Origin: Gluconobacter cerinus
GTDB lineage: Bacteria > Pseudomonadota > Alphaproteobacteria > Acetobacterales > Acetobacteraceae
Assembly: GCF_002723935.1 (NCBI RefSeq)
Contig: NZ_BEWM01000005.1
Location: 248,001 to 312,000, forward strand
DNA: 64,000 bases
Direction of reading: 5' to 3'
The notes beneath the pieces are model-generated. The model ran no database searches. It saw nothing but the letters and a program-made list of their open reading frames with translations, and was not told where the DNA came from. The translations under genes were made by a program, and so were the position numbers. Shown in pieces: positions 1 to 64,000 of this stretch; the first letter of the stretch is position 1, and the number at the start of each line of letters is the position of its first letter.

Positions 1-266
1 GTCGCTTCGCCTGTCTCTGATCCGGCATCTTCAGGAGCTGAGCCCGAAAACGTGACAGTGTGATTGGCAAAAACAAAAGTATCGCTTGCCTGTGGGGCAA
101 GGAAAAAGCGGGCAGGTAATCCGTCTATACTGCCCAGCATGGAGGGTGGCGCATTATAGTGCTCCAGTGGAACGGAGACCGCTCCATGAAGGCAATTCTG
201 CCAGGGTGCAGCTTGAGCATGCCCGCAGAATTGAAAGACGATCAGGAGAAGGGCTGTCTTACGCAT
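1..266 (-). CDS. Exported protein, N-terminal part only (runs off left edge)
   Basis: An uninterrupted reading frame on the minus strand starts at an ATG at 266 and leaves the window at base 1, giving 88 residues. The N-terminus is a textbook Sec signal peptide: MRKT, a hydrophobic stretch (ALLLIVFQF), then HAQA before APWQN, with probable cleavage after AQA. The mature part has a VPLEHYNAPP segment followed by GSIDGLPARFFLA, which loosely resembles the first strand region of retropepsin-like periplasmic proteins, but no DTG-type motif is visible, so the function is left open. An AGG lies 6 bases upstream of the ATG. The plus-strand frame across the same bases has no signal peptide and is taken as a shadow. 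Confidence 0.6.
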   Translation of the reverse strand, partial: MRKTALLLIVFQFCGHAQAAPWQNCLHGAVSVPLEHYNAPPSMLGSIDGLPARFFLAPQASDTFVFANHTVTFSGSAPEDAGSETGEA

Positions 267-352
267 GAAGTGCCTGTCGCCTTATTGTGACACAGTATGT
301 CTTTCTTAAGCGATGGGGTTGTTAAGAGCGAGGGTAGAGCAATCATGTCCGC

Positions 353-1336
353 TTATGGAATGAGAACAGCGGCTCCCTCAAAACGACCGTGGCGCAGGTC
401 ATCCAGAGCCTGATTGGCCTCTTTGAGGGCATAAGGCGTATTCGTGACTTTGATGCCCATCTCAGGAGCCAGCTTTAGAAAATCCAACCCGTCCTGCCGG
501 GTTAGATTGGCAACGGAGACGATTTCACGTTCTTCCCAAAGCGTATCATAGGAAAAAGACGGGATCGGGCTCATATGGATGCCGCCACACACGACCTTTC
601 CACCCTTGCGGACGGCTTTCAGTCCGGCCGGAACCAGAGCGCCGACAGGCGCAAACAGGATTACGGCATCAAGCGGTTCGGGGGGAAGTTCGTCTGAGCC
701 GCCTACCCAAACGGCGCCAAGGGAGCGGGCAAATGCCTGCTTCTCTGTGTCTCCGGGGGATGTGAAGGCATAAACCTCGCGTCCTTGCCAGCGGAGTACC
801 TGAATGATGATATGAGCGGCGGCTCCGAAGCCATACAGGCCGATCTTTTTGCCGTCTCCAGCTTTGCTGAGACAGCGCCAGCCGATCAGGCCAGCGCAGA
901 GCAGGGGAGCAAGATCCTTGTCTTCCCCTTTGTCACCCATGGGAAAGGCATATCGCGCATCAGCAACCGTCATGGTGGCGTAGCCACCATGACGGTTGAA
1001 GCCTGTGAACAGGGGGTGATCGCAGAGATTTTCCATCCCGTGCGTGCAGTAATAGCAATGCCCACAGGTATGGCCGAGCCAAGGAATGCCGACCCGTTCC
1101 CCGACGCTCAGGCTTTTAACGTTGCTCCCGAGCTTGTCGATCCGGCCAACAATTTCATGTCCGGGAATGATGGGAAGAGTGGGGTTGGCGAGTTCGCCGT
1201 CCACGACATGCAGATCTGTGCGGCAGACGCCGCAGGCCCCGATGCGGATGCGGATTTCGTCCGGTCCGGGTTCGGGGTCTGGCAGCTCCACCCATTCCAG
1301 AGGCTGGTGGTGTTGGCGGAGCTGCATGGCAAACAT
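353..1336 (-). CDS. Zinc-dependent alcohol dehydrogenase, MDR family
   Basis: A 327-residue medium-chain dehydrogenase/reductase, expected to oxidise alcohols or reduce aldehydes with NAD(P) in the cytosol. Visible motifs: GACGVCRTD with catalytic-zinc Cys38, GHE at 59-61, and the structural-zinc cysteines at 91, 94, 97 and 105. The nucleotide fold is around residues 163-190, but the usual GxGxxG is altered to GFGAAA. Met1 or Met4 could start it; no clear Shine-Dalgarno decides. It lies 34 bases downstream of a second zinc alcohol dehydrogenase and is probably co-transcribed with it. It resembles the AdhA-type branch. Substrate cannot be told from sequence. Confidence 0.9.
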   Translation of the reverse strand: MFAMQLRQHHQPLEWVELPDPEPGPDEIRIRIGACGVCRTDLHVVDGELANPTLPIIPGHEIVGRIDKLGSNVKSLSVGERVGIPWLGHTCGHCYYCTHGMENLCDHPLFTGFNRHGGYATMTVADARYAFPMGDKGEDKDLAPLLCAGLIGWRCLSKAGDGKKIGLYGFGAAAHIIIQVLRWQGREVYAFTSPGDTEKQAFARSLGAVWVGGSDELPPEPLDAVILFAPVGALVPAGLKAVRKGGKVVCGGIHMSPIPSFSYDTLWEEREIVSVANLTRQDGLDFLKLAPEMGIKVTNTPYALKEANQALDDLRHGRFEGAAVLIP

Positions 1337-1370
1337 GGCGTGTGCTTTCTAAAGTCTCAGGTGTCCTGTC

Positions 1371-2399
1371 TCAGGAACGGAAATCCAGAACCGTACGGCC
1401 CTGAAGGCGTCCGTTCTTGAGATTGTCGAAGATCGTGTTGATGTTCTCGATCTTGTCTGCGGTGACGACGGACTTGACCTTACCGCGGGCGAAGAAATCC
1501 ATGGCTTCGATCATGTCCAGCCGTGTGCCCACGATGGAGCCACGAATGGTCGTGCCATTCATGACCATATCAAAGATCGAAACCGGGAAGTCTCCGGGTG
1601 GCAGGCCGTTCAGAACAATCGTGCCGCCACGACGGGCATAACCCATGGCCTGCGAGAAGGCCGTGCGGCCCACAGCCGTAACCAGTGCACCGTGCGCGCC
1701 GCCAACTTCCTGCTGGATGAAGGCTGCCGGGTCCTTGTCCTTGGCATTGACGGTCAGAGCCGCGCCAAGCTCTGTAGCTGTGGCGAGCTTGTCGTCGTCA
1801 ATATCGACAGCCACGACATTCATGCCCATGGCGACCGCATATTGAACGGCCATCTGACCCAAGCCGCCAACGCCCGAAATGGCCATCCACTGACCGGGGC
1901 GTGCCTCGGTCATCTTCAGGCCCTTATAGACGGTCAGACCAGCGCAAAGCACGGGCGCAGCCTGTAGGGCATCAATGTTGCTGGGCAGATGTGCGACATA
2001 GTTCGGATCTGCGACGACATATTCGGCGAAGCACCCATTGACCGTGTAACCGGTGTCGTCCTGTTCTTTGCACAGCGTTTCCCAGCCGCCGAGGCAGTGT
2101 TCGCAGTGCCCGCAGGCGGAATAGAGCCAGGGTACACCGACTACGTCGCCGATCTTGGCGTGGCTGACTTGACTGCCAACGGCCACGATATGGCCGATGC
2201 CTTCATGGCCGGGAATGAACGGTGGGTTCGGCTTTGCGGGCCAGTCACCCTCTGCGGCATGCAGGTCGGTGTGGCAGACGCCGCAGGTATCGACTTTCAC
2301 GAGGATCTGGTTTGGCCGGATCTCGGGAATGGGAAGCCTCTCGACAGAGAGAGGCTTCCCGAACTCACGGACGACGGCGGCTAGCATTGTATCAGCCAT
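1371..2399 (-). CDS. Zinc-dependent alcohol dehydrogenase, AdhP-like
   Basis: A 342-residue cytosolic NAD(P)-dependent alcohol dehydrogenase of the MDR superfamily. Catalytic zinc ligands are in TCGVCHTD (Cys42) and GHE (His65, Glu66); structural zinc cysteines are 96, 99, 102 and 110. The cofactor-binding loop GVGGLG is intact near residue 176, unlike the downstream paralogue. The start is supported by AAGGAG eight bases before the ATG. Length and motif spacing match the AdhP group of ethanol/1-propanol-preferring enzymes. Only 23 bases separate it from pntB upstream, so the two dehydrogenases and the transhydrogenase probably form one redox-balancing operon. Confidence 0.92.
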   Translation of the reverse strand: MADTMLAAVVREFGKPLSVERLPIPEIRPNQILVKVDTCGVCHTDLHAAEGDWPAKPNPPFIPGHEGIGHIVAVGSQVSHAKIGDVVGVPWLYSACGHCEHCLGGWETLCKEQDDTGYTVNGCFAEYVVADPNYVAHLPSNIDALQAAPVLCAGLTVYKGLKMTEARPGQWMAISGVGGLGQMAVQYAVAMGMNVVAVDIDDDKLATATELGAALTVNAKDKDPAAFIQQEVGGAHGALVTAVGRTAFSQAMGYARRGGTIVLNGLPPGDFPVSIFDMVMNGTTIRGSIVGTRLDMIEAMDFFARGKVKSVVTADKIENINTIFDNLKNGRLQGRTVLDFRS

Positions 2400-2422
2400 G
2401 AGAGTGTCTCCTTGAGAAGGGT

Positions 2423-3844
2423 TTACGATGCGCCGAGAGCCTTTACGGCTTCGACCATCTTGCTGAGGACGGCCTGCGCATCACCGAAGACCATGGCGCA
2501 GTTGTCCTGGAAGAAGAGCGGGTTCTGAACGGCGGAGTAACCCATGCCCATGCCACGCTTGATGACGAAGACCTGACGGGCCTGATCCGCATTCAGGATC
2601 GGCATGCCGTAGATTGGGGAGGATTTGTCCGTCCGGGCGGATGGGTTCACCACGTCGTTGGCGCCGATGATGAGGGCGACATCCGTGTCAGCGAAGCTGT
2701 CGTTGATGTCTTCCATGTCATAGATCATGTCGTATGGGACGCCGGCTTCGGCGAGCAGCACGTTCATATGGCCCGGCATACGACCGGCGACCGGATGGAT
2801 GGCGAACTTGACGTCCACGCCTGCGGCCTGAAGCTGCTTGACGAAATCGTAAAGCTTACCCTGAGCCTGAGCGACGGCCAGACCGTAACCCGGCACGATG
2901 ATGACAGACGAAGCATAGCGCATCGTCGTGGCAGCATCGCTTGGAGCGACGGACTTGGCTTCTTTCTCGGGACCTGTTGCCGTGGAAGCGGAGGCTTCAC
3001 CGAAGTTGCTGAACAGCACGTTGGCAATCGAACGGTTCATGCCCTTGGCCATCATGACCGTCAGCAGTGTACCGGCGGAACCCACGACCATACCGGCGAT
3101 CATCAGAGCCGGATCGGCCATGACATAGCCTTCGAGACCGACAGCCAGACCCGTGAAGGCGTTGTACAGCGAGATCACGACCGGCATGTCAGCACCGCCG
3201 ATGGGGATCGTCATGCAGATGCCAGCCAGCAGGGCGCCGATGAAGAACAGCAGGGTGGCGATACCGCCGCCATCCTGATGGTACAGGAAGGCTGCCATGA
3301 TGCCGAGCAGGACGGTGAGCATAAAGACGGCAGCATTAACGATACGCTGGCCGCCGAAGCGGATCGGCTTGTTCATCCGGCCATCGAGCTTGGCCCAGGC
3401 AATGATGGAACCCGACAGGGACATGCTGCCGATCAGGCCACCAGCGACAGTGACGAGAAGCGGAACGATGCCTGTCTCTTTCGGGCCGGTCAGGGCAATG
3501 ACGGACACAGCCGCGGCCGCACCGCCACCCATGCCGTTGAAGAGGGCGACCATCTGCGGCATGGCCGTCATGGCAACGCTGCGGCCTTTCCAGCCAGCCC
3601 AGCCACCGCCGATGACAAGGGCGAGGATGGCCAGAATGACGTTGACGACCAGATGCGGCTTTGCGGCTTCAGAAACACTGAAAATGCCGAGGAAGCTGGC
3701 TGCGGTAACGAACAGCATACCCCAACCCGCCGTCACAATGCCGGAAACGGCCGTAACGGGAGAGGACATGCGCTTGAGGCCGTAGACCAGCAGGCCGGAG
3801 GCGATAAGAGCGCTGATAGCGACGATATATTCGAGGAGGATCAT
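2423..3844 (-). CDS. pntB: Proton-translocating NAD(P) transhydrogenase, beta subunit
   Basis: A 473-residue membrane protein of the proton-translocating transhydrogenase, which moves hydride between NADH and NADP+ coupled to proton entry. About nine hydrophobic segments fill residues 1-275. The NADP(H)-binding domain III follows, with the VPGYGLAVAQAQ nucleotide motif near 320, the HPVAGRMPGHMN stretch and the GANDVVNP motif near 400. The ATG overlaps the pntAB stop (ATGA), which implies translational coupling. With pntAA and pntAB it makes a three-polypeptide enzyme, as in Rhodospirillum, rather than the two-polypeptide E. coli form. In a Gluconobacter, whose oxidative pentose phosphate pathway makes much NADPH, it probably balances the two pools. 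Confidence 0.95.
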   Translation of the reverse strand: MILLEYIVAISALIASGLLVYGLKRMSSPVTAVSGIVTAGWGMLFVTAASFLGIFSVSEAAKPHLVVNVILAILALVIGGGWAGWKGRSVAMTAMPQMVALFNGMGGGAAAAVSVIALTGPKETGIVPLLVTVAGGLIGSMSLSGSIIAWAKLDGRMNKPIRFGGQRIVNAAVFMLTVLLGIMAAFLYHQDGGGIATLLFFIGALLAGICMTIPIGGADMPVVISLYNAFTGLAVGLEGYVMADPALMIAGMVVGSAGTLLTVMMAKGMNRSIANVLFSNFGEASASTATGPEKEAKSVAPSDAATTMRYASSVIIVPGYGLAVAQAQGKLYDFVKQLQAAGVDVKFAIHPVAGRMPGHMNVLLAEAGVPYDMIYDMEDINDSFADTDVALIIGANDVVNPSARTDKSSPIYGMPILNADQARQVFVIKRGMGMGYSAVQNPLFFQDNCAMVFGDAQAVLSKMVEAVKALGAS

Positions 3845-4161
3845 TTCTGCGCTCCCTTCTGCGGAGCCGCTTTGTCACTGGGCTTGAACATGGCCAGCAT
3901 ACGGTCTGTCACGACGTAACCGCCGACAACGTTACCAGCGCCCATCATGACGCCGAGGAAACCGACAACCTGTTCGAGCACGGAAGAGGCGTTGAACAGG
4001 GCTGTCAGCGCCCCCACGACCACGATACCGTGTACGAAGTTCGAGCCGGACATCAGCGGTGTGTGCAGGATAGAGGGCACGCGGCTGATGACCTCGTAGC
4101 CCGTGAAAGCCGCGAGCATGAAGATGTAGAGCGCGATGATGAAGGTCATTGCGGTGATCAT
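3841..4161 (-). CDS. pntAB: NAD(P) transhydrogenase, small membrane alpha-2 subunit
   Basis: A 106-residue membrane protein equal to the C-terminal transmembrane part of E. coli PntA. Three hydrophobic helices are visible (about 5-24, 35-58 and 62-85), including HGIVVVGAL and GVMMGAGNVVGGYVVTDRML, which is typical of this subunit. It forms the membrane domain II with PntB. It overlaps both neighbours by ATGA junctions, so all three subunits are translationally coupled and would be made in fixed proportion. The polar Lys-rich tail is short. Confidence 0.93.
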   Translation of the reverse strand: MITAMTFIIALYIFMLAAFTGYEVISRVPSILHTPLMSGSNFVHGIVVVGALTALFNASSVLEQVVGFLGVMMGAGNVVGGYVVTDRMLAMFKPSDKAAPQKGAQK

Positions 4162-5378
4162 CGTGCGGCCTCCTGTCCTGAAGCCTGTGCCGGTGCGGCG
4201 GGGGTGGCAGCCGGGGCAGGGGGTTGCGGTGCGGGCGGCGCCGGGGAATTCGGATCGACGGCCGTGCGGATGCCTTCGTTCGTGATGTAGCCATCATGAG
4301 TGAGGGCGGTGCCGGAAATGACTTCATCCGTGAAATCCAGCTGGATCTGACCGTCCTTGGTCAGGATCTGTTGGAGCAGATGCATGATGTTTTTGGAATA
4401 AAGTTCGCTGGCCTGAAGGGCGAGCATGGACGGAACATTGATCGGACCAACGATTGTGGTCGGGCCAACCTGTACCGTCTGGCCAGCCTGTGTACCTTCA
4501 CAGTTGCCGCCACCTTCTGCACCGAGGTCGATGATGACGGAGCCAGGCTTCATGGCCTTGATCTGCTCGGCATCAATCAGGCGAGGAGCCTTTTTGCCGG
4601 GGACGGCTGCTGTCGTGACGATCAGGTCAGCCCGTGCGATGTGGTCGCTGATGACCTTGCGGACCGTCTGTTTTTCTTCGTCTGTCAGTTCTCGGGCATA
4701 ACCGCCCTTGCCGGTGCCATCCACGCCGGTATCGACGAATTTGGCACCCAGAGACTGTGCCTCTTCGCGTGTTTCGGGGCGGACGTCATAGCCTTCCGTG
4801 ACGGCACCAAGACGCTTGGCCGTTGCGAGAGCCTGAAGGCCAGCGACGCCAAGCCCCATGACCAGAACCTGTGCGGCCCGCAGGGAGCCGACGGCCGTGG
4901 TCATCATGGGAAGGATCTTGGTCATATGCACGGACCCGAGCAGAACGGCGTAATAGCCGGCAAGGGTGGCCTGACTGGACAGGGCGTCCATGGCCTGTGC
5001 GCGGGAAATGCGGGGAACCAGCTCCATGGCGAAGCAGGTGACTTTCTGGTCCCGAAGGGCCTTGACCAGATCAGGGTGGTTTCGGCCGTAAATGAAAGAC
5101 ACCAGAACGGCGCCGGGCTTCATGGCCTGAACGGTTTCAATGGTGGGAGGCTGAACGGCGAGGACAATATCCGCATCGCCGAGGAGAGCCTTCCGGTCTG
5201 TTGAAAGGGTTACGTCTTTATAGGTTTCATCCGGATAGGAAGAGGCGACACCGGCCCCGTTTTCCATCGCGAAAGAGACGCCGAGGCTGCTGAGGCGCTC
5301 GACAACCTGCGGGATCAGGGCGACGCGACGTTCACCGCCTTCGTCCTGTTCTTTTAGTACCGTGATTTTTACGGTCAT
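4158..5378 (-). CDS. pntAA: NAD(P) transhydrogenase, soluble alpha-1 subunit
   Basis: A 406-residue NAD(H)-binding domain I of the transhydrogenase, related to alanine dehydrogenase. The N-terminal KEQDEGGERRVALIP motif, the VLVMGLGVAGLQALATAKRLGA nucleotide fold near residue 170, and PGSVIIDLGAEGGGN near 280 are diagnostic. The C-terminus ends in an Ala-Pro-rich tail (about 30 residues), a likely flexible linker to the membrane part. It is first in the operon, so the promoter must lie in 5379-5690. The ATG is preceded only by a weak purine stretch. Confidence 0.95.
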   Translation of the reverse strand: MTVKITVLKEQDEGGERRVALIPQVVERLSSLGVSFAMENGAGVASSYPDETYKDVTLSTDRKALLGDADIVLAVQPPTIETVQAMKPGAVLVSFIYGRNHPDLVKALRDQKVTCFAMELVPRISRAQAMDALSSQATLAGYYAVLLGSVHMTKILPMMTTAVGSLRAAQVLVMGLGVAGLQALATAKRLGAVTEGYDVRPETREEAQSLGAKFVDTGVDGTGKGGYARELTDEEKQTVRKVISDHIARADLIVTTAAVPGKKAPRLIDAEQIKAMKPGSVIIDLGAEGGGNCEGTQAGQTVQVGPTTIVGPINVPSMLALQASELYSKNIMHLLQQILTKDGQIQLDFTDEVISGTALTHDGYITNEGIRTAVDPNSPAPPAPQPPAPAATPAAPAQASGQEAAR

Positions 5379-5711
5379 AGGTTGAGATCCTGCGTCTTTA
5401 ATCTTTTGTGAAGGCGCGACTCATCCACCCCACTAAAGGGATGCAGGGGCCTGCACCTCGTTCGACTGCCATATTGACGCTATATTTGCGCCTCTTCCAT
5501 TGATGGGTGTCAAAAGAAAAAAATTTCTTTTAGTTGTCATATTGTAATCGTTTCCAGATCAGGAAAACGGCTACGATTGTTTCGGAAACGGCCAGTAACC
5601 TTTCTGTTTTTCTTTGAGTGCCCGCTGTTCGAGCCAGAGTGGATTTTCTTGTCTCAGGCTTGTAAGAGCCATCTCTTCCGACGGAACTGATTGAAAGGCT
5701 CCTGCTGCCCG
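5379..5711. other. Divergent intergenic region pntAA / dnaG
   Basis: A 333-base spacer between two divergently read genes, AT-richer than its surroundings. It must hold the promoters for the pnt operon (leftward) and dnaG (rightward). I see an A/T-rich inverted repeat (AAAAGAAA, four bases, TTTCTTTT at 5512-5531) and a TTGACA on the minus strand near 5510, but no well-spaced -10 partner for it. A 33-codon minus-strand frame at 5571-5672 is listed separately. Confidence 0.5.
5571..5672 (-). CDS. Possible small protein, 33 residues
   Basis: A short minus-strand frame from an ATG at 5672 to TAG at 5571 encodes MALTSLRQENPLWLEQRALK followed by a Lys-rich segment ending YWPFPKQS. The composition (hydrophilic, several Trp and Pro near the C-terminus) looks protein-like and there is GGAAGAG just before the ATG, though the spacing is too tight for a good ribosome site. 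It sits between the pnt operon and dnaG. I do not recognise a family. It could equally be a chance frame. Confidence 0.3.
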   Translation of the reverse strand: MALTSLRQENPLWLEQRALKEKQKGYWPFPKQS

Positions 5712-7550
5712 ATGGCATTCGACGCCGCCTTTCTGGACGAACTCCGCAATCGAACGCCGCTGGCCTCCCTGATCGGGCGTCGCAACAAGCTGGTTCGCTC
5801 CGGTCGTAACTGGAAAACATGCTGTCCTTTCCACGGGGAAAAGACTCCGTCTTTCTACGTTTATGATGATCATTTTCATTGCTTTGGCTGTGGCGCGCAT
5901 GGTGATGCGATCTCCTTTGTCATGCAGAGCGACGGTCGGAGTTTTCCTGAGGCTGTTGAGCAACTAGCCGCTGAGGCAGGCCTTGAAGTTCCGAAGCAGG
6001 ACCCACGGAGTGAGGCGCGTGCGCGGGAGGTCAAATCTCTTGGCGATGTTCTGTCCCTCGTTCAGGCCAGTTACCGGCGTCGACTCTTCCTTCCGGAAGG
6101 ACGGGAGGGGCTCGCTTATCTGCGTGGGCGCGGACTGAGTGACGCGACTATCGAACGGTTTGGTCTGGGGTGGTCTGGCGATGGGCGGCATTTGGTTGAA
6201 GAATTGCGCGCCCATGATGTGACGCCTGAAATGCTGGTTCAGGCGGGTATTTTGCGCGTGGATGACCGGGGACAGCCCAAAGGGGAACTGTTTTTTAATC
6301 GCGTGACGTTTCCGATCCGGGATCGCCGCGGCAAGCTGATTTCTTTTGGCGCGCGCACCCTGGGGGACGGGCAACCAAAATATCTCAATGGTCCGGAAAC
6401 GGCGCTCTTCTCCAAGCGGCGCACACTCTACAACCTCGATCTGGCGCGTGAGGCTGTCCACAAGGGCGCTGAGCTTGTTGTGGTTGAAGGGTATATGGAC
6501 GTCATTGCTCTGGACCAGGCAGGCTTTGGTGGTGCTGTGGCGCCGTTGGGGACTGCACTGGGCGAAGAGCAGCTTGATCTGCTGTGGCGCATGACGCCCT
6601 CTCCGATCCTGTGTCTGGATGGTGATGCGGCAGGAGCGCGCGCCGCTTTGCGGGTCTGTGAAGTCGCGCTTTCGCTGCTGTCTCCCGAACGAACGCTCAG
6701 GTTCTGCCGCCTGGACCCTAAAGATGACCCAGACAGTCTGATCCGTACACGCGGCGTTGCGGCCATGAAGGAAGCCCTGTCTGGGGCGACGTCTCTGGCG
6801 ACTGAATTGTTCGGGTTGATGACAGGGGGAATGGTTGATCCCGGTCCCGATCAGCGGGCGGCGTTGCGTGAGAAGCTTGTTGCTCTGTCAAAGCTGATCC
6901 CGGATCGGGCACTTGCGTCTGAGTATCGCAGTACGTTTCTGGATATGTTTTTCGCGCGATTCAGGCGCGGTGGTGGAAGCAAAAAGCCGTTCCAGAAGAA
7001 AGGGGCACCGCTTCCTCTTTCAACGCAGGCCCCTGGCGAGATGCGGCATATCGAGCAGGGGAGTGTGGAGCGTCTCAACATTCTGACAGCGATGCTGCTG
7101 CGTTATCCGGATATCCTTCCGGAGGTAGAGCAGGCCTATAGCAGTCTGGCTCTCCCGGTGGATCTGGATCGGATTCGCTCCGCCCTTTTGGACTGGAGTT
7201 GTCAGGACGAGGATCTGACGGAAGAGAACTGCCATCGCTGGATCGAGGCTCATGGGCTGACGGATATCGTGGCGGCCGTGACAGAAAGTCCGATGCCTCG
7301 AGAAGTGGGGCTCGGAAAAGATAGAGATGAAGTTCTCAAGATCGATGTTGTGGAGAGCTGGTGGCACTTTTACGGGCTTGTAAATTTTCGCAATTTCGAG
7401 CGCGAAGTGGCCAATGACATTCAGGCAACCATCATGCAGGTCTATTCTGGTGGAGGGGGCGGAGACTCATCTTTTCCGGAAAGCCTGCTGGCGCGGATGA
7501 GGGTTCTGGAAGCGCTGCGGCGAGGTGAGGATGTTGAAGAAGAAGGGTGA
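5712..7550 (+). CDS. dnaG: DNA primase
   Basis: Makes RNA primers at the replication fork. 612 residues from the ATG at 5712; an in-frame TTG at 5691 would add seven residues but MAFDAAFLDELR is the natural beginning. CHC2 zinc ribbon: Cys38-x2-His41 followed by CFGC near 61-64. The TOPRIM domain has EGYMD near 257 and the LCLDGDAAG motif near 302. The C-terminal helicase-binding part is divergent, with a glycine-rich insertion near 580. It precedes rpoD by 134 bases, the remnant of the classic macromolecular-synthesis order, but rpsU is not adjacent. Confidence 0.97.
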   Translation: MAFDAAFLDELRNRTPLASLIGRRNKLVRSGRNWKTCCPFHGEKTPSFYVYDDHFHCFGCGAHGDAISFVMQSDGRSFPEAVEQLAAEAGLEVPKQDPRSEARAREVKSLGDVLSLVQASYRRRLFLPEGREGLAYLRGRGLSDATIERFGLGWSGDGRHLVEELRAHDVTPEMLVQAGILRVDDRGQPKGELFFNRVTFPIRDRRGKLISFGARTLGDGQPKYLNGPETALFSKRRTLYNLDLAREAVHKGAELVVVEGYMDVIALDQAGFGGAVAPLGTALGEEQLDLLWRMTPSPILCLDGDAAGARAALRVCEVALSLLSPERTLRFCRLDPKDDPDSLIRTRGVAAMKEALSGATSLATELFGLMTGGMVDPGPDQRAALREKLVALSKLIPDRALASEYRSTFLDMFFARFRRGGGSKKPFQKKGAPLPLSTQAPGEMRHIEQGSVERLNILTAMLLRYPDILPEVEQAYSSLALPVDLDRIRSALLDWSCQDEDLTEENCHRWIEAHGLTDIVAAVTESPMPREVGLGKDRDEVLKIDVVESWWHFYGLVNFRNFEREVANDIQATIMQVYSGGGGGDSSFPESLLARMRVLEALRRGEDVEEEG

Positions 7551-7684
7551 AAAAGGCCGGGGCTAACGTTTTTTATTGCCCTGAAGTTGCTTTCTTTTTC
7601 GTCTAAACCTTGACTTACGGCTCAGGATCGACCACCTGCACGCTGCCGAATTGCTTGCTTTCGGTGGAGTTGAGGGAGAGACGC

Positions 7685-9640
<1,956 letters not shown>

Positions 9641-9651
9641 TCGTCTGGGTC

Positions 9652-10224
9652 ATGCTGCCGGCCTGGCTTCATCCGCAGGGATCATCCACCCGTTTTGAGG
9701 TGGGTGTGACTTTTCTGGAGACGAGGGCAAGCCGCCCAGCTCCGGTTTTGCCAGAGGGGGTCTCTCTTGAGAGAGTTCTCCCTCCGGCATTGCCGCTATA
9801 CCGCAAGCTCTATCGGGAAGTTGGTGAGGCATATTGCTGGTGGATGCGTCGTCCGATGCCGGACGAAAAACTTGCTGAAATTGTCCATGATCCTGACGTT
9901 TACTTCATGGTGCTCTGGCAGGCAGATGGTACGCCTCTTGGGTTCTACGAACTGGATCTGCGAGAGGGCGGAGATGCCAATCTGGCGTATTTCGGGCTTC
10001 TGCCAGCGGCCATTGGTCGTGGCTTAGGTCGGGCATTGCTGGATTCCGCGATTTCTCAGGCGTTTACGGCAGGATGTTGGCGATTGCGGGTCAATACCTG
10101 CACACTGGATCATCCCAGAGCGCTGACCAATTATCAGAAATGTGGGTTTGTAATTCAGTATGTTGTTCAGGAAATCTGGAACGTTCCTGACGAATATGTC
10201 CCGGCAGAGCTGCGTCGACTCTGA
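9652..10224 (+). CDS. GNAT-family N-acetyltransferase
   Basis: 190 residues with the acetyl-CoA binding core of GNAT enzymes: the beta4 segment ANLAYFGLLPAAIGRGLGRALLD near 115-137 contains the R/Q-x-x-G-x-G/A motif as IGRGLGRAL, followed by WRLRVNTCTLDHPRAL and YQKCGFV in the C-terminal half. The acceptor cannot be inferred. It starts 11 bases after rpoD, so it probably rides on the rpoD transcript, and a weak hairpin at 10245-10270 follows it. Confidence 0.85.
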   Translation: MLPAWLHPQGSSTRFEVGVTFLETRASRPAPVLPEGVSLERVLPPALPLYRKLYREVGEAYCWWMRRPMPDEKLAEIVHDPDVYFMVLWQADGTPLGFYELDLREGGDANLAYFGLLPAAIGRGLGRALLDSAISQAFTAGCWRLRVNTCTLDHPRALTNYQKCGFVIQYVVQEIWNVPDEYVPAELRRL

Positions 10225-10244
10225 GTTTATCCTTGATTTCCGTT

Positions 10245-10270
10245 AGGCTGCATGATTAATGCAGCCTTTC
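10245..10270 (+). terminator. Hairpin with short T run after the acetyltransferase gene
   Basis: A perfect 8-bp stem (GGCTGCAT and ATGCAGCC) with loop GATTA is followed by only three T residues. It may be a weak intrinsic terminator or a processing site separating the rpoD transcript from the rpsF operon. Confidence 0.5.
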
Positions 10271-10382
10271 CCTGCCGGGCGATGTGGCGTCGCGCCGGCT
10301 ATACCCGCGCTTTCCCCAAAGATTGCACTGTCTCCGGCACGGGCTGGACCAGTTGGGTTGACCTTATCCGAAGGGAGTTTTC

Positions 10383-10865
10383 ATGCCACTGTACGAAAGC
10401 GTGCTCATCGCACGTAACGATGTGTCTCAGGCACAGGTCGAGAGCCTGGTTGAGACCATTGAAGCCCTGCTGACCGAGAATGGTGGTTCCATCCAGAAGC
10501 GCGAATTCTGGGGTCTCCGTTCGCTCGCATACCGCATCAAGAAGAACCGTAAGGGCCATTACGTCCTGCTCGGTATCGACTGCACGCCGGATACGCTTCG
10601 TGAAGTTGAGCGTCAGCTCGGCCTGAACGAAGACGTGCTTCGCGTTCTGACGCTTCGCGTTGACGAAATCGACGAAACTCCGTCCCCGGTTCTTGCTCGC
10701 AAGAATGATGATCGCGGCGACCGTGGTAGCTTCCGTGGCGGCTCCAAGCCGGCTGGTCGCTTCGAGAGCGGCCGTGGCGGCCCGCGTCGTGGCAGCGAAG
10801 ACCGTGAAGAATACCGTGCACGCGGCGAGCAGGACGATGCTCGTGAGGCGGCTGGAGCGGAGTAA
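10383..10865 (+). CDS. rpsF: 30S ribosomal protein S6
   Basis: 160 residues. The N-terminal 100 are the S6 fold ([57 protein letters not shown]). The remaining 60 form an Arg/Gly/Glu-rich disordered tail ([12 protein letters not shown] and [14 protein letters not shown]), longer than in E. coli. AAGGGAG lies just upstream of the ATG. It pairs with S18 on the 30S platform and heads the rpsF-rpsR-rplI operon. The 158-base leader could carry an S6:S18 autoregulatory structure, but I could not establish the conserved motif by eye. Confidence 0.96.
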
Positions 10866-10870
10866 GAAAC

Positions 10871-11161
10871 ATGTCCGATACAACCACCACCGACGTGAAC
10901 GACGTCAACCCAGCAGCCCGTCGCACGGCTGTCGGCGCACGCCGTCCTTTCTATCGTCGTCGTAAGTCCTGCCCGTTCTCCGGCCCGAATGCGCCGAAGA
11001 TCGACTACAAGGACGTGCGTCTTCTGAGCCGCTTCCTCTCTGAGCGTGGCAAGATCGTGCCGAGCCGTATCACGGCTGTTTCGGCCAAGAAGCAGCGTGA
11101 GCTGGCGCAGGCTATCAAGCGTGCCCGCTTCCTTGCCCTGCTCCCCTACGTCGTAAGCTGA
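10871..11161 (+). CDS. rpsR: 30S ribosomal protein S18
   Basis: 96 residues; the S18 core is [38 protein letters not shown] and [32 protein letters not shown] 25-residue N-terminal extension precedes the usual RRxKxC segment. Five bases separate it from rpsF, so the two are coupled; the products form the S6:S18 heterodimer. Confidence 0.97.
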
Positions 11162-11171
11162 GGAGAGCACC

Positions 11172-11765
11172 ATGTCCCAGACCGCACTGATCCTGCTCCA
11201 GCGGGTCGAGCATCTCGGCCAGATGGGCGATCTTGTTTCCGTGAAGCCGGGTTACGCCCGTAACTTCCTGCTTCCGCAAGGCAAGGCGATGCGTGCTACG
11301 GCCGCAAACCGCAAGCGCTTTGACACGGAGCGCGCCCAGCTTGAAGCGCTGAACATCAAGAAGCGCGAAGAAGCTGAGCGTCTTGCCGAACGTATGGACA
11401 GCCTGTCTGTCGTCATCATCCGTCAGGCAAGTGACAGCGGCAACCTGTACGGCTCCGTCAGCACGCGTGATATCGCTGTTGCTGCTACGGACGCTGGCCT
11501 TACGGTTGCTCGTCAGCAGGTTGTTCTGGCTCACCCGATCAAGTCTCTTGGCCTGACGGAAGCCCGCATCGTCCTGCACCCGGAAGTTTCCATTCCGCTG
11601 ACAGTCAACGTTGCACGTTCTGCTGAAGAAGCTGAGCGCCAGGCCCGCGGCGAAGCCGTTGGCGTGGAAGAAGAGGATGACAACATCCTCGGCGAACTGC
11701 AGGCAGAGAACGCAGCTGAAGAAGCTGCTGCCGAAGCTGCAGTCACGGAAGAAGCCGAAGGCTGA
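11172..11765 (+). CDS. rplI: 50S ribosomal protein L9
   Basis: 197 residues. The L9 N-domain signature is intact: [36 protein letters not shown], then a long connecting helix and the C-domain with [13 protein letters not shown]. The last 35 residues are an acidic, Ala/Glu-rich tail ([14 protein letters not shown] and so on) not found in E. coli L9. Last gene of the operon; a strong terminator follows 22 bases later. Confidence 0.96.
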
Positions 11766-11786
11766 TTTCGCTGGCATAGCCAACAG

Positions 11787-11822
11787 AAAACCCGGCCGGG
11801 TATTCCCGCGCCGGGTTTTTTG
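11787..11822 (+). terminator. Intrinsic terminator of the rpsF-rpsR-rplI operon
   Basis: A 10-bp stem, AAAACCCGGC pairing with GCCGGGTTTT, is followed by further T residues (TTTTTT run in all). Confidence 0.9.
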
Positions 11823-11898
11823 ATGTCTGCTCTCCCGGTCAGGCAACTGAAGACTGTGTCATGTCTTGTCATGACGCGTGAACAGGAGGGAGGCAGGC

Positions 11899-13119
11899 GT
11901 GAAACCCATTCTCGATTTCGTTCTGAAAAAATTTATTCAGGTCGGAACACTGCGAGTCACGTTCAGTGACGGCACGATACAAACCTATCGTGGGGCCTTA
12001 CCCGGCGTTGAAGCGGGCTTACATCTCAAAACAAAACAGGCTGAGCGTTCTCTGGTTATTAATTCCGGGTTGGCGTTTGGCGAAGAATACATGGCTGGCG
12101 AACTTGCGCCGGAAGGATGCACTCTTGAGACACTGATGATCGTCCTCATGGCGAACATCACCCAAGGCGGTCATGTTTTTGAAGAGATCGAGGATCGACT
12201 CCGTTATCTTCTCCGACCTTTCAAGGGGCTGAATTCCCTGAAACGGTCATGCCGGAATGTTGCGCATCATTATGATCTGAATGGTCGCCTTTATGACTTG
12301 TTTCTGGATAAGGACCGTCAATACTCCTGCGCCTATTTCCAGCGTGAAGACATGACGCTTGAGGAGGCTCAGATTGCGAAGAAGCGACATATTGCCTCCA
12401 AGTTGAATCTGAATCGTCCGGGACTGGAAGTTCTGGATATTGGGTGCGGTTGGGGCGGTCTGGCGCTGACACTGGCAAAAGAATATGGCGCAACGGTTGT
12501 CGGTATTACGCTTTCCAAGGAACAATTAGAGGAAGCGCGAGCTCGGGTGCGCGCCGAGGGGCTGGAAGGGCAGGTCCGTTTCGAGCTTATGGACTACCGC
12601 AACGTTCACCACGAGTTCGATCGTGTCGTGTCAGTCGGAATGTTCGAGCACGTTGGGCAGCCGCAATTTGAGCGCTATTTTCGCGGAATCAAGGAATGTC
12701 TGAAGCCGGATGGGGTGGCTTTGATCCACTCGATCGGCCGAACAGATGGGCCTGGAACGACTAACGCCTGGCTCCAGAAATACATCTTTCCGGGTGGATA
12801 TTCCCCGTCTTTAAGCGAGACGCTGGCTGCTGTTGAGCGCACTGGCCTTTGGATGACGGACTGCGAAGTTCTGCGTCTGCACTATGCCAAGACAATTGCA
12901 GAATGGCGTAAGCGCTTTGAGGCCAACAAACAGAAAATCATTGATCTGTATGATGAACGGTTTGTGCGGATGTTCGAGTTATATCTCGTGGGAAGCGAGC
13001 TGGCGTTCCGCGTGCAAGGGCACATGAATTTCCAGCTTCAGCTGACACGGTCCGTGGATGCTGTGCCTTTGACGCGTGACTACATGTTTGAAAGTGAGCG
13101 TGCGAAAAGCGCAGTCTGA
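11899..13119 (+). CDS. cfa: Cyclopropane-fatty-acyl-phospholipid synthase
   Basis: Transfers a methylene from S-adenosylmethionine to the double bond of membrane-lipid acyl chains. 406 residues from the GTG at 11899, chosen because AGGAGGGAGG lies five bases upstream; a GTG at 11878 would overlap that site. SAM motif I is VLDIGCGWGGLAL near 185, and VGITLSKEQ and SVGMFEHVG follow as in CfaS. The N-terminal domain has FGEEYMAGE. It stands alone between two operons. Such enzymes protect membranes in stationary phase, acid and ethanol, which suits an acetic acid bacterium. Confidence 0.95.
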   Translation: MKPILDFVLKKFIQVGTLRVTFSDGTIQTYRGALPGVEAGLHLKTKQAERSLVINSGLAFGEEYMAGELAPEGCTLETLMIVLMANITQGGHVFEEIEDRLRYLLRPFKGLNSLKRSCRNVAHHYDLNGRLYDLFLDKDRQYSCAYFQREDMTLEEAQIAKKRHIASKLNLNRPGLEVLDIGCGWGGLALTLAKEYGATVVGITLSKEQLEEARARVRAEGLEGQVRFELMDYRNVHHEFDRVVSVGMFEHVGQPQFERYFRGIKECLKPDGVALIHSIGRTDGPGTTNAWLQKYIFPGGYSPSLSETLAAVERTGLWMTDCEVLRLHYAKTIAEWRKRFEANKQKIIDLYDERFVRMFELYLVGSELAFRVQGHMNFQLQLTRSVDAVPLTRDYMFESERAKSAV

Positions 13120-13123
13120 GTTT

Positions 13124-13732
13124 TTAGACTTGGGGTTTGTAGCGAAAGCAGGATGGGTCATGATCGTGGATCAGACCCACGGCCTGCATCCAAGCATACA
13201 CGATGACAGGCCCGACGAAGCGAAAGCCTCGGGCTTTTAAAGCTTTAGAGACAGTTACTGAAAGAGGCGACTGCGCCAAGACTGCTCCGGTCGAATTATA
13301 AATCGGAGCATTCGGGACCAGGGAGGCAATGAAACCTGCGAAATCTTCGCCTTGTTCCTTCATGGCGAGGTAGGCTTGTGCATTGCCTATGGTGGCTTTG
13401 ATCTTGGCACGGGCTCGGATGATGCCGGGATCCTGCATGAGGCGGTCGATATCCTGTTCCGTAAAGAGTGCTACTTTTTCAGGGTCAAAGTTAGCAAAGG
13501 CTTTCCGAAACCCTTCGCGCCGCTTCAGAACGATCGCCCAGGATAAGCCAGCCTGAAAGCTTTCCAGAACGAGGGTCTCCCACAGTTCACGGCTATCACG
13601 GATCGGAACGCCCCACTCTTCGTCATGGTACTGGCGAAGAAGGGGGTCTGTTACGGCCCAACGACAGCGGGGAAGGTTCTCAGGCGCGGGAGCGGGCAAG
13701 ATGCAGCTCTGCAAGGCGGCCAAATTCTGCAA
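13124..13732 (-). CDS. tag: DNA-3-methyladenine glycosylase I
   Basis: Removes N3-methyladenine from DNA. The Tag signature CRWAVTDPLLRQYHDEEWGVP and the WETLVLESFQAGLSW helix are clear, and the C-terminal IHDHDPSCFRYK carries the His and Cys of the structural zinc site. The frame starts at TTG (13732) inside the rsmA 3' end, giving 202 residues and a 53-base overlap. Later TTG codons (for example that of LPAPAPENLP) could be the true start, since the conserved part begins only at residue 22. Last gene of the leftward lptF-to-tag run. Start uncertain, identity secure. Confidence 0.9.
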   Translation of the reverse strand: MQNLAALQSCILPAPAPENLPRCRWAVTDPLLRQYHDEEWGVPIRDSRELWETLVLESFQAGLSWAIVLKRREGFRKAFANFDPEKVALFTEQDIDRLMQDPGIIRARAKIKATIGNAQAYLAMKEQGEDFAGFIASLVPNAPIYNSTGAVLAQSPLSVTVSKALKARGFRFVGPVIVYAWMQAVGLIHDHDPSCFRYKPQV

Positions 13733-14504
13733 CGCTCAGGGTTTCAGCCCGGCGTGTGGGCTCGATACCCGCAGCGTCCAGAAGTGCTTCCCCACCAATC
13801 GATTTGAGAGATGATCGTAGCATCTTGCGGCGCTGTCCGAACGCGGCGGCGGTGACGCGCTCCATCGCACGAAAAAGCTCTGGTGCGGGCTGCTCTGCAT
13901 GTGGAATGAGAACCGCAACGGCCGAGTGAACCTTGGGCGGTGGGGAAAATGCCCCGGGTGGAATGCGCAGAGCCACGGAGCAGGACGCGCACCACTGGGC
14001 CAGAACAGCAAGCCGCCCGTAAGCAGACGTATCTGGCTCAGCACAGATGCGTTCAGCAACTTCAAGCTGGAACATCAAAGACAGGCGTTCCCACGAATGG
14101 GCCTGTCTCAACCAGCCAACAAGAAGGGGCGTGGCAACATTATAAGGCAGGTTGGCGATGATCTGTCTGGGAGCAGGGGCAAGGCTCGCCGCATCCAGTT
14201 TCAGGGCATCCTGCCGGATAATATGCAGACGATCCGGATAGTGCCCAGCCAGCTCTTCGAGCAGCGGCCACGCGCGTTCATCAATTTCCACAGCATCGAC
14301 GCGGCTTGCCGGACTATCGAGCAGAGCGCGTGTCAGGCCACCAGGACCAGGTCCGATTTCAACAACGCTTCGCCCGGTCAGATCGCCACCCAAGGTGACG
14401 ATCCGGGCACAAATTCCGGGATCCAGAAGAAAGTGCTGACCGAGGGATTTTTTTGCATCCAGACCGTAAGCCTGGATAGACTCTTTCAGAGAAGGAAGGC
14501 TCAC
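13680..14504 (-). CDS. rsmA: 16S rRNA (adenine1518/1519-N6)-dimethyltransferase
   Basis: Dimethylates two adjacent adenines in the 3' hairpin of 16S rRNA. 274 residues from the GTG at 14504, which lies one base after the surA stop and gives MSLPSLKESIQAYGLDAKKS; the frame is open into surA but that part has no homology. Motifs: KKSLGQHFLLD, EIGPGPGGLTRALL (SAM motif I), DAVEIDERA, and the catalytic NLPYN. Often called ksgA. It probably depends on coupling with surA because no Shine-Dalgarno is visible. Confidence 0.94.
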   Translation of the reverse strand: MSLPSLKESIQAYGLDAKKSLGQHFLLDPGICARIVTLGGDLTGRSVVEIGPGPGGLTRALLDSPASRVDAVEIDERAWPLLEELAGHYPDRLHIIRQDALKLDAASLAPAPRQIIANLPYNVATPLLVGWLRQAHSWERLSLMFQLEVAERICAEPDTSAYGRLAVLAQWCASCSVALRIPPGAFSPPPKVHSAVAVLIPHAEQPAPELFRAMERVTAAAFGQRRKMLRSSLKSIGGEALLDAAGIEPTRRAETLSVAEFGRLAELHLARSRA

Positions 14505-14505
14505 G

Positions 14506-15864
14506 TCAGTTGAGAGCCGGCTTCGCTGCGGGGCGGATATCGATGATGGACCGGCGCTGTAGATCCCGCTGGAGCTGACGGGACGCCTGCTCAACCCGCT
14601 CATTCATGAGCTGATCGGCAATTTCCCCAGGTGTCTGCTGTGCCAGATTTTTCTGCTGGCGATCACAGACCATCAACAGGGCAATACCATCCATGGACAC
14701 CAGCGGGTGGCTCACCTTGTTTATAGGCAGAGGCTCGATAATGGAGCGCATCTGGGGCGCCAAGCGTTCCAGAACCTGAGTTCCGGGATTGCTGGGACGC
14801 TTCTCACCCTGAGCTTTGTTAAGCGCTTCCAGAGCATCGCAGCTATGGATCGTTTCAACAGCGTGCGTCGCTTTCTGAAGAGCCGCCTGCTGCTGAGGTG
14901 TAGGGTTCTGTGGATTCAGCGGCGCATCAAACGGGAAGAAGGCCTGACGCAGGGCAACGAGCGTGCCCATCTGTTTGCCGACGACACGTTTGGCCTGAAC
15001 TGTTGCGATGACAAACCCGCCAGCAACCTGGATCGGGTTGGAAATGGCACCAATTGGCATCTGGCGCACGACATTCACGACCTGTGGGTCAAGGTTGTCT
15101 TCCTGCACCCAGCCCATGGAACCGCCGTCGAGCGCAGACTGTGCCTGCGAGAACTGTGCGGCAACAATAGGGAAGGGCGCGCCTTCTCGAAGCTGGGAGA
15201 TGATGGTGCGTGTGAACGTGAGTTCGTTTTCATCGTGGCGTGGGTCAGCAACAGGAACGAAAATTTCGCTCATCATGTACTGCGCGCGACCCTGCTCAGC
15301 CTGAAGGGCCTGCTCACGCTGCGCGATCTGGGTGGCTGTAATGCGGCCCCCTTCGCCCAGCTGCTCACGAAGCACCTGCATCCAGCCAATCTGCACACGG
15401 ATCTGATCGATCAGCGTTGTCAGGGAGACGCCATCGGATGCCAGACGGTCACGCAGGGCATTTTTGGGCATGCCGTTGCGCTGTTCGATGTTGCTGATGG
15501 CTCCGGCAATCTGCTCAGGCTCGACATTGATGTGTCGCTTCAGCATTTCCTGAGTCTTCAGGCGTTCTTCGATCAACTGGTGAATGATCTGGCCGCGCAT
15601 GCGGTTCATGACATCCGGGCTGACGGGCAGGCCAGTGGAAAGCACGAACAGCTTGGCGCGGTTATCCACATCACGCTGGGTCAGCACCTGACCGTTGATA
15701 ACAGCCAGGATCTGGTCTTCAGGCGGTTTCGCTGCGGGTGCCTGCTCCTTTTTGGGAGCACTCTTGTGTGCGGGTGCAGCATGCGCCACAGCGGTTGGAG
15801 CCGCCGCAGAGAAGGCCAGCAGGGCAACCAGGGCAGTAGATGCGATGCGATGGGTCTTGGACAT
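14506..15864 (-). CDS. surA: Periplasmic chaperone / peptidyl-prolyl isomerase SurA
   Basis: 452 residues with a Sec signal peptide (STALVALLAFSAAAPTAVAHA). The SurA N domain (ILAVINGQVLTQRDVDNRAK to MLKRHINVEPEQI) is followed by a parvulin domain near 195-290 (EIFVP, LDGGSMGWVQEDNLDPQVV, VAGGFVIATV). A second parvulin-like region at about 330-430 is degenerate. It chaperones outer-membrane proteins; its place directly after lptD matches LptD being a major client. Two bases separate its ATG from the lptD stop. Confidence 0.94.
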   Translation of the reverse strand: MSKTHRIASTALVALLAFSAAAPTAVAHAAPAHKSAPKKEQAPAAKPPEDQILAVINGQVLTQRDVDNRAKLFVLSTGLPVSPDVMNRMRGQIIHQLIEERLKTQEMLKRHINVEPEQIAGAISNIEQRNGMPKNALRDRLASDGVSLTTLIDQIRVQIGWMQVLREQLGEGGRITATQIAQREQALQAEQGRAQYMMSEIFVPVADPRHDENELTFTRTIISQLREGAPFPIVAAQFSQAQSALDGGSMGWVQEDNLDPQVVNVVRQMPIGAISNPIQVAGGFVIATVQAKRVVGKQMGTLVALRQAFFPFDAPLNPQNPTPQQQAALQKATHAVETIHSCDALEALNKAQGEKRPSNPGTQVLERLAPQMRSIIEPLPINKVSHPLVSMDGIALLMVCDRQQKNLAQQTPGEIADQLMNERVEQASRQLQRDLQRRSIIDIRPAAKPALN

Positions 15865-15866
15865 GC

Positions 15867-18185
15867 TCAGCCGTTAATTCCGAAAGTGCCGATCGTTTTG
15901 AACGTGAAGTTGAACATCACAGTGGTGTTCCGCTGCTCGCCGCCGATCCGTGTGTACTGTTTGATATACATGATATCCAGCCCGAAGCAGTCGTTGGAAT
16001 ACCCAATATCCCCGCCATTTGCGACGAACTGTTTCCGGGACAGACTGCGACGGAAGAAGCCTGACGCATGATACTGGCGCCAGTGGGTAGAGACACTGCC
16101 CGTAATTTCGTTCGTCTTGACCAGATAGGGCGAGTTTACGCCGCTCTCACGATAGTTGGTGGCGTAATAATAATACGGTGTCACCGGGGCATAGAGGTAG
16201 CCGGCACTGAAGCGCAAAGCCGGAATGCCGGCGCTGAACAGGCCTTCGCCGTAGTCCACCTGATGCGTCCATGGATTGTAACGACCGCGGGCCGTTACAT
16301 CGAGGTACTTGTTGGGTGTGAAGCGCACACGGCCAACCGGGTCCGAAAGATGATGATCCAGGCCGGAATACGGAATACGGTTCTTTGTGATGTGCTCCTG
16401 GATGCTTTCACCCACCAGCATGTCGATGGAATGGCCGTTCCACGTCCAGCTCTGATGAACGCCGATATTGCCGCGCAATCCGCCATCGAGGCGATCTGTC
16501 CCGGCATAGCGGTTCAGGGAGAACATGGTTGTATCGGTGAATTCGTACGTCAGGCTGTCTTCATTCGGCATATTGCTGTTGGCGGAGTTGCCGGTGTTAG
16601 GCGCGGCAATCAGCTGAACAATAGGCTCAAGAACCTGCGTGCCACGTCCGCGGGCGAAGGACCGCAGGAACGGCCAGTTCATCTTGACGGCAATCGTTGG
16701 AAGAACCTGCCCTGTGATTTTTGTGCCGCCAACGGCGTAATAGGTCGGCTGCTGTGCAAGACGAGTGGCCCGATAGACGTTTGAGTCCAACCGTGCCGTT
16801 ACAAGCCACTGCTGGCCCAGACTGTTATGGAACGGACGATCCCACTGCATCTGAAGCTGGCCGCGCTGATCAGACACGCCCTTTGTACGGTACACGTCAA
16901 AGTCTGTGGTGTTCATGCTGAAACGCCCACCCAGTGCATCAGGCTGGCCCTGATAGGCGTAGGTGAAGCGCGGCAGTGCCCATGGCAGCTCGGAGTTCTG
17001 AATGACGCCCTGGTTCAGACCCTGATAGGCCTGTGCATCGAGGCGGGCGTAGGCACCTACGCCGTAGCCTTCAAGATAGACGTTCGAGTTGAGCGATTCC
17101 TGACCGTAACCAGGGACGCGGTAATCTCGCATGTAGTTGGCAGACGTCGCCAGATTGACGTTGATCCCCGCCTGCCAATGCTTGTTGATCGCGAAATTGC
17201 CCTGACCGAACACGTAACCCTGAAGGCCATATTCGCCTGAAGAGTTGACGTTGTTTCCGAACGTATTGACGTAGCGGCTCTCTCGGTTGGTGTCGTATGC
17301 GCCACCGGCCGTGATATCCAGCGTGCCAAAGTTGAAACGGCGGCGATATTCGCTGGTGATTTCCGGACCGGTCTTTGTGGAGACCAGTCCACGCACGGTG
17401 AGGTCCTGACTGTCGTCAATGGCCCAGAAATATGGAAGTGTGAAATACGTTCCAAGATAGCGGTCATGCGGGCTGATGCCGGCCATCAGGAAGCCGCTCT
17501 GTCGTTTGACCGAAGGGTCGGACATCGAGAAGAACGGAAAATAGAACACTGGAAGGCCGAGCATTTTCAACCAGGCATGGTTGAACTCGATACGCTTGTG
17601 CTGGGCATCCTGCGTCGCGCCATAGGCCTGGAACTGCCAGAATGGCGGAGCATCAGGGTTTGTTTCGCAGATCTTGCACGCCGTATAAACGGCATGTGAG
17701 AGATCATTGATCAGACCATTGGTGCGACGCATGCCGTTACCGGCCAGCTTCGCATTATCCTGCATCTGCATGTAGATGGACGTGCCGATGCCGTCATGCA
17801 TGCCATGGCTGAATTCCATATAGGCAGCATACGTGGTGCTGCCATCTGGTTCCATGATGGCGACATGGCCGCGTGCTGCCAGAACGCCTGTGTTCCGGTC
17901 ATAGGTGATCTTGTCGGCACGGAGAGCGTGATCGCCCTGCCAGATGCGGACATTGCCTTCCCATGTGACGAGACCGTTCTTTGCGTAGCTTTCGCTGTCA
18001 GCCAGATAGGTGAGAGGGTCGTGCTCGGACGTCGGCTTGCCAATGACGATGATATGCGAATTGTCGCGCTGCATCGTATTGGCAAACATGTCCTGCGGCG
18101 CCACGAGCGCAGTTCCCGTCAGGGCGACGCCTGCAAGAGAGACGCATCTGCGGGCGCGTTTTGGGAGCCACCGGGGCACCGACAT
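15867..18185 (-). CDS. lptD: LPS-assembly outer-membrane protein LptD
   Basis: Inserts lipopolysaccharide into the outer leaflet. 772 residues from the ATG at 18185, which overlaps the lptG stop by one base (TGATG); upstream extension in frame is lptG sequence. A signal region covers about residues 1-38. The OstA/LptA-like N-domain follows (LADSESYAKNGLVTWEGNVR, GDHALRADKITYD). A large beta-barrel domain makes up the rest, with abundant alternating aromatic strands and a typical C-terminal strand ending in GTFGING. Cys in TACKICE and SNDCFGLDIMY are candidates for the inter-domain disulfide. Confidence 0.94.
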   Translation of the reverse strand: MSVPRWLPKRARRCVSLAGVALTGTALVAPQDMFANTMQRDNSHIIVIGKPTSEHDPLTYLADSESYAKNGLVTWEGNVRIWQGDHALRADKITYDRNTGVLAARGHVAIMEPDGSTTYAAYMEFSHGMHDGIGTSIYMQMQDNAKLAGNGMRRTNGLINDLSHAVYTACKICETNPDAPPFWQFQAYGATQDAQHKRIEFNHAWLKMLGLPVFYFPFFSMSDPSVKRQSGFLMAGISPHDRYLGTYFTLPYFWAIDDSQDLTVRGLVSTKTGPEITSEYRRRFNFGTLDITAGGAYDTNRESRYVNTFGNNVNSSGEYGLQGYVFGQGNFAINKHWQAGINVNLATSANYMRDYRVPGYGQESLNSNVYLEGYGVGAYARLDAQAYQGLNQGVIQNSELPWALPRFTYAYQGQPDALGGRFSMNTTDFDVYRTKGVSDQRGQLQMQWDRPFHNSLGQQWLVTARLDSNVYRATRLAQQPTYYAVGGTKITGQVLPTIAVKMNWPFLRSFARGRGTQVLEPIVQLIAAPNTGNSANSNMPNEDSLTYEFTDTTMFSLNRYAGTDRLDGGLRGNIGVHQSWTWNGHSIDMLVGESIQEHITKNRIPYSGLDHHLSDPVGRVRFTPNKYLDVTARGRYNPWTHQVDYGEGLFSAGIPALRFSAGYLYAPVTPYYYYATNYRESGVNSPYLVKTNEITGSVSTHWRQYHASGFFRRSLSRKQFVANGGDIGYSNDCFGLDIMYIKQYTRIGGEQRNTTVMFNFTFKTIGTFGING

Positions 18186-19372
18186 CAACCATCCTCCATA
18201 TGCAGCAAAAGCGCGACCGCAAGGCAGAGCCCTGCGCCCGTGGGCGCCCATGCGGCAAGAACCGGCGGCAAAGCGCCAGATTCACCAAACTGTTCAGCCA
18301 CTTTCGAGATCGTGAAAAGCGCAAAGCCTGCAGCAATTCCCGATCCCAGCATCCGGGCCACTCCGCCGCGTCGTGCGGGACGCATCGAAAACCCTGCGGA
18401 CACCAATGCCATTGTACCAGCAAGGATGGGAAGAGCCAGAAGCGATTGGAAATGTAACCTGTGCCGAATTGAAGGGAAACCGGACCGCTCCAGAAGGGAG
18501 ATAAAGCTGGGTAGAGCAAAGACCGACAGCGTATCGGGCGATGCAAAACTTTCCTGAATGCGACTGACCGTAAGATCGGACGGAAGGCTCAGGGTTCCGA
18601 TTTTTTCCGGCAGATGATCCGGATGCAGCAGGGACGAATCATTCAGGCTCCACTGCTGATGGGCGAGTGTTCCGGTTGGCGCTTCGACGCGGACGATCAG
18701 ACGATCCCGGTCATCCAGGCGGAAAATGGTCACGCCGGAGACATCGAGCGTATCCTGCGCAAGTTTGACGTTCTGGGCGTGGAGAATGGCGACGCCGTGT
18801 GGCGTCAGTCCATCGTCGGCCTGCCTGAGCCAGAGTTCGCCGCCTTTGAGTGTGAGAACGCCACCACCCGTTCGAAGATAAGACTGATCCAGAAGCTCCG
18901 CCTGCCGATACATTGACGAAGAAAGGGCTGAGATGCCGGTGGTTGTGAACAGACCGATCAGGAGGGCGCAGGAGAGAGGGCTGGCAAGGAACTGCCAGGC
19001 AGAGATCCCCGCGGCTCTGGCGACAATGAGTTCGGACGACCTTGTCAGGCGGGAAAAGCAGACAATTCCGCCAAGCAGAATACCAAACGGCAGCACGTAA
19101 ATGACGTAATACGGAATGTGCAGCCCTGCGATTTCAAGAATGAGGCTGGTGGGCACATTGGGTCGGGTTGCGGCGCGCCTGAGCAGATCAATGAAGTCGA
19201 ACAGGGACACAAGCCCTGTCAGAGCCAGAACCATCGACAGCGTATTTAACGTGAAATGACGTGCGATGTAGATCGCCAGGGTCGTAGAAAACCCGACTTC
19301 CGCTTCCTGTGGTCTCAGGGTGTGGATGAGCGTGGAAAACCAGCTGCGATACCCGTCAGTGGTGGATTTCAT
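18185..19372 (-). CDS. lptG: LPS export ABC transporter permease LptG
   Basis: 395 residues from the ATG at 19372, overlapping the lptF stop (ATGA); longer frames run into lptF. Six transmembrane helices in the LptF/G arrangement: three before and three after a periplasmic beta-jellyroll domain (about 130-290). ARHFTLNTL, PYYVIYVLPFGILLGGIVCFSRLTRSSELIV and the RAAGIS coupling helix are typical. With LptF and the LptB ATPase (not in this window) it extracts LPS from the inner membrane. Confidence 0.93.
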   Translation of the reverse strand: MKSTTDGYRSWFSTLIHTLRPQEAEVGFSTTLAIYIARHFTLNTLSMVLALTGLVSLFDFIDLLRRAATRPNVPTSLILEIAGLHIPYYVIYVLPFGILLGGIVCFSRLTRSSELIVARAAGISAWQFLASPLSCALLIGLFTTTGISALSSSMYRQAELLDQSYLRTGGGVLTLKGGELWLRQADDGLTPHGVAILHAQNVKLAQDTLDVSGVTIFRLDDRDRLIVRVEAPTGTLAHQQWSLNDSSLLHPDHLPEKIGTLSLPSDLTVSRIQESFASPDTLSVFALPSFISLLERSGFPSIRHRLHFQSLLALPILAGTMALVSAGFSMRPARRGGVARMLGSGIAAGFALFTISKVAEQFGESGALPPVLAAWAPTGAGLCLAVALLLHMEDG

Positions 19373-20517
19373 GAGGGGCGTCCAGTCTGGCGCGTGGTTC
19401 CAGTCCACTGCTCGGCGAACAGAAGAGCTGCACAGATGATGCTTGGAAGAAGGGCTGCAACCCAGAGCAGGGGAACAAGAGCAAGATTTCTGCCAGCAAA
19501 ATTCTGGAGCATGAGTGAAAGTGCGAGAAGCCCCACGACTGTCAGAATGGCGATCAGAGGACGGGTGATATTTCCATGGCGGGAGAACGTCCCCCGAAGA
19601 ACAGCCACAAGCCCGATCATGGCAAAGGATAGCACAGTCAGTGGCGCAGTCAGGCGATGCCACCCTTCGACCGCAAATTTGCCCCTGTCACGCTCGGACA
19701 CCTCGTTTGGATCCGGGTGGAATAGATCGTGCAATGGCATTTCCGATGCGTCCCGCTCTTCATGGTTGTTCTGGCGGGACGACGTTAGATCAATCGTGTT
19801 GCGGCCAAATGTCAGGACGTTGAGTCGCCCTGTATGCCGGTCAATTTCTTCACGAGAGCCATTGTAAAGGACGACGCGAGGCTTGTCGTTGACGGTTACG
19901 ATCGTGCCTCGTTCGGCCAGAACGGTCGTATGGGCATCCGGGTCACGATCATCTTCCACCAGAACACCGTGCAGCAGCCCGTTGGAATCCCGGGAGCGGA
20001 CATACACGGTCATGTCTCCCGAGACCTTTGTGAAAACACCATCCTGAAGCAGGAAGGCAGCCATCTGATTGCGGATCTGGAATTCGTATCGATGGAACGC
20101 GTGATAGGACACGGGAGCCAGCCAGAGCGTCAAAACGTAGCACAGGCCGACGCAGGCTCCTGCACAGATCAGGCCAGGGCGTGCCAGTTCCAGGGGGGAA
20201 CGGCCAGCGGCGCGCATGACGGTCATTTCCCGGTCGCCGGACATTCGCTGATAGGTAAAGAGGATCACGAGGAAAGTTGTGATCGGCAGAATGACAGCCA
20301 CAAAGGACGGCAACATCAGGGAGGTAAGCTGCAGGAAGACGCGCAGCGACAGCCCATGCTGAACAATCATCGATACAAAATGCAGCGATTGTGTCAGCCA
20401 GATGAGCGCTACGGCCCCGCCCGTCAGCGCCAAAAGGGCGATGACAAGCTGGCGGAGAACGTATCGGTCAAGAAGGGGCAGCAGATGTCGCTTTGCAGCG
20501 CCGGGGGAAGAGGCCAT
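19369..20517 (-). CDS. lptF: LPS export ABC transporter permease LptF
   Basis: 382 residues. LDRYVLRQLVIALLALTGGAVAL starts the first helix; LPSFVAVILPITTFLVILFTYQRMSGDREMTVMRAAGRSP is the characteristic helix 3 and coupling-helix region. A central periplasmic domain (about 130-255) and three C-terminal helices follow. First gene of the lptF-lptG-lptD-surA-rsmA-tag series, all leftward and overlapping or within a few bases, so regulation is probably from a promoter just upstream of 20517. Confidence 0.93.
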   Translation of the reverse strand: MASSPGAAKRHLLPLLDRYVLRQLVIALLALTGGAVALIWLTQSLHFVSMIVQHGLSLRVFLQLTSLMLPSFVAVILPITTFLVILFTYQRMSGDREMTVMRAAGRSPLELARPGLICAGACVGLCYVLTLWLAPVSYHAFHRYEFQIRNQMAAFLLQDGVFTKVSGDMTVYVRSRDSNGLLHGVLVEDDRDPDAHTTVLAERGTIVTVNDKPRVVLYNGSREEIDRHTGRLNVLTFGRNTIDLTSSRQNNHEERDASEMPLHDLFHPDPNEVSERDRGKFAVEGWHRLTAPLTVLSFAMIGLVAVLRGTFSRHGNITRPLIAILTVVGLLALSLMLQNFAGRNLALVPLLWVAALLPSIICAALLFAEQWTGTTRQTGRPS

Positions 20518-20573
20518 GGCCCTTCATCTATCCTTAGCCTGTGACGGGAGAAAGGCAAAAAAACAAAACGGTA

Positions 20574-21056
20574 TCAGCGGAAGTAGACTGATCGGTCAAT
20601 CGGAGGCCGGTCTGTCAGGCTATGGTAGAACTGGCTTGTCGCGATCCCAAGCAATAGCCCCGCGCTGATCCCAAAGGCAATTGTAATGTAACGCCATGGG
20701 CGCTGGGCACGCTGTGTCGCGATCTCGGTCATGAGAGCTCGGCTCTCCATCTGCGTATGACTGAGGGCGCCCTGAGCGGACCGGAGGTGACTCTGGGCTT
20801 GTCGTAGTTCGCGCTCAAGATCGGAAATTCTTTGGCGGAACTGTTTTTCTCGATCGGCTGCGTTTTGGCGTCCGGTGTCAGCAGCAAGGCTTGCGAACAG
20901 GTTTTTGAGTGCGCCGCCTGACAGATTATTGCGTTTGGCACGGAGACGGAGTGCTTCGAGCGCATTTTGGGCAGAACCAGACGGCTCTGCGAGAACCAGC
21001 GCGAGAATATCGGAAAGAATTTTGATATCTTTGGGGTCGAAGCGGTTCTCAGCCAT
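20574..21056 (-). CDS. Conserved coiled-coil membrane protein of unknown function
   Basis: 160 residues, not recognised. An N-terminal helical part (FDPKDIKILSDILALVLAEPSGSAQNALEALRLRAKR) resembles DNA- or partner-binding bundles seen in several alphaproteobacterial hypothetical proteins. A heptad-rich coiled coil follows at about 68-115 (rich in Gln, Glu, Arg), then one transmembrane helix near 125-145 (ITIAFGISAGLLLGIA) and a short tail. It starts three bases after the tsaC-like gene ends and is probably co-transcribed with it. A membrane-anchored scaffold role is only a guess. Confidence 0.75.
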   Translation of the reverse strand: MAENRFDPKDIKILSDILALVLAEPSGSAQNALEALRLRAKRNNLSGGALKNLFASLAADTGRQNAADREKQFRQRISDLERELRQAQSHLRSAQGALSHTQMESRALMTEIATQRAQRPWRYITIAFGISAGLLLGIATSQFYHSLTDRPPIDRSVYFR

Positions 21057-21059
21057 ATG

Positions 21060-22073
21060 TCAGCCAAGAGCTTGAGAAAGTGGGCGTGGTTCAGCCGCAC
21101 GCCGTAGCCGATCCCGAATTGCAAGCCCAAGACCCTGACGGGGAATGGGCTGTGCCGCGATACATGTCAGTCCGCGTTTGGTGCCTTCTGCGTCCAGGAA
21201 GCGCAACCCTGCAAACAGGCGCGCCGCCGCTTCTTCCAGATTCCCAGTTTCACTCAGATTCCAGGTCAAGCCAGCATTGGAAAGCGCCGGGCCAAAGGCC
21301 AGCAGTGCTTCGTTGGGGCGGACGTCATAGGCGTCAAGGCGGACTGGCAGGGAGGGCGCATAATGAGACGCCAGCCTGCCAGGGGAAGAGGGAAGCGCTT
21401 CGGCAAAATCGTCCGGATGCTGGATTGGGCCACAGAGAGCCGTCAGTTCTTCCAGCGTCACGCCACCCGGTCTGAGCAGGACAGGTGTATCGCGTGTGAG
21501 ATCCAGAACGGTACTTTCTACTCCGACGGAGCACGGACCAGAATCCAGAACGGCATCGATCCGTCCATCCAGAGACCGCAGAACATGCGAGGCGTCTGAC
21601 GGGCTGACCGTCCCGGAAATATTCGCAGATGGCGCTGCGATGGGGGCGCCAACCTCGCGGAGGAGGGCAAGAGCCGTTTTGCCTCGGGGGACGCGAAGGG
21701 CCAGCGTGTTCAGGCCAGCGGCGGCCAGGTCCGAAACAGTGGAGTGTGATCCGCGGGGGAGGACCATCGTCAGGGGCCCCGGCCAGAACTTGTCGGCCAG
21801 CGCATACGCCATGTCTTTGATCCGCCCATGCAGATCTGCCTGTGCAAAGGCGCTTTCTGCATCTGCCAGATGGCTGATGAGGGGATTGAAGCGGGGACGT
21901 CCCTTGGCTGCAAAAATACGCGCGACTGCGGTATCGGACGATGCGAGCGCCCCCAGGCCATAAACGGTCTCGGTTCCGAAGGCGACGAGCTTACCGGCCT
22001 TCAGAAGCTCTGCAGCGCGGCGGATTCCGTTTGTGTCAGCAGTCAGGCGTTCCGTGTTAAGGGTCTCGCTCAC
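21060..22073 (-). CDS. tsaC: L-threonylcarbamoyladenylate synthase, Sua5 type
   Basis: Makes threonylcarbamoyl-AMP from threonine, bicarbonate and ATP for the t6A modification of ANN-decoding tRNAs. 337 residues: the YrdC domain (about 10-205) has GKLVAFGTETVYGLGA, AKGRPRFNPLI, WPGPLTMVL, LRVPRG and APSANISGTVSPS, followed by a Sua5 C-terminal Rossmann-like domain, so it is the long Sua5 form rather than short TsaC. It overlaps the cysQ 3' end by four bases (ATGA). Confidence 0.92.
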   Translation of the reverse strand: MSETLNTERLTADTNGIRRAAELLKAGKLVAFGTETVYGLGALASSDTAVARIFAAKGRPRFNPLISHLADAESAFAQADLHGRIKDMAYALADKFWPGPLTMVLPRGSHSTVSDLAAAGLNTLALRVPRGKTALALLREVGAPIAAPSANISGTVSPSDASHVLRSLDGRIDAVLDSGPCSVGVESTVLDLTRDTPVLLRPGGVTLEELTALCGPIQHPDDFAEALPSSPGRLASHYAPSLPVRLDAYDVRPNEALLAFGPALSNAGLTWNLSETGNLEEAAARLFAGLRFLDAEGTKRGLTCIAAQPIPRQGLGLAIRDRLRRAAEPRPLSQALG

Positions 22074-22867
22074 GAAGCGCCTCCGGTGCAGTAAAATGAA
22101 GAGTTCAGGCGGTCGGGCTTGCCGTAACGCAAGGGTTGGCCGTTTTCATCCAGCAGGCTTCCCCCTGCGGCTTCGAGAATGGCCTGCGGGGCGGCGGTGT
22201 CCCACTCCATTGTCGGGCCAAAACGGGGATAAAAATCCGCAGCGCCTTCTGCAACGCGCATGAATTTTACGGAGGAGGCCAGCTTGTCGATGGACGCGAC
22301 TTTCCGTCCGGCGAGCCACCGATCGAGAAGCTCGGTATTCCCATGGTGGCTGGACGCCAGAACGCGTAGCCCTTCAGCAGAAGGTTTGGCCGTGTGGATA
22401 GGGGTACTGGTCGTACCATCGAAACGATGGGCGCCGAGCCCTATGCCCCCGCTGTAGATCAGTCCGTATCCTGGAAGTGCGACGACGCCCAAAGCGGGCC
22501 TGTCTCCACGAATCAGGCCTATATTGACGGTGAAGTCCTTGCCGCCGGACGAGAAGCCGCGGGTTCCGTCCAGCGGGTCCACCAGCCAGTAGGCGTCCCC
22601 GGCCGTAACCTCAATCCCCGCCGACATTTCCTCTTCCCCGATTGCAGCAAGCGACGGGCACGCCGTGCGCAGGCCACGCAGGATGTGGTCTTCAGAGGCG
22701 CGATCTGCCTCCGTAACCGGAGAGGCGTCTTTCTTGACTTCCGTGAGGAAGCCTCGGGCACGGATTTCGTTAATGATGTCCGCTGCTTCCGAGGCCAGAC
22801 GGAATGCGAGGGACAGCAGGGCGCGGTCATCGTCTGGGGAGACCGTATGGAGGGGGGCTGAGGTCAT
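22070..22867 (-). CDS. cysQ: 3'(2'),5'-bisphosphate nucleotidase CysQ
   Basis: 265 residues of the inositol-monophosphatase superfamily. It hydrolyses 3'-phosphoadenosine 5'-phosphate to AMP, preventing PAP build-up during sulfate assimilation. Metal motif VDPLDGTRGFSSG near 98, the AIGEEE motif near 75, and the C-terminal WDTAAPQAILEAAGG are diagnostic. First gene of the short cysQ-tsaC-coiled-coil operon. Confidence 0.92.
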   Translation of the reverse strand: MTSAPLHTVSPDDDRALLSLAFRLASEAADIINEIRARGFLTEVKKDASPVTEADRASEDHILRGLRTACPSLAAIGEEEMSAGIEVTAGDAYWLVDPLDGTRGFSSGGKDFTVNIGLIRGDRPALGVVALPGYGLIYSGGIGLGAHRFDGTTSTPIHTAKPSAEGLRVLASSHHGNTELLDRWLAGRKVASIDKLASSVKFMRVAEGAADFYPRFGPTMEWDTAAPQAILEAAGGSLLDENGQPLRYGKPDRLNSSFYCTGGAS

Positions 22868-22932
22868 GCCTGCAAGGCTACTTCATGAAAGGCGTTTCGT
22901 CATGTGCTGATGCGAGAGATGTCACGTCGTGA

Positions 22933-23571
22933 TTACGGGAAGCATCCATCTGGAGAGGAGGGCGGCCCCGCATCGGCGGACAGGGGCAGGCCTGTGGCGA
23001 CTTTCAATGCGATATCGGAGCTACAGAATGTGCCCGGGACTGCGATCTTTTTGACAAAATGAAAATAGAGCGGTGTCCATCCGGGAACGCCATCTGATGC
23101 GACAAGGCTGTAAATGTAAATGATGGTTGGGCCACGAGAGGTTACAGGGCCGTCTTTTGGGTTTCGAATAGCCTCGAACAAGAGAGTCGCGGGTTTTCCA
23201 TCCAGTTCGCCATGAGCAAATTGAACGGTGGTCAACGCGTCCTCACCCGTATGAGGTGAATCTCTCAGATGGTCTTCGAATGAGTGATCGGGTGTCTCTG
23301 TGGATCCTTCGATACCAATAACGCTGGTTCTTTTGTCGATGACGGTCGTCAGAACATACATGTGATAGCCCCACGCATTTCCGTTGTCCCGCCATGCCTG
23401 GAAAATGGAGAACGGTCCGAGTGGGCTTTCGAAAGTGTTCAGTCCGTCATGCAGGGGCAGGAGTGAGAGCCGGCTGAGTTGCCCGGAGGCCTCGTGCGCT
23501 GTTGCATGCGGAACAGAGCACGCCAATGAGGCGATGATTGCAGCGGAAATGAAGCCGGAACGCAGTGACAT
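22933..23571 (-). CDS. Exported protein of unknown function
   Basis: 212 residues with a signal peptide (SGFISAAIIASLACSVPHATAHEA; cleavage likely after ATA or AHA). The mature part has no motif I recognise; it contains FQAWRDNGNAWGYHMYVLTTV and a Cys pair near the C-terminus (FCSSDIAL and DGCFP) that may form a disulfide. It lies alone, back-to-back with pepA (about 105 bases between starts) and 65 bases from cysQ. Confidence 0.75.
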   Translation of the reverse strand: MSLRSGFISAAIIASLACSVPHATAHEASGQLSRLSLLPLHDGLNTFESPLGPFSIFQAWRDNGNAWGYHMYVLTTVIDKRTSVIGIEGSTETPDHSFEDHLRDSPHTGEDALTTVQFAHGELDGKPATLLFEAIRNPKDGPVTSRGPTIIYIYSLVASDGVPGWTPLYFHFVKKIAVPGTFCSSDIALKVATGLPLSADAGPPSSPDGCFP

Positions 23572-23676
23572 GTGACGTCTCCGTTGTGCTCATCGAACTG
23601 CTCCCCTCTTGTGTGGAAGCACGCTGTTCCCGATAACGGGAGCACTGAAATGGTTCTGCCATGCAAAAGGTGCGAT

Positions 23677-25158
23677 ATGCTCGATATTTCTTTTGGTTCG
23701 CTTCCAGCGCTGAACGACGCTCAGCCACAGGCCGTTGCCTTGATTGGGCATGGGAAGGCGACCTTTGAAGACAGCACCTTCAAGGCACTCGATGACGCGA
23801 CGGCTGGTGCATTGAGCCGTGCTGCGTCTTTCAAGGGTTTTAAGGGCGAAGTTGGGCAGATAGTTGTGCTGACGGCGCCATCTGCTGGTCTGTCTCAGGT
23901 TGTTCTGGTGGGATGTGCGGCTAAGGATGGCTCGGCTGTCGGATCGGTTGCTGTTGAAAATGCTGGTGGCTCTGCGGCTAAAGCGCTCGATGGCGTGGCT
24001 GATGCTGCTCTCGCCCTGACGGCAGATATTGCAGAATTTGCACCGGAAGCTGCGTTGGGTGCACGTCTGGCTCGTTACGACTTTGCTCTGTATCGCACGA
24101 AGAAGTCTTCCGAGAGGCCGGTTCTGAAGGCTTTGACGGTCGTGGCTTCGGATGTTGCCGCCGCTGAAGCGCGCTGGACGGCTCTGGATGCCGTATCTCG
24201 CGGTGTGTTTCTGACCCGTGACCTTATCAGCGAACCCGCCAACATTCTGTCTCCGGAAACGTTCACAGCGCGGATCGAAGCGCTCCGTGAGACGGGTCTT
24301 GAAGTGGAGGTTCTCGATGAAGCCGCCATGCAGGAATTGGGCTTTGGTGCCCTTCTGGGTGTGGCACAGGGAAGTGCGAACAAGCCCCGCACGGTGATCG
24401 TCCGTCATAATGGCGGTGGTGATGAGGCCCCTTTAGCCTTCATCGGTAAGGGCGTAACGTTTGATAGCGGTGGAATTTCGATCAAGCCTGCTGCCGGCAT
24501 GGACGAGATGAAGACCGACATGGGCGGTGCCGCCACGGTTATCGGCCTTATGAGCGCACTGGCGCGCCGCAAGGCTCCCGTGAATGCGATCGGTGTTGTT
24601 GGACTGGTGGAAAACATGGTGTCTGACCGGGCCCAGCGTCCGGGCGATATTGTGACGAGTTATAGCGGCCAGACCATTGAAGTGCTGAACACGGATGCCG
24701 AAGGCCGTCTGGTTCTGGCGGATGTTCTTGCCTACACAAAGGATCGTTTCAAGCCGAAGCTGATGGTCGATCTGGCCACATTGACTGGTGCGATCGTGGT
24801 GAGTCTTGGAACGGAAAACGCAGGTTTGTTCAGCAATGACGACACGCTGGCTTCCGGTCTGTTCGAAGCTGGAAAGCAGGTTGGCGAAGGTCTGTGGCGG
24901 ATGCCGATGGGCGAGGCCTACAACCGCCAGATCGACTCTGACATTGCTGATATGAAGAACATTGGTGGGCGTCCGGGGAGTGCCATTCTGGCAGCTGAGT
25001 TCCTGAAGCGCTTCGTTGGTGAGACTGGCTGGGCGCATCTGGATATTGCGGGCACGACATGGAAGACGACGGCGTCCCCGACGGCTCCGAAGGGTGCAAC
25101 TGGGTTTGGGGTTCGTCTTCTGAACCAGTTCGTACAGTCTCATGAGGCCCGTGCCTGA
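23677..25158 (+). CDS. pepA: Leucyl aminopeptidase (PepA, M17 family)
   Basis: Releases N-terminal amino acids in the cytosol; a hexameric two-metal enzyme. 493 residues from the ATG at 23677, which has AAAAGG six bases upstream; the frame is open further 5' but lacks similarity. Catalytic-domain motifs: GKGVTFDSGGISIKPAAGMDEMKTDMGGAA (metal Lys and Asp residues), NTDAEGRLVLADVL (the M17 signature) and the C-terminal GWAHLDIAGT. It is followed three bases later by holC, a pairing seen in many proteobacteria. Confidence 0.95.
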   Translation: MLDISFGSLPALNDAQPQAVALIGHGKATFEDSTFKALDDATAGALSRAASFKGFKGEVGQIVVLTAPSAGLSQVVLVGCAAKDGSAVGSVAVENAGGSAAKALDGVADAALALTADIAEFAPEAALGARLARYDFALYRTKKSSERPVLKALTVVASDVAAAEARWTALDAVSRGVFLTRDLISEPANILSPETFTARIEALRETGLEVEVLDEAAMQELGFGALLGVAQGSANKPRTVIVRHNGGGDEAPLAFIGKGVTFDSGGISIKPAAGMDEMKTDMGGAATVIGLMSALARRKAPVNAIGVVGLVENMVSDRAQRPGDIVTSYSGQTIEVLNTDAEGRLVLADVLAYTKDRFKPKLMVDLATLTGAIVVSLGTENAGLFSNDDTLASGLFEAGKQVGEGLWRMPMGEAYNRQIDSDIADMKNIGGRPGSAILAAEFLKRFVGETGWAHLDIAGTTWKTTASPTAPKGATGFGVRLLNQFVQSHEARA

Positions 25159-25160
25159 GA

Positions 25161-25604
25161 GTGGATGTCGGATTTTATCATCTGACGCGGACGCCTCTGG
25201 AAGAGGCGTTGCCTGCGCTTTTGGGTAAGACGCTGGATGTGGGGGAGCGGGCTTTGGTCCGTTGCCCTGATGCAGCGTCCGTTACGGCTCTGGATGCCGC
25301 ACTCTGGGCCTCCCGCGATCCTGTGTGGCTTCCGCATGGCACTGCAAAGATGGGTCATGCGTCCTGGCAGCCGATCTGGCTGACAGAAGGGACTGATGTG
25401 CCGAATGGTGCAAAGTTCCTGTTCCGGATTGATGGCGCTGGAGAAGACGACTTTTCTCCGTTCACAAGAATTTTTGACCTGTTCGATGGGCGTGACCCCG
25501 CGAGCGTCCAGAGGGCCCGTCAAAGATGGGTAGCCTTGAAAGCGGCGGGCCATACTCTTGTGTACTGGCAGCAGCAGGAGCGGGGCTGGAAGAAGTCCGG
25601 CTGA
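25161..25604 (+). CDS. holC: DNA polymerase III chi subunit
   Basis: 147 residues. The start is GTG at 25161, giving MDVGFYHLTRTPLEEALPAL, typical of HolC. Other marks: ALVRCPDAASVTALDAALW, FLPHGT-like WLPHGTAKMG, QPIWLT, the FDLFDG stretch, and a C-terminal helix with RWVALKAAGHTLVYWQQ. Chi links the clamp loader to SSB. Coupled to pepA. Confidence 0.9.
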   Translation: MDVGFYHLTRTPLEEALPALLGKTLDVGERALVRCPDAASVTALDAALWASRDPVWLPHGTAKMGHASWQPIWLTEGTDVPNGAKFLFRIDGAGEDDFSPFTRIFDLFDGRDPASVQRARQRWVALKAAGHTLVYWQQQERGWKKSG

Positions 25605-25670
25605 GGTTCAGGCGGAACATCTTCGGGGGGTATGTCGTTGTGTGACAGAGTTCTTCCCGGGAGACGCCTT

Positions 25671-26516
25671 ATGAAAACCGTTACGCTCCGCAACGGCACC
25701 ACCGTTCCTGCATTGGGAATGGGGACATGGAATGTCGGAGACAGTGCAGATCGTCGCGCTCTGGAAATCGAGAGTTTGCGCACGGGGCTGGAAGCCGGTC
25801 TGCGGGTTATCGACACAGCGGAAATGTATGGAAACGGCCGGTCTGAAAAGCTGGTTGGGGAAGCCATCGCGGATGTGCGGGATGATGTTTATCTCGTCAG
25901 CAAGGTTCTCCCGTCCAACGCGTCTTATGACGGCGTACGCCGGGCCTGCCGGCGCACGCTGGACCGCCTGGATACGGACTGGCTGGACATGTATCTGCTG
26001 CACTGGCGTGGTGGTACGCCGCTGGAAGAGACCATTCGGGCGTTTGAAGACCTTCAGACAGACGGGCTGATCCGGGGATGGGGTGTTTCGAACTTCGATG
26101 TTGAGGACATGGAAGAAATCGAGGCGCTTTCAGGGTCCTGTCAGGTCAATCAGGTTCTTTACAGTCTGGAGCATCGCGGAACGGAGTTTGATCTGCTGGA
26201 TCACGATCTTTCGACCGGCACTGTGACGATGGCTTATTCTCCCCTGGGGCAGGGCGGCGAACTTCTCCAGCACCCCGCTCTTGCCGAGATCGCAGGGAGA
26301 CATGAGACGTCTGCTGGCCCGGCTGATCCTGCTCAGATTGCACTCGCCTGGGTGATGCGTCGGGAAAATGTCATGGCTATTCCCAAGGCTGGCTCTCCAA
26401 AGCATCTCATCTCCAATGTTGCCAGTTTGGAAATCAGCCTCACTGAAGAGGACCTGAAAGTTCTGGATCATGCTTTCCCTCCGCCGCAACGCAAGGTATC
26501 TCTCGCCATGATCTGA
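25671..26516 (+). CDS. Aldo/keto reductase
   Basis: 281 residues from the ATG at 25671, after GGGAGA; the frame is open earlier but TVTLRNGTTVPALGMGTW is the proper beginning. The tetrad is complete: Asp48 (VIDTAEMY), Tyr53, Lys77 (LVSKVLP) and His110 (LLHW). NADPH-binding IPKAGSPKHL is near 235. Similar to 2,5-diketo-D-gluconate or xylose reductase-type cytosolic AKRs, which reduce ketones and sugars in Gluconobacter; substrate not predictable. The six-gene complex begins about 100 bases downstream on the same strand. Confidence 0.9.
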   Translation: MKTVTLRNGTTVPALGMGTWNVGDSADRRALEIESLRTGLEAGLRVIDTAEMYGNGRSEKLVGEAIADVRDDVYLVSKVLPSNASYDGVRRACRRTLDRLDTDWLDMYLLHWRGGTPLEETIRAFEDLQTDGLIRGWGVSNFDVEDMEEIEALSGSCQVNQVLYSLEHRGTEFDLLDHDLSTGTVTMAYSPLGQGGELLQHPALAEIAGRHETSAGPADPAQIALAWVMRRENVMAIPKAGSPKHLISNVASLEISLTEEDLKVLDHAFPPPQRKVSLAMI

Positions 26517-26621
26517 CGGGCATGATCTGATACGGCCCGTTCCCACTCTGGACCGGACCGTACCCTGCTCACTTTTTCTGCCCTGTTTCATACTGATCCG
26601 GTCTCTCTTTGCCTTGCGGCA

Positions 26622-27869
26622 TTGACGTTTCCTGCTGCTCTTAAGACAGACCGGGAAAGCCGTGTTGGCCGGGGGCGCTTTGCCCTTCCGGCAGCTCTTG
26701 CGGCTGTATTGTTGGCGTCTGCTCCGGCTGTTGCTGTCGCGATTGGCGTGCTGATGACGCAGGAGCGCAAAGCGTGCCCGGTATGGTGGGCGCTGCCGGC
26801 TCTCTTATGCTCGGCATTGATGCCAGACAGTACGTTGGCGCTTCTTTCGCTCTTTCCGGTGTTGTTCTGGCCTGCGCTCTTCACACGTGAGGGTGCGCTT
26901 TTTCCGGCGTTGTCGTCTGTTCTTGCCGTTGCGCTTGTCTGGCATGCGGGGGCCGTCGTCCCGATTGGCTGTGCAGCGGGACTGGCTGCACTTGCTTTGC
27001 TCGTTTTGGGGCGCAGCGTGTTCTGGGGAATTTCCCCGGGCGATCTGGGACTGGTCCGGCCTGCCATTCTGGCAACGCTTCTGATTGCTGCGCAGGATGA
27101 GGGCATGGGAACAGGCGCGCGGATTGCGCTTGAAAGCCTGTTGCTGGATCTGACCCTGATAACGCTGTCCGTTCCGGTGCTGAGACTGATGCCGGTCCTC
27201 GTGACGTTGCGTCTGCCGTTTCCGCCCCTGCCGGGGTTTCTCGTGTTGTGGCTGGGAATTCACGCTGCGCTGGGGCTGGCTGCCGGTGTGCAGGGCTGGA
27301 GCGTGATTGGAGTGCTTGTGGCGCTTCTGATCGGCCTGATCTCATTGTTTGACGTTTTGACTGTGGGGCGTCGGCCCGACACGGGTGTTTTGCCTATCGG
27401 TCCAGCTGGTGCGGTCTGCGGGGTTATTCTGGGCGCGCTGCTGCTGCCGGTGGCAGTGTTTGGTGTATTCAGTCCTGTGCTTCATCACGTCGAGGGAGAG
27501 TGGGTCTGGCCGTTCTGGTCTTTAGGTGGCGGAGACGGCGCACACCTCAAGGTGCCAGCTTTGATGTTAATTCTCAGTGTGATGTGGCTGTTCTTTGTAA
27601 AATCGTGGCGCACGGAGCGCGGTCTTGAAAAGGCTATCGCGAACTTATTGCTTCCGGGGACGCCGACCGGACGTTCAGAGACCGGACTCTTCGAAGAACC
27701 TCCGGCTCTGCCCTGGATCATGCGTCGTTTGATTGTCGGCGGTCGGATCCGTCTTCAGGCACTGACGGCGCTTAAGAGCGGTCAAATGCCAGATATGCGG
27801 CAGATGGCGGTCGGGCTCTGGCTTGTGCTGCTTGCGCTTGTTCTGGTGGTTCTGGGTCTGACGGCATGA
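26622..27869 (+). CDS. Hydrogenase-4 / Ehr-like complex: HyfB-like membrane subunit (shortened)
   Basis: 415 residues, almost wholly hydrophobic, with about eleven predicted helices. By order and by the character of the following genes it is the place of a HyfB/NuoL-type antiporter subunit, but it is much shorter than HyfB (about 670) and I do not see the conserved Lys/His motifs of that family. The only start in frame is a TTG at 26622 with no ribosome site. The frame stays open back to 26526, and that stretch reads HTDPVSLCLAALTFPAAL, like the DPLS motif near the start of antiporter subunits. The true N-terminus, or a decayed 5' end, is therefore uncertain. It overlaps the next gene by ATGA. 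Confidence 0.65.
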   Translation: MTFPAALKTDRESRVGRGRFALPAALAAVLLASAPAVAVAIGVLMTQERKACPVWWALPALLCSALMPDSTLALLSLFPVLFWPALFTREGALFPALSSVLAVALVWHAGAVVPIGCAAGLAALALLVLGRSVFWGISPGDLGLVRPAILATLLIAAQDEGMGTGARIALESLLLDLTLITLSVPVLRLMPVLVTLRLPFPPLPGFLVLWLGIHAALGLAAGVQGWSVIGVLVALLIGLISLFDVLTVGRRPDTGVLPIGPAGAVCGVILGALLLPVAVFGVFSPVLHHVEGEWVWPFWSLGGGDGAHLKVPALMLILSVMWLFFVKSWRTERGLEKAIANLLLPGTPTGRSETGLFEEPPALPWIMRRLIVGGRIRLQALTALKSGQMPDMRQMAVGLWLVLLALVLVVLGLTA

Positions 27870-28726
27870 TGATGACCGGTTTGTGGGCTGTCGCTCAGAC
27901 GTTGTTTCAGCTTTTTATTCTTCTGGTTCTGGCGCCTGTCATGGCGTGGGCGCTAGCAGAGTTGCCTCGCTGGATAAATGGCGAAGCCATTTGCGGGCTT
28001 CAGCGTCAGATGCGCAGGGCAATCCGTTTCTGGGGCATTGTCTTAAAACTGCCTGTTGCACCGAGGCTGGCGCTCGTTCTGGCTATCGCGTTGTTGATCT
28101 TTGTTGTTCTGCCTGCGGTGACGACGGGCGGGGCATTTGTTTCTCTCGCCAATCCTCTGTTGATCGGCCTTTTGCTGCTGGCCGGTCGCCTCATGTTAGG
28201 TGTTCCGCAGCAAAGGGAAGAATGGCGGCGGGTTCTCCCTGCTGTTCTGGTGCTCTGCCTGACTGAAGCCTTGATTGCGCTCGCGGCGCCTGGCGCGGAT
28301 GGTCTGGGGGGCTTATGTGCCATGTTGCACATTGAGCCAGCACCAGGGCTGGAAGGTGCGCTGGGCGCATGCGCATTGGCGTTGGCGATTTCCTGCCCGC
28401 CCCTGCGTGAAGACGATATGATCCAACGTCTGGATGGCGAAAAAAGCCGTCAGGTTCGTGAGATGTCGCGGAATGTTGCGGAAGTTCTGAATACGGCTTG
28501 GCTTCTGCTGCTGGCTGATCTCGCTATGCCCATTACGGTTGGTCTGGGTGGAAGCGATGTGACGGGCTGGTTTGTAGGATTGGGTGGTCTGTTGGGGCGA
28601 CTTGCTCTTGTGGTGGTCGTGCTTATTGGACTGAGGCTCACCGCACAGGAACGCAGTGAACGACTGACGGCGCTATTTGCCGGCGTGGCGCTTCTGCTCG
28701 CGCTCGCCGGGAGGTTTGCGACATGA
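27866..28726 (+). CDS. Hydrogenase-4 / Ehr-like complex: HyfC (NuoH-like) membrane subunit
   Basis: 286 residues with about eight transmembrane helices. The N-terminal pattern (FILLVLAPVMAWALAELPRW, then GLQRQMRRAIRFWG) matches the HyfC/HycD N-terminus, where the equivalent is ...LQEYRDIIKLLG. The EMGKLPFDLxEAE motif of the quinone-site loop in HycD is replaced by a weakly similar LREDDMIQRLDGEKSRQVRE, keeping acidic residues but not the PFD core. It is the anchor expected to carry protons or quinone. Three ATG codons in a row overlap the previous stop. Confidence 0.7.
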   Translation: MMMTGLWAVAQTLFQLFILLVLAPVMAWALAELPRWINGEAICGLQRQMRRAIRFWGIVLKLPVAPRLALVLAIALLIFVVLPAVTTGGAFVSLANPLLIGLLLLAGRLMLGVPQQREEWRRVLPAVLVLCLTEALIALAAPGADGLGGLCAMLHIEPAPGLEGALGACALALAISCPPLREDDMIQRLDGEKSRQVREMSRNVAEVLNTAWLLLLADLAMPITVGLGGSDVTGWFVGLGGLLGRLALVVVVLIGLRLTAQERSERLTALFAGVALLLALAGRFAT

Positions 28727-29244
28727 TTGTCGGATTTGGTGTGCTCCTGCTGCTGGCGCTTGCCGGGCTGGGGCGAGATGGACGAGGCTTGCCGCTCTAC
28801 GGTCTGGTATGTGCTTTTGCGGGGGCGACAGTCTGTGGAGGGCTTTTGGCGCTGCTCACCTCGATCGCATTAATCGGTCTGAATATTGGTGCCTGGATAT
28901 GGCTCAGGCGGTTCGCTGGTCATGTGCCAGATCGCGGTGCCGTGCTGCCTGTGGTCGGAGCGTTGCTGCTGCTGCTGGCACTTGGCCTCTCAGGTGCGAG
29001 TCTTGGATTGGCGCCTGTGTTGGGAGCGGGAGCGGTTCTGGTGGGCCTGTGTGGCGCTGCTTTCGGTCCGGCACTTGTGCAGTTTACAGGGCTGCTGATG
29101 GCTGCTGACGGACTGATTGTCATGGCGTGTGTTCTTCAGTCGTGGCCGTTCTTTGCTGCGGCTGTAGCGCTATGGGGTGTTCTGGGTGCACTGGGTATGA
29201 CGCTGTTGCCACGCCTTGCCTGGCGGCGGGTGGAGGAAACTTGA
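28723..29244 (+). CDS. Hydrogenase-4 / Ehr-like complex: HyfE-like membrane subunit
   Basis: 173 residues, six predicted helices, essentially no soluble domain. The C-terminal half (FTGLLMAADGLIVMACVLQSWPFF, AVALWGVLGALGMTLLP) aligns by eye with the end of HyfE (GYCLMENGSHL..., then a helix ending MVLLA), with the acidic residue in the middle helix changed from Glu to Asp. Shorter than E. coli HyfE (216). ATGA overlap with the gene before and TGATG with the gene after. Confidence 0.65.
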   Translation: MIVGFGVLLLLALAGLGRDGRGLPLYGLVCAFAGATVCGGLLALLTSIALIGLNIGAWIWLRRFAGHVPDRGAVLPVVGALLLLLALGLSGASLGLAPVLGAGAVLVGLCGAAFGPALVQFTGLLMAADGLIVMACVLQSWPFFAAAVALWGVLGALGMTLLPRLAWRRVEET

Positions 29245-30335
29245 TGCATCCACTTGCTCCCGTTGGAACGCTGTTTGCCGTGACAGTCTGGCCGCTTCTG
29301 GCCGCTTTTCTGCTACTCATGACGCCTCCCGGTCGACAGGCTGTCAGCAGTCGCACGTTTGCGATTGCTGGTGCTCTCATGACCCCCGTTGCGGTTTGGC
29401 TGATGCCGGGTGCGGATGCGCTCGCCGCCGCGTGCTCCTGCGTGGTTGCAGTCATGCCGCTTCTTTTGCCGCCTGCGGGAGACCGGGTTGGACGCATTCT
29501 GCCTTTTCTGGTGACCGGATGCGCTTTGATGGCCCTGAATGTTCATTCAGCTTTCGCCGTTACGGTGCTGTGTGGCGCAGGAACGGTTCTCTGGGCGTGG
29601 CGCGAGGGCCGGGGCGCGCAGAAGGCTGCCATTGTCTGGGATATGGCAAGGTCACGTCTCGGTGGAGTTATTCTGGGAGTGCTTGGGGCATCCCTGCTGT
29701 CGATGGACCAGTCTCCTCTGGGGCCGGTTCTGCTGACCGTCGGGTTGTGTATGATGGCTGGTCTGGGGCCGTCTCCCGTCCCGGAACCTGATGCAGTGCT
29801 GCTTGATACGGGCCTGAGGTTTGCAGCCATTCTGCTGATGTTGCGACTGGACGGACACCCGCTCGTTCATATTCTGGTGCTGGTAGCTGGGTTCGGGACA
29901 CTGATCATGCGTATGGCAGGCCAGTCCCGAGGTCGCGGTGTCTTCTTGCCCATTCTGTCCTCGCTGGGTGCGATTGCCGCGGCGGTTGGTGAAGGAAGTG
30001 CAATTGTCCTTCTTTTAGTGGCGTCTGTTGGGTTGGCTGTTCTGGAGCGTCAGAATGATGGGCGTCGATACGAGATGGTTGCCGCTGGTATAGCGCCCTG
30101 GCCGGTCTTTTGCGCTTTGTTGGCGATTGGTCGCTCTCTCGAGCCACTGCTCCTTGTGCTGATGATCGTTTGTCTTCTGCCCGGGGTGAGGCAGGTTCGT
30201 CTGGCGGGGCTGATGCCGTCCGGTCTTAGTCTCAAGGGTGGCATTGTTCCGGCTGCTGAGGCCGTTCTTCTGCTTGTCGGTCTTTGCGGGCCGCTGCTTC
30301 TGGCATGGCATCCAGCACCTGGGTGGCGGCCATGA
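29244..30335 (+). CDS. Hydrogenase-4 / Ehr-like complex: HyfF-like membrane subunit (shortened)
   Basis: 363 residues from the ATG at 29244 (MHPLAPVGTLFAVTVWPLLA), overlapping the preceding stop. About ten to eleven hydrophobic segments. By position it corresponds to HyfF (about 526 residues in E. coli), a NuoL/M/N-type antiporter subunit, but the canonical G-x3-K...PFHxWLPDA region is not present and it is about 30 percent shorter. Assignment rests on gene order and topology, not on motifs. Confidence 0.6.
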   Translation: MHPLAPVGTLFAVTVWPLLAAFLLLMTPPGRQAVSSRTFAIAGALMTPVAVWLMPGADALAAACSCVVAVMPLLLPPAGDRVGRILPFLVTGCALMALNVHSAFAVTVLCGAGTVLWAWREGRGAQKAAIVWDMARSRLGGVILGVLGASLLSMDQSPLGPVLLTVGLCMMAGLGPSPVPEPDAVLLDTGLRFAAILLMLRLDGHPLVHILVLVAGFGTLIMRMAGQSRGRGVFLPILSSLGAIAAAVGEGSAIVLLLVASVGLAVLERQNDGRRYEMVAAGIAPWPVFCALLAIGRSLEPLLLVLMIVCLLPGVRQVRLAGLMPSGLSLKGGIVPAAEAVLLLVGLCGPLLLAWHPAPGWRP

Positions 30336-31771
30336 TGAGCATGGAACGCATCATACGGAGTGGTGAGCGGATTGCACTGGCGCATTACCATCTTGATCCC
30401 GAGCAATGGGAAGCGATGCTGACTGCACCCGGCAGAGCTTTGTCACTGTTGTCCTGCTGGGCGGATGAGCAGCGTGTTTACGTGCTGTTTCTGGATGGCG
30501 ATTGCCCTTTGATGGCCAGTACGCCGGTGGAAGATCGTCGTTATCTGGCGCCATCTTCACGTTTCCCTGCGGCGGAGTGGGGGGAACGCGTAGCCTATGA
30601 CCTGTGGGGTGTTGAGGCCATGAGTGCCTGCGGAGATGGTCGTCCTGCCCTTGATGATGGTTTCTGGGAAACGACATGGCCGCTGTCCTCACGGCCGGGG
30701 CCTGGAGGGCAGGCTATGCCCTTGCCTGCGGGCCGTAGCCGCCTGCGCGCGGAAACAACAGGATTGAGCGGTCCGCTCGAACTCTCTTTCGATGTGCTGC
30801 GCGGCGCAGTGCAAGGGCTGTCCGTCGATGCTGGGCTGGCTCATCGCGGTGTGTTGCAACGCATGGTTGGATTGTCGCCTGAAGAGGCTCTCCCGCTGGT
30901 GGCCCGCATGACGGCTGGGGGTTTTGTCGCCCACCCAATGGCGTTTTGCCGGGCTGTTGCCCAAGCGCGCGGGTTGCAGCCGGGTCCAGGGACGCGGGAT
31001 GCCTGGATGATCCTTCTCGAAATCGAGCGAATTTCCGTCCACCTCTTCGATATGGCGAGAACAGCACGTGCCGTGGATGCGGGGCTGCTGGCAACACACT
31101 GCGAGCATGCGCGGGAGGCTATTGCGGCCGCTTGTGCAGAGCAGGGCGTACCGCGCCGACTAACGGACGTCATTACGTGCGAGGGTGTGCGGTCTGGTTT
31201 GGAAATCGTTCCGCTGGCTCATGCTGTTCTGGAGGTCATGTACTCTCGCATGGCGCAACTGCGCGAACTGCAATCCGTATTTGCACCCCGTTTGAAGGGA
31301 CTGGCGGTTTTGGCGCCTGCGCAGGCACGTGAATTTGCCGTGGGTGGTCTGGTCGGTCGGGCTTCGGGTCGAAGCCTGGATGTGCGTCGCAGGGAAGTCG
31401 GTATGCGGCTGGATGCTTTGCGGGCAACGGGCTCAAGCGATGGCGATGCGGCCGCCCGCGATGCGTTGCGTTTAACGGAAATCCGGGATTCTCTGGCTTT
31501 AATCAAGCGGATTTTGGGGAGTATCGGCATGGATGATGATGAGCCTGCACCTGAAGCCACGCAGGAAGGCATTGGCGCGGCTGAAGGGGCGAGAGGTGAC
31601 GTCTGGTATTGGGTCCGCCTGAAGAATGGGAAGATTGAGTCTGTCCATGCCCGAGACCCGGCTGTCTCTTTACTACCCGTTCTGCATCGCGTTTTGCAGG
31701 GAGAGGCTCCTGAGCGTTTGAGTGCCGGGCTGAAGTCTCTGGCTCTGGCCCCGTCTGGAGTGGCGATGTGA
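30332..31771 (+). CDS. Hydrogenase-4 / Ehr-like complex: large subunit lacking NiFe ligands
   Basis: 479 residues, soluble. An N-terminal NuoC/30-kDa-like domain (about 1-140) is fused to a NuoD/HyfG large-subunit domain (about 145-479), as in HyfG. At the L1 site, where catalytic group 4 hydrogenases have RxCGxCxxxH, this protein reads RMTAGGFVAH (192-201): both Cys are lost but the His and following AFCRAV are kept. At the L2 site DPCxxC is DPAVSL (442-447). The end, GLKSLALAPSG, resembles the KSFNLSYSG tail of Ehr-type large subunits. It therefore cannot hold a NiFe centre. Several ATGs (30332, 30335, 30341) are possible starts. Confidence 0.8.
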   Translation: MMSMERIIRSGERIALAHYHLDPEQWEAMLTAPGRALSLLSCWADEQRVYVLFLDGDCPLMASTPVEDRRYLAPSSRFPAAEWGERVAYDLWGVEAMSACGDGRPALDDGFWETTWPLSSRPGPGGQAMPLPAGRSRLRAETTGLSGPLELSFDVLRGAVQGLSVDAGLAHRGVLQRMVGLSPEEALPLVARMTAGGFVAHPMAFCRAVAQARGLQPGPGTRDAWMILLEIERISVHLFDMARTARAVDAGLLATHCEHAREAIAAACAEQGVPRRLTDVITCEGVRSGLEIVPLAHAVLEVMYSRMAQLRELQSVFAPRLKGLAVLAPAQAREFAVGGLVGRASGRSLDVRRREVGMRLDALRATGSSDGDAAARDALRLTEIRDSLALIKRILGSIGMDDDEPAPEATQEGIGAAEGARGDVWYWVRLKNGKIESVHARDPAVSLLPVLHRVLQGEAPERLSAGLKSLALAPSGVAM

Positions 31772-32253
31772 CAGCGTTTCAGACTATGGGCCCACTCAGT
31801 GTGCTGCATGCTTTCCTGAATGTCTCGCGGTGGAGAGTATCTGCTGACAAAGGCATGTCTGTCCGTCCCGATACGATCAATTTGTACGTATTGGAGACCG
31901 GGGGATGTGAAGGCTGCGCCATGGAAGTGGAGAGTTTATGCGGCAGTGCTTTCGCTCTTGAGCAATATGGCTTTGCACGCGTTACCGATCCGGCAGATGC
32001 AGACTGGCTGTTGGTTACGGGGCCGATGGGCAGGGCTTGTGTTCAGATGCTTGAGCGGGTCTGGAACGCGATGCCGGCTGGAAAAAGTCTGGTGGCTGTA
32101 GGGGCTTGCGCTGTTGATGGCGGGATGTTCGGGCCGAATTATGCCACTTTGGGAGGCTTGAAGGCACTCACGCCGGTCCGCCGGGCTATTCCAGGATGTC
32201 CTCCGTCTCCCCAGGACATTCTTGTGGGTCTTCAGCGTCTCGCTGAGAGATGA
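31768..32253 (+). CDS. Hydrogenase-4 / Ehr-like complex: small Fe-S subunit (HyfI/NuoB-like)
   Basis: 161 residues. It keeps all four ligands of the proximal [4Fe-4S] cluster: Cys47 and Cys50 in ETGGCEGCAMEVES (the hydrogenase CxxC spacing rather than the CC of complex I), Cys114 in VAVGACAVDGGMFG, and Cys144 in IPGCPPSPQDIL. The start is GTG overlapping the previous stop (GTGA); ATG at 31786 or 31855 are alternatives. Last of the six genes. No gene for a ferredoxin-like HyfA/HyfH subunit is in the cluster, so the electron donor is unknown. Confidence 0.85.
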   Translation: MTAFQTMGPLSVLHAFLNVSRWRVSADKGMSVRPDTINLYVLETGGCEGCAMEVESLCGSAFALEQYGFARVTDPADADWLLVTGPMGRACVQMLERVWNAMPAGKSLVAVGACAVDGGMFGPNYATLGGLKALTPVRRAIPGCPPSPQDILVGLQRLAER

Positions 32254-32424
32254 ATGGCGGAGTTTGACCAGCACTCGATCCTGCAAAAACAGAAACATTG
32301 ATTTTTTGTGATCGGATGACTTGCCGACAGAGGCTTTCACGTTCAATCAGACGAGCGCATACAGTGCGTTAATCTGTTTTCAGGCTCTCTTTTCAGACGG
32401 CCGCCAAACAACACAGGGCATGAG

Positions 32425-33360
32425 ATGGCTGACTATCGCCTTGGTATTGATCTCGGTGGAACCAAGATCGAGATCGCAGTTCTTAATCGTCAGGGCGACC
32501 TTGTCCTGCGTGAGCGAATTCCTAATCCAGGTGTTTATCCGGAAGCGGTTCTTGCGATCCGTGATCTCGTGACGAGTGTGGATCATCGTCTGGGGGCTGT
32601 TCCCAGCCACCGTGTGTCTGCCGGTCAGAGCACGTCCACGCTGGGTATTGGCATTCCAGGATCGATTTCTCCGGAGACGGGGCTGATCAAGAACGCCAAC
32701 GCGACCTGGCTGAACGATCAGCCTTTCGGCATGGATCTGGAATCGGCTCTGTCCCGCCCTGTTCGCACAGAGAACGATGCAAACTGCTTTGCGTTGTCTG
32801 AGGCGGCCGATGGTGCAGCCAAAGGTGCACAGACTGTTTTCGGTATTATTGTCGGAACGGGCATGGGCGCTGGCATTGTCAATAACGGGCGTGTGCTTGA
32901 GGGCCGCCATCATATTGCTGGTGAATGGGGGCATCTGCCGCTTCCCTGGCCGCTCCCTGAAGATGGTGAGCCGCGTCCTTGCTTCTGTGGAAACAGGGGC
33001 TGCATGGAGCGCTATCTCTCCGGTCCCGCTTTGGCTGCTGACTGGAAGGGTCCTGGTAACCGCAATACGGCTGGCATCGAAGATGCTGCTGCAAACGGCG
33101 ATCAGGCTGCCATCCGCGCCCTGAACCTCTACATGGAGCGCTTTGCGCGCGCCTGTTCCCTCGCGATCAACTTCCTTGATCCGGACGTGATCGTTCTCGG
33201 AGGCGGAATTTCCAATCTTGCGTCTCTGTATGAGCGTGTTCCGCCGCTCCTGAGCAAGCACGTCATTACGCCGGTCTGCACAACGCCAATCGTCAAGAAC
33301 CTGCATGGTGACAGCTCTGGCGTCCGCGGTGCAGCATGGCTTTGGGATGTCACAGAATAA
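32425..33360 (+). CDS. ROK-family sugar kinase, probable fructokinase
   Basis: 311 residues. The ATP motif LGIDLGGTKIEIAVL is at the N-terminus. ROK signature residues follow: EWGH with HHIAGEWGH (metal and sugar-binding His), and the zinc site PCFCGNRGCMERYLSGPAL. Closest in character to bacterial fructokinases that phosphorylate cytosolic fructose, an expected sugar after mannitol or sorbitol uptake in Gluconobacter; glucokinase or N-acetyl sugar activity cannot be excluded. It has its own 171-base upstream region and ends at a shared terminator. Confidence 0.85.
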   Translation: MADYRLGIDLGGTKIEIAVLNRQGDLVLRERIPNPGVYPEAVLAIRDLVTSVDHRLGAVPSHRVSAGQSTSTLGIGIPGSISPETGLIKNANATWLNDQPFGMDLESALSRPVRTENDANCFALSEAADGAAKGAQTVFGIIVGTGMGAGIVNNGRVLEGRHHIAGEWGHLPLPWPLPEDGEPRPCFCGNRGCMERYLSGPALAADWKGPGNRNTAGIEDAAANGDQAAIRALNLYMERFARACSLAINFLDPDVIVLGGGISNLASLYERVPPLLSKHVITPVCTTPIVKNLHGDSSGVRGAAWLWDVTE

Positions 33361-33407
33361 GTATTTTCCGAATGGCTGGAAGACTGCTTCCAGCCATGTG
33401 GAGACAT

Positions 33408-33441
33408 AAAAAAGCCGCCGGTTATTCCGGCGGCTTTTTTT
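33408..33441. terminator. Bidirectional intrinsic terminator between fructokinase and pssA
   Basis: GCCGCCGG (33414-33421), loop TTATT, CCGGCGGC, flanked by A6 on the left and T7 on the right, so it can serve both converging genes. Confidence 0.93.
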
Positions 33442-33443
33442 GT

Positions 33444-34325
33444 TCAGATTGCTTCTTCTTCAACCGTCTCGGACATGTCTTCAGCGGCCCGTTTCAGCCG
33501 GTGATAAGACCGGCGGGAAAAGGGCAGTATTGCGACATAGAACAGTCCGGCTGCGGCTAGTGCGCCCCACGGGTCTGCAACGAGAACGGCCGCATAGAGG
33601 CCCGTTCCCAGCATGAGCGGCAGAACATAGCGGGCCGGAACCTTGAAATTCTTGAAAGACCAGACCGGCAGCGTCGAGACCAGAAGCAGACCTGTCAGGA
33701 TCAGGCAGACTGCCGAGACGATGGGTGCACGGGCGAAAGCCGCAAGGCCTTCGGCATGCATCCTGTCCGCCTCGAGCCCCAGAAATACGGGGAACAGAAC
33801 AATACCTGCGCCAGCAGGGGCTGGAACGCCGGTAAAGAAGTTGGCGGAGTAATCCGGCTTGTCATCGTCATCCAGGCTTGCGTTAAAGCGTGCCAGACGA
33901 AGGGCCATGCAGACCGTGAACATGATGCAGGGGACAAAGGCATAGCGCCCGGCATCTTCAAGGCACCAGATCAGCAGCACGAATGACGGTGCGACACCGA
34001 AGCATACGAAATCTGACAGACTGTCGAATTCGGCGCCAAAACGCGTTGTGCCGCGCAGAAGGCGGGCGATCCGGCCGTCCAGTCCATCAATGCAGGCTGC
34101 GATCAGGAGAGCGACTGCTGCGTGTGCAAACTGGTGTTCCAGCGCAAAGCGCATCCCGCTCAACCCGGCACACAGGCCGAGCATGGTCAGGATGTTGGGA
34201 ATCAGCCGGTTAAAGGACGGTCCTCGCACGCGTGTGCGGGGGGTGCGTCCCATGCGGCGCAGTCGGCGACGAATGCGGCGGCGTCTGGCAGGACGGTTGG
34301 GTTCAGCCGTCTCGGGAATGGTCAT
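33444..34325 (-). CDS. pssA: CDP-diacylglycerol-serine O-phosphatidyltransferase
   Basis: Makes phosphatidylserine from CDP-diacylglycerol and serine in the inner membrane. 293 residues: an Arg-rich N-terminal segment (about 12-35), then about eight helices. The CDP-alcohol phosphatidyltransferase motif is DGLDGRIARLLRGTTRFGAEFDSLSD (D-x2-DG-x2-AR-x8-G-x3-D-x3-D), complete. It follows psd by 14 bases, so synthesis and decarboxylation of phosphatidylserine are co-expressed. Confidence 0.93.
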   Translation of the reverse strand: MTIPETAEPNRPARRRRIRRRLRRMGRTPRTRVRGPSFNRLIPNILTMLGLCAGLSGMRFALEHQFAHAAVALLIAACIDGLDGRIARLLRGTTRFGAEFDSLSDFVCFGVAPSFVLLIWCLEDAGRYAFVPCIMFTVCMALRLARFNASLDDDDKPDYSANFFTGVPAPAGAGIVLFPVFLGLEADRMHAEGLAAFARAPIVSAVCLILTGLLLVSTLPVWSFKNFKVPARYVLPLMLGTGLYAAVLVADPWGALAAAGLFYVAILPFSRRSYHRLKRAAEDMSETVEEEAI

Positions 34326-34339
34326 TGGCGCGTTCTGGC

Positions 34340-35017
34340 TCAGAGCTTCGCCAGGACGGTTTCGCCCCCGATCATGGTCTGGCCTTCAACAACGATCGGC
34401 TCAACACCCGGCGGCAGATACACGTCTGTGCGGGAGCCAAAACGGATCAGACCGAAGCGTTCACCAGCTTCCAGGTGCTCGCCTTCTTCAACGAAGCAGA
34501 GGATACGGCGCGCAATCAGGCCTGCGATCTGTACGACGCCGATATTGCGGCCGTCGGGAAGGGTCAGGCGGATTTCGTTGCGCTCGTTATGCTCTGAGGC
34601 CTTGTCGAGGCTGGCGTTCAGGAACTTGCCTGCATGATAGGCAATCTTCGTGACCTGACCGGCTGCAGGCATCCGGTTGATGTGCACATCCAGCACGGAC
34701 AGGAACGTCGAGACGCGCCAGACCGGAGTTGTGCCCATTTCAAGCGCTACCGGTGGAGCAACGAGAGAGACTGACGTTACGCGGCCATCTGCAGACGCCA
34801 GTACGAGATCTGATCCCGGTGGGGGTGTGCGCTTCGGATCCCGGAAGAAGTACAGGCAGAAGGCAGAAAATGCGATGCCAGCCTTTCCGATGAGACGCGT
34901 GAACCGCCAGGGCGTCAGGCGGCCGATGATGCCAACGAAGGCACCTGCAGCGAGGAAGGGAGTCGCAGCGCGATGCGGCGGCGACAGGACAAGTTTGAGG
35001 GACTGGATCAACGACAT
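34340..35017 (-). CDS. psd: Phosphatidylserine decarboxylase
   Basis: Makes phosphatidylethanolamine. 225 residues from the ATG at 35017 (MSLIQSLKLVLSPPHRAATP); the upstream frame is the methyltransferase tail region. It is the short form of the enzyme: GLIARRILCFVEEGEHLEAGERFGLIRFGSRTDVYLP has the self-cleavage Gly-Ser inside FGSR, where the new alpha chain would start with a pyruvoyl group. One or two N-terminal hydrophobic segments anchor it. Operon with pssA and with the upstream methyltransferase. Confidence 0.93.
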   Translation of the reverse strand: MSLIQSLKLVLSPPHRAATPFLAAGAFVGIIGRLTPWRFTRLIGKAGIAFSAFCLYFFRDPKRTPPPGSDLVLASADGRVTSVSLVAPPVALEMGTTPVWRVSTFLSVLDVHINRMPAAGQVTKIAYHAGKFLNASLDKASEHNERNEIRLTLPDGRNIGVVQIAGLIARRILCFVEEGEHLEAGERFGLIRFGSRTDVYLPPGVEPIVVEGQTMIGGETVLAKL

Positions 35018-35078
35018 GGAACGCACTCTTACGGCACAGGAAGCTAGGGTCAAGAATTCGCCACAAAGAAGGCGTTTT

Positions 35079-35795
35079 TCAGGCAGGTTCTGCAACCTGT
35101 CTGGGGACGGTCACGCGCGCTTTTTCGTCCATCAAGGGAAGGCCTGCATAGACGTTCTTGCGAGCCACCACGATATGGACGCCCGCGCAGGGGTAGCGGA
35201 TCATTTTTCCAACGCGTTCTGGAAGTGTGCCTGAAAGACGCGACAGCAGAGCAGGGGGCGTCATGAGGGCGCCAGTATGATGTTCGATTTGGAACAGTCC
35301 CTGTTCCAGCAGCCGCGTCAACTGTCTGGTGCTGAAGGGGACGCCGTGACCAAAAGGTGTTGCATCCGTATGAGCCCAGTAGCCGGAGCGGTTTGGTACG
35401 ACGAGAATCAGGTAGCCGTCATCCGTCATGACTTTCCAGGCGGCGCGGAGAAACTCTGCTGCTGAACGGGTAAACTCCAGTCCATGAACGACCAGCACGG
35501 TATCCATCGACAGGTCATCGAAAGGCAGGCGCCCGCTCTCAATCAGGCAGTCCTGAACGATGTGGTGAAATGGGCGCTGGGTCTGGGGATGCTGCAAACG
35601 CGCAGAAACTGCGCATCCGGCTGTGGCAGGAAGATAGGGGCCGGGGTACCCTATCCCGAGCAGCCGACGCGCCCGAAGGTCTGGCAGGAGGCTGTTCAAT
35701 CTCCGGTTGAGGAGACTGGCTGTGCGTTGGCCTGCCCGGCTTTGATAGAAAGCGGCAGCATCTTCGGAACGGGTGCGTGTCAGGCGCGTCAGCAT
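35079..35795 (-). CDS. Class I SAM-dependent methyltransferase-like protein
   Basis: 238 residues. The fold is of the Methyltransf_11 type: LLGIGYPGPYL as a poor motif I (lacking the usual GxGxG), LPFDDLSMDTVLVVHGLEF as the motif-II/III region, and LRAAWKVMTDDGYLILVVPNRSGYWA near 130. Loss of motif I glycine pattern makes catalytic activity uncertain. The C-terminus is polar and basic. It is the first of three leftward genes (with psd, pssA), which hints at a lipid or quinone substrate, and it is back-to-back with gloB, 40 bases apart. In alphaproteobacteria a similar gene commonly sits beside gloB. Confidence 0.8.
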   Translation of the reverse strand: MLTRLTRTRSEDAAAFYQSRAGQRTASLLNRRLNSLLPDLRARRLLGIGYPGPYLPATAGCAVSARLQHPQTQRPFHHIVQDCLIESGRLPFDDLSMDTVLVVHGLEFTRSAAEFLRAAWKVMTDDGYLILVVPNRSGYWAHTDATPFGHGVPFSTRQLTRLLEQGLFQIEHHTGALMTPPALLSRLSGTLPERVGKMIRYPCAGVHIVVARKNVYAGLPLMDEKARVTVPRQVAEPA

Positions 35796-35835
35796 GGAAG
35801 TATCTAACCAGCAAGCTCAGGTCAGGGGAACTGTC

Positions 35836-36552
35836 ATGTCACTTGATATTCAGTCCATTCCGGTTTTGTCAGACAATTATGTCTGGCTTTTGAAAGCAGA
35901 AGACGGGACGCGGGCTGTCGTGGACCCAGGCGAAGCTGGCCCAGTCATGGACGTGTTGGGAGAAGGGCGTCTCGATCTGATTCTTCTGACGCATCACCAC
36001 GTGGATCACACGGGAGGGGTGGAAGCCCTTCGCGAACGATATGGCGCGAAAGTGTTTGGACCATCCCAGAAGCAGGAATGGCTTCCCAAGCTGGATCGTG
36101 GCCTTGGAGATGGTGACAGTTTTTATATCGGATCCACGAAAGTGGACGTTCTTCTAACGCCGGGACACGCTGTCGGGCATCTTTCCTATGTCGTGCCTGA
36201 AGTGCCTGCGTTGTTCTGTGGTGATGTGCTGTTCAGTGTCGGATGTGGGCGCCTGCTGGAGGGGACAGCAGAAGAACTGTATCGGAGTCTCCATCGTTAT
36301 GATGCACTGCCCGATAACACGCTGGTTTGTGCCGGACATGAGTATACCCGTTCGAACATTGCCTTCGCATTGCATGTCGATCCAGACAATCAGGCTCTGA
36401 AAGCACGGGCAGCGGAAGTGGAAACGCTTCTGGAAGCGGGGAGACCGACATTGCCAGTCTCTCTGGGAACGGAGCGGGCCACGAATCCATTTCTGCGAGC
36501 GTCCGATGTGTCGCATTTTGCGGACTTGCGTCGGCAGAAAGATACCTTCTGA
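35836..36552 (+). CDS. gloB: Hydroxyacylglutathione hydrolase (glyoxalase II)
   Basis: Hydrolyses S-D-lactoylglutathione to D-lactate, the second step of methylglyoxal detoxification. 238 residues from the ATG at 35836 after AGGGGA. The metallo-beta-lactamase motif THHHVDHTGG is near 50-60, with GHAVGHLSYV and CGDVLFSVGCGR (metal ligands) and CAGHEYTRSNIAFA further on; the C-terminal helical domain (LGTERATNPFLR) is of glyoxalase II type. Confidence 0.95.
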   Translation: MSLDIQSIPVLSDNYVWLLKAEDGTRAVVDPGEAGPVMDVLGEGRLDLILLTHHHVDHTGGVEALRERYGAKVFGPSQKQEWLPKLDRGLGDGDSFYIGSTKVDVLLTPGHAVGHLSYVVPEVPALFCGDVLFSVGCGRLLEGTAEELYRSLHRYDALPDNTLVCAGHEYTRSNIAFALHVDPDNQALKARAAEVETLLEAGRPTLPVSLGTERATNPFLRASDVSHFADLRRQKDTF

Positions 36553-36558
36553 GGGCAT

Positions 36559-36592
36559 GAAAAACCCCGCCTTTCAGGGGCGGGGTTTTTCT
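36559..36592. terminator. Intrinsic terminator after gloB
   Basis: CCCCGCC paired with GGCGGGG around a short loop, with A5 before and T5 after. It lies between converging gloB and the cyd genes and may serve both. Confidence 0.9.
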
Positions 36593-36606
36593 TTGGGAGG
36601 CCTCGG

Positions 36607-36762
36607 TTAGTGATGGCCGCCGAAGATGATCCTCTTGAGGAGTTCAGCGCCCACGCCAACGACGAGGACACCACTGAGCCAGAAGAGTACGAACCATCCC
36701 ACCCGTTTCATCCAGGCGACGGTGCCGGTTTTCTGGTTGGGCTTTCCGTACTCGATTCTCAT
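36607..36762 (-). CDS. DUF2474-type small membrane protein of the CIO/bd oxidase operon
   Basis: A 51-residue protein from the ATG at 36762 to TAA at 36607. Sequence reads MRIEYGKPNQKTGTVAWMKR, then a single transmembrane helix WFVLFWLSGVLVVGVGAELL and the end LKRIIFGGHH. The W-x-K-R-x-x-W ... helix ... L-x-R pattern is that of DUF2474 proteins, which accompany cyanide-insensitive bd oxidases and are functionally like CydX. It follows cydB by 19 bases. A GGGAG lies just upstream of the ATG. Confidence 0.88.
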   Translation of the reverse strand: MRIEYGKPNQKTGTVAWMKRVGWFVLFWLSGVLVVGVGAELLKRIIFGGHH

Positions 36763-36781
36763 GGCGCGAACTCCCTGAAGG

Positions 36782-37807
36782 TCAGTGGTAGTGATGCTCG
36801 TTCGTCACTTTTCCACGGAACACGTAGTAGGAATAAATCGTGTAGCCGAGGATGACTGGCAGCAGGAACATCGCACCGAACAGGACGAACGCCTGACTGC
36901 TGGGTGGCGAAGAGGCCTGCCAGATCGTGATGGTCGGCGGCACGATATACGGCCACACGTTGATCCCGAGACCGGAGAAGCACAGGAAGAACAGACCCAG
37001 TGTCGAGATGAACGGCAGCAGGTGGGACTTGCGGTTGCGCAGGCCCAGGAACAGCGCGCCAGCGACAGCTACGACAGCGACGGGAACCGGCAGGACCAGA
37101 GCAAGCTGTGGCCATTCCAGCCAATGCTGCATGTAGGTCGTGTGAAGCTGTGGCGTCCAAACGGATACAGCGACGATCGTCAGCAGCATCAGGCCGGCAA
37201 GGCCGTAGGAAACACGACGCATCGTATCCTGCAGTTCGCCTTCACAGCGCCAGATGAGCCATGTGGAGCCCAGAAGCGCGTAGCCGATTGTGACGGCGGC
37301 ACCACAGAACAGTGCAAACGGCGTCAGCCAGTCCAGCGAGGTTCCGACGAACACGTTGTTCTGGACGGGAATGCCCTGCACCAGCGTCCCGAGGATCACA
37401 CCCTGCATGAATGCTGCAACGATGGAGCCACCGCAGAAGGATGCATCCCAGAACAGCTGTGAACCGGGAGACTTCATCTTGAAGCGGAATTCGAAGGAGA
37501 CGCCGCGCAGGATGAGAGCCAGCAGCATGAACAGGATCGGCAGGTACAGCGCGGGAAGGATCGTGCCGTAAGCGACCGGGAAGACGCCGTAGAGTGCAGC
37601 GCCGCCGAAGATCATCCAGGTTTCGTTGCCGTCCCAGACAGGAGCGACCGTGTTGACCATGACGTTGCGGTGATCGTGATCCCGTTCCTTGAGGAACAGG
37701 ACGCCGATGCCAAGGTCAAAGCCGTCAAGAATGACGTAGAGGAAGATGGCAGAGGCCGCGAGAACGGCCCAGACCACGGGAAGCCAGAAAGCGGCGGATT
37801 CGGTCAT
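36782..37807 (-). CDS. cydB: Cyanide-insensitive bd-type terminal oxidase, subunit II
   Basis: 341 residues, about nine transmembrane helices. Typical openings LPVVWAVLAASAIFLYVILDGFDLGIGVLF and WDGNETWMIFGGAALYGVFPVAYGTILPALYLPI mark CydB/CioB. It forms the heterodimer with CydA; in Gluconobacter the pair is known as the cyanide-insensitive quinol oxidase (CIO). Six bases separate it from cydA. Confidence 0.95.
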   Translation of the reverse strand: MTESAAFWLPVVWAVLAASAIFLYVILDGFDLGIGVLFLKERDHDHRNVMVNTVAPVWDGNETWMIFGGAALYGVFPVAYGTILPALYLPILFMLLALILRGVSFEFRFKMKSPGSQLFWDASFCGGSIVAAFMQGVILGTLVQGIPVQNNVFVGTSLDWLTPFALFCGAAVTIGYALLGSTWLIWRCEGELQDTMRRVSYGLAGLMLLTIVAVSVWTPQLHTTYMQHWLEWPQLALVLPVPVAVVAVAGALFLGLRNRKSHLLPFISTLGLFFLCFSGLGINVWPYIVPPTITIWQASSPPSSQAFVLFGAMFLLPVILGYTIYSYYVFRGKVTNEHHYH

Positions 37808-37813
37808 GATCGC

Positions 37814-39238
37814 TTACTCCGCCAGACCAGCATTGTGGGGGTGATGTGAGACCTGCGTGGTACCAGCGGACATCTGCGGCTCGTGCTCGGACGGACCTTC
37901 CTCACCAGAGTGAGGCTCTTCTGCGAAGCTGCGCAGGAGAATGGTGATGCCACCTGCGAAGACCACAAAGTACACAATCACGAAGGCAACCATCGACGTC
38001 GCCATGCTCGGCAGAGCGATCTGGGAGACACTGTCGGAGGTCTTTAGGAGGCCATAAACCGTGTATGGCTGACGGCCGACCTCAGTCGTGATCCAGCCAC
38101 ACAGCAGGGCTATGAAGCCTGCCGGGGACATCCACAGAGCGACACGATGGAGCATCGCGTTGCTGTAAAGGCTGCCCTTCCAGCGCAGGAAGAGAGACCA
38201 CAGACCAACCAGAACCATGAGCGAGCCAAGCGCGATCATGATGCGGAAGGAGAAGAACAGCAGCGGCGAATACGGTCGCAGATCCTTCGGGTAGTCCTTG
38301 AGGCCCGGCACCTTGCCATCGAGGCTGTGCGTCAGGATCAGGGAGCCGAGGAGCGGAATCTGGACCTTGTAGTGCGTCGTCTCGTTTTCCATGTCCGGAA
38401 TACCGAACAGGATTTCCGGCGCGCGGCCTTCAGAGTCCCAGTCGCCTTCCATCGCGGCGATCTTGGCTGGCTGGTATTCCAGCGTGTTCAGACCCTGCGT
38501 GTCACCCGCCAGGAACTGGACCGGAGCAACAATCGCGGCCATCCACATGGCCATGGAGAACATCAGGCGGACCTGTTCGGACGCCTGACGGCCTTCACGA
38601 CGGGCCTTCAGCAGATGCCAGCCAGCGACGCCAGCCACGATGAACGCGACGGACAGGAACGCTGCCAGCCCCATGTGCACGAGGCGGAACGGGAAGGACG
38701 GGTTGAAGATGATCTGCCACCAGTTGCCTGGCAGGAAGCGACCTGTCGCTTCATCAATGATGTAACCCTGCGGCGTCTGCATCCAGGAATTGGAGGCGAG
38801 AATCCACGTCATGGAGATCAGCGTGCCGATCGAGACCATGCAGGTGGCGCCAAAGTGCAGGCCTTTGCCCACGCGGTTTAGGCCAAACATCATGACGCCG
38901 AGGAAGCCGGCTTCAAGGAAAAAGGCCGTCATCACTTCGTAGGCCAGCATTGGGCCGAGGATGGGGCCAGCCTTCTGCGAGAACTGGGACCAGTTGGTAC
39001 CGAACTCGTAGGACATGACCAGACCGGAAACCACGCCCATCGCGAATACGACGGAGAAGATTTTCAGCCAGTATTTGAAGAGATCCAGATAGGCGCTGCG
39101 TCCCGTCTTGAGCCAGAGGCCTTCAAGAACGGCGAGATAGGCAGCAAGCCCGATCGAGAATGCCGGGAATACGATGTGAAACCCGACTGTAAACGCGAAC
39201 TGAAATCGCGCGAGAAATAAAGCCGACAGGCCAAACAT
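37814..39238 (-). CDS. cydA: Cyanide-insensitive bd-type terminal oxidase, subunit I
   Basis: 474 residues, about nine helices. FQFAFTVGFHIVFPAFSIG holds the distal heme ligand His21; YEFGTNWSQFSQKAGPILGPMLAYEVMTAFFLEAGFLGVM holds conserved Glu residues of the heme-d site; WGRQP-like TEVGRQPYTVYGLLKT is near the C-terminus. The quinol-binding loop is short, as in CioA (E. coli CydA has a longer one). It oxidises ubiquinol at the membrane without pumping protons. An FNR-like box lies about 185 bases upstream of the ATG. Confidence 0.95.
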   Translation of the reverse strand: MFGLSALFLARFQFAFTVGFHIVFPAFSIGLAAYLAVLEGLWLKTGRSAYLDLFKYWLKIFSVVFAMGVVSGLVMSYEFGTNWSQFSQKAGPILGPMLAYEVMTAFFLEAGFLGVMMFGLNRVGKGLHFGATCMVSIGTLISMTWILASNSWMQTPQGYIIDEATGRFLPGNWWQIIFNPSFPFRLVHMGLAAFLSVAFIVAGVAGWHLLKARREGRQASEQVRLMFSMAMWMAAIVAPVQFLAGDTQGLNTLEYQPAKIAAMEGDWDSEGRAPEILFGIPDMENETTHYKVQIPLLGSLILTHSLDGKVPGLKDYPKDLRPYSPLLFFSFRIMIALGSLMVLVGLWSLFLRWKGSLYSNAMLHRVALWMSPAGFIALLCGWITTEVGRQPYTVYGLLKTSDSVSQIALPSMATSMVAFVIVYFVVFAGGITILLRSFAEEPHSGEEGPSEHEPQMSAGTTQVSHHPHNAGLAE

Positions 39239-39420
39239 TGCGATGGTGCCTTCTGCTTGGGAGGCGGACCGCAGAACCGGTCCGCATGGACCCGTCAGCT
39301 ACGCTCGCACCCTAGAAGTCAGGAATGAGCTGAGATCATGCGCACCGCACTGCACACATGACCCGGATCTGAATCTTGAAAGCCGCAGCACGGGAATAGT
39401 TTTCTTTCCGCGCCATGGTT

Positions 39421-39434
39421 TTGACAAAAATCAA
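39421..39434. promoter_or_regulatory. FNR/Anr-like box upstream of cydA
   Basis: TTGACAAAAATCAA fits TTGAT-N4-ATCAA with one mismatch (C for T). Read toward cydA it is TTGAT, four bases, GTCAA. A TATTCC-like -10 element on the minus strand at 39393-39398 would place transcription start near 39386, about 41.5 bases from the box centre, the class II activator distance. It lies 15 bases past the stop of the preceding gene. Sequence evidence only. Confidence 0.45.
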
Positions 39435-39448
39435 AACATTCCCTGCGT

Positions 39449-40525
39449 CTACTCGCGCAAATGTGACGCGTCAATTTTTTGTGTGGAGATTGTTTGCAAA
39501 AGTTGTTCGAGAGCAGGTGCAGCATGACCATTCACGACGGAAACTTCTGCGACAACAGGATGACTTTCTGCCAGTCCGGATGAGGGTGTTGCGTGCAAAA
39601 TGTGCTCGAGGAAAACGCGCGTGTCTGGAGCAAGCGAGGCCTGAAGGCGCGGAATATTCAGGATTTTTTCGGCGGCATCATGCCAGTTCAGAAGCGTCAG
39701 GGTGAGGTGGCCGTTGAGCGCTGGGTATGTCAGTTCACCGGAAAAGGAAAGATGTGCAGAAGTCGCTTCCGACCCCATCGAAAATGATGCTGTCTGCACA
39801 AGTAGGCGCTCATAGCCTTCAGGACTAAAAAGTGGGCTTTCAGGATGTGTGCTGGACGTCGTGAGAGCTATCACGAGATGAGCATTGTGCAGTGGATACT
39901 TGGCAGCATTCAAAAATAATGTGCTGAGAGTGGAAGACAACACATCCATTCCGAGGCGTGTGGCTCTCGGTGGGGCTTGGGGTTGGATGAGGATGCGTCC
40001 AGAAGGGCGGGACAGCGCGACTGTCTGATCCACAAGATTCATTGCGACGGCGACTTGGGCAGAAGGAGCATGGAACATTACGGTTCCGTCCTCTGAGATG
40101 TGCAGTCTCAAAGCTTCTGTGAGAATGGTTGCTCTGGCCGAAGAAGTGATAATGCGCGCAGCCTGACGACCAGGAAGGGAGACGGTGAGGCCTTTTCTGA
40201 CGATTTCCGTCCATGGTCCGCCAAGCCTGAAAGTCTCACCTGCCCAACCAGCCTCGAATGGTTGGGCAGGAAAATTTTTATGGCGGAGCTGGGGTTTCTG
40301 GATGTCGATCCATGCTCCGAAAGGCCAGCCTCCACGACGAACTTCTCCAGTTTCTACAGACCATCCCGTAGCTTTCAGGTTCGCGACTTCAGCTTCAATT
40401 CGCCCTTGCATTCTGGTGGTGACGTGATGCCACAGGGCGGTATCTGCAGCTGCCACAACTGTAATGAAACAGAAGATGACAAGCGTGATTTTCAGGTAAC
40501 GGGCAGTATTGGAAACTGGGTTCAC
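39449..40525 (-). CDS. DUF2125-family membrane-anchored protein
   Basis: 358 residues. One N-terminal transmembrane helix or uncleaved signal (ITLVIFCFITVVAAADTALWH) is followed by a long beta-rich periplasmic domain; GEVRRGGWPFGAWIDIQKPQLR matches the DUF2125 beginning, common in alphaproteobacteria and without known function. Its start is about 250 bases from the plsC stop; whether it belongs to the ftsE-plsC run is unclear. Confidence 0.8.
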   Translation of the reverse strand: MNPVSNTARYLKITLVIFCFITVVAAADTALWHHVTTRMQGRIEAEVANLKATGWSVETGEVRRGGWPFGAWIDIQKPQLRHKNFPAQPFEAGWAGETFRLGGPWTEIVRKGLTVSLPGRQAARIITSSARATILTEALRLHISEDGTVMFHAPSAQVAVAMNLVDQTVALSRPSGRILIQPQAPPRATRLGMDVLSSTLSTLFLNAAKYPLHNAHLVIALTTSSTHPESPLFSPEGYERLLVQTASFSMGSEATSAHLSFSGELTYPALNGHLTLTLLNWHDAAEKILNIPRLQASLAPDTRVFLEHILHATPSSGLAESHPVVAEVSVVNGHAAPALEQLLQTISTQKIDASHLRE

Positions 40526-40774
40526 TGGGCCTGTCTTTGTGTAACGGGATATAGAGGCTGGTTCGATGGGCGGTATTTATCCCCAAAACAGCATTCCGCG
40601 TGCAGTCATTGTTTGACAGCCGAGTCTATGGAAGGCGATCTGGGCACATTGAAGTCAGGGAATAGCTGAAAACCGCAGAAAAATAGGGTTTTTTAGCTAC
40701 GTGTGGAAACCGTCGGGTTTCTTGAAATTCGCCCGAAGCCTCTGGCCTCAAAACTCCTTCTGTTCCGGCGGTTG

Positions 40775-41524
40775 TTAAACCCTCTGAAGCTCCACAGAGT
40801 TATCCACAGTATTGCGTGGTAATTCATGGGTTGCGCACAGTTCATCCCATGCTTCGTTCAGCGCGGTCGTGAAGCCGTTGCGTCCCTCTGTGGAGGGGAG
40901 TGGCGCACCGATGACGACCTTCAAAACACCAGGTTTTTTCCGCCAGGGAGATCGGTCCCAGAAGAGGCCGGAATTGGTGGCGACCGGCACGACAGGAACA
41001 TTAGCCTGTCGGGCTAATGCAATAATGCCCGGTTGGATGGGGTGGCGTTCTCCGGGGAGGGTGCGTGTGCCTTCAGGAAAGATAATAATCTGTCTGTCAG
41101 ATGCGTGAGCGCGTGCGCTGTCTTTCATCATGGTCCGCAGGGCTTTAGATCCAGCGCTTCGTTCCACAGGGATCATGCCGCTCAGAACAAGCATGGGGCC
41201 GACAAGGGGAATTTTAGTCAGTTCCGCTTTGATGATGTAGGTCGGTAGGGGGACCAGATTCATCCAGACGAAGCCATCGAAGAAGGACTGATGCTGGGAT
41301 GCAATGAGGCTTGGGCCTGCAGGAATATTATCCCGACCATGAACTTCGATTTTCACGGAGCAAAGCTGCGCAAATCCAAACAGCACCGCTCTGGACCAGA
41401 GTTTGGCGTAGGAGAGTGCCAGGTCCTGTCGCTTCATGAGGCGGATCGGGATTGCACCGAGACCCATGATGACTGTGAGAATCAGGAAATAAAGATTGAA
41501 CAGCAGGCCGCGAAGAATGCTCAT
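40775..41524 (-). CDS. plsC: 1-acyl-sn-glycerol-3-phosphate acyltransferase
   Basis: Acylates lysophosphatidate to phosphatidate. 249 residues with an N-terminal helix, the NHxxxxD block as SQHQSFFDGF, the glycerolipid motif IIFPEGTRTLPGE, and GMIPVERSAG. Membrane associated. Preceded by the DUF218 gene by 44 bases and likely in the same operon with ftsE-ftsX. Confidence 0.92.
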   Translation of the reverse strand: MSILRGLLFNLYFLILTVIMGLGAIPIRLMKRQDLALSYAKLWSRAVLFGFAQLCSVKIEVHGRDNIPAGPSLIASQHQSFFDGFVWMNLVPLPTYIIKAELTKIPLVGPMLVLSGMIPVERSAGSKALRTMMKDSARAHASDRQIIIFPEGTRTLPGERHPIQPGIIALARQANVPVVPVATNSGLFWDRSPWRKKPGVLKVVIGAPLPSTEGRNGFTTALNEAWDELCATHELPRNTVDNSVELQRV

Positions 41525-41568
41525 AATTTTGTCTGCTCACCAGAAAAGCTGCGGTTGCACAAGAGGCC

Positions 41569-42162
41569 TCAGTGAGGCGTAAGGCCAATCTTGCCGTCTG
41601 GCAGGCCCGTCAAGTTACTAAGTTCTGCGCCTAGAAGTTTGAAATATTCCCGGATGAGTAAGTGCAGGGTCTGGCGGGACAGTGGCGCTTCCAGAGCTGG
41701 CGGGAGAACCGGATAAGGCACGAGTTCCAGATCTGGGGCAGTCCGGCTGAGCTCTATAATGGCGCGGCGAATGTGGTAGCCAGCGGTAACGACCAGTAGG
41801 CTGTGCATCTTGTGATCTCTGGCCCACGTCGTGGTCTCATAAGCATTACCAATCGTACTGACTGCACGGCGGCCCAAAGTGACGCGGCTGGCCAGATCGC
41901 TGGAAAGCGTCTGGTTCTGAAGGCGCACAAGTTGATCGAGTGTAACATGGGGCCCGACGCCAGAAATCAGTAGAAGCTGGCCATATCCGCCCTTGAGAAG
42001 GGTGAGGGATGTTTCGATACGGGATTGGCCGCCTGTGAGGGTGACGATGCCATCGCAGACAGTGGCAACATGCGGTGGCTGTCGGGAATCGTGGATGAAC
42101 CAGACGAAGCCAGCCGACCAGAGCACGGCAATAAGAAACAGCGAGGAAAGAAAGGCCTTCAC
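41569..42162 (-). CDS. YdcF/ElyC-like DUF218 membrane protein
   Basis: 197 residues from the GTG at 42162 overlapping the ftsX stop (GTGA). An N-terminal helix (AFLSSLFLIAVLWSAGFVWFI) is followed by a DUF218 domain: VTLTGGQSRIETSLTLLKGGYGQLLLISGV, the NAYETTTWARDH stretch and VVTAGYHIRRAI (SxxHxxR-like). Such proteins (for example ElyC, SanA, YdcF) act in envelope biogenesis. Placement with ftsEX suggests a cell-wall role. Confidence 0.85.
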   Translation of the reverse strand: MKAFLSSLFLIAVLWSAGFVWFIHDSRQPPHVATVCDGIVTLTGGQSRIETSLTLLKGGYGQLLLISGVGPHVTLDQLVRLQNQTLSSDLASRVTLGRRAVSTIGNAYETTTWARDHKMHSLLVVTAGYHIRRAIIELSRTAPDLELVPYPVLPPALEAPLSRQTLHLLIREYFKLLGAELSNLTGLPDGKIGLTPH

Positions 42163-43058
42163 GGCAATCGACGAAGCCACACGAGCACAACGCCCTGAGC
42201 TGTGATCCATCCCAGAAGAGCTGCAATGACGGGCAGGGCACCGAGCTCTTTCAGGAGGCTGAGAGGTAAAATGCGGAGTGTTGTCCACCACCCATCCAGT
42301 GTTGTCGGAAAGGTGCTTGGGACGGTGGCCTGATGCGTGAAGGGCGCGAGGGTTGTGGCAAGGGAGGTTGTCAGTGGCGTGAGGAGGACGAGGCCAGCCA
42401 CGCCACCCATAAAGCTGAGGAGTGCAGCCCGACCGGCAATATGGCTGGAAATTGTAAAGTCCCCTGCGCCAAGGGAATGCACGATTTCCACAGCCCGTTT
42501 CTGGGCAGCGACAGAGCGGCGGACAGTGATGCCAATGGATAAAACGGCAATCGCTGCGATCAGGACAACGGCAAGCCAGGCGCATCCGACGAGGCTTGTG
42601 CCCAAATGTTCAAGTCTTTGGCCCCATTGCATGTCTTCCTGAACAATGGCTTCGGGCAGCGTGTCGTGAACAGTGGAGCCTAGGTTAGCGTCAGGCGTGT
42701 GGGCGACGATGAGGACGGTGGGCAGAGAGAGGCCCGGCAGACCTTTCCGCGCATCCGTAGGCTGGCCAAGCCAGGGCGCCAATAGATCCTGCACCTTGTC
42801 TGTGGAAAGCTTTTGCAGGTTGGTAACGCCCGGCAAGGCCTTGAGAGCGTGAATGAGTGCGTCCGTGCGATCTGAGGCGTTTGGAATGTCTGTCGGGATT
42901 TCGATCGTTGCAGCACTTCGGGCCGCCTGCGCCCAGCCATCTGCAAGCGCTTGAACACCGGTCAAACCAGCAAGGGCCAAGCCTGCCAGCAGGGTCATGA
43001 GAGCAACAAGCAGAGGGAGGCTGCCTGAGCGCAGACCGGGAGAGACGCGGCGGCTCAC
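42159..43058 (-). CDS. ftsX: Cell-division protein FtsX, permease-like
   Basis: 299 residues. A helix near the N-terminus, a periplasmic loop of about 115 residues, and three C-terminal helices in the FtsX arrangement. The three-helix MacB/FtsX domain includes VGCAWLAVVLIAAIAVLSIGITVRRSVAAQKRAVEIVHSLGAGDF, where the EIxxxLGA coupling element is visible. With FtsE it links the divisome to cell-wall amidase activation. Overlaps ftsE by four bases. Confidence 0.9.
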   Translation of the reverse strand: MSRRVSPGLRSGSLPLLVALMTLLAGLALAGLTGVQALADGWAQAARSAATIEIPTDIPNASDRTDALIHALKALPGVTNLQKLSTDKVQDLLAPWLGQPTDARKGLPGLSLPTVLIVAHTPDANLGSTVHDTLPEAIVQEDMQWGQRLEHLGTSLVGCAWLAVVLIAAIAVLSIGITVRRSVAAQKRAVEIVHSLGAGDFTISSHIAGRAALLSFMGGVAGLVLLTPLTTSLATTLAPFTHQATVPSTFPTTLDGWWTTLRILPLSLLKELGALPVIAALLGWITAQGVVLVWLRRLP

Positions 43059-43732
43059 GCTATCGCCTCATTTGCGTGCGGGTCGAGCGTGCCATCACGG
43101 AGCATGATTGATGGGGCGGGAGCATCGCGCACAAGACCTTCGTTATGCGTCGCGACAATCACGGTTGTTCCCAGATCAATCAGTTCCTGGAATGTTGCAA
43201 GAAGGCGTCTGGCCTGAGAATCCTCAAGAGCGTTTGTTGGTTCATCGGCGAGAAGGATGTCGGGTCGTCCGATCAGGGCGCGTGCAATAGCAACACGCTG
43301 CTGTTCGCCCCCGGAAAGAGTGGTCGGTCGGGAATGGGCGTGCGGGGCGACATCCAGCCAGTCCAGGACGGCAAAAACCTCCTGTCGAATATCGCGTTCG
43401 GAGCGCCCGCGCAGACGCAGCGGGAGGGCGACGTTGTCAAAAACATTCCACTCCCCGATCAGGCGGTAATCCTGCGGGACGAACCCGATGCGTCTTCTCA
43501 GGTTTCGTAGAGTGCTTCGGCTGGCGCCCGTGACTGGGGTGTTGAGAATATCCATTTGGCCTGAGGCGGGTTTTGCCCCGAGTGTCAGAAGCTTGAGAAG
43601 GCTGGATTTGCCTGCGCCTGATGGCCCGAGAAGCCAGCGGAATTCTCCCTGAGGGATTGTCAGGGTCATGCCGTGCAGAACAGGCTGCCCAACGCCAGCA
43701 GGTTTCAGGGAGACATCGCGCAGGCGGATCAT
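43055..43732 (-). CDS. ftsE: Cell-division ATP-binding protein FtsE
   Basis: 225 residues, ABC ATPase. Walker A is LLGPSGAGKSSLLK, Q loop RIGFVPQDYRL, signature TLSGGEQQRVAIARAL, Walker B ILLADEPTNAL and H-loop VIVATHNE. Pairs with FtsX. First gene of the leftward operon; the zinc-ribbon gene is divergent, with about 122 bases between. Confidence 0.93.
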   Translation of the reverse strand: MIRLRDVSLKPAGVGQPVLHGMTLTIPQGEFRWLLGPSGAGKSSLLKLLTLGAKPASGQMDILNTPVTGASRSTLRNLRRRIGFVPQDYRLIGEWNVFDNVALPLRLRGRSERDIRQEVFAVLDWLDVAPHAHSRPTTLSGGEQQRVAIARALIGRPDILLADEPTNALEDSQARRLLATFQELIDLGTTVIVATHNEGLVRDAPAPSIMLRDGTLDPHANEAIA

Positions 43733-43854
43733 ATGAAAACGATCAAAGGTGTTGCAGGCGTATTAACCATTTATTAACGACAACCTCGTCATATGGGCAA
43801 CCCAGTTGAGGTCAGACCGAGGCCGGTACGGTCTGATTTTTGAAGGATACCGTG

Positions 43855-44322
43855 ATGCGTGTTGAATGTCCCCACTGTCATGCTGTTTTTGAAGTGCCTG
43901 ATGCACTTTTGGAGCAGGCGCGGCGGCTGCGTTGCGCGAACTGTGGGGATAGCTGGTCTTTACAAGAGACGCACGAGCCGGAGCTTGCACAAATTCCGCC
44001 TGATGACTTGTCCTTGCTCAAGGCTGAGACTGAAGAGCCTCCAGGCCCTGAAACATCACAGTCGTATCCTATTGGATTGAGCGCGTCGGACGCACGGGAC
44101 GCTGCGAAACATGCGTTTGTTCTACATTCCCGGACAGTAACCCATGGGTTGGGTAAACCCGAGACTGTCGGGACGAAAATGATCGGAAGTCTTGGGACGT
44201 GGAGTGCCGCGTGGGGGCTTAGCCTCGTAGTGGTCGGCGGAGGCGTGGCCGCATTGTGGCACTGGAAGGCTGGGGAGCTGGTGACTTTATGGCCGGGTAT
44301 CGGCCATCTCCTTACTCCCTGA
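43855..44322 (+). CDS. Zinc-ribbon (MJ0042-type) membrane protein
   Basis: 155 residues from the ATG at 43855, after AAGGA at 43843-43847. The N-terminal zinc ribbon has Cys5, Cys8, Cys27 and Cys30 (MRVECPHCHAVFEVPDALL, RRLRCANCGDSW). A Pro/Glu-rich linker follows, then a single transmembrane helix near 122-143. This architecture is common upstream of ftsE or in other alphaproteobacteria as a protein of unknown function. The gene is divergent from ftsE. It may be a membrane-anchored regulator, but that is inference. Confidence 0.8.
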   Translation: MRVECPHCHAVFEVPDALLEQARRLRCANCGDSWSLQETHEPELAQIPPDDLSLLKAETEEPPGPETSQSYPIGLSASDARDAAKHAFVLHSRTVTHGLGKPETVGTKMIGSLGTWSAAWGLSLVVVGGGVAALWHWKAGELVTLWPGIGHLLTP

Positions 44323-44331
44323 GCCTGGGTC

Positions 44332-44742
44332 TTACATGTTGCGAGCGGCCAGTGCGGACAGGGTCGCTCCAATTGCGGCAAGTCCCATCAGGAGAAAGCC
44401 GTCGAACATGAGGGAGCCTGGGGTTAGCAGGTGACTGCCGATTTGAAGATGGGTCGGCAGGGTGCCCGCCACATGGTTCATGATGTCTTTCGCCTGCGGG
44501 TCAGCGCTTGCAGCACTCGTCGTAATGGCGTTCACGATGTGCGGCAGGATGTACCAGCCCAGACCAAGAATCAGGAGAAGGGGAGCGAGAAGCTCTGCGA
44601 CCTGCTGGGCGAAGTAGAAGGCGAAATAGCAGATGGACCAGATGCCCGTGCGGATCAGCGCGCCGGTTGAAAGAGGGCCGCTTTCCCCGCTGCGGGAGTT
44701 GAGCAGGCGATCGGTCAGGTTGCGCGAGGGCTGAATGTCCAT
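44332..44742 (-). CDS. Small membrane protein of unknown function
   Basis: 136 residues, with hydrophobic segments near 31-65 (WSICYFAFYFAQQVAELLAPLLLILGLGWYIL) and 109-132. The N-terminus is polar and Arg/Ser-rich. No recognised family. It converges with the zinc-ribbon gene, with nine bases between stops, and is back-to-back with the kinase genes. Confidence 0.65.
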   Translation of the reverse strand: MDIQPSRNLTDRLLNSRSGESGPLSTGALIRTGIWSICYFAFYFAQQVAELLAPLLLILGLGWYILPHIVNAITTSAASADPQAKDIMNHVAGTLPTHLQIGSHLLTPGSLMFDGFLLMGLAAIGATLSALAARNM

Positions 44743-44859
44743 GAGATACGGCTTCCACTGATCCGGTAACGGGAGTTATCTTCGCCCCTTGGAAATCGGA
44801 CGAACATCAGCTTCGGACTAGCTGCAAGAGGCCGTTAATGCAAACATTCCGTCATTCTC

Positions 44860-46680
44860 ATGCTGTCTTCTGATCTTAAAGCTCCGCTCGGAGCCACAGA
44901 GACCGCACGTGTTCTGCTCGTGGAGCCGGATGATGCTCATGCCCAGCGGATCTGGCGTGTTCTTCTAAAGGAAGGCTTCACCGTGACCTGTCTCGGCAGC
45001 GGTGAAGCTGCTTTGGGAACGGTCGAGGATCTGATGCCTGACCTTGTGGTCGTGTGCTCTGAGCTGCCCGGTATGACGGGTGGGCAGTTGGCGCGGCGTT
45101 TGCGGCTGGATGCCCTGACACGCACCATTCCGATCCTGATGCTGACGGAAGATGCTTTTCCCGGCGGTGAGCGAGAGGGGCTGGAAAGTGGGGCAGACGC
45201 CTATATTTCCAAATCCGCTCATCCTGACTTGCTGGTGTTGCGGATGCGGGCTTTGCTTCGGGAAGGACCGGAGCTTCTTCAGGTGGATGAAGCCTCTCGC
45301 TTTCGCCGGGCAAGAATTGTCATCGTCAATTCTCCCAGGGAAGAGGAGGAAGACGAAGAGATTACCGAAGACGCACCCGAGACAACGTTGGGTGAGCTGC
45401 TCTGGCGTGATGGGCATACGGTCACGTCTATCGAACGTTCAGACGATCTGATTGATGGTGGATGGTTGCGCGGGGCAGATGGCCCGGACTGCCTGGTGCT
45501 GGAACTGGGGAGCGGAGACGAAGACCTCAAGTTTTGCCGCCTTCTGGATGCGCGGCGTCAGGCTGTTCTGGAAGCTGGTGGAATTCCGTTTCGAACGCTT
45601 GGCATTGTGGAGGCCTCACGCTTCCGGAGGCAGTCTTCTGGTGAATTCTTCGAGGCCGGCATTGACGATCTGGTTCCCAGCGACATTGCCATAGAAGCCC
45701 TCGCCATGCGGATCAGGACGCTTGCGCAAAGACGTATGGCGCAGGATGAGTTCCGGCAGCAGGAAATTGAGCGGCAGCAGAATGCGCTTACTTTGGAAGC
45801 GGCAAGGGCGAAGGCCGAAATGGCTGAAGCTCTGGCGCAGGCCAATATGGAATTGGCGCGAACAAACGAACAGTTGATTCAGGCGCAGTCGAAACTCGTG
45901 CAGACTGCCAAGATGGCTTCGTTGGGTGAGCTGGTGGCGGGTATCGCTCATGAGATTAACAATCCGCTAGCCTTCACAATTGCTCATGCCGATACAGTGG
46001 AGCGGACGTTGAAACGCCTTCAGACGCTGGGGAGCCCAGAGGATGGGGCGCCGCTCATGCAGAAGGGGATTTCACGTCTGGAATCCATGAAGCTCGGGTT
46101 GCAGCGGATTCAGAATCTCGTTTTGAGTCTCCGGCGATTTTCCCGGCTGGATGAAAGCTCATTCCAGACAGTCGATGTTCCTGGTGCGCTTGAGACAGCA
46201 TTGGCGTTGCTGGGACATAAGCTTGGCCCAGACATTAAAATTGAAAAGGATTTGCAGGCTCCGGCGCATTTGGTCTGTCAGCCTGCGTTTCTGAATCAGG
46301 TGGTTATGAACATTATTTCCAATGCGGCCGATGCATTGGCGGATATCTCGCCTGAGGGCGGCCCGGTGCAGGGGCGTATTGTGATCAAGTCCCGTCTTGA
46401 AAATGGCCGGTATGACATGACGATAAGCGATGACGGTCCGGGTTTGCTGATGGAACTGAGAAACAGGGTGTTTGATCCGTTCTTCACAACCAAGCCGGTT
46501 GGAACAGGCACGGGGTTGGGGCTTGCGATCGCTTATAGTGTGATGGAAGCCCATGATGGCATTATCGAAATTACGGATGCCCATTTGCCGGATGGACGCG
46601 GAATAGGGGCGTGTTTCCGGCTTAGCCTTCCCGTCACAATGACGGAAGATGGGCCGGTGGCAACAGGGCGTTCCGTATGA
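44860..46680 (+). CDS. Histidine kinase with two degenerate receiver domains
   Basis: 606 residues. Domain 1 (about 18-130) is a receiver-like fold with VLLVEPDD, but the phospho-acceptor position reads VVVCSELPGM, so the Asp is a Cys. Domain 2 (about 150-280) is a further divergent receiver-like region (PDCLVLELGSGD). A coiled coil (about 285-345) leads to a HisKA domain with His364 in LGELVAGIAHEINNPLA and a full ATPase domain: N box NQVVMNIISNAADAL, DDGPGL, GTGTGLGLA. No membrane segment, so it is cytosolic. It ends overlapping the next kinase gene by ATGA. The input signal is unknown. Confidence 0.85.
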   Translation: MLSSDLKAPLGATETARVLLVEPDDAHAQRIWRVLLKEGFTVTCLGSGEAALGTVEDLMPDLVVVCSELPGMTGGQLARRLRLDALTRTIPILMLTEDAFPGGEREGLESGADAYISKSAHPDLLVLRMRALLREGPELLQVDEASRFRRARIVIVNSPREEEEDEEITEDAPETTLGELLWRDGHTVTSIERSDDLIDGGWLRGADGPDCLVLELGSGDEDLKFCRLLDARRQAVLEAGGIPFRTLGIVEASRFRRQSSGEFFEAGIDDLVPSDIAIEALAMRIRTLAQRRMAQDEFRQQEIERQQNALTLEAARAKAEMAEALAQANMELARTNEQLIQAQSKLVQTAKMASLGELVAGIAHEINNPLAFTIAHADTVERTLKRLQTLGSPEDGAPLMQKGISRLESMKLGLQRIQNLVLSLRRFSRLDESSFQTVDVPGALETALALLGHKLGPDIKIEKDLQAPAHLVCQPAFLNQVVMNIISNAADALADISPEGGPVQGRIVIKSRLENGRYDMTISDDGPGLLMELRNRVFDPFFTTKPVGTGTGLGLAIAYSVMEAHDGIIEITDAHLPDGRGIGACFRLSLPVTMTEDGPVATGRSV

Positions 46681-48569
46681 GTGTGTGGAGCGTGAAGGGG
46701 CCAGTACGTCCCCGTATTTTGCTGGTGGATGACGAGGAAGAAATTCTCGTTGCCCTGGAAGATCTGCTGGAAGACCAGTACGAAATTCTTGCAACGACGG
46801 ATCCGCTGCGAGCTCTGGAGCTTTTGCGGGCGCATCCGGATGTCGCCACCATTATCTCCGATCAGCGGATGCCTGGACTGACGGGGGATCAGCTTTTGAT
46901 GCGGGCGCGAGAGTTTTCGGATGCGCGCAGTATTCTGCTGACGGGTTATGCGGATCTGGATGCCGTGGTGTCTGCTCTGAACCTTGGGCAGGTGCAGGCT
47001 TACGTGCACAAACCCTGGGATTCAGACGCGCTTCGGTCTTTGGTCGGGGAAGTGACGCAGCATTGTATTGCCCAACGGGCGTTGCAGACGGAACAGGCTC
47101 TGTTGCGCGGCCTGATGGATGCCCTTCCGATGGGGCTTGTTTTTTCGGATGCTGAGGGGCGGTGTATTCGCAGTAACGTGCGCGATGAGGCCGCACAGGA
47201 TCTGAACGACGAGTTGATGCATTTCCCGGAAGTGCTGCGTGCTGATGTCCAGCAAATGCGCGACAATGTTCGTAGCACGGGGCAGGAAGAGCGGCTGGTT
47301 GCTGAAGTTCTGCCAGATCATGACGGAGGAACCGTTCAGCGCTGGCACGAATTGAGCCGCCTTTCTCTGGCCTGGCCGCAGGGCGTGCCGACGGAAGACC
47401 GCTGGCAGGTCAGTATGGACCGGGACGTTACGCAGCGAGTGCTGATGGAAAGCCGTCTGCGGCAGGCGGACAAGCTTCAGTCTCTGGGCACATTAGCCGG
47501 GGGAATTGCGCACGACTTCAACAATCTTCTTGCTGCCATCTCCGGGTCCCTGGAATTGCTAGAAGACATGGTGGACCTGGATGAGACATCCAGTGCTCTG
47601 GTGAAGAACGCTATGGAATCTGCGCAGCGTGGTGCTGTGCTGACACGGCGGTTGCTTCAGTTTGGGCGTCCACGTGAGGCACGTCTTGCGCCGGTGGCGT
47701 TGCAGGATCTTCTGCCGGGGCTTGAAGCGCTTCTGGTTCAAAGTCTCAAGCGCCGAAGTGGCGAAAGAAGTGTGGCCTGCAAGCTGTCGCTTGAGGATAT
47801 GCCTGCTGACTTCCCCGCTGTCTGGTCAGACCAGGATCAGCTCGAAATGGCGCTTCTGAATCTCTGTGTGAATGCTCGGGATGCCATGACGCAGGGTGGG
47901 ACAGTGTCGGTGTCGGCCCGTGTAGTGGGGCAGAAATTTAAAACGCTGCCTCCGGAATGCTGTCTGGATCGTGCGGTGGCCATTGATGTGGTTGATGAGG
48001 GTGAGGGGATGTCACCCGAGGTGATGAAGCGGATTTTTGATCCATTCTTCACCACCAAGGACGTCGGGCGTGGAACGGGGCTGGGCCTTTCCAGCGTGTA
48101 TGGGTTCCTGAGTCGCAGTTATGGTGAGATCGTTGTGGACAGCACGCCTGGCAAGGGGACGTGTATGACATTGCTGCTTCCTGTCGTCCGAAGCGATGTC
48201 GTGGCAGATCGGGTGGCGGACGATGAGAAACCTCATTCCCTGAAGGTACTGGTCGTCGATGATGAGGCGCCGGTTCGTATGGTGACGGAGGGTTTTCTTC
48301 GCCATGACGGGCATAATGTAGCCGCTGCGTCGTCTCTGGCGGAAGCTCTGACCCTGACAGACGAACATGGTCCATTCGATCTGGCTGTGATTGATATGCG
48401 GATGCCTGATCATGATGGCCCAACATGCGCAGCCATTCTGATGGACAAAATGCCTGAGCTGAAAGTGCTGTTTATCAGTGGGCACACAGATGCGCAGTCT
48501 GAAAATGCGCCGTTGCCCAAGCCCTTTACACAAAAAGGTCTTCAGGATGCGATCAAGCGGTTGATGTAG
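46677..48569 (+). CDS. Hybrid REC-HisKA-HATPase-REC signalling protein
   Basis: 630 residues. The first receiver (about 14-130) has ILLVDDEEEI and the phospho-acceptor Asp62 in IISDQRMPGLTG, a HupR/RpfG-like type. A linker/PAS-like region (about 140-265) follows. The kinase core has His279 in LGTLAGGIAHDFNNLLAAI, then NLCVNARDAM and GTGLGLSSVYG. The C-terminal receiver (about 525-630) has VLVVDDEAPV and Asp573 in AVIDMRMPDHDG. The domain order suggests it accepts phosphate from the upstream kinase and passes it on. No DNA-binding output domain is present. It is the second half of a coupled pair. Confidence 0.88.
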   Translation: MSVWSVKGPVRPRILLVDDEEEILVALEDLLEDQYEILATTDPLRALELLRAHPDVATIISDQRMPGLTGDQLLMRAREFSDARSILLTGYADLDAVVSALNLGQVQAYVHKPWDSDALRSLVGEVTQHCIAQRALQTEQALLRGLMDALPMGLVFSDAEGRCIRSNVRDEAAQDLNDELMHFPEVLRADVQQMRDNVRSTGQEERLVAEVLPDHDGGTVQRWHELSRLSLAWPQGVPTEDRWQVSMDRDVTQRVLMESRLRQADKLQSLGTLAGGIAHDFNNLLAAISGSLELLEDMVDLDETSSALVKNAMESAQRGAVLTRRLLQFGRPREARLAPVALQDLLPGLEALLVQSLKRRSGERSVACKLSLEDMPADFPAVWSDQDQLEMALLNLCVNARDAMTQGGTVSVSARVVGQKFKTLPPECCLDRAVAIDVVDEGEGMSPEVMKRIFDPFFTTKDVGRGTGLGLSSVYGFLSRSYGEIVVDSTPGKGTCMTLLLPVVRSDVVADRVADDEKPHSLKVLVVDDEAPVRMVTEGFLRHDGHNVAAASSLAEALTLTDEHGPFDLAVIDMRMPDHDGPTCAAILMDKMPELKVLFISGHTDAQSENAPLPKPFTQKGLQDAIKRLM

Positions 48570-48581
48570 GGGGCAATATAA

Positions 48582-48608
48582 CCTGACGGGAGTAGTCCTC
48601 TTGTCAGG
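48582..48608 (+). repeat. Hairpin between kinase gene and hslV
   Basis: CCTGACGGGA, loop GTAG, TCCT, a CTT bulge, GTCAGG. No T tract follows, so it is not a classic terminator. It overlaps the candidate heat-shock promoter. Confidence 0.4.
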
Positions 48609-48627
48609 CGCTATATCCGCACCATCT
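48600..48627 (+). promoter_or_regulatory. Candidate sigma-32-like promoter of hslVU
   Basis: CTTGTCA (48600-48606), 13 bases, CACCATCT (48620-48627). This compares with the heat-shock consensus CTTGAAA and CCCCATNT at 5 of 7 and 7 of 8 positions respectively (the N counted as a match). The -10 element lies 10 bases before the ATG, implying a very short or leaderless transcript, which is a reason for doubt. Fits a heat-shock gene pair. Confidence 0.35.
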
Positions 48628-48636
48628 TTTTGAGTG

Positions 48637-49215
48637 ATGTCTTACCAAATCACTCCCCACGATCCGGTCGGCTGGCATGGCACGACCATTCTTTGTGTCC
48701 GTCGCGATGGCCGGGTGGCCATGGCGGGGGACGGCCAGGTCTCCCTCGGGCAGACCGTTATCAAGGGTAATGCTCGCAAGGTTCGGCGAATTGGACCTCA
48801 CAGCAATATCCTGGCGGGTTTTGCTGGTGCCACGGCTGACGCCTTTACCCTGCTGGAGCGGCTTGAAGCGAAACTGGAGCGGTATCCAGAGCAGCTTGAG
48901 CGGGCCTGCGTCGAACTGGCGAAAGACTGGCGTACGGACCGCTATCTGCGGCGTCTGGAAGCCATGATGCTGGTGGCTGACGCAGACCGCTCTTTCACCC
49001 TGACTGGAAATGGCGATGTGCTGGAGCCGGAAGACGGCATTGTGGCCATCGGCTCCGGCGGAAATTACGCACTGTCTGCAGCGCGGGCATTGATGACGGT
49101 GGACGGTCTGAGTGCCGAGGAAATCGCGCGTCGGTCCATGAAAATTGCCGGTGATATCTGCGTTTACACGAACTATTCCGTGACGCTGGAAACATTAGGC
49201 GGGGAGGCCTCCTGA
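48637..49215 (+). CDS. hslV: ATP-dependent protease proteolytic subunit HslV
   Basis: 192 residues from the ATG at 48637 (GTG at 48634 also possible), with the catalytic Thr16 (in HGTTIL) exposed after removal of the leader, typical of alphaproteobacterial Hsl[30 protein letters not shown] and [20 protein letters not shown] are family signatures. Forms the proteasome-like core of the HslUV protease. hslU follows one base after its stop. Confidence 0.94.
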
Positions 49216-49216
49216 G

Positions 49217-50533
49217 ATGTCTGTTCCAAATTTTGCCCCCCACGAAATCGTATCCGAGCTTGATCGCTTTATTGTTGGTCAGTCCGACGCAAAACGTGCG
49301 GTTGCCATCGCGATGCGTAATCGCTGGCGCCGGTCCCAGCTTCCTGACGGCTTGAAGGATGAGGTTGTTCCCAAGAACATTCTCATGATCGGCCCCACGG
49401 GCTGCGGCAAGACAGAAATCGCTCGTCGACTGGCCAAGCTGGCGCAGTCTCCGTTTCTGAAAGTGGAAGCGACCAAGTTTACGGAGGTTGGTTACGTCGG
49501 GCGGGACGTGGACAGTATTGTCCGGGATCTCGTTGAGGTGTCTTTGACCATGCTGCGGGATGGACGCCGCAAAGACGTGCAGGAGAAAGCTGAAGCCGCG
49601 GCTGAAACCCGGCTTGTTGATGCGCTGGTTGGCGAAGGCGCGACAGCCGACACCAAGGTAAAGTTTCGCCAGATGCTGCGAGATGGTGCTTTGGAGGACA
49701 AGGAAATTGAAATCCAGATTGCTCCTGATCCACAGCGCGGTAAGGAGAGCGGCGATATTCCAGGGCTCCAGCCAGGGCAGGTCATCAGTTTTAACGATAT
49801 GATGAAGGGATTCATGAACCGGATGCCTTCCCGCAAAAAACTGAAGGTTGCGGTCGCCCGCGAGCAGTTAATCCGTGAGGAAGCTGACAAACTTCTGGAT
49901 GACGAAGCCCTGACGCGCGAAGCGATTGAGCACACCCAGAATCATGGCATCGTGTTCCTGGATGAAATCGACAAGGTCTGCGCGACATCTGAGCATGGGA
50001 CGCGCAGCGGAGATGTCTCCCGTGAAGGCGTGCAGCGTGATCTTCTTCCGCTGATTGAGGGGACGACCGTCAGCACGAAGTATGGCTCGGTGAAGACGGA
50101 CCATATCCTGTTTATCGCGTCCGGAGCCTTTCACATTGCCAAGCCTTCAGATCTTCTGCCCGAATTGCAGGGGCGTCTGCCTATTCGTGTGGAGTTGGCT
50201 GGCCTAAGCAGGGACGATCTGAAGCGTATTCTGCTGGAGCCTGAGCATTCGCTTCTGAAGCAGTATGTGAGTCTGCTGGGTACGGAAGGTGTGACGCTGG
50301 AATTCGGTGATGATGCCGTGGATGCTTTGGCGGAACTCGCGGCTGATATCAACGAGCGCGTTGAAAACATTGGGGCCCGCCGCTTGGCAACTGTTCTGGA
50401 AAAGCTGCTGGAGGACGTCTCATTTTCTGCATCTGACCGGAAAGGCGAAACCGTGAGGGTGACGGCAGAGGATGTTCGTGACAGGGTGGCGCCGCTTGCC
50501 CGCAAGGGTGATTTAAGCCGCTTTATCCTGTGA
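49217..50533 (+). CDS. hslU: ATP-dependent protease ATPase subunit HslU
   Basis: 438 residues of the AAA+ unfoldase. Walker [18 protein letters not shown] near 57, the [18 protein letters not shown] pore region, an I domain (about 110-240), Walker [12 protein letters not shown] near 246, and sensor [10 protein letters not shown] in the C-terminal domain. Coupled to hslV. It unfolds substrates for HslV. Confidence 0.96.
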
Positions 50534-50982
50534 CGGAGACGTTTTTTGTGAGTGATGCCTTTCTTGCCCCTCAGGAAGAGACGGCGACCGCTGCCATCGA
50601 GGAAATTGAAGCCGAACTGGCGATGTTCGACGACTGGATGGAGCGGTATCAGTATATTATTGAAATGGGCCGCAAACTTCCGGCTTTCCCTTCGGACTGG
50701 CAGGACGATGTCCACCGTGTTCCGGGGTGTCAAAGCCAGGTCTGGCTCGAAGCGGAAGACCGTGATGGTAAGCTCTTCTTTGCTGGCGCTTCAGATGCGG
50801 CCATTGTTCAGGGATTGGTAGCCCTTTTGCTGAGAGTGTACTCAGGGCGAAGCCGTGAAGAGATCCTTCAGACGAGCCCGGTCTTTTTGCATGATATGGG
50901 GCTGGTCAAAGCACTGTCCACGAACCGGGGGAATGGGGTTGAGGCAATGGCTCAAGCCATCCTCAAGCGTGCTGCTGCCTGA
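50530..50982 (+). CDS. sufE: SufE-family cysteine desulfurization protein
   Basis: 150 residues from the GTG at 50530 overlapping the hslU stop (GTGA); GTG at 50548 has GGAG nine bases before and is a good alternative. The core [34 protein letters not shown] contains the active cysteine in VPGCQSQVW, which accepts sulfur from a SufS-type desulfurase. The suf operon itself is not nearby. Confidence 0.9.
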
Positions 50983-50997
50983 CGATCTCAGTCTTTC

Positions 50998-51037
50998 AAA
51001 AAAGCCCCTGCCAGCGTCTGCTGACAGGGGCTTTTTT
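50998..51037. terminator. Bidirectional terminator between sufE and the Cys-repeat gene
   Basis: AAAAAAGCCCCTG and CAGGGGCTTTTTT pair across a 14-base loop; the A and T runs on both sides make it work in both directions. Confidence 0.9.
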
Positions 51038-51045
51038 GTTTGAGC

Positions 51046-51255
51046 TTAGTGAGCAGGCTGAGCAACTTGCGGAGCTGTTACGTCACATTTGGTGAACTTG
51101 CCTTTGGCATCCCGGCAGGCCTTCGGCTTCTTGGGAGCTTCACACTTGGTGAATTTGCCTTTGGCGTCCCGGCAGGGCTGAGACTTGGCATGTGCGAACT
51201 GGCCGCCGAAAGCGACGGTAGCGAAGGCAAGAAGAGCAAATTTGCGAAGGGTCAT
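51046..51255 (-). CDS. Small exported protein with two CRDAKGKFTKC repeats
   Basis: 69 residues from the ATG at 51255 (MTLRKFALLAFATVAFGGQF), a clear signal peptide with cleavage after AHA. The mature part is two near-identical units, CRDAKGKFTKC, separated by EAPKKPKA, and a short VTAPQVAQPAH end. Each unit has two Cys flanking a basic helix-like segment, so disulfides or metal binding are possible. I do not recognise the family. It lies next to the TonB-like gene, 85 bases downstream of its stop. Confidence 0.7.
   Translation of the reverse strand: MTLRKFALLAFATVAFGGQFAHAKSQPCRDAKGKFTKCEAPKKPKACRDAKGKFTKCDVTAPQVAQPAH
51084..51176. repeat. Imperfect 36-base direct repeat inside the Cys-repeat gene
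   Basis: Units at 51084-51119 and 51141-51176 differ at only a few positions (for example CACATTTGG against CACACTTGG), which shows the two protein repeats arose by a recent in-gene duplication or are kept identical. Confidence 0.75.
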
Positions 51256-51340
51256 GCGTAGCCTCTGTGCAGTTTTTGCCCTGAACCGACAGGGCTTTCG
51301 ACGCTGATTATGGAATGGACTGGCCTGCAGACACAAGGTT

Positions 51341-51997
51341 TCAGCGGAACCCGTCATTCCGGTCTTTCGCGTCTGATTCCCAGTTTATGTTGCCATGATA
51401 GGGAGCGGAGATGGGCTGCCCGTCTTTCATAGCCGGAAGGTATCTGGCCAGCGTGAAATAGGCGAGCGATGCCCGTCGTAAAATTTCGGGCCCGGGGCTG
51501 GCGATACAGTCATGCGCGATGCCTGCGGTATCAACCTGACAGGTGACGGCTACTCTTCCTGTAATATTCCTGTCGTTCGCAAAGTCTGGATAGTAGGGGC
51601 GTGGACTATGCTCATGATCCACGACGGGCAGAGTTGCTGTTCCACGAGCCTCGAAGGGAATGGTCTTTTCCCAGCGGCCTTCGATGGGTTTGCTGTCCTG
51701 ATATGCTGGAAGAAACTTGGACGAATAGGCATAGGCTTCTGCTGCGAGTGCGAAATCCGGTGCGCTCGCTGAAGTTTCGCAGCTTTGGGGCTGACCGTCC
51801 TTTGTGATGACGCAAACAATATGCGCCGATCCCGAATGCCGCAGTTCAAGTTCAGCCGGCGGATAGACGAGACGCCCGTGATGGCTCGGATCCAGAACCG
51901 CCGTTACGGAAGCAGTATCATCACTGTGGGCTGGAGACGGAGCGACGACGATGAGGCCAAAGATGGCCAGAGCCATTCCAGATCGAGAAAAATGCAT
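51341..51997 (-). CDS. Exported protein with two TonB C-terminal-like domains
   Basis: 218 residues with a signal peptide (SGMALAIFGLIVVAPSPAHS). Two similar modules follow. The first is about 35-115: LVYPPAELELRHSGSAHIVCVITKDGQPQSC. The second is about 120-210: PYYPDFANDRNITGRVAVTCQVDTAGIAHDCIAS. Both carry the TonB-C pattern xYPxxAxxxxxxGxVxVxxxVxxxGxxxxCxV. Unlike TonB it lacks a proline-rich linker and the energy-transducing transmembrane helix is a cleavable signal instead. The role is unknown. Confidence 0.75.
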   Translation of the reverse strand: MHFSRSGMALAIFGLIVVAPSPAHSDDTASVTAVLDPSHHGRLVYPPAELELRHSGSAHIVCVITKDGQPQSCETSASAPDFALAAEAYAYSSKFLPAYQDSKPIEGRWEKTIPFEARGTATLPVVDHEHSPRPYYPDFANDRNITGRVAVTCQVDTAGIAHDCIASPGPEILRRASLAYFTLARYLPAMKDGQPISAPYHGNINWESDAKDRNDGFR

Positions 51998-52070
51998 GAT
52001 GCCCTTACTTTATGGAATATATTTCATAACGTAACGAGAGCTTAGAAAGCTTTTGCCGGGACTTGAAGAC

Positions 52071-52102
52071 AAAAAAAGGGGCACCCGAAGGTACCCCTTT
52101 TT
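52071..52102 (-). terminator. Intrinsic terminator of the glucose dehydrogenase gene
   Basis: On the minus strand, AAAAAGGGGTACC, a TTCG tetraloop and GGTGCCCC then T7 form a stable hairpin with one G-T pair. It begins 28 bases past the gcd stop. Confidence 0.9.
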
Positions 52103-52129
52103 CTCGATAACCAATGGCTTACTCAATGA

Positions 52130-54556
52130 TCACTTCTGATCAGCGAGGCTGTAAGCAATCAGGTCGTCGCCCATGACGGTCGGGAAGGAGTTGTGGCCAC
52201 CAGCATAGGTGACAACGAACTGCTTTCCATTGACCGCATAGGTCATTGGCGTGGCTTGCGCGCCAGCTGGGAGGCGATCCTGCCACAGGGTCTTACCTGT
52301 CGTCAGGTCGTAGGCGCGGATGTAGTAGTCCATCGTGCCCGTCAGGAAGCCAACGTTGCCAGCCGTGGAGAGCGGGCCGCCGAGGCTCGGGACGCCGATC
52401 TTGATCGGAGGCAGCGGGATGGGCAGGGAACTGCCGTGCATGGAGTCACGGAGCGTACCGTTACGATGCTGCCAGACCACCTTGTTGGTGCGCAGATCGA
52501 TACCGGCCACATAACCCCAGGGCGGCGTACGGCAAGGCATCTTGATGCCAAGCGGCAGCAGGACCGGGTCCATGAACGGATGCAGATCAACAGCATAGGG
52601 GATGCCGTAGTTCGGCTGCAGACCGGTTTCGCCACCAGAACCCTTTGCGTTCGGTTCCGGCCATAGCGGGTTACCCGGACCACGGGGTACCAGACGGGAA
52701 ACGAACGGCAGAGAGATCGGGTTGGCAAAGGCCACCTGACGCTGCGGATCGACAGCCAGACCACCCCATTCGAACATGCCAAGGTCGCCCGGGAAGATCA
52801 GAGATCCCTGGAGTGACGGCGGCGTGAACGGACCTTCATAGCGAAGCGAGTGGAAGTAGATGCTGCAGAACATCTGATCGAAGATTGTGCCACCCCAGAT
52901 ATCGGAATCGGAGAGGGCTGCCTTCGGACGCAGGCTCAGCTGAGACATCGGCTGCGTTGGGCTGGTGTGATCGCCCGGTGCGGCGCCACCAGGAACCGGT
53001 GTTTCCGGAGCCGGGACGACTTCCTTGCCCGTACGACGGTCAAGAACGAAAATGTCGCCAGTCTTCGTCGGAACGTAGATGGACGGAACAATCGTGCCGT
53101 CTTTCGACGTGATGTCTACGAGGCTCGGCTGGGACGGGGCGTCCATGTCCCACAGGTCATGGTGAACGGTCTGGTAATACCAGGCCAGCTTACCCGTCTC
53201 TGCGTTCAGCGCGACGATACCCGGAGCAAAGCGCTCGGATTCCTTGGTGCGGTAACCGCCCCACTGATCCGGCGTGCCTACGCCCATTGGAATGTAAACG
53301 AGGTTCAGGTTCTTGTCGTAGGACGACACGATCCAGGAGTTTGGAGAGTTCGGATGGAAGACCGGATGATCCGGGTCTGGCATCTGGTTCGGGTCAGGGT
53401 TGGATGCGTCAAACACCCAGACGCGCTTGCCGGTATAAACGTCAAATGCCTGCGTTGCGCCCGATGCCTGCTTGATGGAGCCGTTATCGGTGATGGCGCT
53501 GTTGGCAATGATCAGCTTGTCGGTAATGACCGGCGGAGACGTCGGTTCATACATGCCCGGCGTGGTGTAAGGCTGGTTCGGCAGACGCAGATCCAGTTCA
53601 CCGTCGTTTCCGAAGCCAGAGCACTTCTGCCCGGTTTCAGCATCGACTTCGACAAGGCGACCGTCATTGACGGGCAGCACGATACGCTTGGCGCAATCGG
53701 TTGGAGCCGGATTGCCATCGCTGTCCGTGGCATCCGCCGGTGTCTGGTGGAAGCTCACGCCACGGCACGTCAGATGCTGGAAGCCTGGGTTAATCTGCAG
53801 ATGCGGATCGAACGTCCATTTGACGTGACCCGTTGCAGCATCAACGGCCCAGAGCTTCTGGTGCAGCGAGCACAGGTAAAGCGTGTTGTCGAATTCAATC
53901 GGTGTGACTTCGTTGGTTGCTTCGCCTGGATCATTCGGTCCCATCAGATCCTTGGTGTGGATGTGCCATGCCACCTTGAGGTTCTGAACGTTGGACGAGT
54001 TGATCTGCTTCAGCGGAGACCAGCGATCGCCAGCCTGCGTGCGGCCATAGGCATGCCATTCGCTGTCTGGAACGTTATCTGCGTCAACCGGTGCTGCGTT
54101 GGTCAGCTCTGTTGGCAGATTGCCGCTAATGTCGTGCGGGTCTGTGAAAAGACCGGCAGCAAGCACCAGAACGGCGAGACCGACGGAGCCTGCCAGGGGA
54201 AGGACAGATGCGCGTGTGCCGCCGATCTGGCGGGACACGAACGGGATCAGCAGCCAGATGCCAAGAATGATCACGATGTCGGAGCGGGGAACCAGTGCCC
54301 AGAGGTCGAGACCGACCACGGAGAGTTCCCATACGACCGTCGCGAACACTACAGCAGCAAAGAGCCACAGTGCGGCCGGGTTACGGCGCCATGCGAGGAA
54401 GGCAGTCGCAAGAAGTGCGATGCCGAGGAGGAGATAATACAGGGGGCCGCCGAGGGAAACGGCCCATGCGCCGCCCACGGTAAGGATCGCGCCGCAAAGC
54501 GCGAAGACCGCGGCCGTGATCAGGGCCCAGAGCCCTGGCCGGGATGATGTGCTCAT
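52130..54556 (-). CDS. gcd: Membrane-bound PQQ-dependent glucose dehydrogenase
   Basis: Oxidises glucose to gluconolactone on the periplasmic face and passes electrons to ubiquinone. 808 residues from the ATG at 54556 (MSTSSRPGLWALITAAVFAL), the length of the Gluconobacter enzyme. Five N-terminal transmembrane helices (about 5-140) precede the eight-bladed PQQ propeller. The beginning of the propeller is SEWHAYGRTQAGDRWSPL. The bacterial quinoprotein repeats GxGTPDQWGG and DTGKLAWYYQTVHHDLWD are present, as is the C-terminal TYAGGHNSFPT segment, whose His region affects substrate range in the known enzyme. From memory it is near 90 percent identical to the G. oxydans enzyme; this identity was not computed. 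Single-gene transcript with its own terminator. Confidence 0.97.
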   Translation of the reverse strand: MSTSSRPGLWALITAAVFALCGAILTVGGAWAVSLGGPLYYLLLGIALLATAFLAWRRNPAALWLFAAVVFATVVWELSVVGLDLWALVPRSDIVIILGIWLLIPFVSRQIGGTRASVLPLAGSVGLAVLVLAAGLFTDPHDISGNLPTELTNAAPVDADNVPDSEWHAYGRTQAGDRWSPLKQINSSNVQNLKVAWHIHTKDLMGPNDPGEATNEVTPIEFDNTLYLCSLHQKLWAVDAATGHVKWTFDPHLQINPGFQHLTCRGVSFHQTPADATDSDGNPAPTDCAKRIVLPVNDGRLVEVDAETGQKCSGFGNDGELDLRLPNQPYTTPGMYEPTSPPVITDKLIIANSAITDNGSIKQASGATQAFDVYTGKRVWVFDASNPDPNQMPDPDHPVFHPNSPNSWIVSSYDKNLNLVYIPMGVGTPDQWGGYRTKESERFAPGIVALNAETGKLAWYYQTVHHDLWDMDAPSQPSLVDITSKDGTIVPSIYVPTKTGDIFVLDRRTGKEVVPAPETPVPGGAAPGDHTSPTQPMSQLSLRPKAALSDSDIWGGTIFDQMFCSIYFHSLRYEGPFTPPSLQGSLIFPGDLGMFEWGGLAVDPQRQVAFANPISLPFVSRLVPRGPGNPLWPEPNAKGSGGETGLQPNYGIPYAVDLHPFMDPVLLPLGIKMPCRTPPWGYVAGIDLRTNKVVWQHRNGTLRDSMHGSSLPIPLPPIKIGVPSLGGPLSTAGNVGFLTGTMDYYIRAYDLTTGKTLWQDRLPAGAQATPMTYAVNGKQFVVTYAGGHNSFPTVMGDDLIAYSLADQK

Positions 54557-54651
54557 GATGTTCCTAGAGCTGTTATTTGGTGCAGCACTTGACCTTCGGA
54601 CAAACACATAGAAGCGCGTTAAGAATCAAGATGTCAGATGGTTCATGTTGC

Positions 54652-54685
54652 TCACGTCACTGTGAGCGAGATCACAGTGACGTGA
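54652..54685. promoter_or_regulatory. Perfect 14-bp inverted repeat with a CRP-type core
   Basis: TCACGTCACTGTGA, six bases (GCGAGA), TCACAGTGACGTGA. The inner part is TGTGA-N6-TCACA, an exact match to the CRP consensus. It lies about 97 bases from the gcd start and 176 bases from the rpmI start. A hairpin in RNA or a binding site for a CRP/FNR-family regulator are both possible. Confidence 0.7.
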
Positions 54686-54782
54686 CTTGAACAAAGGGGC
54701 GTCTTTTGCTTGCGCGTTAAAGAAAATAAAGTTCTTGGCGGAATCAGTCCGATGGGATAAGGCAGCCGCTCCGTGTACGCGT

Positions 54783-54833
54783 CCGGGCCATAAGTGGCAT
54801 GCCCGGCCGTGCAGAGTCCCACTCCGGTGGGAC
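54783..54833 (+). promoter_or_regulatory. Two hairpins in the rpmI leader
   Basis: CCGGGC (54783-54788) pairs with GCCCGG (54801-54806), with an alternative inner GCCA-TAAG-TGGC stem; then GTCCCAC (54816-54822), loop TCCG, GTGGGAC (54827-54833). They end 27 bases before the rpmI ATG. Such a leader is a candidate for autoregulation by L20, but the L20 binding site itself was not recognised. Confidence 0.5.
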
Positions 54834-54860
54834 CAATCGTTTACGGCGAGGGAGACCGAA

Positions 54861-55061
54861 ATGCCCAAGATGAAGACGAAGTCGTCGGTCAAGAAGCGGT
54901 TCAAGATCACCGCGACCGGCAAGGTAATGTGCGGCCCAGGCAACAAGCGCCACGGCCTTATCAACCGCCCGCAGAAGATGAAGCGCACCAACCGTGGTCC
55001 TCAGACCATGACGGATATGGACGCAAAGACCATCAAGCAGTGGGCGCCCTACGGGCTCTAA
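54861..55061 (+). CDS. rpmI: 50S ribosomal protein L35
   Basis: 66 residues, starting [20 protein letters not shown], with GGGAGA before the ATG and the L35 features [18 protein letters not shown] near the middle. Paired with rplT 15 bases later. infC, the usual first gene of this operon, is not in front here. Confidence 0.96.
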
Positions 55062-55076
55062 GGGAGATTAAGGTAC

Positions 55077-55436
55077 ATGGCACGTGTTAAGCGGGGCGTA
55101 ACGACGCACGCCCGTCACAAGAAAGTTCTCGATCTCGCCAAGGGTTACCGCGGCCGTTCGTCTACGAACTACCGTATTGCTCTCGAGCGCGTTGAGAAGG
55201 CGCTGCGCTATGCGTATCGCGACCGTCGCAACAAGAAGCGTGATTTCCGCGCTCTGTGGATCCAGCGTATCAACGCTGCTGTCCGTGAGCACGGTCTGAC
55301 GTACAGCAAGTTCATCAATGGCCTGGACAAGGCTGGCATCGAGATTGACCGTAAGGTCCTTGCTGCTATTGCTTTCGACGACGCAGCTGCTTTCGCAGAA
55401 ATCGTCAAGAAGGCACAGGCCGCTCTCGCAGCCTGA
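55077..55436 (+). CDS. rplT: 50S ribosomal protein L20
   Basis: 119 residues with the L20 signature: [50 protein letters not shown], and the C-terminal globular part [17 protein letters not shown]. It assembles early on 23S rRNA and, in other bacteria, represses its own operon. A terminator follows before pheS. Confidence 0.97.
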
Positions 55437-55478
55437 GCTATTCAGACCTGATCCCCACGCGTGGGGGCTGGTGACTGG

Positions 55479-55512
55479 CGGGCCGTCCTGTTATCAGGGC
55501 GGCCCGTTTTGT
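55479..55512 (+). terminator. Strong hairpin terminator between rplT and pheS
   Basis: A 12-bp stem with one G-T pair, loop TTAT, then TTTTGT. It may terminate part of the rpmI-rplT transcript ahead of pheST. Just upstream CCCCAC-GC-GTGGGG (55453-55466) forms another small hairpin. No Phe-rich leader peptide is visible, so a pheST attenuator is not supported. Confidence 0.85.
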
Positions 55513-55528
55513 ATTTGTACTGTAAGCG

Positions 55529-56608
55529 ATGGGCGGTATGGCTGACGATCTCGACACGCTGAAGAATGAAACTCTTGCTGCGCTGGGCGCTGCTCAGGAC
55601 CGCGCGCAATGGGATGCCGTTCGCGTTGGAACACTGGGGAAGTCCGGTGCCTTGACCGGGCTCCTGAAGCAGCTTGGCAAACTTGATCCCGAAGAGCGCA
55701 AACTGCGCGGGCAGGCCTTGAACCGCCTGCGGGATGAATTGACCAAGGTGATTGAAGATCGCGGTCGGGAAATCGAAGAGGAAGCGCTGCAGGAACGCCT
55801 GAAAGCCGAACGGGTAGATATCACGATGCCTGCCCCTTCCGTGGTGACAGGCGCCATTCATCCGATCAGCCGTACCATTGAAGAAATGACAGCCATCTTT
55901 GGCGCCATGGGTTTTTCCGTCGCGGAAGGGCCTGATGTTGAAAGCCAGTGGCATAATTTTTCGGCTCTCAATACGCCCGACCATCATCCGGCCCGGACTG
56001 AACACGATACTTTCTATCTGCCGCCCAAGTCAGGCACTAACGAGCCACGCGTTCTGCGGACCCAGACGTCTGGCGTGCAGATCCGGACGATGCTGGGGCA
56101 GAAACCGCCCATCCGCATCATTGCTCCTGGTCGCACCTATCGTGCCGATCATGACGCGACCCATTCCCCGATGTTCCATCAGTGCGAAGGTCTGGTCATT
56201 GACCGCAATATTACTCTTGGGCACCTCAAAGGCTGCCTGATCGAGTTCCTGCGCGTCTATTTCGACAAGCCTAATTTGCCTGTGCGTTTCCGTGCATCGT
56301 ATTTCCCGTTTACCGAGCCCTCCATGGAAGTGGATATCGGCTGGTCAAAAGCCACGGGCGAGATTGGCGGTGGGTCCGACTGGCTGGAAGTGCTCGGGTC
56401 CGGCATGGTGCATCCGCGCGTTTTGGCAAATTGCGGCCTCGATCCGGCCGAGTGGCAGGGCTTTGCGTTCGGTATGGGCGTCGAGCGTCTGGCCATGCTC
56501 AAGAACGGTATTCCGGATCTTCGGTCCTTCTATGAGAGCGACCTGCGCTGGCTCCGCCACTATGGCTTTTCCGCTTTTTCTCCCGCAACGCTGACGGAGG
56601 GCGTGTGA
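55529..56608 (+). CDS. pheS: Phenylalanine-tRNA ligase, alpha subunit
   Basis: 359 residues. Class II aminoacyl-tRNA synthetase motifs: the N-terminal coiled coil (about 1-90), HPISRTIEEMTAIFGAMGFSVAEGP, PARTEHDTFYL, motif 2 YRADHDATHSPMFHQCEGL, and motif 3 GFAFGMGVERLAML. Met1 or Met4 could start it; the ribosome site is poor. Coupled with pheT, one base later, as in most bacteria. Confidence 0.96.
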   Translation: MGGMADDLDTLKNETLAALGAAQDRAQWDAVRVGTLGKSGALTGLLKQLGKLDPEERKLRGQALNRLRDELTKVIEDRGREIEEEALQERLKAERVDITMPAPSVVTGAIHPISRTIEEMTAIFGAMGFSVAEGPDVESQWHNFSALNTPDHHPARTEHDTFYLPPKSGTNEPRVLRTQTSGVQIRTMLGQKPPIRIIAPGRTYRADHDATHSPMFHQCEGLVIDRNITLGHLKGCLIEFLRVYFDKPNLPVRFRASYFPFTEPSMEVDIGWSKATGEIGGGSDWLEVLGSGMVHPRVLANCGLDPAEWQGFAFGMGVERLAMLKNGIPDLRSFYESDLRWLRHYGFSAFSPATLTEGV

Positions 56609-56609
56609 C

Positions 56610-59078
56610 ATGAAGTTCTCTCTCTCCTGGCTGCGTGAACATCTTGATTTTACAGCATCTTGCGAAGAGATCTGTGCCCGTCTGAACGGCATCGGTCTTG
56701 AAGTTGAGAGCGTTGAAAACCCAGCCGAGAAGCTGGCAGGTTTTAGAACGGCCAAAATTCTGGAAGCACATCGCCATCCGGATGCAGACCGTCTTCAGCT
56801 TTGCCGCGTCGCTGCTGGTGCGGGTTATGAAGATCTGCAGGTCGTATGCGGTGCACCGAATGCGCGTACTGGCCTCCATGTGATTTTTGCGCCCCCGGGG
56901 ACGTATGTTCCGGGGCTGGATATCACCATCAAGAAGGGCAAAATTCGCGGCGAGGAAAGCGGCGGTATGCTGTGTTCCCTGCGTGAGCTGGGTCTTGGGG
57001 AGGAGAGCAATGGTATTGCCGAACTGCCGGAAACGGCTCCGATCGGCGAGGCTTATGCGACTTACGCCGAGCTTGATGATCCGGTCATGGAAATCGCTAT
57101 TACACCAAACCGTGGCGATGCGCTGAGCATTCGCGGTATTGCGCGTGATCTGGCTGCAGCTGGCATCGGTCATCTCAAGCCATGGCTGACGGAAGCAGTT
57201 GAGGGTAATTTCGAGCCCGCCATCAACTGGAAAATTGCGCATCCGGATTGCTCTTATGCCGTGGGTCGCGTCATTCGTGGTGTGAAGAATGGCCATAGCC
57301 CAGACTGGCTCCAGCGCCGCCTGAAGGCCGTTGGGCTTAAGCCGATCTCCAAACTGGTTGACGTCACGAATTACTTTACGTTTGATCTGGGTCGTCCGCT
57401 TCATGTCTTTGATGTTGCGAAACTTTCTGGAAATACGCTGACCGTCACGCATGCCGCACGGGAGACCTTCACGGCTCTGGATGGCAACGAATACGTCCTT
57501 GGCACGGACGATATGGTGATTGTTGACGATGCTGGTGTGCAGTCGCTTGCAGGCATCATGGGGGGGCAGCAGAGCGGTGTGGATGAGAACACGACGGACG
57601 TGTTTGTTGAATCCGCTTTGTTCGATGCTGTTCGTATTGCGTTGACGGGCCGTCGTCTGGCGATCCACACAGATGCGCGTCAGCGTTTTGAGCGCGGTGT
57701 TGATCCGGCACTGGTGCGAACTGGGCTCGAAGCAGCCACCATCATGATCCGTGACCTTTGCGGTGGCGAGCCAAGCGAAATTACGGAAGCTGGCGACCTG
57801 CCTAACTGGAAACGCACGGCTACGCTGCGTTTTGAGCGCCTGGAAACGCTGGGTGGTATTAATATCCCTGCGGATGATGCTGTGCGTTCTCTAGAGCATC
57901 TGGGCTTCGAGGTTGTTGAGCGGAAAGACGATCAGGCGACCTTCGCAGTGCCGTCCTGGAGAAATGACGTTGCGTCCGGTCAGGTTCTGGCTCAGGCCGT
58001 GACACTTGATGAGGACGTTGCGGCAAAGGCAGCAGCGAATGTTCCGCGCATGGAAGCGGAATGTGACCTCATAGAGGAAGTATTGCGCCTTTATGGGCTG
58101 GATGCAGTGCCGGCTGTGCCACTTCCTCAGTTGGCCATGGTCGCGGCTCCGGCAGTCACGCCTCTTCAGGCGCGTGCAGCGCTAATGCGTCGTATCTGTG
58201 CAGCCCGTGGAATGATGGAAACGGTTGGTTTCTCTTTCGTCGCTCATGAAGACGCGGTTCTGTTCGGTGACGTGCCCGAAACGCAACGTCTGCTGAACCC
58301 TATCGCTATGGATCTTGATCAGTTGCGCCCGACGCCGCTCGTCAATCTGGCGCGTGCACTCGGCCGTAATCTGGCGCGTGGTCTGGGGCTTTCTGGTGAA
58401 GGCGCATTGTTTGAAATCGGTCCATGTTTTGATTTCGAAGGTCAGCACCTGCGTGTTTCTGGCTTGCGAGGCGGATTGACGGCTCGTGAACCCGGTCAGG
58501 CTGCGCAGGAAGCAACGCTCTGGGACGCCAAGGCGGATCTGACGGCCGCGCTGACGGCGCTCGGTGTTCCGGAAGCTTCTTTGTCTGTCACGGCAGATGC
58601 TCCGGGCTTTTATCATCCGGGTCGGTCAGGTCAGGTACGGCAGGGGCCTAAGCTGGTTCTGGGCAGCTTTGGTGAACTGCATCCTCGCACGGCGCGCGCG
58701 CTTGGTCTGACAGGGACTGTTGTAGCGTTCGAGCTGTATCTGGATCGCATTCCGCAGCCTAAGGCTAAAAAGAAGATGCCTCCTGCGCTCTCAGCGCTGC
58801 AGCCAGTGCGTCGTGACTTCGCGTTCCTTGCTGGGCCGGATGTCGAAGCGCAGACTGTTCTCAAGGCCGTTCGTATGGCCGACCGGAACCTGATTCAGGA
58901 TGTTCGCCTCTTTGACGTCTTTGAAGGTGGTAGCCTGCCGGAAGGACATCGTTCTCTCGGTGTTGAGGTTGTCCTGCAGCCGCAGACCGAAAGTCTGACG
59001 GATGTCGGCCTTGAAGCGCTTTCCAAATCGGTGGAAGCTGCGGTTCTCAAGGCAACAGGAGCTACGTTGCGCCGATGA
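56610..59078 (+). CDS. pheT: Phenylalanine-tRNA ligase, beta subunit
   Basis: 822 residues: the tRNA-binding (EMAP-like) domain (about 40-150), B3/B4 editing domain (about 210-380), B5 domain (about 400-490), catalytic-like core, and the FDX-ACB anticodon-binding domain at the C-terminus (PVRRDFAFLAGPDVEAQTVL). MKFSLSWLREHLDF is the standard start. Forms the alpha2beta2 enzyme with PheS. Its stop overlaps lpxB (ATGA). Confidence 0.96.
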   Translation: MKFSLSWLREHLDFTASCEEICARLNGIGLEVESVENPAEKLAGFRTAKILEAHRHPDADRLQLCRVAAGAGYEDLQVVCGAPNARTGLHVIFAPPGTYVPGLDITIKKGKIRGEESGGMLCSLRELGLGEESNGIAELPETAPIGEAYATYAELDDPVMEIAITPNRGDALSIRGIARDLAAAGIGHLKPWLTEAVEGNFEPAINWKIAHPDCSYAVGRVIRGVKNGHSPDWLQRRLKAVGLKPISKLVDVTNYFTFDLGRPLHVFDVAKLSGNTLTVTHAARETFTALDGNEYVLGTDDMVIVDDAGVQSLAGIMGGQQSGVDENTTDVFVESALFDAVRIALTGRRLAIHTDARQRFERGVDPALVRTGLEAATIMIRDLCGGEPSEITEAGDLPNWKRTATLRFERLETLGGINIPADDAVRSLEHLGFEVVERKDDQATFAVPSWRNDVASGQVLAQAVTLDEDVAAKAAANVPRMEAECDLIEEVLRLYGLDAVPAVPLPQLAMVAAPAVTPLQARAALMRRICAARGMMETVGFSFVAHEDAVLFGDVPETQRLLNPIAMDLDQLRPTPLVNLARALGRNLARGLGLSGEGALFEIGPCFDFEGQHLRVSGLRGGLTAREPGQAAQEATLWDAKADLTAALTALGVPEASLSVTADAPGFYHPGRSGQVRQGPKLVLGSFGELHPRTARALGLTGTVVAFELYLDRIPQPKAKKKMPPALSALQPVRRDFAFLAGPDVEAQTVLKAVRMADRNLIQDVRLFDVFEGGSLPEGHRSLGVEVVLQPQTESLTDVGLEALSKSVEAAVLKATGATLRR

Positions 59079-60337
59079 ACTCTCTTCCAGAATCCGAACT
59101 GGCGCATCAGCCGGGTAACAGAGCCTTCCAGCCGGGGGCTCCCACGCCTCAGCATGGGCGCGTGATTTGGATTCTGGCGGGGGAAGCCAGTGGAGACGTG
59201 ATTGGTGCACGTCTCATGCTGGCGCTTCATGCGCAGGACCCGACGCTGGTGTTTGCCGGAGTCGGGGGTGGCCGCATGGAAGCCCTCGGGCTTCATAGCC
59301 TGTTCCCGATGAGTGATCTGGCTGTCATGGGGCTTGTGGAAGTCTTGCCACGGGTCAGGCATTTGCGGCAGCGGCTTCTGGAAGCTGTTCAGGATATCGA
59401 GCTTCGTAAGCCTGATCTGGTTGTCACAATAGACAGCCCGGGTTTCGCACTTCGACTGCTTCAGAAAATTGAAAATTCCGGCTTCAAGCGCGTCCATTAC
59501 GTTGCACCGCAGGTCTGGGCCTGGCGCGAAAATCGCGTCAAGGAATTCCCTGGGCTGTGGGATCGGTTGCTCTGCCTTTTACCATTTGAGCCGGAATGGT
59601 TTGCGCAGAGAGGGTTGGAAGCGCGGTTTGTCGGGCATCCGGTGTTGCAGTCGGGTGTGAGACAGGGAAACGCTGCACGCTTTCGGACGCGTCATAATAT
59701 TCCTGAAACGGCACCCGTCTTGATTTTGATGCCAGGAAGCCGGCGCTCTGAAGTTCCGAAGCTGTTGCCAGTTTTTCGCAAGATGCTGGACATTCTGCGC
59801 AAGAAGCATCCGGACATCTGCCCGGTGATACCGGTTGCTCCAGTCATTGCGCCGACCGTGCGCAACCTTATTCGCAAATGGCCCGTACAGCCGCATATCG
59901 TGACTGATATTCATGATAAACACGATGCGTTTGCAGCGGCTCAGTGCGCTCTGACAAAGTCGGGGACGTCCACGCTTGAGCTTGCCATGGGCAATGTGCC
60001 GATGGTGGTGACGTATCGGGTAAATCCGCTAACGGCGATGATGGCGCGTCGGATGATCAAGGTGCCATACGTCGCCATGGTCAATCTGCTGGCAGGACGT
60101 GAAGTCGTGCCTGAAATGTTGCAGGAGAACTGCACGCCTGAAAAGCTGGCAGATATGGTTTCAAAGCTGCTTGATGATCCCGCAGCAGCAAAGAAGCAGC
60201 AGATGGCATTTGAAGAGGTGCTGGAAAAGCTCTCTCCCGCTGTGGGTACGCCTGCGGATGCAGCTGCTGCGGAAATCATGGATCTTCTGGACGAGCCGGT
60301 GTCCCGCTCGTCCAAGAAGAAAAAAATCAGCGAATAA
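59075..60337 (+). CDS. lpxB: Lipid-A-disaccharide synthase
   Basis: 420 residues, a GT-B glycosyltransferase that joins UDP-diacylglucosamine and lipid X to make the lipid A disaccharide. VIWILAGEASGDVIGARLM, VGGGRMEALG, LPFEPEWFAQRGLEARFVGHPVL, LMPGSRRSEV and KSGTSTLELAMGNVPMVVTYR are family motifs. About 25 extra polar residues precede the core, and the tail is Lys-rich (SSKKKKISE). Its 3' end overlaps that of trpS by 11 bases, tail to tail. Confidence 0.95.
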   Translation: MNSLPESELAHQPGNRAFQPGAPTPQHGRVIWILAGEASGDVIGARLMLALHAQDPTLVFAGVGGGRMEALGLHSLFPMSDLAVMGLVEVLPRVRHLRQRLLEAVQDIELRKPDLVVTIDSPGFALRLLQKIENSGFKRVHYVAPQVWAWRENRVKEFPGLWDRLLCLLPFEPEWFAQRGLEARFVGHPVLQSGVRQGNAARFRTRHNIPETAPVLILMPGSRRSEVPKLLPVFRKMLDILRKKHPDICPVIPVAPVIAPTVRNLIRKWPVQPHIVTDIHDKHDAFAAAQCALTKSGTSTLELAMGNVPMVVTYRVNPLTAMMARRMIKVPYVAMVNLLAGREVVPEMLQENCTPEKLADMVSKLLDDPAAAKKQQMAFEEVLEKLSPAVGTPADAAAAEIMDLLDEPVSRSSKKKKISE

Positions 60338-61316
60338 AACCGACCAGTCGCTCTGCTTCCTGCACGATCGGCTCGGAAATTTCACGGGCCCGGTCGGCGC
60401 CTGCGCGCAGGACGGAGATGATGTGATCTTCGTTCTGCATCAGGCGGGCTGTTTCGGTCGCAACTGGCCCAAGTTTTTCTACGAGCAGATCAGCCAGAGC
60501 GTTTTTGAACGGGCCAAAGCCCTGTCCACCGAAACGTGCCAGAACGTCAGACATCGTCTCGTCTGACATGGCCGCGTAAATAGCTACCAGATTGCGGGCT
60601 TCTGCACGGTCTTCCAGTCCCTCAACGTCGCTTGGCAGCGCGTCGGAATCTGTCTTGGCGCGGCGAATCTTCAGAGCGATTTCGTCTGGGGTATCTGTCA
60701 GGACAATGCGGCTTTGTTCGGAGGGGTCCGACTTGGACATTTTCTTCGTGCCGTCGCGCAGGCTCATCACGCGGGCTGCCGCTGGAGGAATAAAGGCCTC
60801 GATCTGCGGAAAGAACTCCGTACCCATATCATGGTTGAACTTCTGGGCGATGTCATTGGCCAGCTCAATATGCTGCTTCTGATCGTCACCGACGGGGACG
60901 CGGGTCGCGTGGAACGCCAGAATGTCTGCAGCCATAAGGTTTGGATAGACATAGAGGCCCGCTGAGTGGTTCTCGCGGTTCTTGCCAGCCTTGTCTTTGA
61001 ACTGTGTCATCCGGTTCAACCAGCCGAGGCGGGAAACACAATTGAAAATCCATCCCAGTCGCGCGTGGGCGCTGACGGCAGACTGGTTGTAGAGGCGTGT
61101 CGGTTCAATACCGGTTGCCAGAAGGCAGGCTGCTGAACCCAGCGTCTGACGACGCAGGTCTTCCGGATTCCAGGGCATCGTGATGGAGTGCATGTCCACG
61201 AGGCAGAAAACACAATCATGGTCTGCCTGCATGGCCGCCCAGTTGCGGAGTGCGCCCAGGTAGTTACCCAGATGAGGAATGCCAGTTGGCTGAATGCCGG
61301 AAAATACGCGCTGCAT
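60327..61316 (-). CDS. trpS: Tryptophan-tRNA ligase
   Basis: 329 residues. Class I motifs: the HIGH equivalent PTGIPHLGNYLGALRNW and the KMSKS loop TKKMSKSDPSEQS near 196. ICR and tryptophan-pocket residues FNCVSRLGWLNRMTQFK are visible. Length and sequence fit the short bacterial TrpS. Convergent with lpxB with overlapping stops. Confidence 0.96.
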   Translation of the reverse strand: MQRVFSGIQPTGIPHLGNYLGALRNWAAMQADHDCVFCLVDMHSITMPWNPEDLRRQTLGSAACLLATGIEPTRLYNQSAVSAHARLGWIFNCVSRLGWLNRMTQFKDKAGKNRENHSAGLYVYPNLMAADILAFHATRVPVGDDQKQHIELANDIAQKFNHDMGTEFFPQIEAFIPPAAARVMSLRDGTKKMSKSDPSEQSRIVLTDTPDEIALKIRRAKTDSDALPSDVEGLEDRAEARNLVAIYAAMSDETMSDVLARFGGQGFGPFKNALADLLVEKLGPVATETARLMQNEDHIISVLRAGADRAREISEPIVQEAERLVGFIR

Positions 61317-61354
61317 GATGGATCTGTCTTCAGCTTTGGGGAAAGGTCATGCTC

Positions 61355-61804
61355 TCAGGGAAGCGGCTGCTTCTGCTCCAGGAGCTGTCGTTCTTGGTAA
61401 CTCGCTGCCGGGTCACCCTGCTGTGCACGTGCACTGGCGACCTCGGCTGGCGTGATGGTGGGGGAAGGCTTGATATTGCCGCGTGCAATCAGCCAGTTCA
61501 GGGTATCAGCAATTTGCTGGTCAGTGAGGCGATTACGATATGCGGGCATGGAATAGTTATAGCGATAGCCCTGCGTGGTGAAACGGCCACGGAGGCCATT
61601 CAGAAGAACATTCGCGAGATAGTGGCGACCCTCAGGTGTTTGGGCGATGAAATCTACTCGGCCCACGAGGGGCGGTGTTTCCCCGGGCATTCCACTTCCG
61701 CCATGGTGGCAGATACCGCAGTTGGGCCCATAAACGGCTTGACCAGCCGGTTTCTTCCCGCAGCAGGCAAGTGCGAGACAACCAAGAAAAGCGATCCGTT
61801 TCAT
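61355..61804 (-). CDS. Monoheme c-type cytochrome (paralogue A)
   Basis: 149 residues. Short hydrophobic N-terminus with a possible lipobox (LALAC-CGKK; not ideal). Heme motif CGICH at 29-33, and the Met ligand in YNYSMPAY near 92. The C-terminal part is helical and ends QLLEQKQPLP. It shares its order of blocks (TPEGRHYLANVLLNGLRG, RYNYSMPAYRNRLTDQQIADTLNWL) with its upstream neighbour, which marks a tandem duplicate. Periplasmic electron carrier; partner unknown. Confidence 0.88.
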   Translation of the reverse strand: MKRIAFLGCLALACCGKKPAGQAVYGPNCGICHHGGSGMPGETPPLVGRVDFIAQTPEGRHYLANVLLNGLRGRFTTQGYRYNYSMPAYRNRLTDQQIADTLNWLIARGNIKPSPTITPAEVASARAQQGDPAASYQERQLLEQKQPLP

Positions 61805-62286
61805 GGGAGAGGGGACTGCTGTTCCAGTTTCTGGCGTTCAAGCAGAACTTCCTGAGGTGACAGCGGATGTTTGCGCTCTTCAGCGATCTCGGCAGCCGTG
61901 AATGTTGGCCCCCCTGCGGCCATTTCTTTTCCTCCAACAAATGTCAGGATCCGTGCAATTTCATCATCTGAAAGGCGATGAAATGATGGCATGGAACTGT
62001 TGTAAGGAGCGCCACCCGCTGTGATCGGTCCGTCAAGGCCATTCAGCAGTACGTGGATAATGTAGCGATGGCCTTCGGGAGTCAGGGCAATATGCCCAAC
62101 CCGCCCAAAGATTGGAGCAACGGCTCGCACCTGCCCATGGCCGCCATGATGGCAGATACTGCACTCGTTGGAATATTCTCGGGGGGCCTGTTCACGATTT
62201 TCCCACGCATGGCCCACCACAAAGACAATTGCCATGAAAATGGCAATAAACAGGGGAAGCCGGATTGCTGGGTCTAATCTGATCAC
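61801..62286 (-). CDS. Monoheme c-type cytochrome (paralogue B)
   Basis: 161 residues. A non-cleaved N-terminal helix (LPLFIAIFMAIVFVVGHAW) anchors it in the inner membrane. Heme motif CSICH at 42-46; Met ligand in YNSSMPSF. The blocks TPEGHRYIIHVLLNGLDG, RLSDDEIARILTFVGG and the end KLEQQSPLP match the downstream gene. It overlaps that gene by ATGA. Probably transfers electrons between a dehydrogenase and an oxidase at the membrane. Confidence 0.9.
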   Translation of the reverse strand: MIRLDPAIRLPLFIAIFMAIVFVVGHAWENREQAPREYSNECSICHHGGHGQVRAVAPIFGRVGHIALTPEGHRYIIHVLLNGLDGPITAGGAPYNSSMPSFHRLSDDEIARILTFVGGKEMAAGGPTFTAAEIAEERKHPLSPQEVLLERQKLEQQSPLP

Positions 62287-62381
62287 AGAAGGTTTGTCGC
62301 ATTTTCATGGTGCGTTCAGCAAGGGTGGCTCTTGGCAAAACCGTTCCGATAGGGCTCATGGGCGCATCAGAAGGAGAAAGC

Positions 62382-62924
62382 ATGAGCGGCAAGGGACGTC
62401 TGGTACTGTATGTGGGGCCAATGTTTGCAGGAAAATCTTCGCATCTGATCAAGGCTGCGTCTGCGCATGAACGCGTTCTGGCACTGAAGCCGGGATTCGA
62501 TACGCGTGACGGTGCAGAACTGGTCAGTCGGGATGGCTCACATTTCGCAGCGCGTTCCGTGCGGCGCTGGCCGTCTCATTCCGAGGACTATTCACACATT
62601 GTTCTGGATGAAGTGCAGTTCATGGTCTCACCTCATTACGAGGGAGATATCGTTGCAGAGTTACAGTCGGCCCGATTGCGCGGAGCAACTGTCACTGTCG
62701 GCGGTCTGGATAGTGATTATCGTCAGGAGCCGTTTGAAATTGTATCGAGGCTCATGCAGTTCGCCGATGAAATTATTCATCTGGAAGCTCGGTGCCATGT
62801 CTGCAATCAGCCAGCTCAGTGGACTGCCAAGACACATGAGACTGGGCATCTTCTCGAAACGGGAGATCAGGAGCTTTATGAGGCGCGGTGCGATGAGCAC
62901 TGGTGCCTGCCAGAGGTGCCTTGA
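62382..62924 (+). CDS. tdk: Thymidine kinase
   Basis: 180 residues from the ATG at 62382, with AAGGAGAAA before it; an upstream open frame is ignored. P-loop VGPMFAGKSSHL, the DEVQFM motif near 76, and the zinc cysteines CHVC and CDEHW near the C-terminus identify a type II Tdk, though the P-loop to DEVQ distance is on the short side. Salvage of thymidine. It is divergent from the cytochrome genes. Confidence 0.9.
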   Translation: MSGKGRLVLYVGPMFAGKSSHLIKAASAHERVLALKPGFDTRDGAELVSRDGSHFAARSVRRWPSHSEDYSHIVLDEVQFMVSPHYEGDIVAELQSARLRGATVTVGGLDSDYRQEPFEIVSRLMQFADEIIHLEARCHVCNQPAQWTAKTHETGHLLETGDQELYEARCDEHWCLPEVP

Positions 62925-62938
62925 GGCCTCTCTGGCAG
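62907..62938. repeat. Hairpin at the end of tdk
   Basis: CTGCCAGAG (62907-62915) pairs with CTCTGGCAG (62930-62938) across the tdk stop codon; no T tract, so terminator function is doubtful. Confidence 0.4.
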
Positions 62939-62960
62939 AGCTGAAGTGAAGCAGCAGGAC

Positions 62961-63449
62961 TTACTGCTGTCCGTTATTGACGCCCAGAAGCTGGAGCTTG
63001 AAGATGAGTGGGCTGTTGGGCGGAATGATGCCCATGGAGCGCTTCCCGTAGCCTAGCTTGGCTGGAAGATAGAGCATCCATTCATCGCCAACGTGCATCA
63101 TCGGCAGAGCTTCGAGCCAGCCATCAACCAAGCCATCCAGCGGCATTTCCATGTAGGCACCGCTGCCATGCTGGTCAGAGCTGTCAAAAATTCCGCCGTC
63201 TGGCAGGCGTCCTTCATAGATCACCATGATGGTGGAGCCACGATGCGGACTTTCACCATCTTTGGGGCCGGACTTCAGAACTTTATAGCTCAGGCCATCT
63301 GGGAGGGTTTTGACACCCGGTTCCGCCTGGACCTTCGCCATGAACTGTTCGGGCGTCAGTTCTGGCGCGTCTTCCTTGTGTCCGGCGCATCCTGCAAGGA
63401 GTGCGCCGCAAAGGGTCAAGGCTGATGTAAGGCGAAACAGGCTGGTCAT
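62961..63449 (-). CDS. FKBP-type peptidyl-prolyl isomerase lipoprotein
   Basis: 162 residues. A lipoprotein signal peptide with lipobox LLAGC (Cys about 21). The FKBP domain covers about 55-160: DGLSYKVLKSGPKDGESPHRGSTIMVIYEGRLPDGGIFDSS, VDGWLEALPMMHVGDEWMLYLPAKLGYGKRSMGIIPPNSPLIFKLQLL. These contain the catalytic tryptophan-pocket features of FkpA/Mip-like enzymes but with no N-terminal dimer domain. Outer-membrane-attached folding factor. Confidence 0.92.
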   Translation of the reverse strand: MTSLFRLTSALTLCGALLAGCAGHKEDAPELTPEQFMAKVQAEPGVKTLPDGLSYKVLKSGPKDGESPHRGSTIMVIYEGRLPDGGIFDSSDQHGSGAYMEMPLDGLVDGWLEALPMMHVGDEWMLYLPAKLGYGKRSMGIIPPNSPLIFKLQLLGVNNGQQ

Positions 63450-63472
63450 GGTCCCCCGCTACTGGTTTGTAC

Positions 63473-64000
63473 TTAGAGTGCGCCGCCGCGGCGGCCAATC
63501 TGACCACCCAGACGCAGGCGCAGGGCATTGAGCTTGATAAAGCCCTGTGCGTCCTGCTGGTTATACGCGCCCTCGTCATCTTCAAATGTCACGACGCGGG
63601 TATCATACAGGCTGTTCGGGCTTTCGCGTCCGACGCAAACGACATTGCCCTTATAGAGTTTCATGCGGACACGGCCGTTGACGGAATGCTGGCTGGCATC
63701 AATCAGAGCCTGAAGCATCCGGCGCTCTGGGGAAAACCAGAAACCGTTATAGATCAGCTCCGCATAGCGCGGCATGATGCTGTCCTTGAGATGGGCAGCT
63801 TCGCGGTCCAGCGTGATGCTCTCGATGGAACGATGAGCGGCCAGCAGGATCGTGCCACCTGGCGTTTCGTAGATGCCGCGGGACTTCATGCCCACAAAGC
63901 GGTTTTCCACGATGTCCAGACGGCCGATGCCGTTGTCGCGGCCCAGCTCGTTCAGGCGTGTCAGCAGTGTTGCCGGGGTCATCGCAACGCCGTTGATGGC
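63473..64000 (-). CDS. argG: Argininosuccinate synthase, C-terminal part only (cut by right edge)
   Basis: The last 175 codons of ArgG are present; the gene continues beyond 64000. The stretch begins in [20 protein letters not shown] and contains the ArgG motifs [42 protein letters not shown] and [18 protein letters not shown]. ArgG ligates citrulline and aspartate in arginine synthesis. It lies just upstream (in its own direction) of the FKBP gene, with 23 bases between. Confidence 0.93.

Follow-up and report, generated by a model that had tools for sequence, protein, structure and literature searches.

A conserved tandem pair of TCAC-N6-GTGA boxes between the glucose dehydrogenase gene and the rpmI operon of Gluconobacter as a probable operator for the response regulator CenR

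Which regulator might be served by the palindrome that separates the divergent genes for membrane-bound glucose dehydrogenase and ribosomal protein L35 in Gluconobacter cerinus? The palindrome occupies 34 bp (positions 54652–54685) of the window, i.e., the 64,000-nucleotide stretch of contig NZ_BEWM01000005.1 analysed here. It reads TCACGTCACTGTGA-GCGAGA-TCACAGTGACGTGA and consists of two 14-nt arms (54652–54665 and 54672–54685) that are 100% complementary and separated by a 6-nt spacer. On its left lies gdh (52130–54556, minus strand; ATG at 54556), an ORF encoding the PQQ-dependent membrane-bound glucose dehydrogenase of 808 amino acids; on its right lie rpmI (54864–55061, plus strand; ATG at 54864) encoding L35 of 65 amino acids and rplT (55077–55436, plus strand) encoding L20 of 119 amino acids, the latter named by sequence and position. 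A first-pass annotation had described this location, the perfect 14-bp arms and an exact CRP-type core, TGTGA-N6-TCACA, at 54661–54676, all of which we confirm.

The same annotation considered a chance origin of a perfect 14-bp repeat with this core unlikely. Perfect inverted repeats with arms of at least 14 bp and loops of 0–20 occur four times in the window, the palindrome included, and were absent from eight first-order Markov windows; the three others have arms of 14–16 bp and are located at 964–998, 33408–33440 and 50997–51038. The core alone is weak evidence because, at up to one mismatch, it is seen once in the 64-kb window where 1.9 occurrences are expected by chance. In its exact form it is found at seven places in the 3.58-Mb genome (reversed-pattern control, 0). 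A stronger statement can be made for a pattern of four half-sites, TCAC-N6-GTGA-N6-TCAC-N6-GTGA, which at up to two mismatches has a single match in the window, the palindrome itself (exact), with 0.01 expected. These half-sites are spaced by 10 bp and therefore face roughly the same side of the helix. The 34-mer is present as a single copy in the genome even if three mismatches are allowed, and the dispersed element that the annotation had named as a possible refutation is thereby ruled out. A plasmid search with the gdh-rpmI intergenic DNA yielded no match.

The intergenic DNA was matched in 28 of 60 genomes including that of the window strain (G030 and G034 in the rpmI leader only), and 26 genomes of the genus were aligned, oriented on rpmI. 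Among the 21 closest genomes (L009–L029), the half-site columns (TCAC/GTGA; n = 16) are 99.4% identical, the inner six bases 96% in the gdh-proximal box and 80% in the rpmI-proximal box, and the flanks 91% and 85%; the junction between the boxes is the least conserved part (63%), yet its length of 6 bp is kept in 21 of 21. Given that the half-sites are kept and the junction varies, the conserved object is a pair of 14-bp TCAC-N6-GTGA boxes whose centres are 20 bp apart. Box A (TCACGTCACTGTGA; 54652–54665) is the gdh-proximal one, whose TCAC and GTGA are preserved in all 26 aligned genomes; box C (TCACAGTGACGTGA; 54672–54685) is proximal to rpmI and, in the window, the reverse complement of box A. 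The junction (54666–54671) is free in sequence and fixed in length, and the CRP-like core straddles it. Inner bases of box C differ between clades, and an exact reverse complement of box A is found there in four of the 26 genomes; judged from the alignment, arms of 14 bp that match perfectly are a trait of one clade. What the first-pass annotation had put forward as a site between the mGDH gene and the rpmI operon is hence a conserved one rather than a dispersed repeat.

The exact tandem pattern occurs once per genome, and always between gdh and rpmI, in 19 of the 26 genus genomes (reversed control, 0). It is missing from G001, G005, G006, G007, G009, G012 and G022: box C of G006 and G007 has a missing or altered base close to its end, and box A alone is kept in G005 and in four Neokomagataea-like genomes, G009 being one of these. 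Across 397 genomes of the family there were nine matches, eight among the 14 genus genomes drawn and one among the 383 others; this sole tandem TCAC-N6-GTGA pair outside the genus (L194 of G284) is located near a contig end. A single box is present upstream of the gdh –35 element in Bombella pluederhausensis (L043), whose gdh and rpmI genes are divergent, and likewise in two genomes that belong to a single genus and resemble each other in their upstream DNA (L157 and L160). Box A is probably the older unit of the pair.

A homologue of gdh was detected at E≤1e-100 in 43 of 150 family genomes. Aligned upstream regions point to a –35 element of gdh at 54624–54629 (minus strand; TTGATT, TTGACC in many relatives) and a weak –10 element at about 54601–54606 (minus strand), and aligned motifs to a presumed rpmI promoter, TTGGCG-17 bp-TAAGGC, at 54735–54763 (plus strand). 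Based on these presumed starts, the palindrome would be situated upstream of both –35 elements, at a distance of 22 bp for gdh and 49 bp for rpmI. The annotation had named the rpmI promoter as the strong promoter P264, and rightly so: in the accessible portions of the literature P264 (PGOX0264) is the L35 promoter, GOX0265 is mGDH, and P264 is in use as a strong constitutive promoter. The L35 protein encoded in the window and its counterpart in G. albidus NBRC 3250 have the same sequence. Strong conservation is also seen between the presumed gdh –35 element and box A (54630–54651; GATGTCAGAAGGTTCAT..TTGC in relatives), a segment which may hold another site.

As a side observation, the rpmI leader contains a hairpin with the sequence GGCATGCC (54775–54812, plus strand). 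In a survey of 41 loci from alphaproteobacteria, a hairpin with GGCATGCC was present 40–126 nt upstream of rpmI at 39, the two without it being L062 and L067; this survey took in loci within L039–L118, the remaining ones (mostly sphingomonads) lying outside its scope. The outer stems differ in sequence yet pair (GAACCGCC/GGCGGTTC, AAACCG/CGGTTT and GACACG/CGTGTC in 37 aligned rows including the window). RNAalifold predicted four pairs, one of them covarying, z-scores of single sequences were mostly modest, and a comparison of the leader with Rfam gave no match over the gathering score. The GGCATGCC hairpin is possibly an L20/L35 leader. The arms of a second leader hairpin (54816–54833; GTCCCAC-TCCG-GTGGGAC) seem, by eye, to co-vary within Gluconobacter.

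Boxes of the TCAC-N6-GTGA type have been described for CenK-CenR of Sinorhizobium meliloti, with the consensus AgTCAC--C--cGTgAct (PMC9561847; this and the other papers are cited from the parts accessible to us). In this two-component system of alphaproteobacteria, which is concerned with the cell envelope, CenR is the response regulator; its gene is essential in S. meliloti and in Rhodobacter. The S. meliloti protein shifts DNA carrying AGTCAC-N6-GTGACT, for which the authors describe an apparent specificity for the repeat, and mutation of either box arm lowers the activity of the srlA promoter (PMC9561847). A related S. meliloti site, AGTCACATCACTGTGACG, has 14 positions in common with box A and matches it at all but one of them. 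In Rhodobacter sphaeroides, CenR-bound promoters give TGA-N8-TGA, and a good part of the 31 sites listed are close to T(C/G)AC-N6-GTGA (PMC9275681). When all 31 were used to build a matrix, box C ranked first and box A third among 127,972 window positions (ranks 2 and 4–6 being unrelated positions), and the CRP-like junction reading ranked 14,027. The best rank of the operator was 6 with 30 column-shuffled matrices and 32 with the reversed matrix, the latter being what a near-palindromic motif leads one to expect. Scores of 12.9–14.7 were obtained for the single boxes of L043, L157, L160 and the Neokomagataea-like genomes; for the best score in each of 297 random 300-bp pieces of the window, the 95th percentile is 10.8 and the 99th 14.7. 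In gdh promoters outside the Gluconobacter/Neokomagataea/Bombella-like group no box was present at a shared position; far upstream, a box of 12.7 bits is found in L171 and one of 14.9 bits in L172, and L163 has one of 11.4.

Ten regulators of the OmpR family are encoded in the genome at E≤1e-8. The candidate CenR orthologue among them is a protein of 244 amino acids (L202/L205), singled out by an identity gap, by its distribution and by published residues. Nine of the ten were compared with NCBIfam (all except L199); none of the models listed (the best 25 of 96 families) fits the candidate well, its best score being 154.7 at a cut-off of 300, and a PDB search returned general OmpR-family relatives (best 60 of 281). 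The candidate was searched in 22 genomes. Among the matches listed, its best match is 67–96% identical in eight of nine other Acetobacteraceae (46% in Roseococcus) and 55–60% identical in all seven genomes of Rhizobiales, Rhodobacterales and Caulobacter, the next matches there reaching at most 41%; those in all five sphingomonads are 34–40% identical and thus at the level of paralogues. This is the distribution reported for CenR in the available part of PMC9275681, namely presence in Rhizobiales, Rhodobacterales and the Caulobacter order, and none in Sphingomonadales. Residues D55, L95 and E159 of S. meliloti CenR are present in the three Rhizobiales orthologues of the candidate, and the published CenR residues D51 and D56 in its three Rhodobacterales orthologues. 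The latter are preceded by ACACGNNNNCGTGAG, as is Rhodobacter cenR, and have masses of 25.7–25.9 kDa as compared with the 28.2 kDa given for RSP_0847 (PMC9275681). Judged by these comparisons, the genome encodes a CenR orthologue. Elsewhere in the family, a CenR-like protein of Roseococcus (L221) has a well-kept C-terminal domain and a receiver domain devoid of most of the acidic pocket and of some length, and a single genome of Belnapia (G440) encodes at least five CenR-like proteins (65–72% identity).

Taken together, the anatomy, the conservation, the matrix match and the orthologue, which are established at the level of sequence, lead us to propose that CenR uses the palindrome as a tandem operator, a reading to which we assign a probability of roughly 0.7. 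Counting against it are the unrelated window positions at ranks 2 and 4–6, the height of the 99th percentile in the 300-bp pieces, the gdh promoters of other genera, the mass given for RSP_0847, the 22-bp gap to the presumed gdh –35 element and the tolQ and cenR promoters described below.

Further boxes of this type were sought elsewhere. The pattern TCACG-N5-GTGA gave 19 strand-hits in the genome of the window strain, corresponding to 17 places of which two are boxes A and C; since the control gave 13, these hits are mostly due to chance, and a regulon defined in this way was rejected. The stricter pattern TCACG-N4-Y-GTGA occurs at 11 places in this genome, four in G. albidus and eight in G. 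morbifer. A blastn comparison of all strict boxes away from gdh (nine from the window strain; eight from G. albidus and G. morbifer) returned one group common to the three species, located where a gene for a di-haem cytochrome c peroxidase begins (PF03150, PF14376; L137, 1501–1514; also L265 and L275). TCAC and GTGA of this box are kept, its inner bases differ, and it follows a conserved TTGACT by 22–23 bp. The box and the longest peroxidase ORF (TTG start) overlap in the window strain and G. albidus, and the ORF of G. morbifer begins about 20 bp after it, which places the box near the presumed start; a single shared site is, however, a small sample. With regard to tolQ and cenR, which are CenR targets in Rhodobacter (PMC9275681), no genus-wide conserved box was detected upstream of tolQ at 26 loci. 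One locus (L254) has a box of 12.6 bits at –132, four others (L257–L260) share one of 9.1–9.3 bits at –73, and tolQ follows ybgC in the window strain. The cenR promoter of this strain contains no strong box, the best having 6.7 bits (10.4 in G. morbifer).

The first-pass annotation had favoured a CRP/FNR-family protein on TGTGA-N6-TCACA, which, bound as a dimer, would link sugar oxidation to translation. This sequence is the E. coli CRP site, it is exact in the window, and its half-sites GTGA and TCAC are conserved. The core as such, however, is exact in only five of the 26 aligned genomes, its centre coincides with the least conserved part of the operator, and the junction is lost in aligned relatives with a single box. 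The six other exact cores in the genome all overlap ORFs, and a regulon based on them was likewise rejected. A CRP-type protein is characterized by cAMP binding and a RETVGR helix. A scan of the genome with PF13545 revealed no clear protein of this type: among 43 mostly weak matches the only clear family gene is L184 (70.1 bits), whose N-terminal cysteine cluster and ETVSR recognition helix we take to be of the FNR type, and a 164-aa ORF (L185) is borderline (27.2 bits; cut-off 27). In line with this, the accessible reports state that Gluconobacter appears to lack a CRP gene (PMC8102297) and that the protein nearest to CRP is GOX0974, the FNR-type GoxR (PMC9429829). A CRP/FNR site is therefore not borne out, and we consider it very improbable; a textbook-looking CRP site can evidently arise as a by-product of two other boxes.

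It is harder still to credit that the palindrome acts as a DNA cruciform or RNA hairpin. As single-stranded DNA the window sequence folds with –15.4 kcal/mol, which none of 200 shuffles equalled, and two other representatives also fold better than their own shuffles (z –3.3 and –2.3). In four of seven representatives, however, the fold is hardly better than in the shuffled sequences (z –0.4 to –1.2), pairing of the large repeat is limited to 10 of 14 positions or fewer in 21 of the 26 genomes, and the palindrome is upstream of both presumed starts. An intrinsic terminator was rejected because the one terminator-like site in the scanned stretch is elsewhere than at 54652–54685. The remaining alternative, in which the tandem operator serves some other regulator whose box is CenR-like, would be compatible with the finding that neither of the two known targets, tolQ and cenR, is shared in Gluconobacter and with the fact that in S. 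meliloti the promoter of an ArsR-family gene carries one of the boxes (PMC9561847). Against it stand the EMSA and genetic data by which boxes of this type are linked to CenR in S. meliloti (PMC9561847), as well as the presence of a CenR orthologue with a near-identical C-terminal helix; on balance, we regard it as unlikely.

Returning to CenR, we infer its binding, cooperativity, sign of regulation and signal as follows. Two CenR dimers would sit side by side on boxes A and C, whose centres would be located about 65 and 85 bp, respectively, upstream of the presumed gdh start; from the start presumed for rpmI they would be about 112 and 92 bp away, again on its upstream side. Published CenR boxes adjoin the –35 element where CenR is an activator, and those near the start are thought to repress. 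By analogy, CenR may activate mainly gdh from upstream of its –35 element and would repress the peroxidase gene from the single box near the presumed start. CenR possibly also aids rpmI, an effect which is less certain because P264 serves for strong, constitutive expression. The trigger would be CenK signalling the state of the envelope.

It is tempting, if tentative, to speculate that the Gluconobacter lineage recruited CenKR by doubling an ancestral single box, such that gdh and the L35/L20 genes are driven jointly and the peroxidase is held down, the whole acting as a periplasmic redox switch. One cooperative, two-sided enhancer would then serve both gdh and the L35/L20 ribosomal operon. 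If true, periplasmic glucose oxidation would be tied to the alphaproteobacterial envelope system, industrial strains would gain a concrete handle, and the widely used strong ‘constitutive’ P264 may, according to which fragment is chosen, include a site for a regulator in its upstream portion. The accessible Gluconobacter literature names no regulator for membrane-bound glucose dehydrogenase. CenR boxes as such are already known; the doubled box and mGDH/L35 as targets were not met in the portions of the literature available to us. PMC9275681 names, in its accessible part, neither Gluconobacter nor Acetobacteraceae, and a loosely matched literature search on CenR with acetic acid bacteria, which does not show absence from print, found no mention of CenR or CenK.

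Three known systems invite comparison, for which we again rely on the accessible parts of the published work. With the E. coli CRP site the junction shares the core letters in the window strain; it differs in that the core is not conserved and CRP is reported absent from Gluconobacter. The CenR motif of R. sphaeroides, termed a direct repeat by its authors, yields from its 31 sites the matrix that ranks the two boxes first and third; it differs in its targets tolQ and cenR (PMC9275681), which Gluconobacter does not share. The srlA box of S. meliloti has in common with the Gluconobacter boxes the TCAC-N6-GTGA pattern, a C in the spacer and an activator position, presumed in Gluconobacter, upstream of –35 (PMC9561847). 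It is, however, a single box adjoining the –35 element of a salt/oxidative-stress gene, whereas in Gluconobacter two boxes 20 bp apart are placed between divergent genes, and 22 bp separate the palindrome from the downstream –35 element presumed for gdh, which in the published cases directly adjoins the box.
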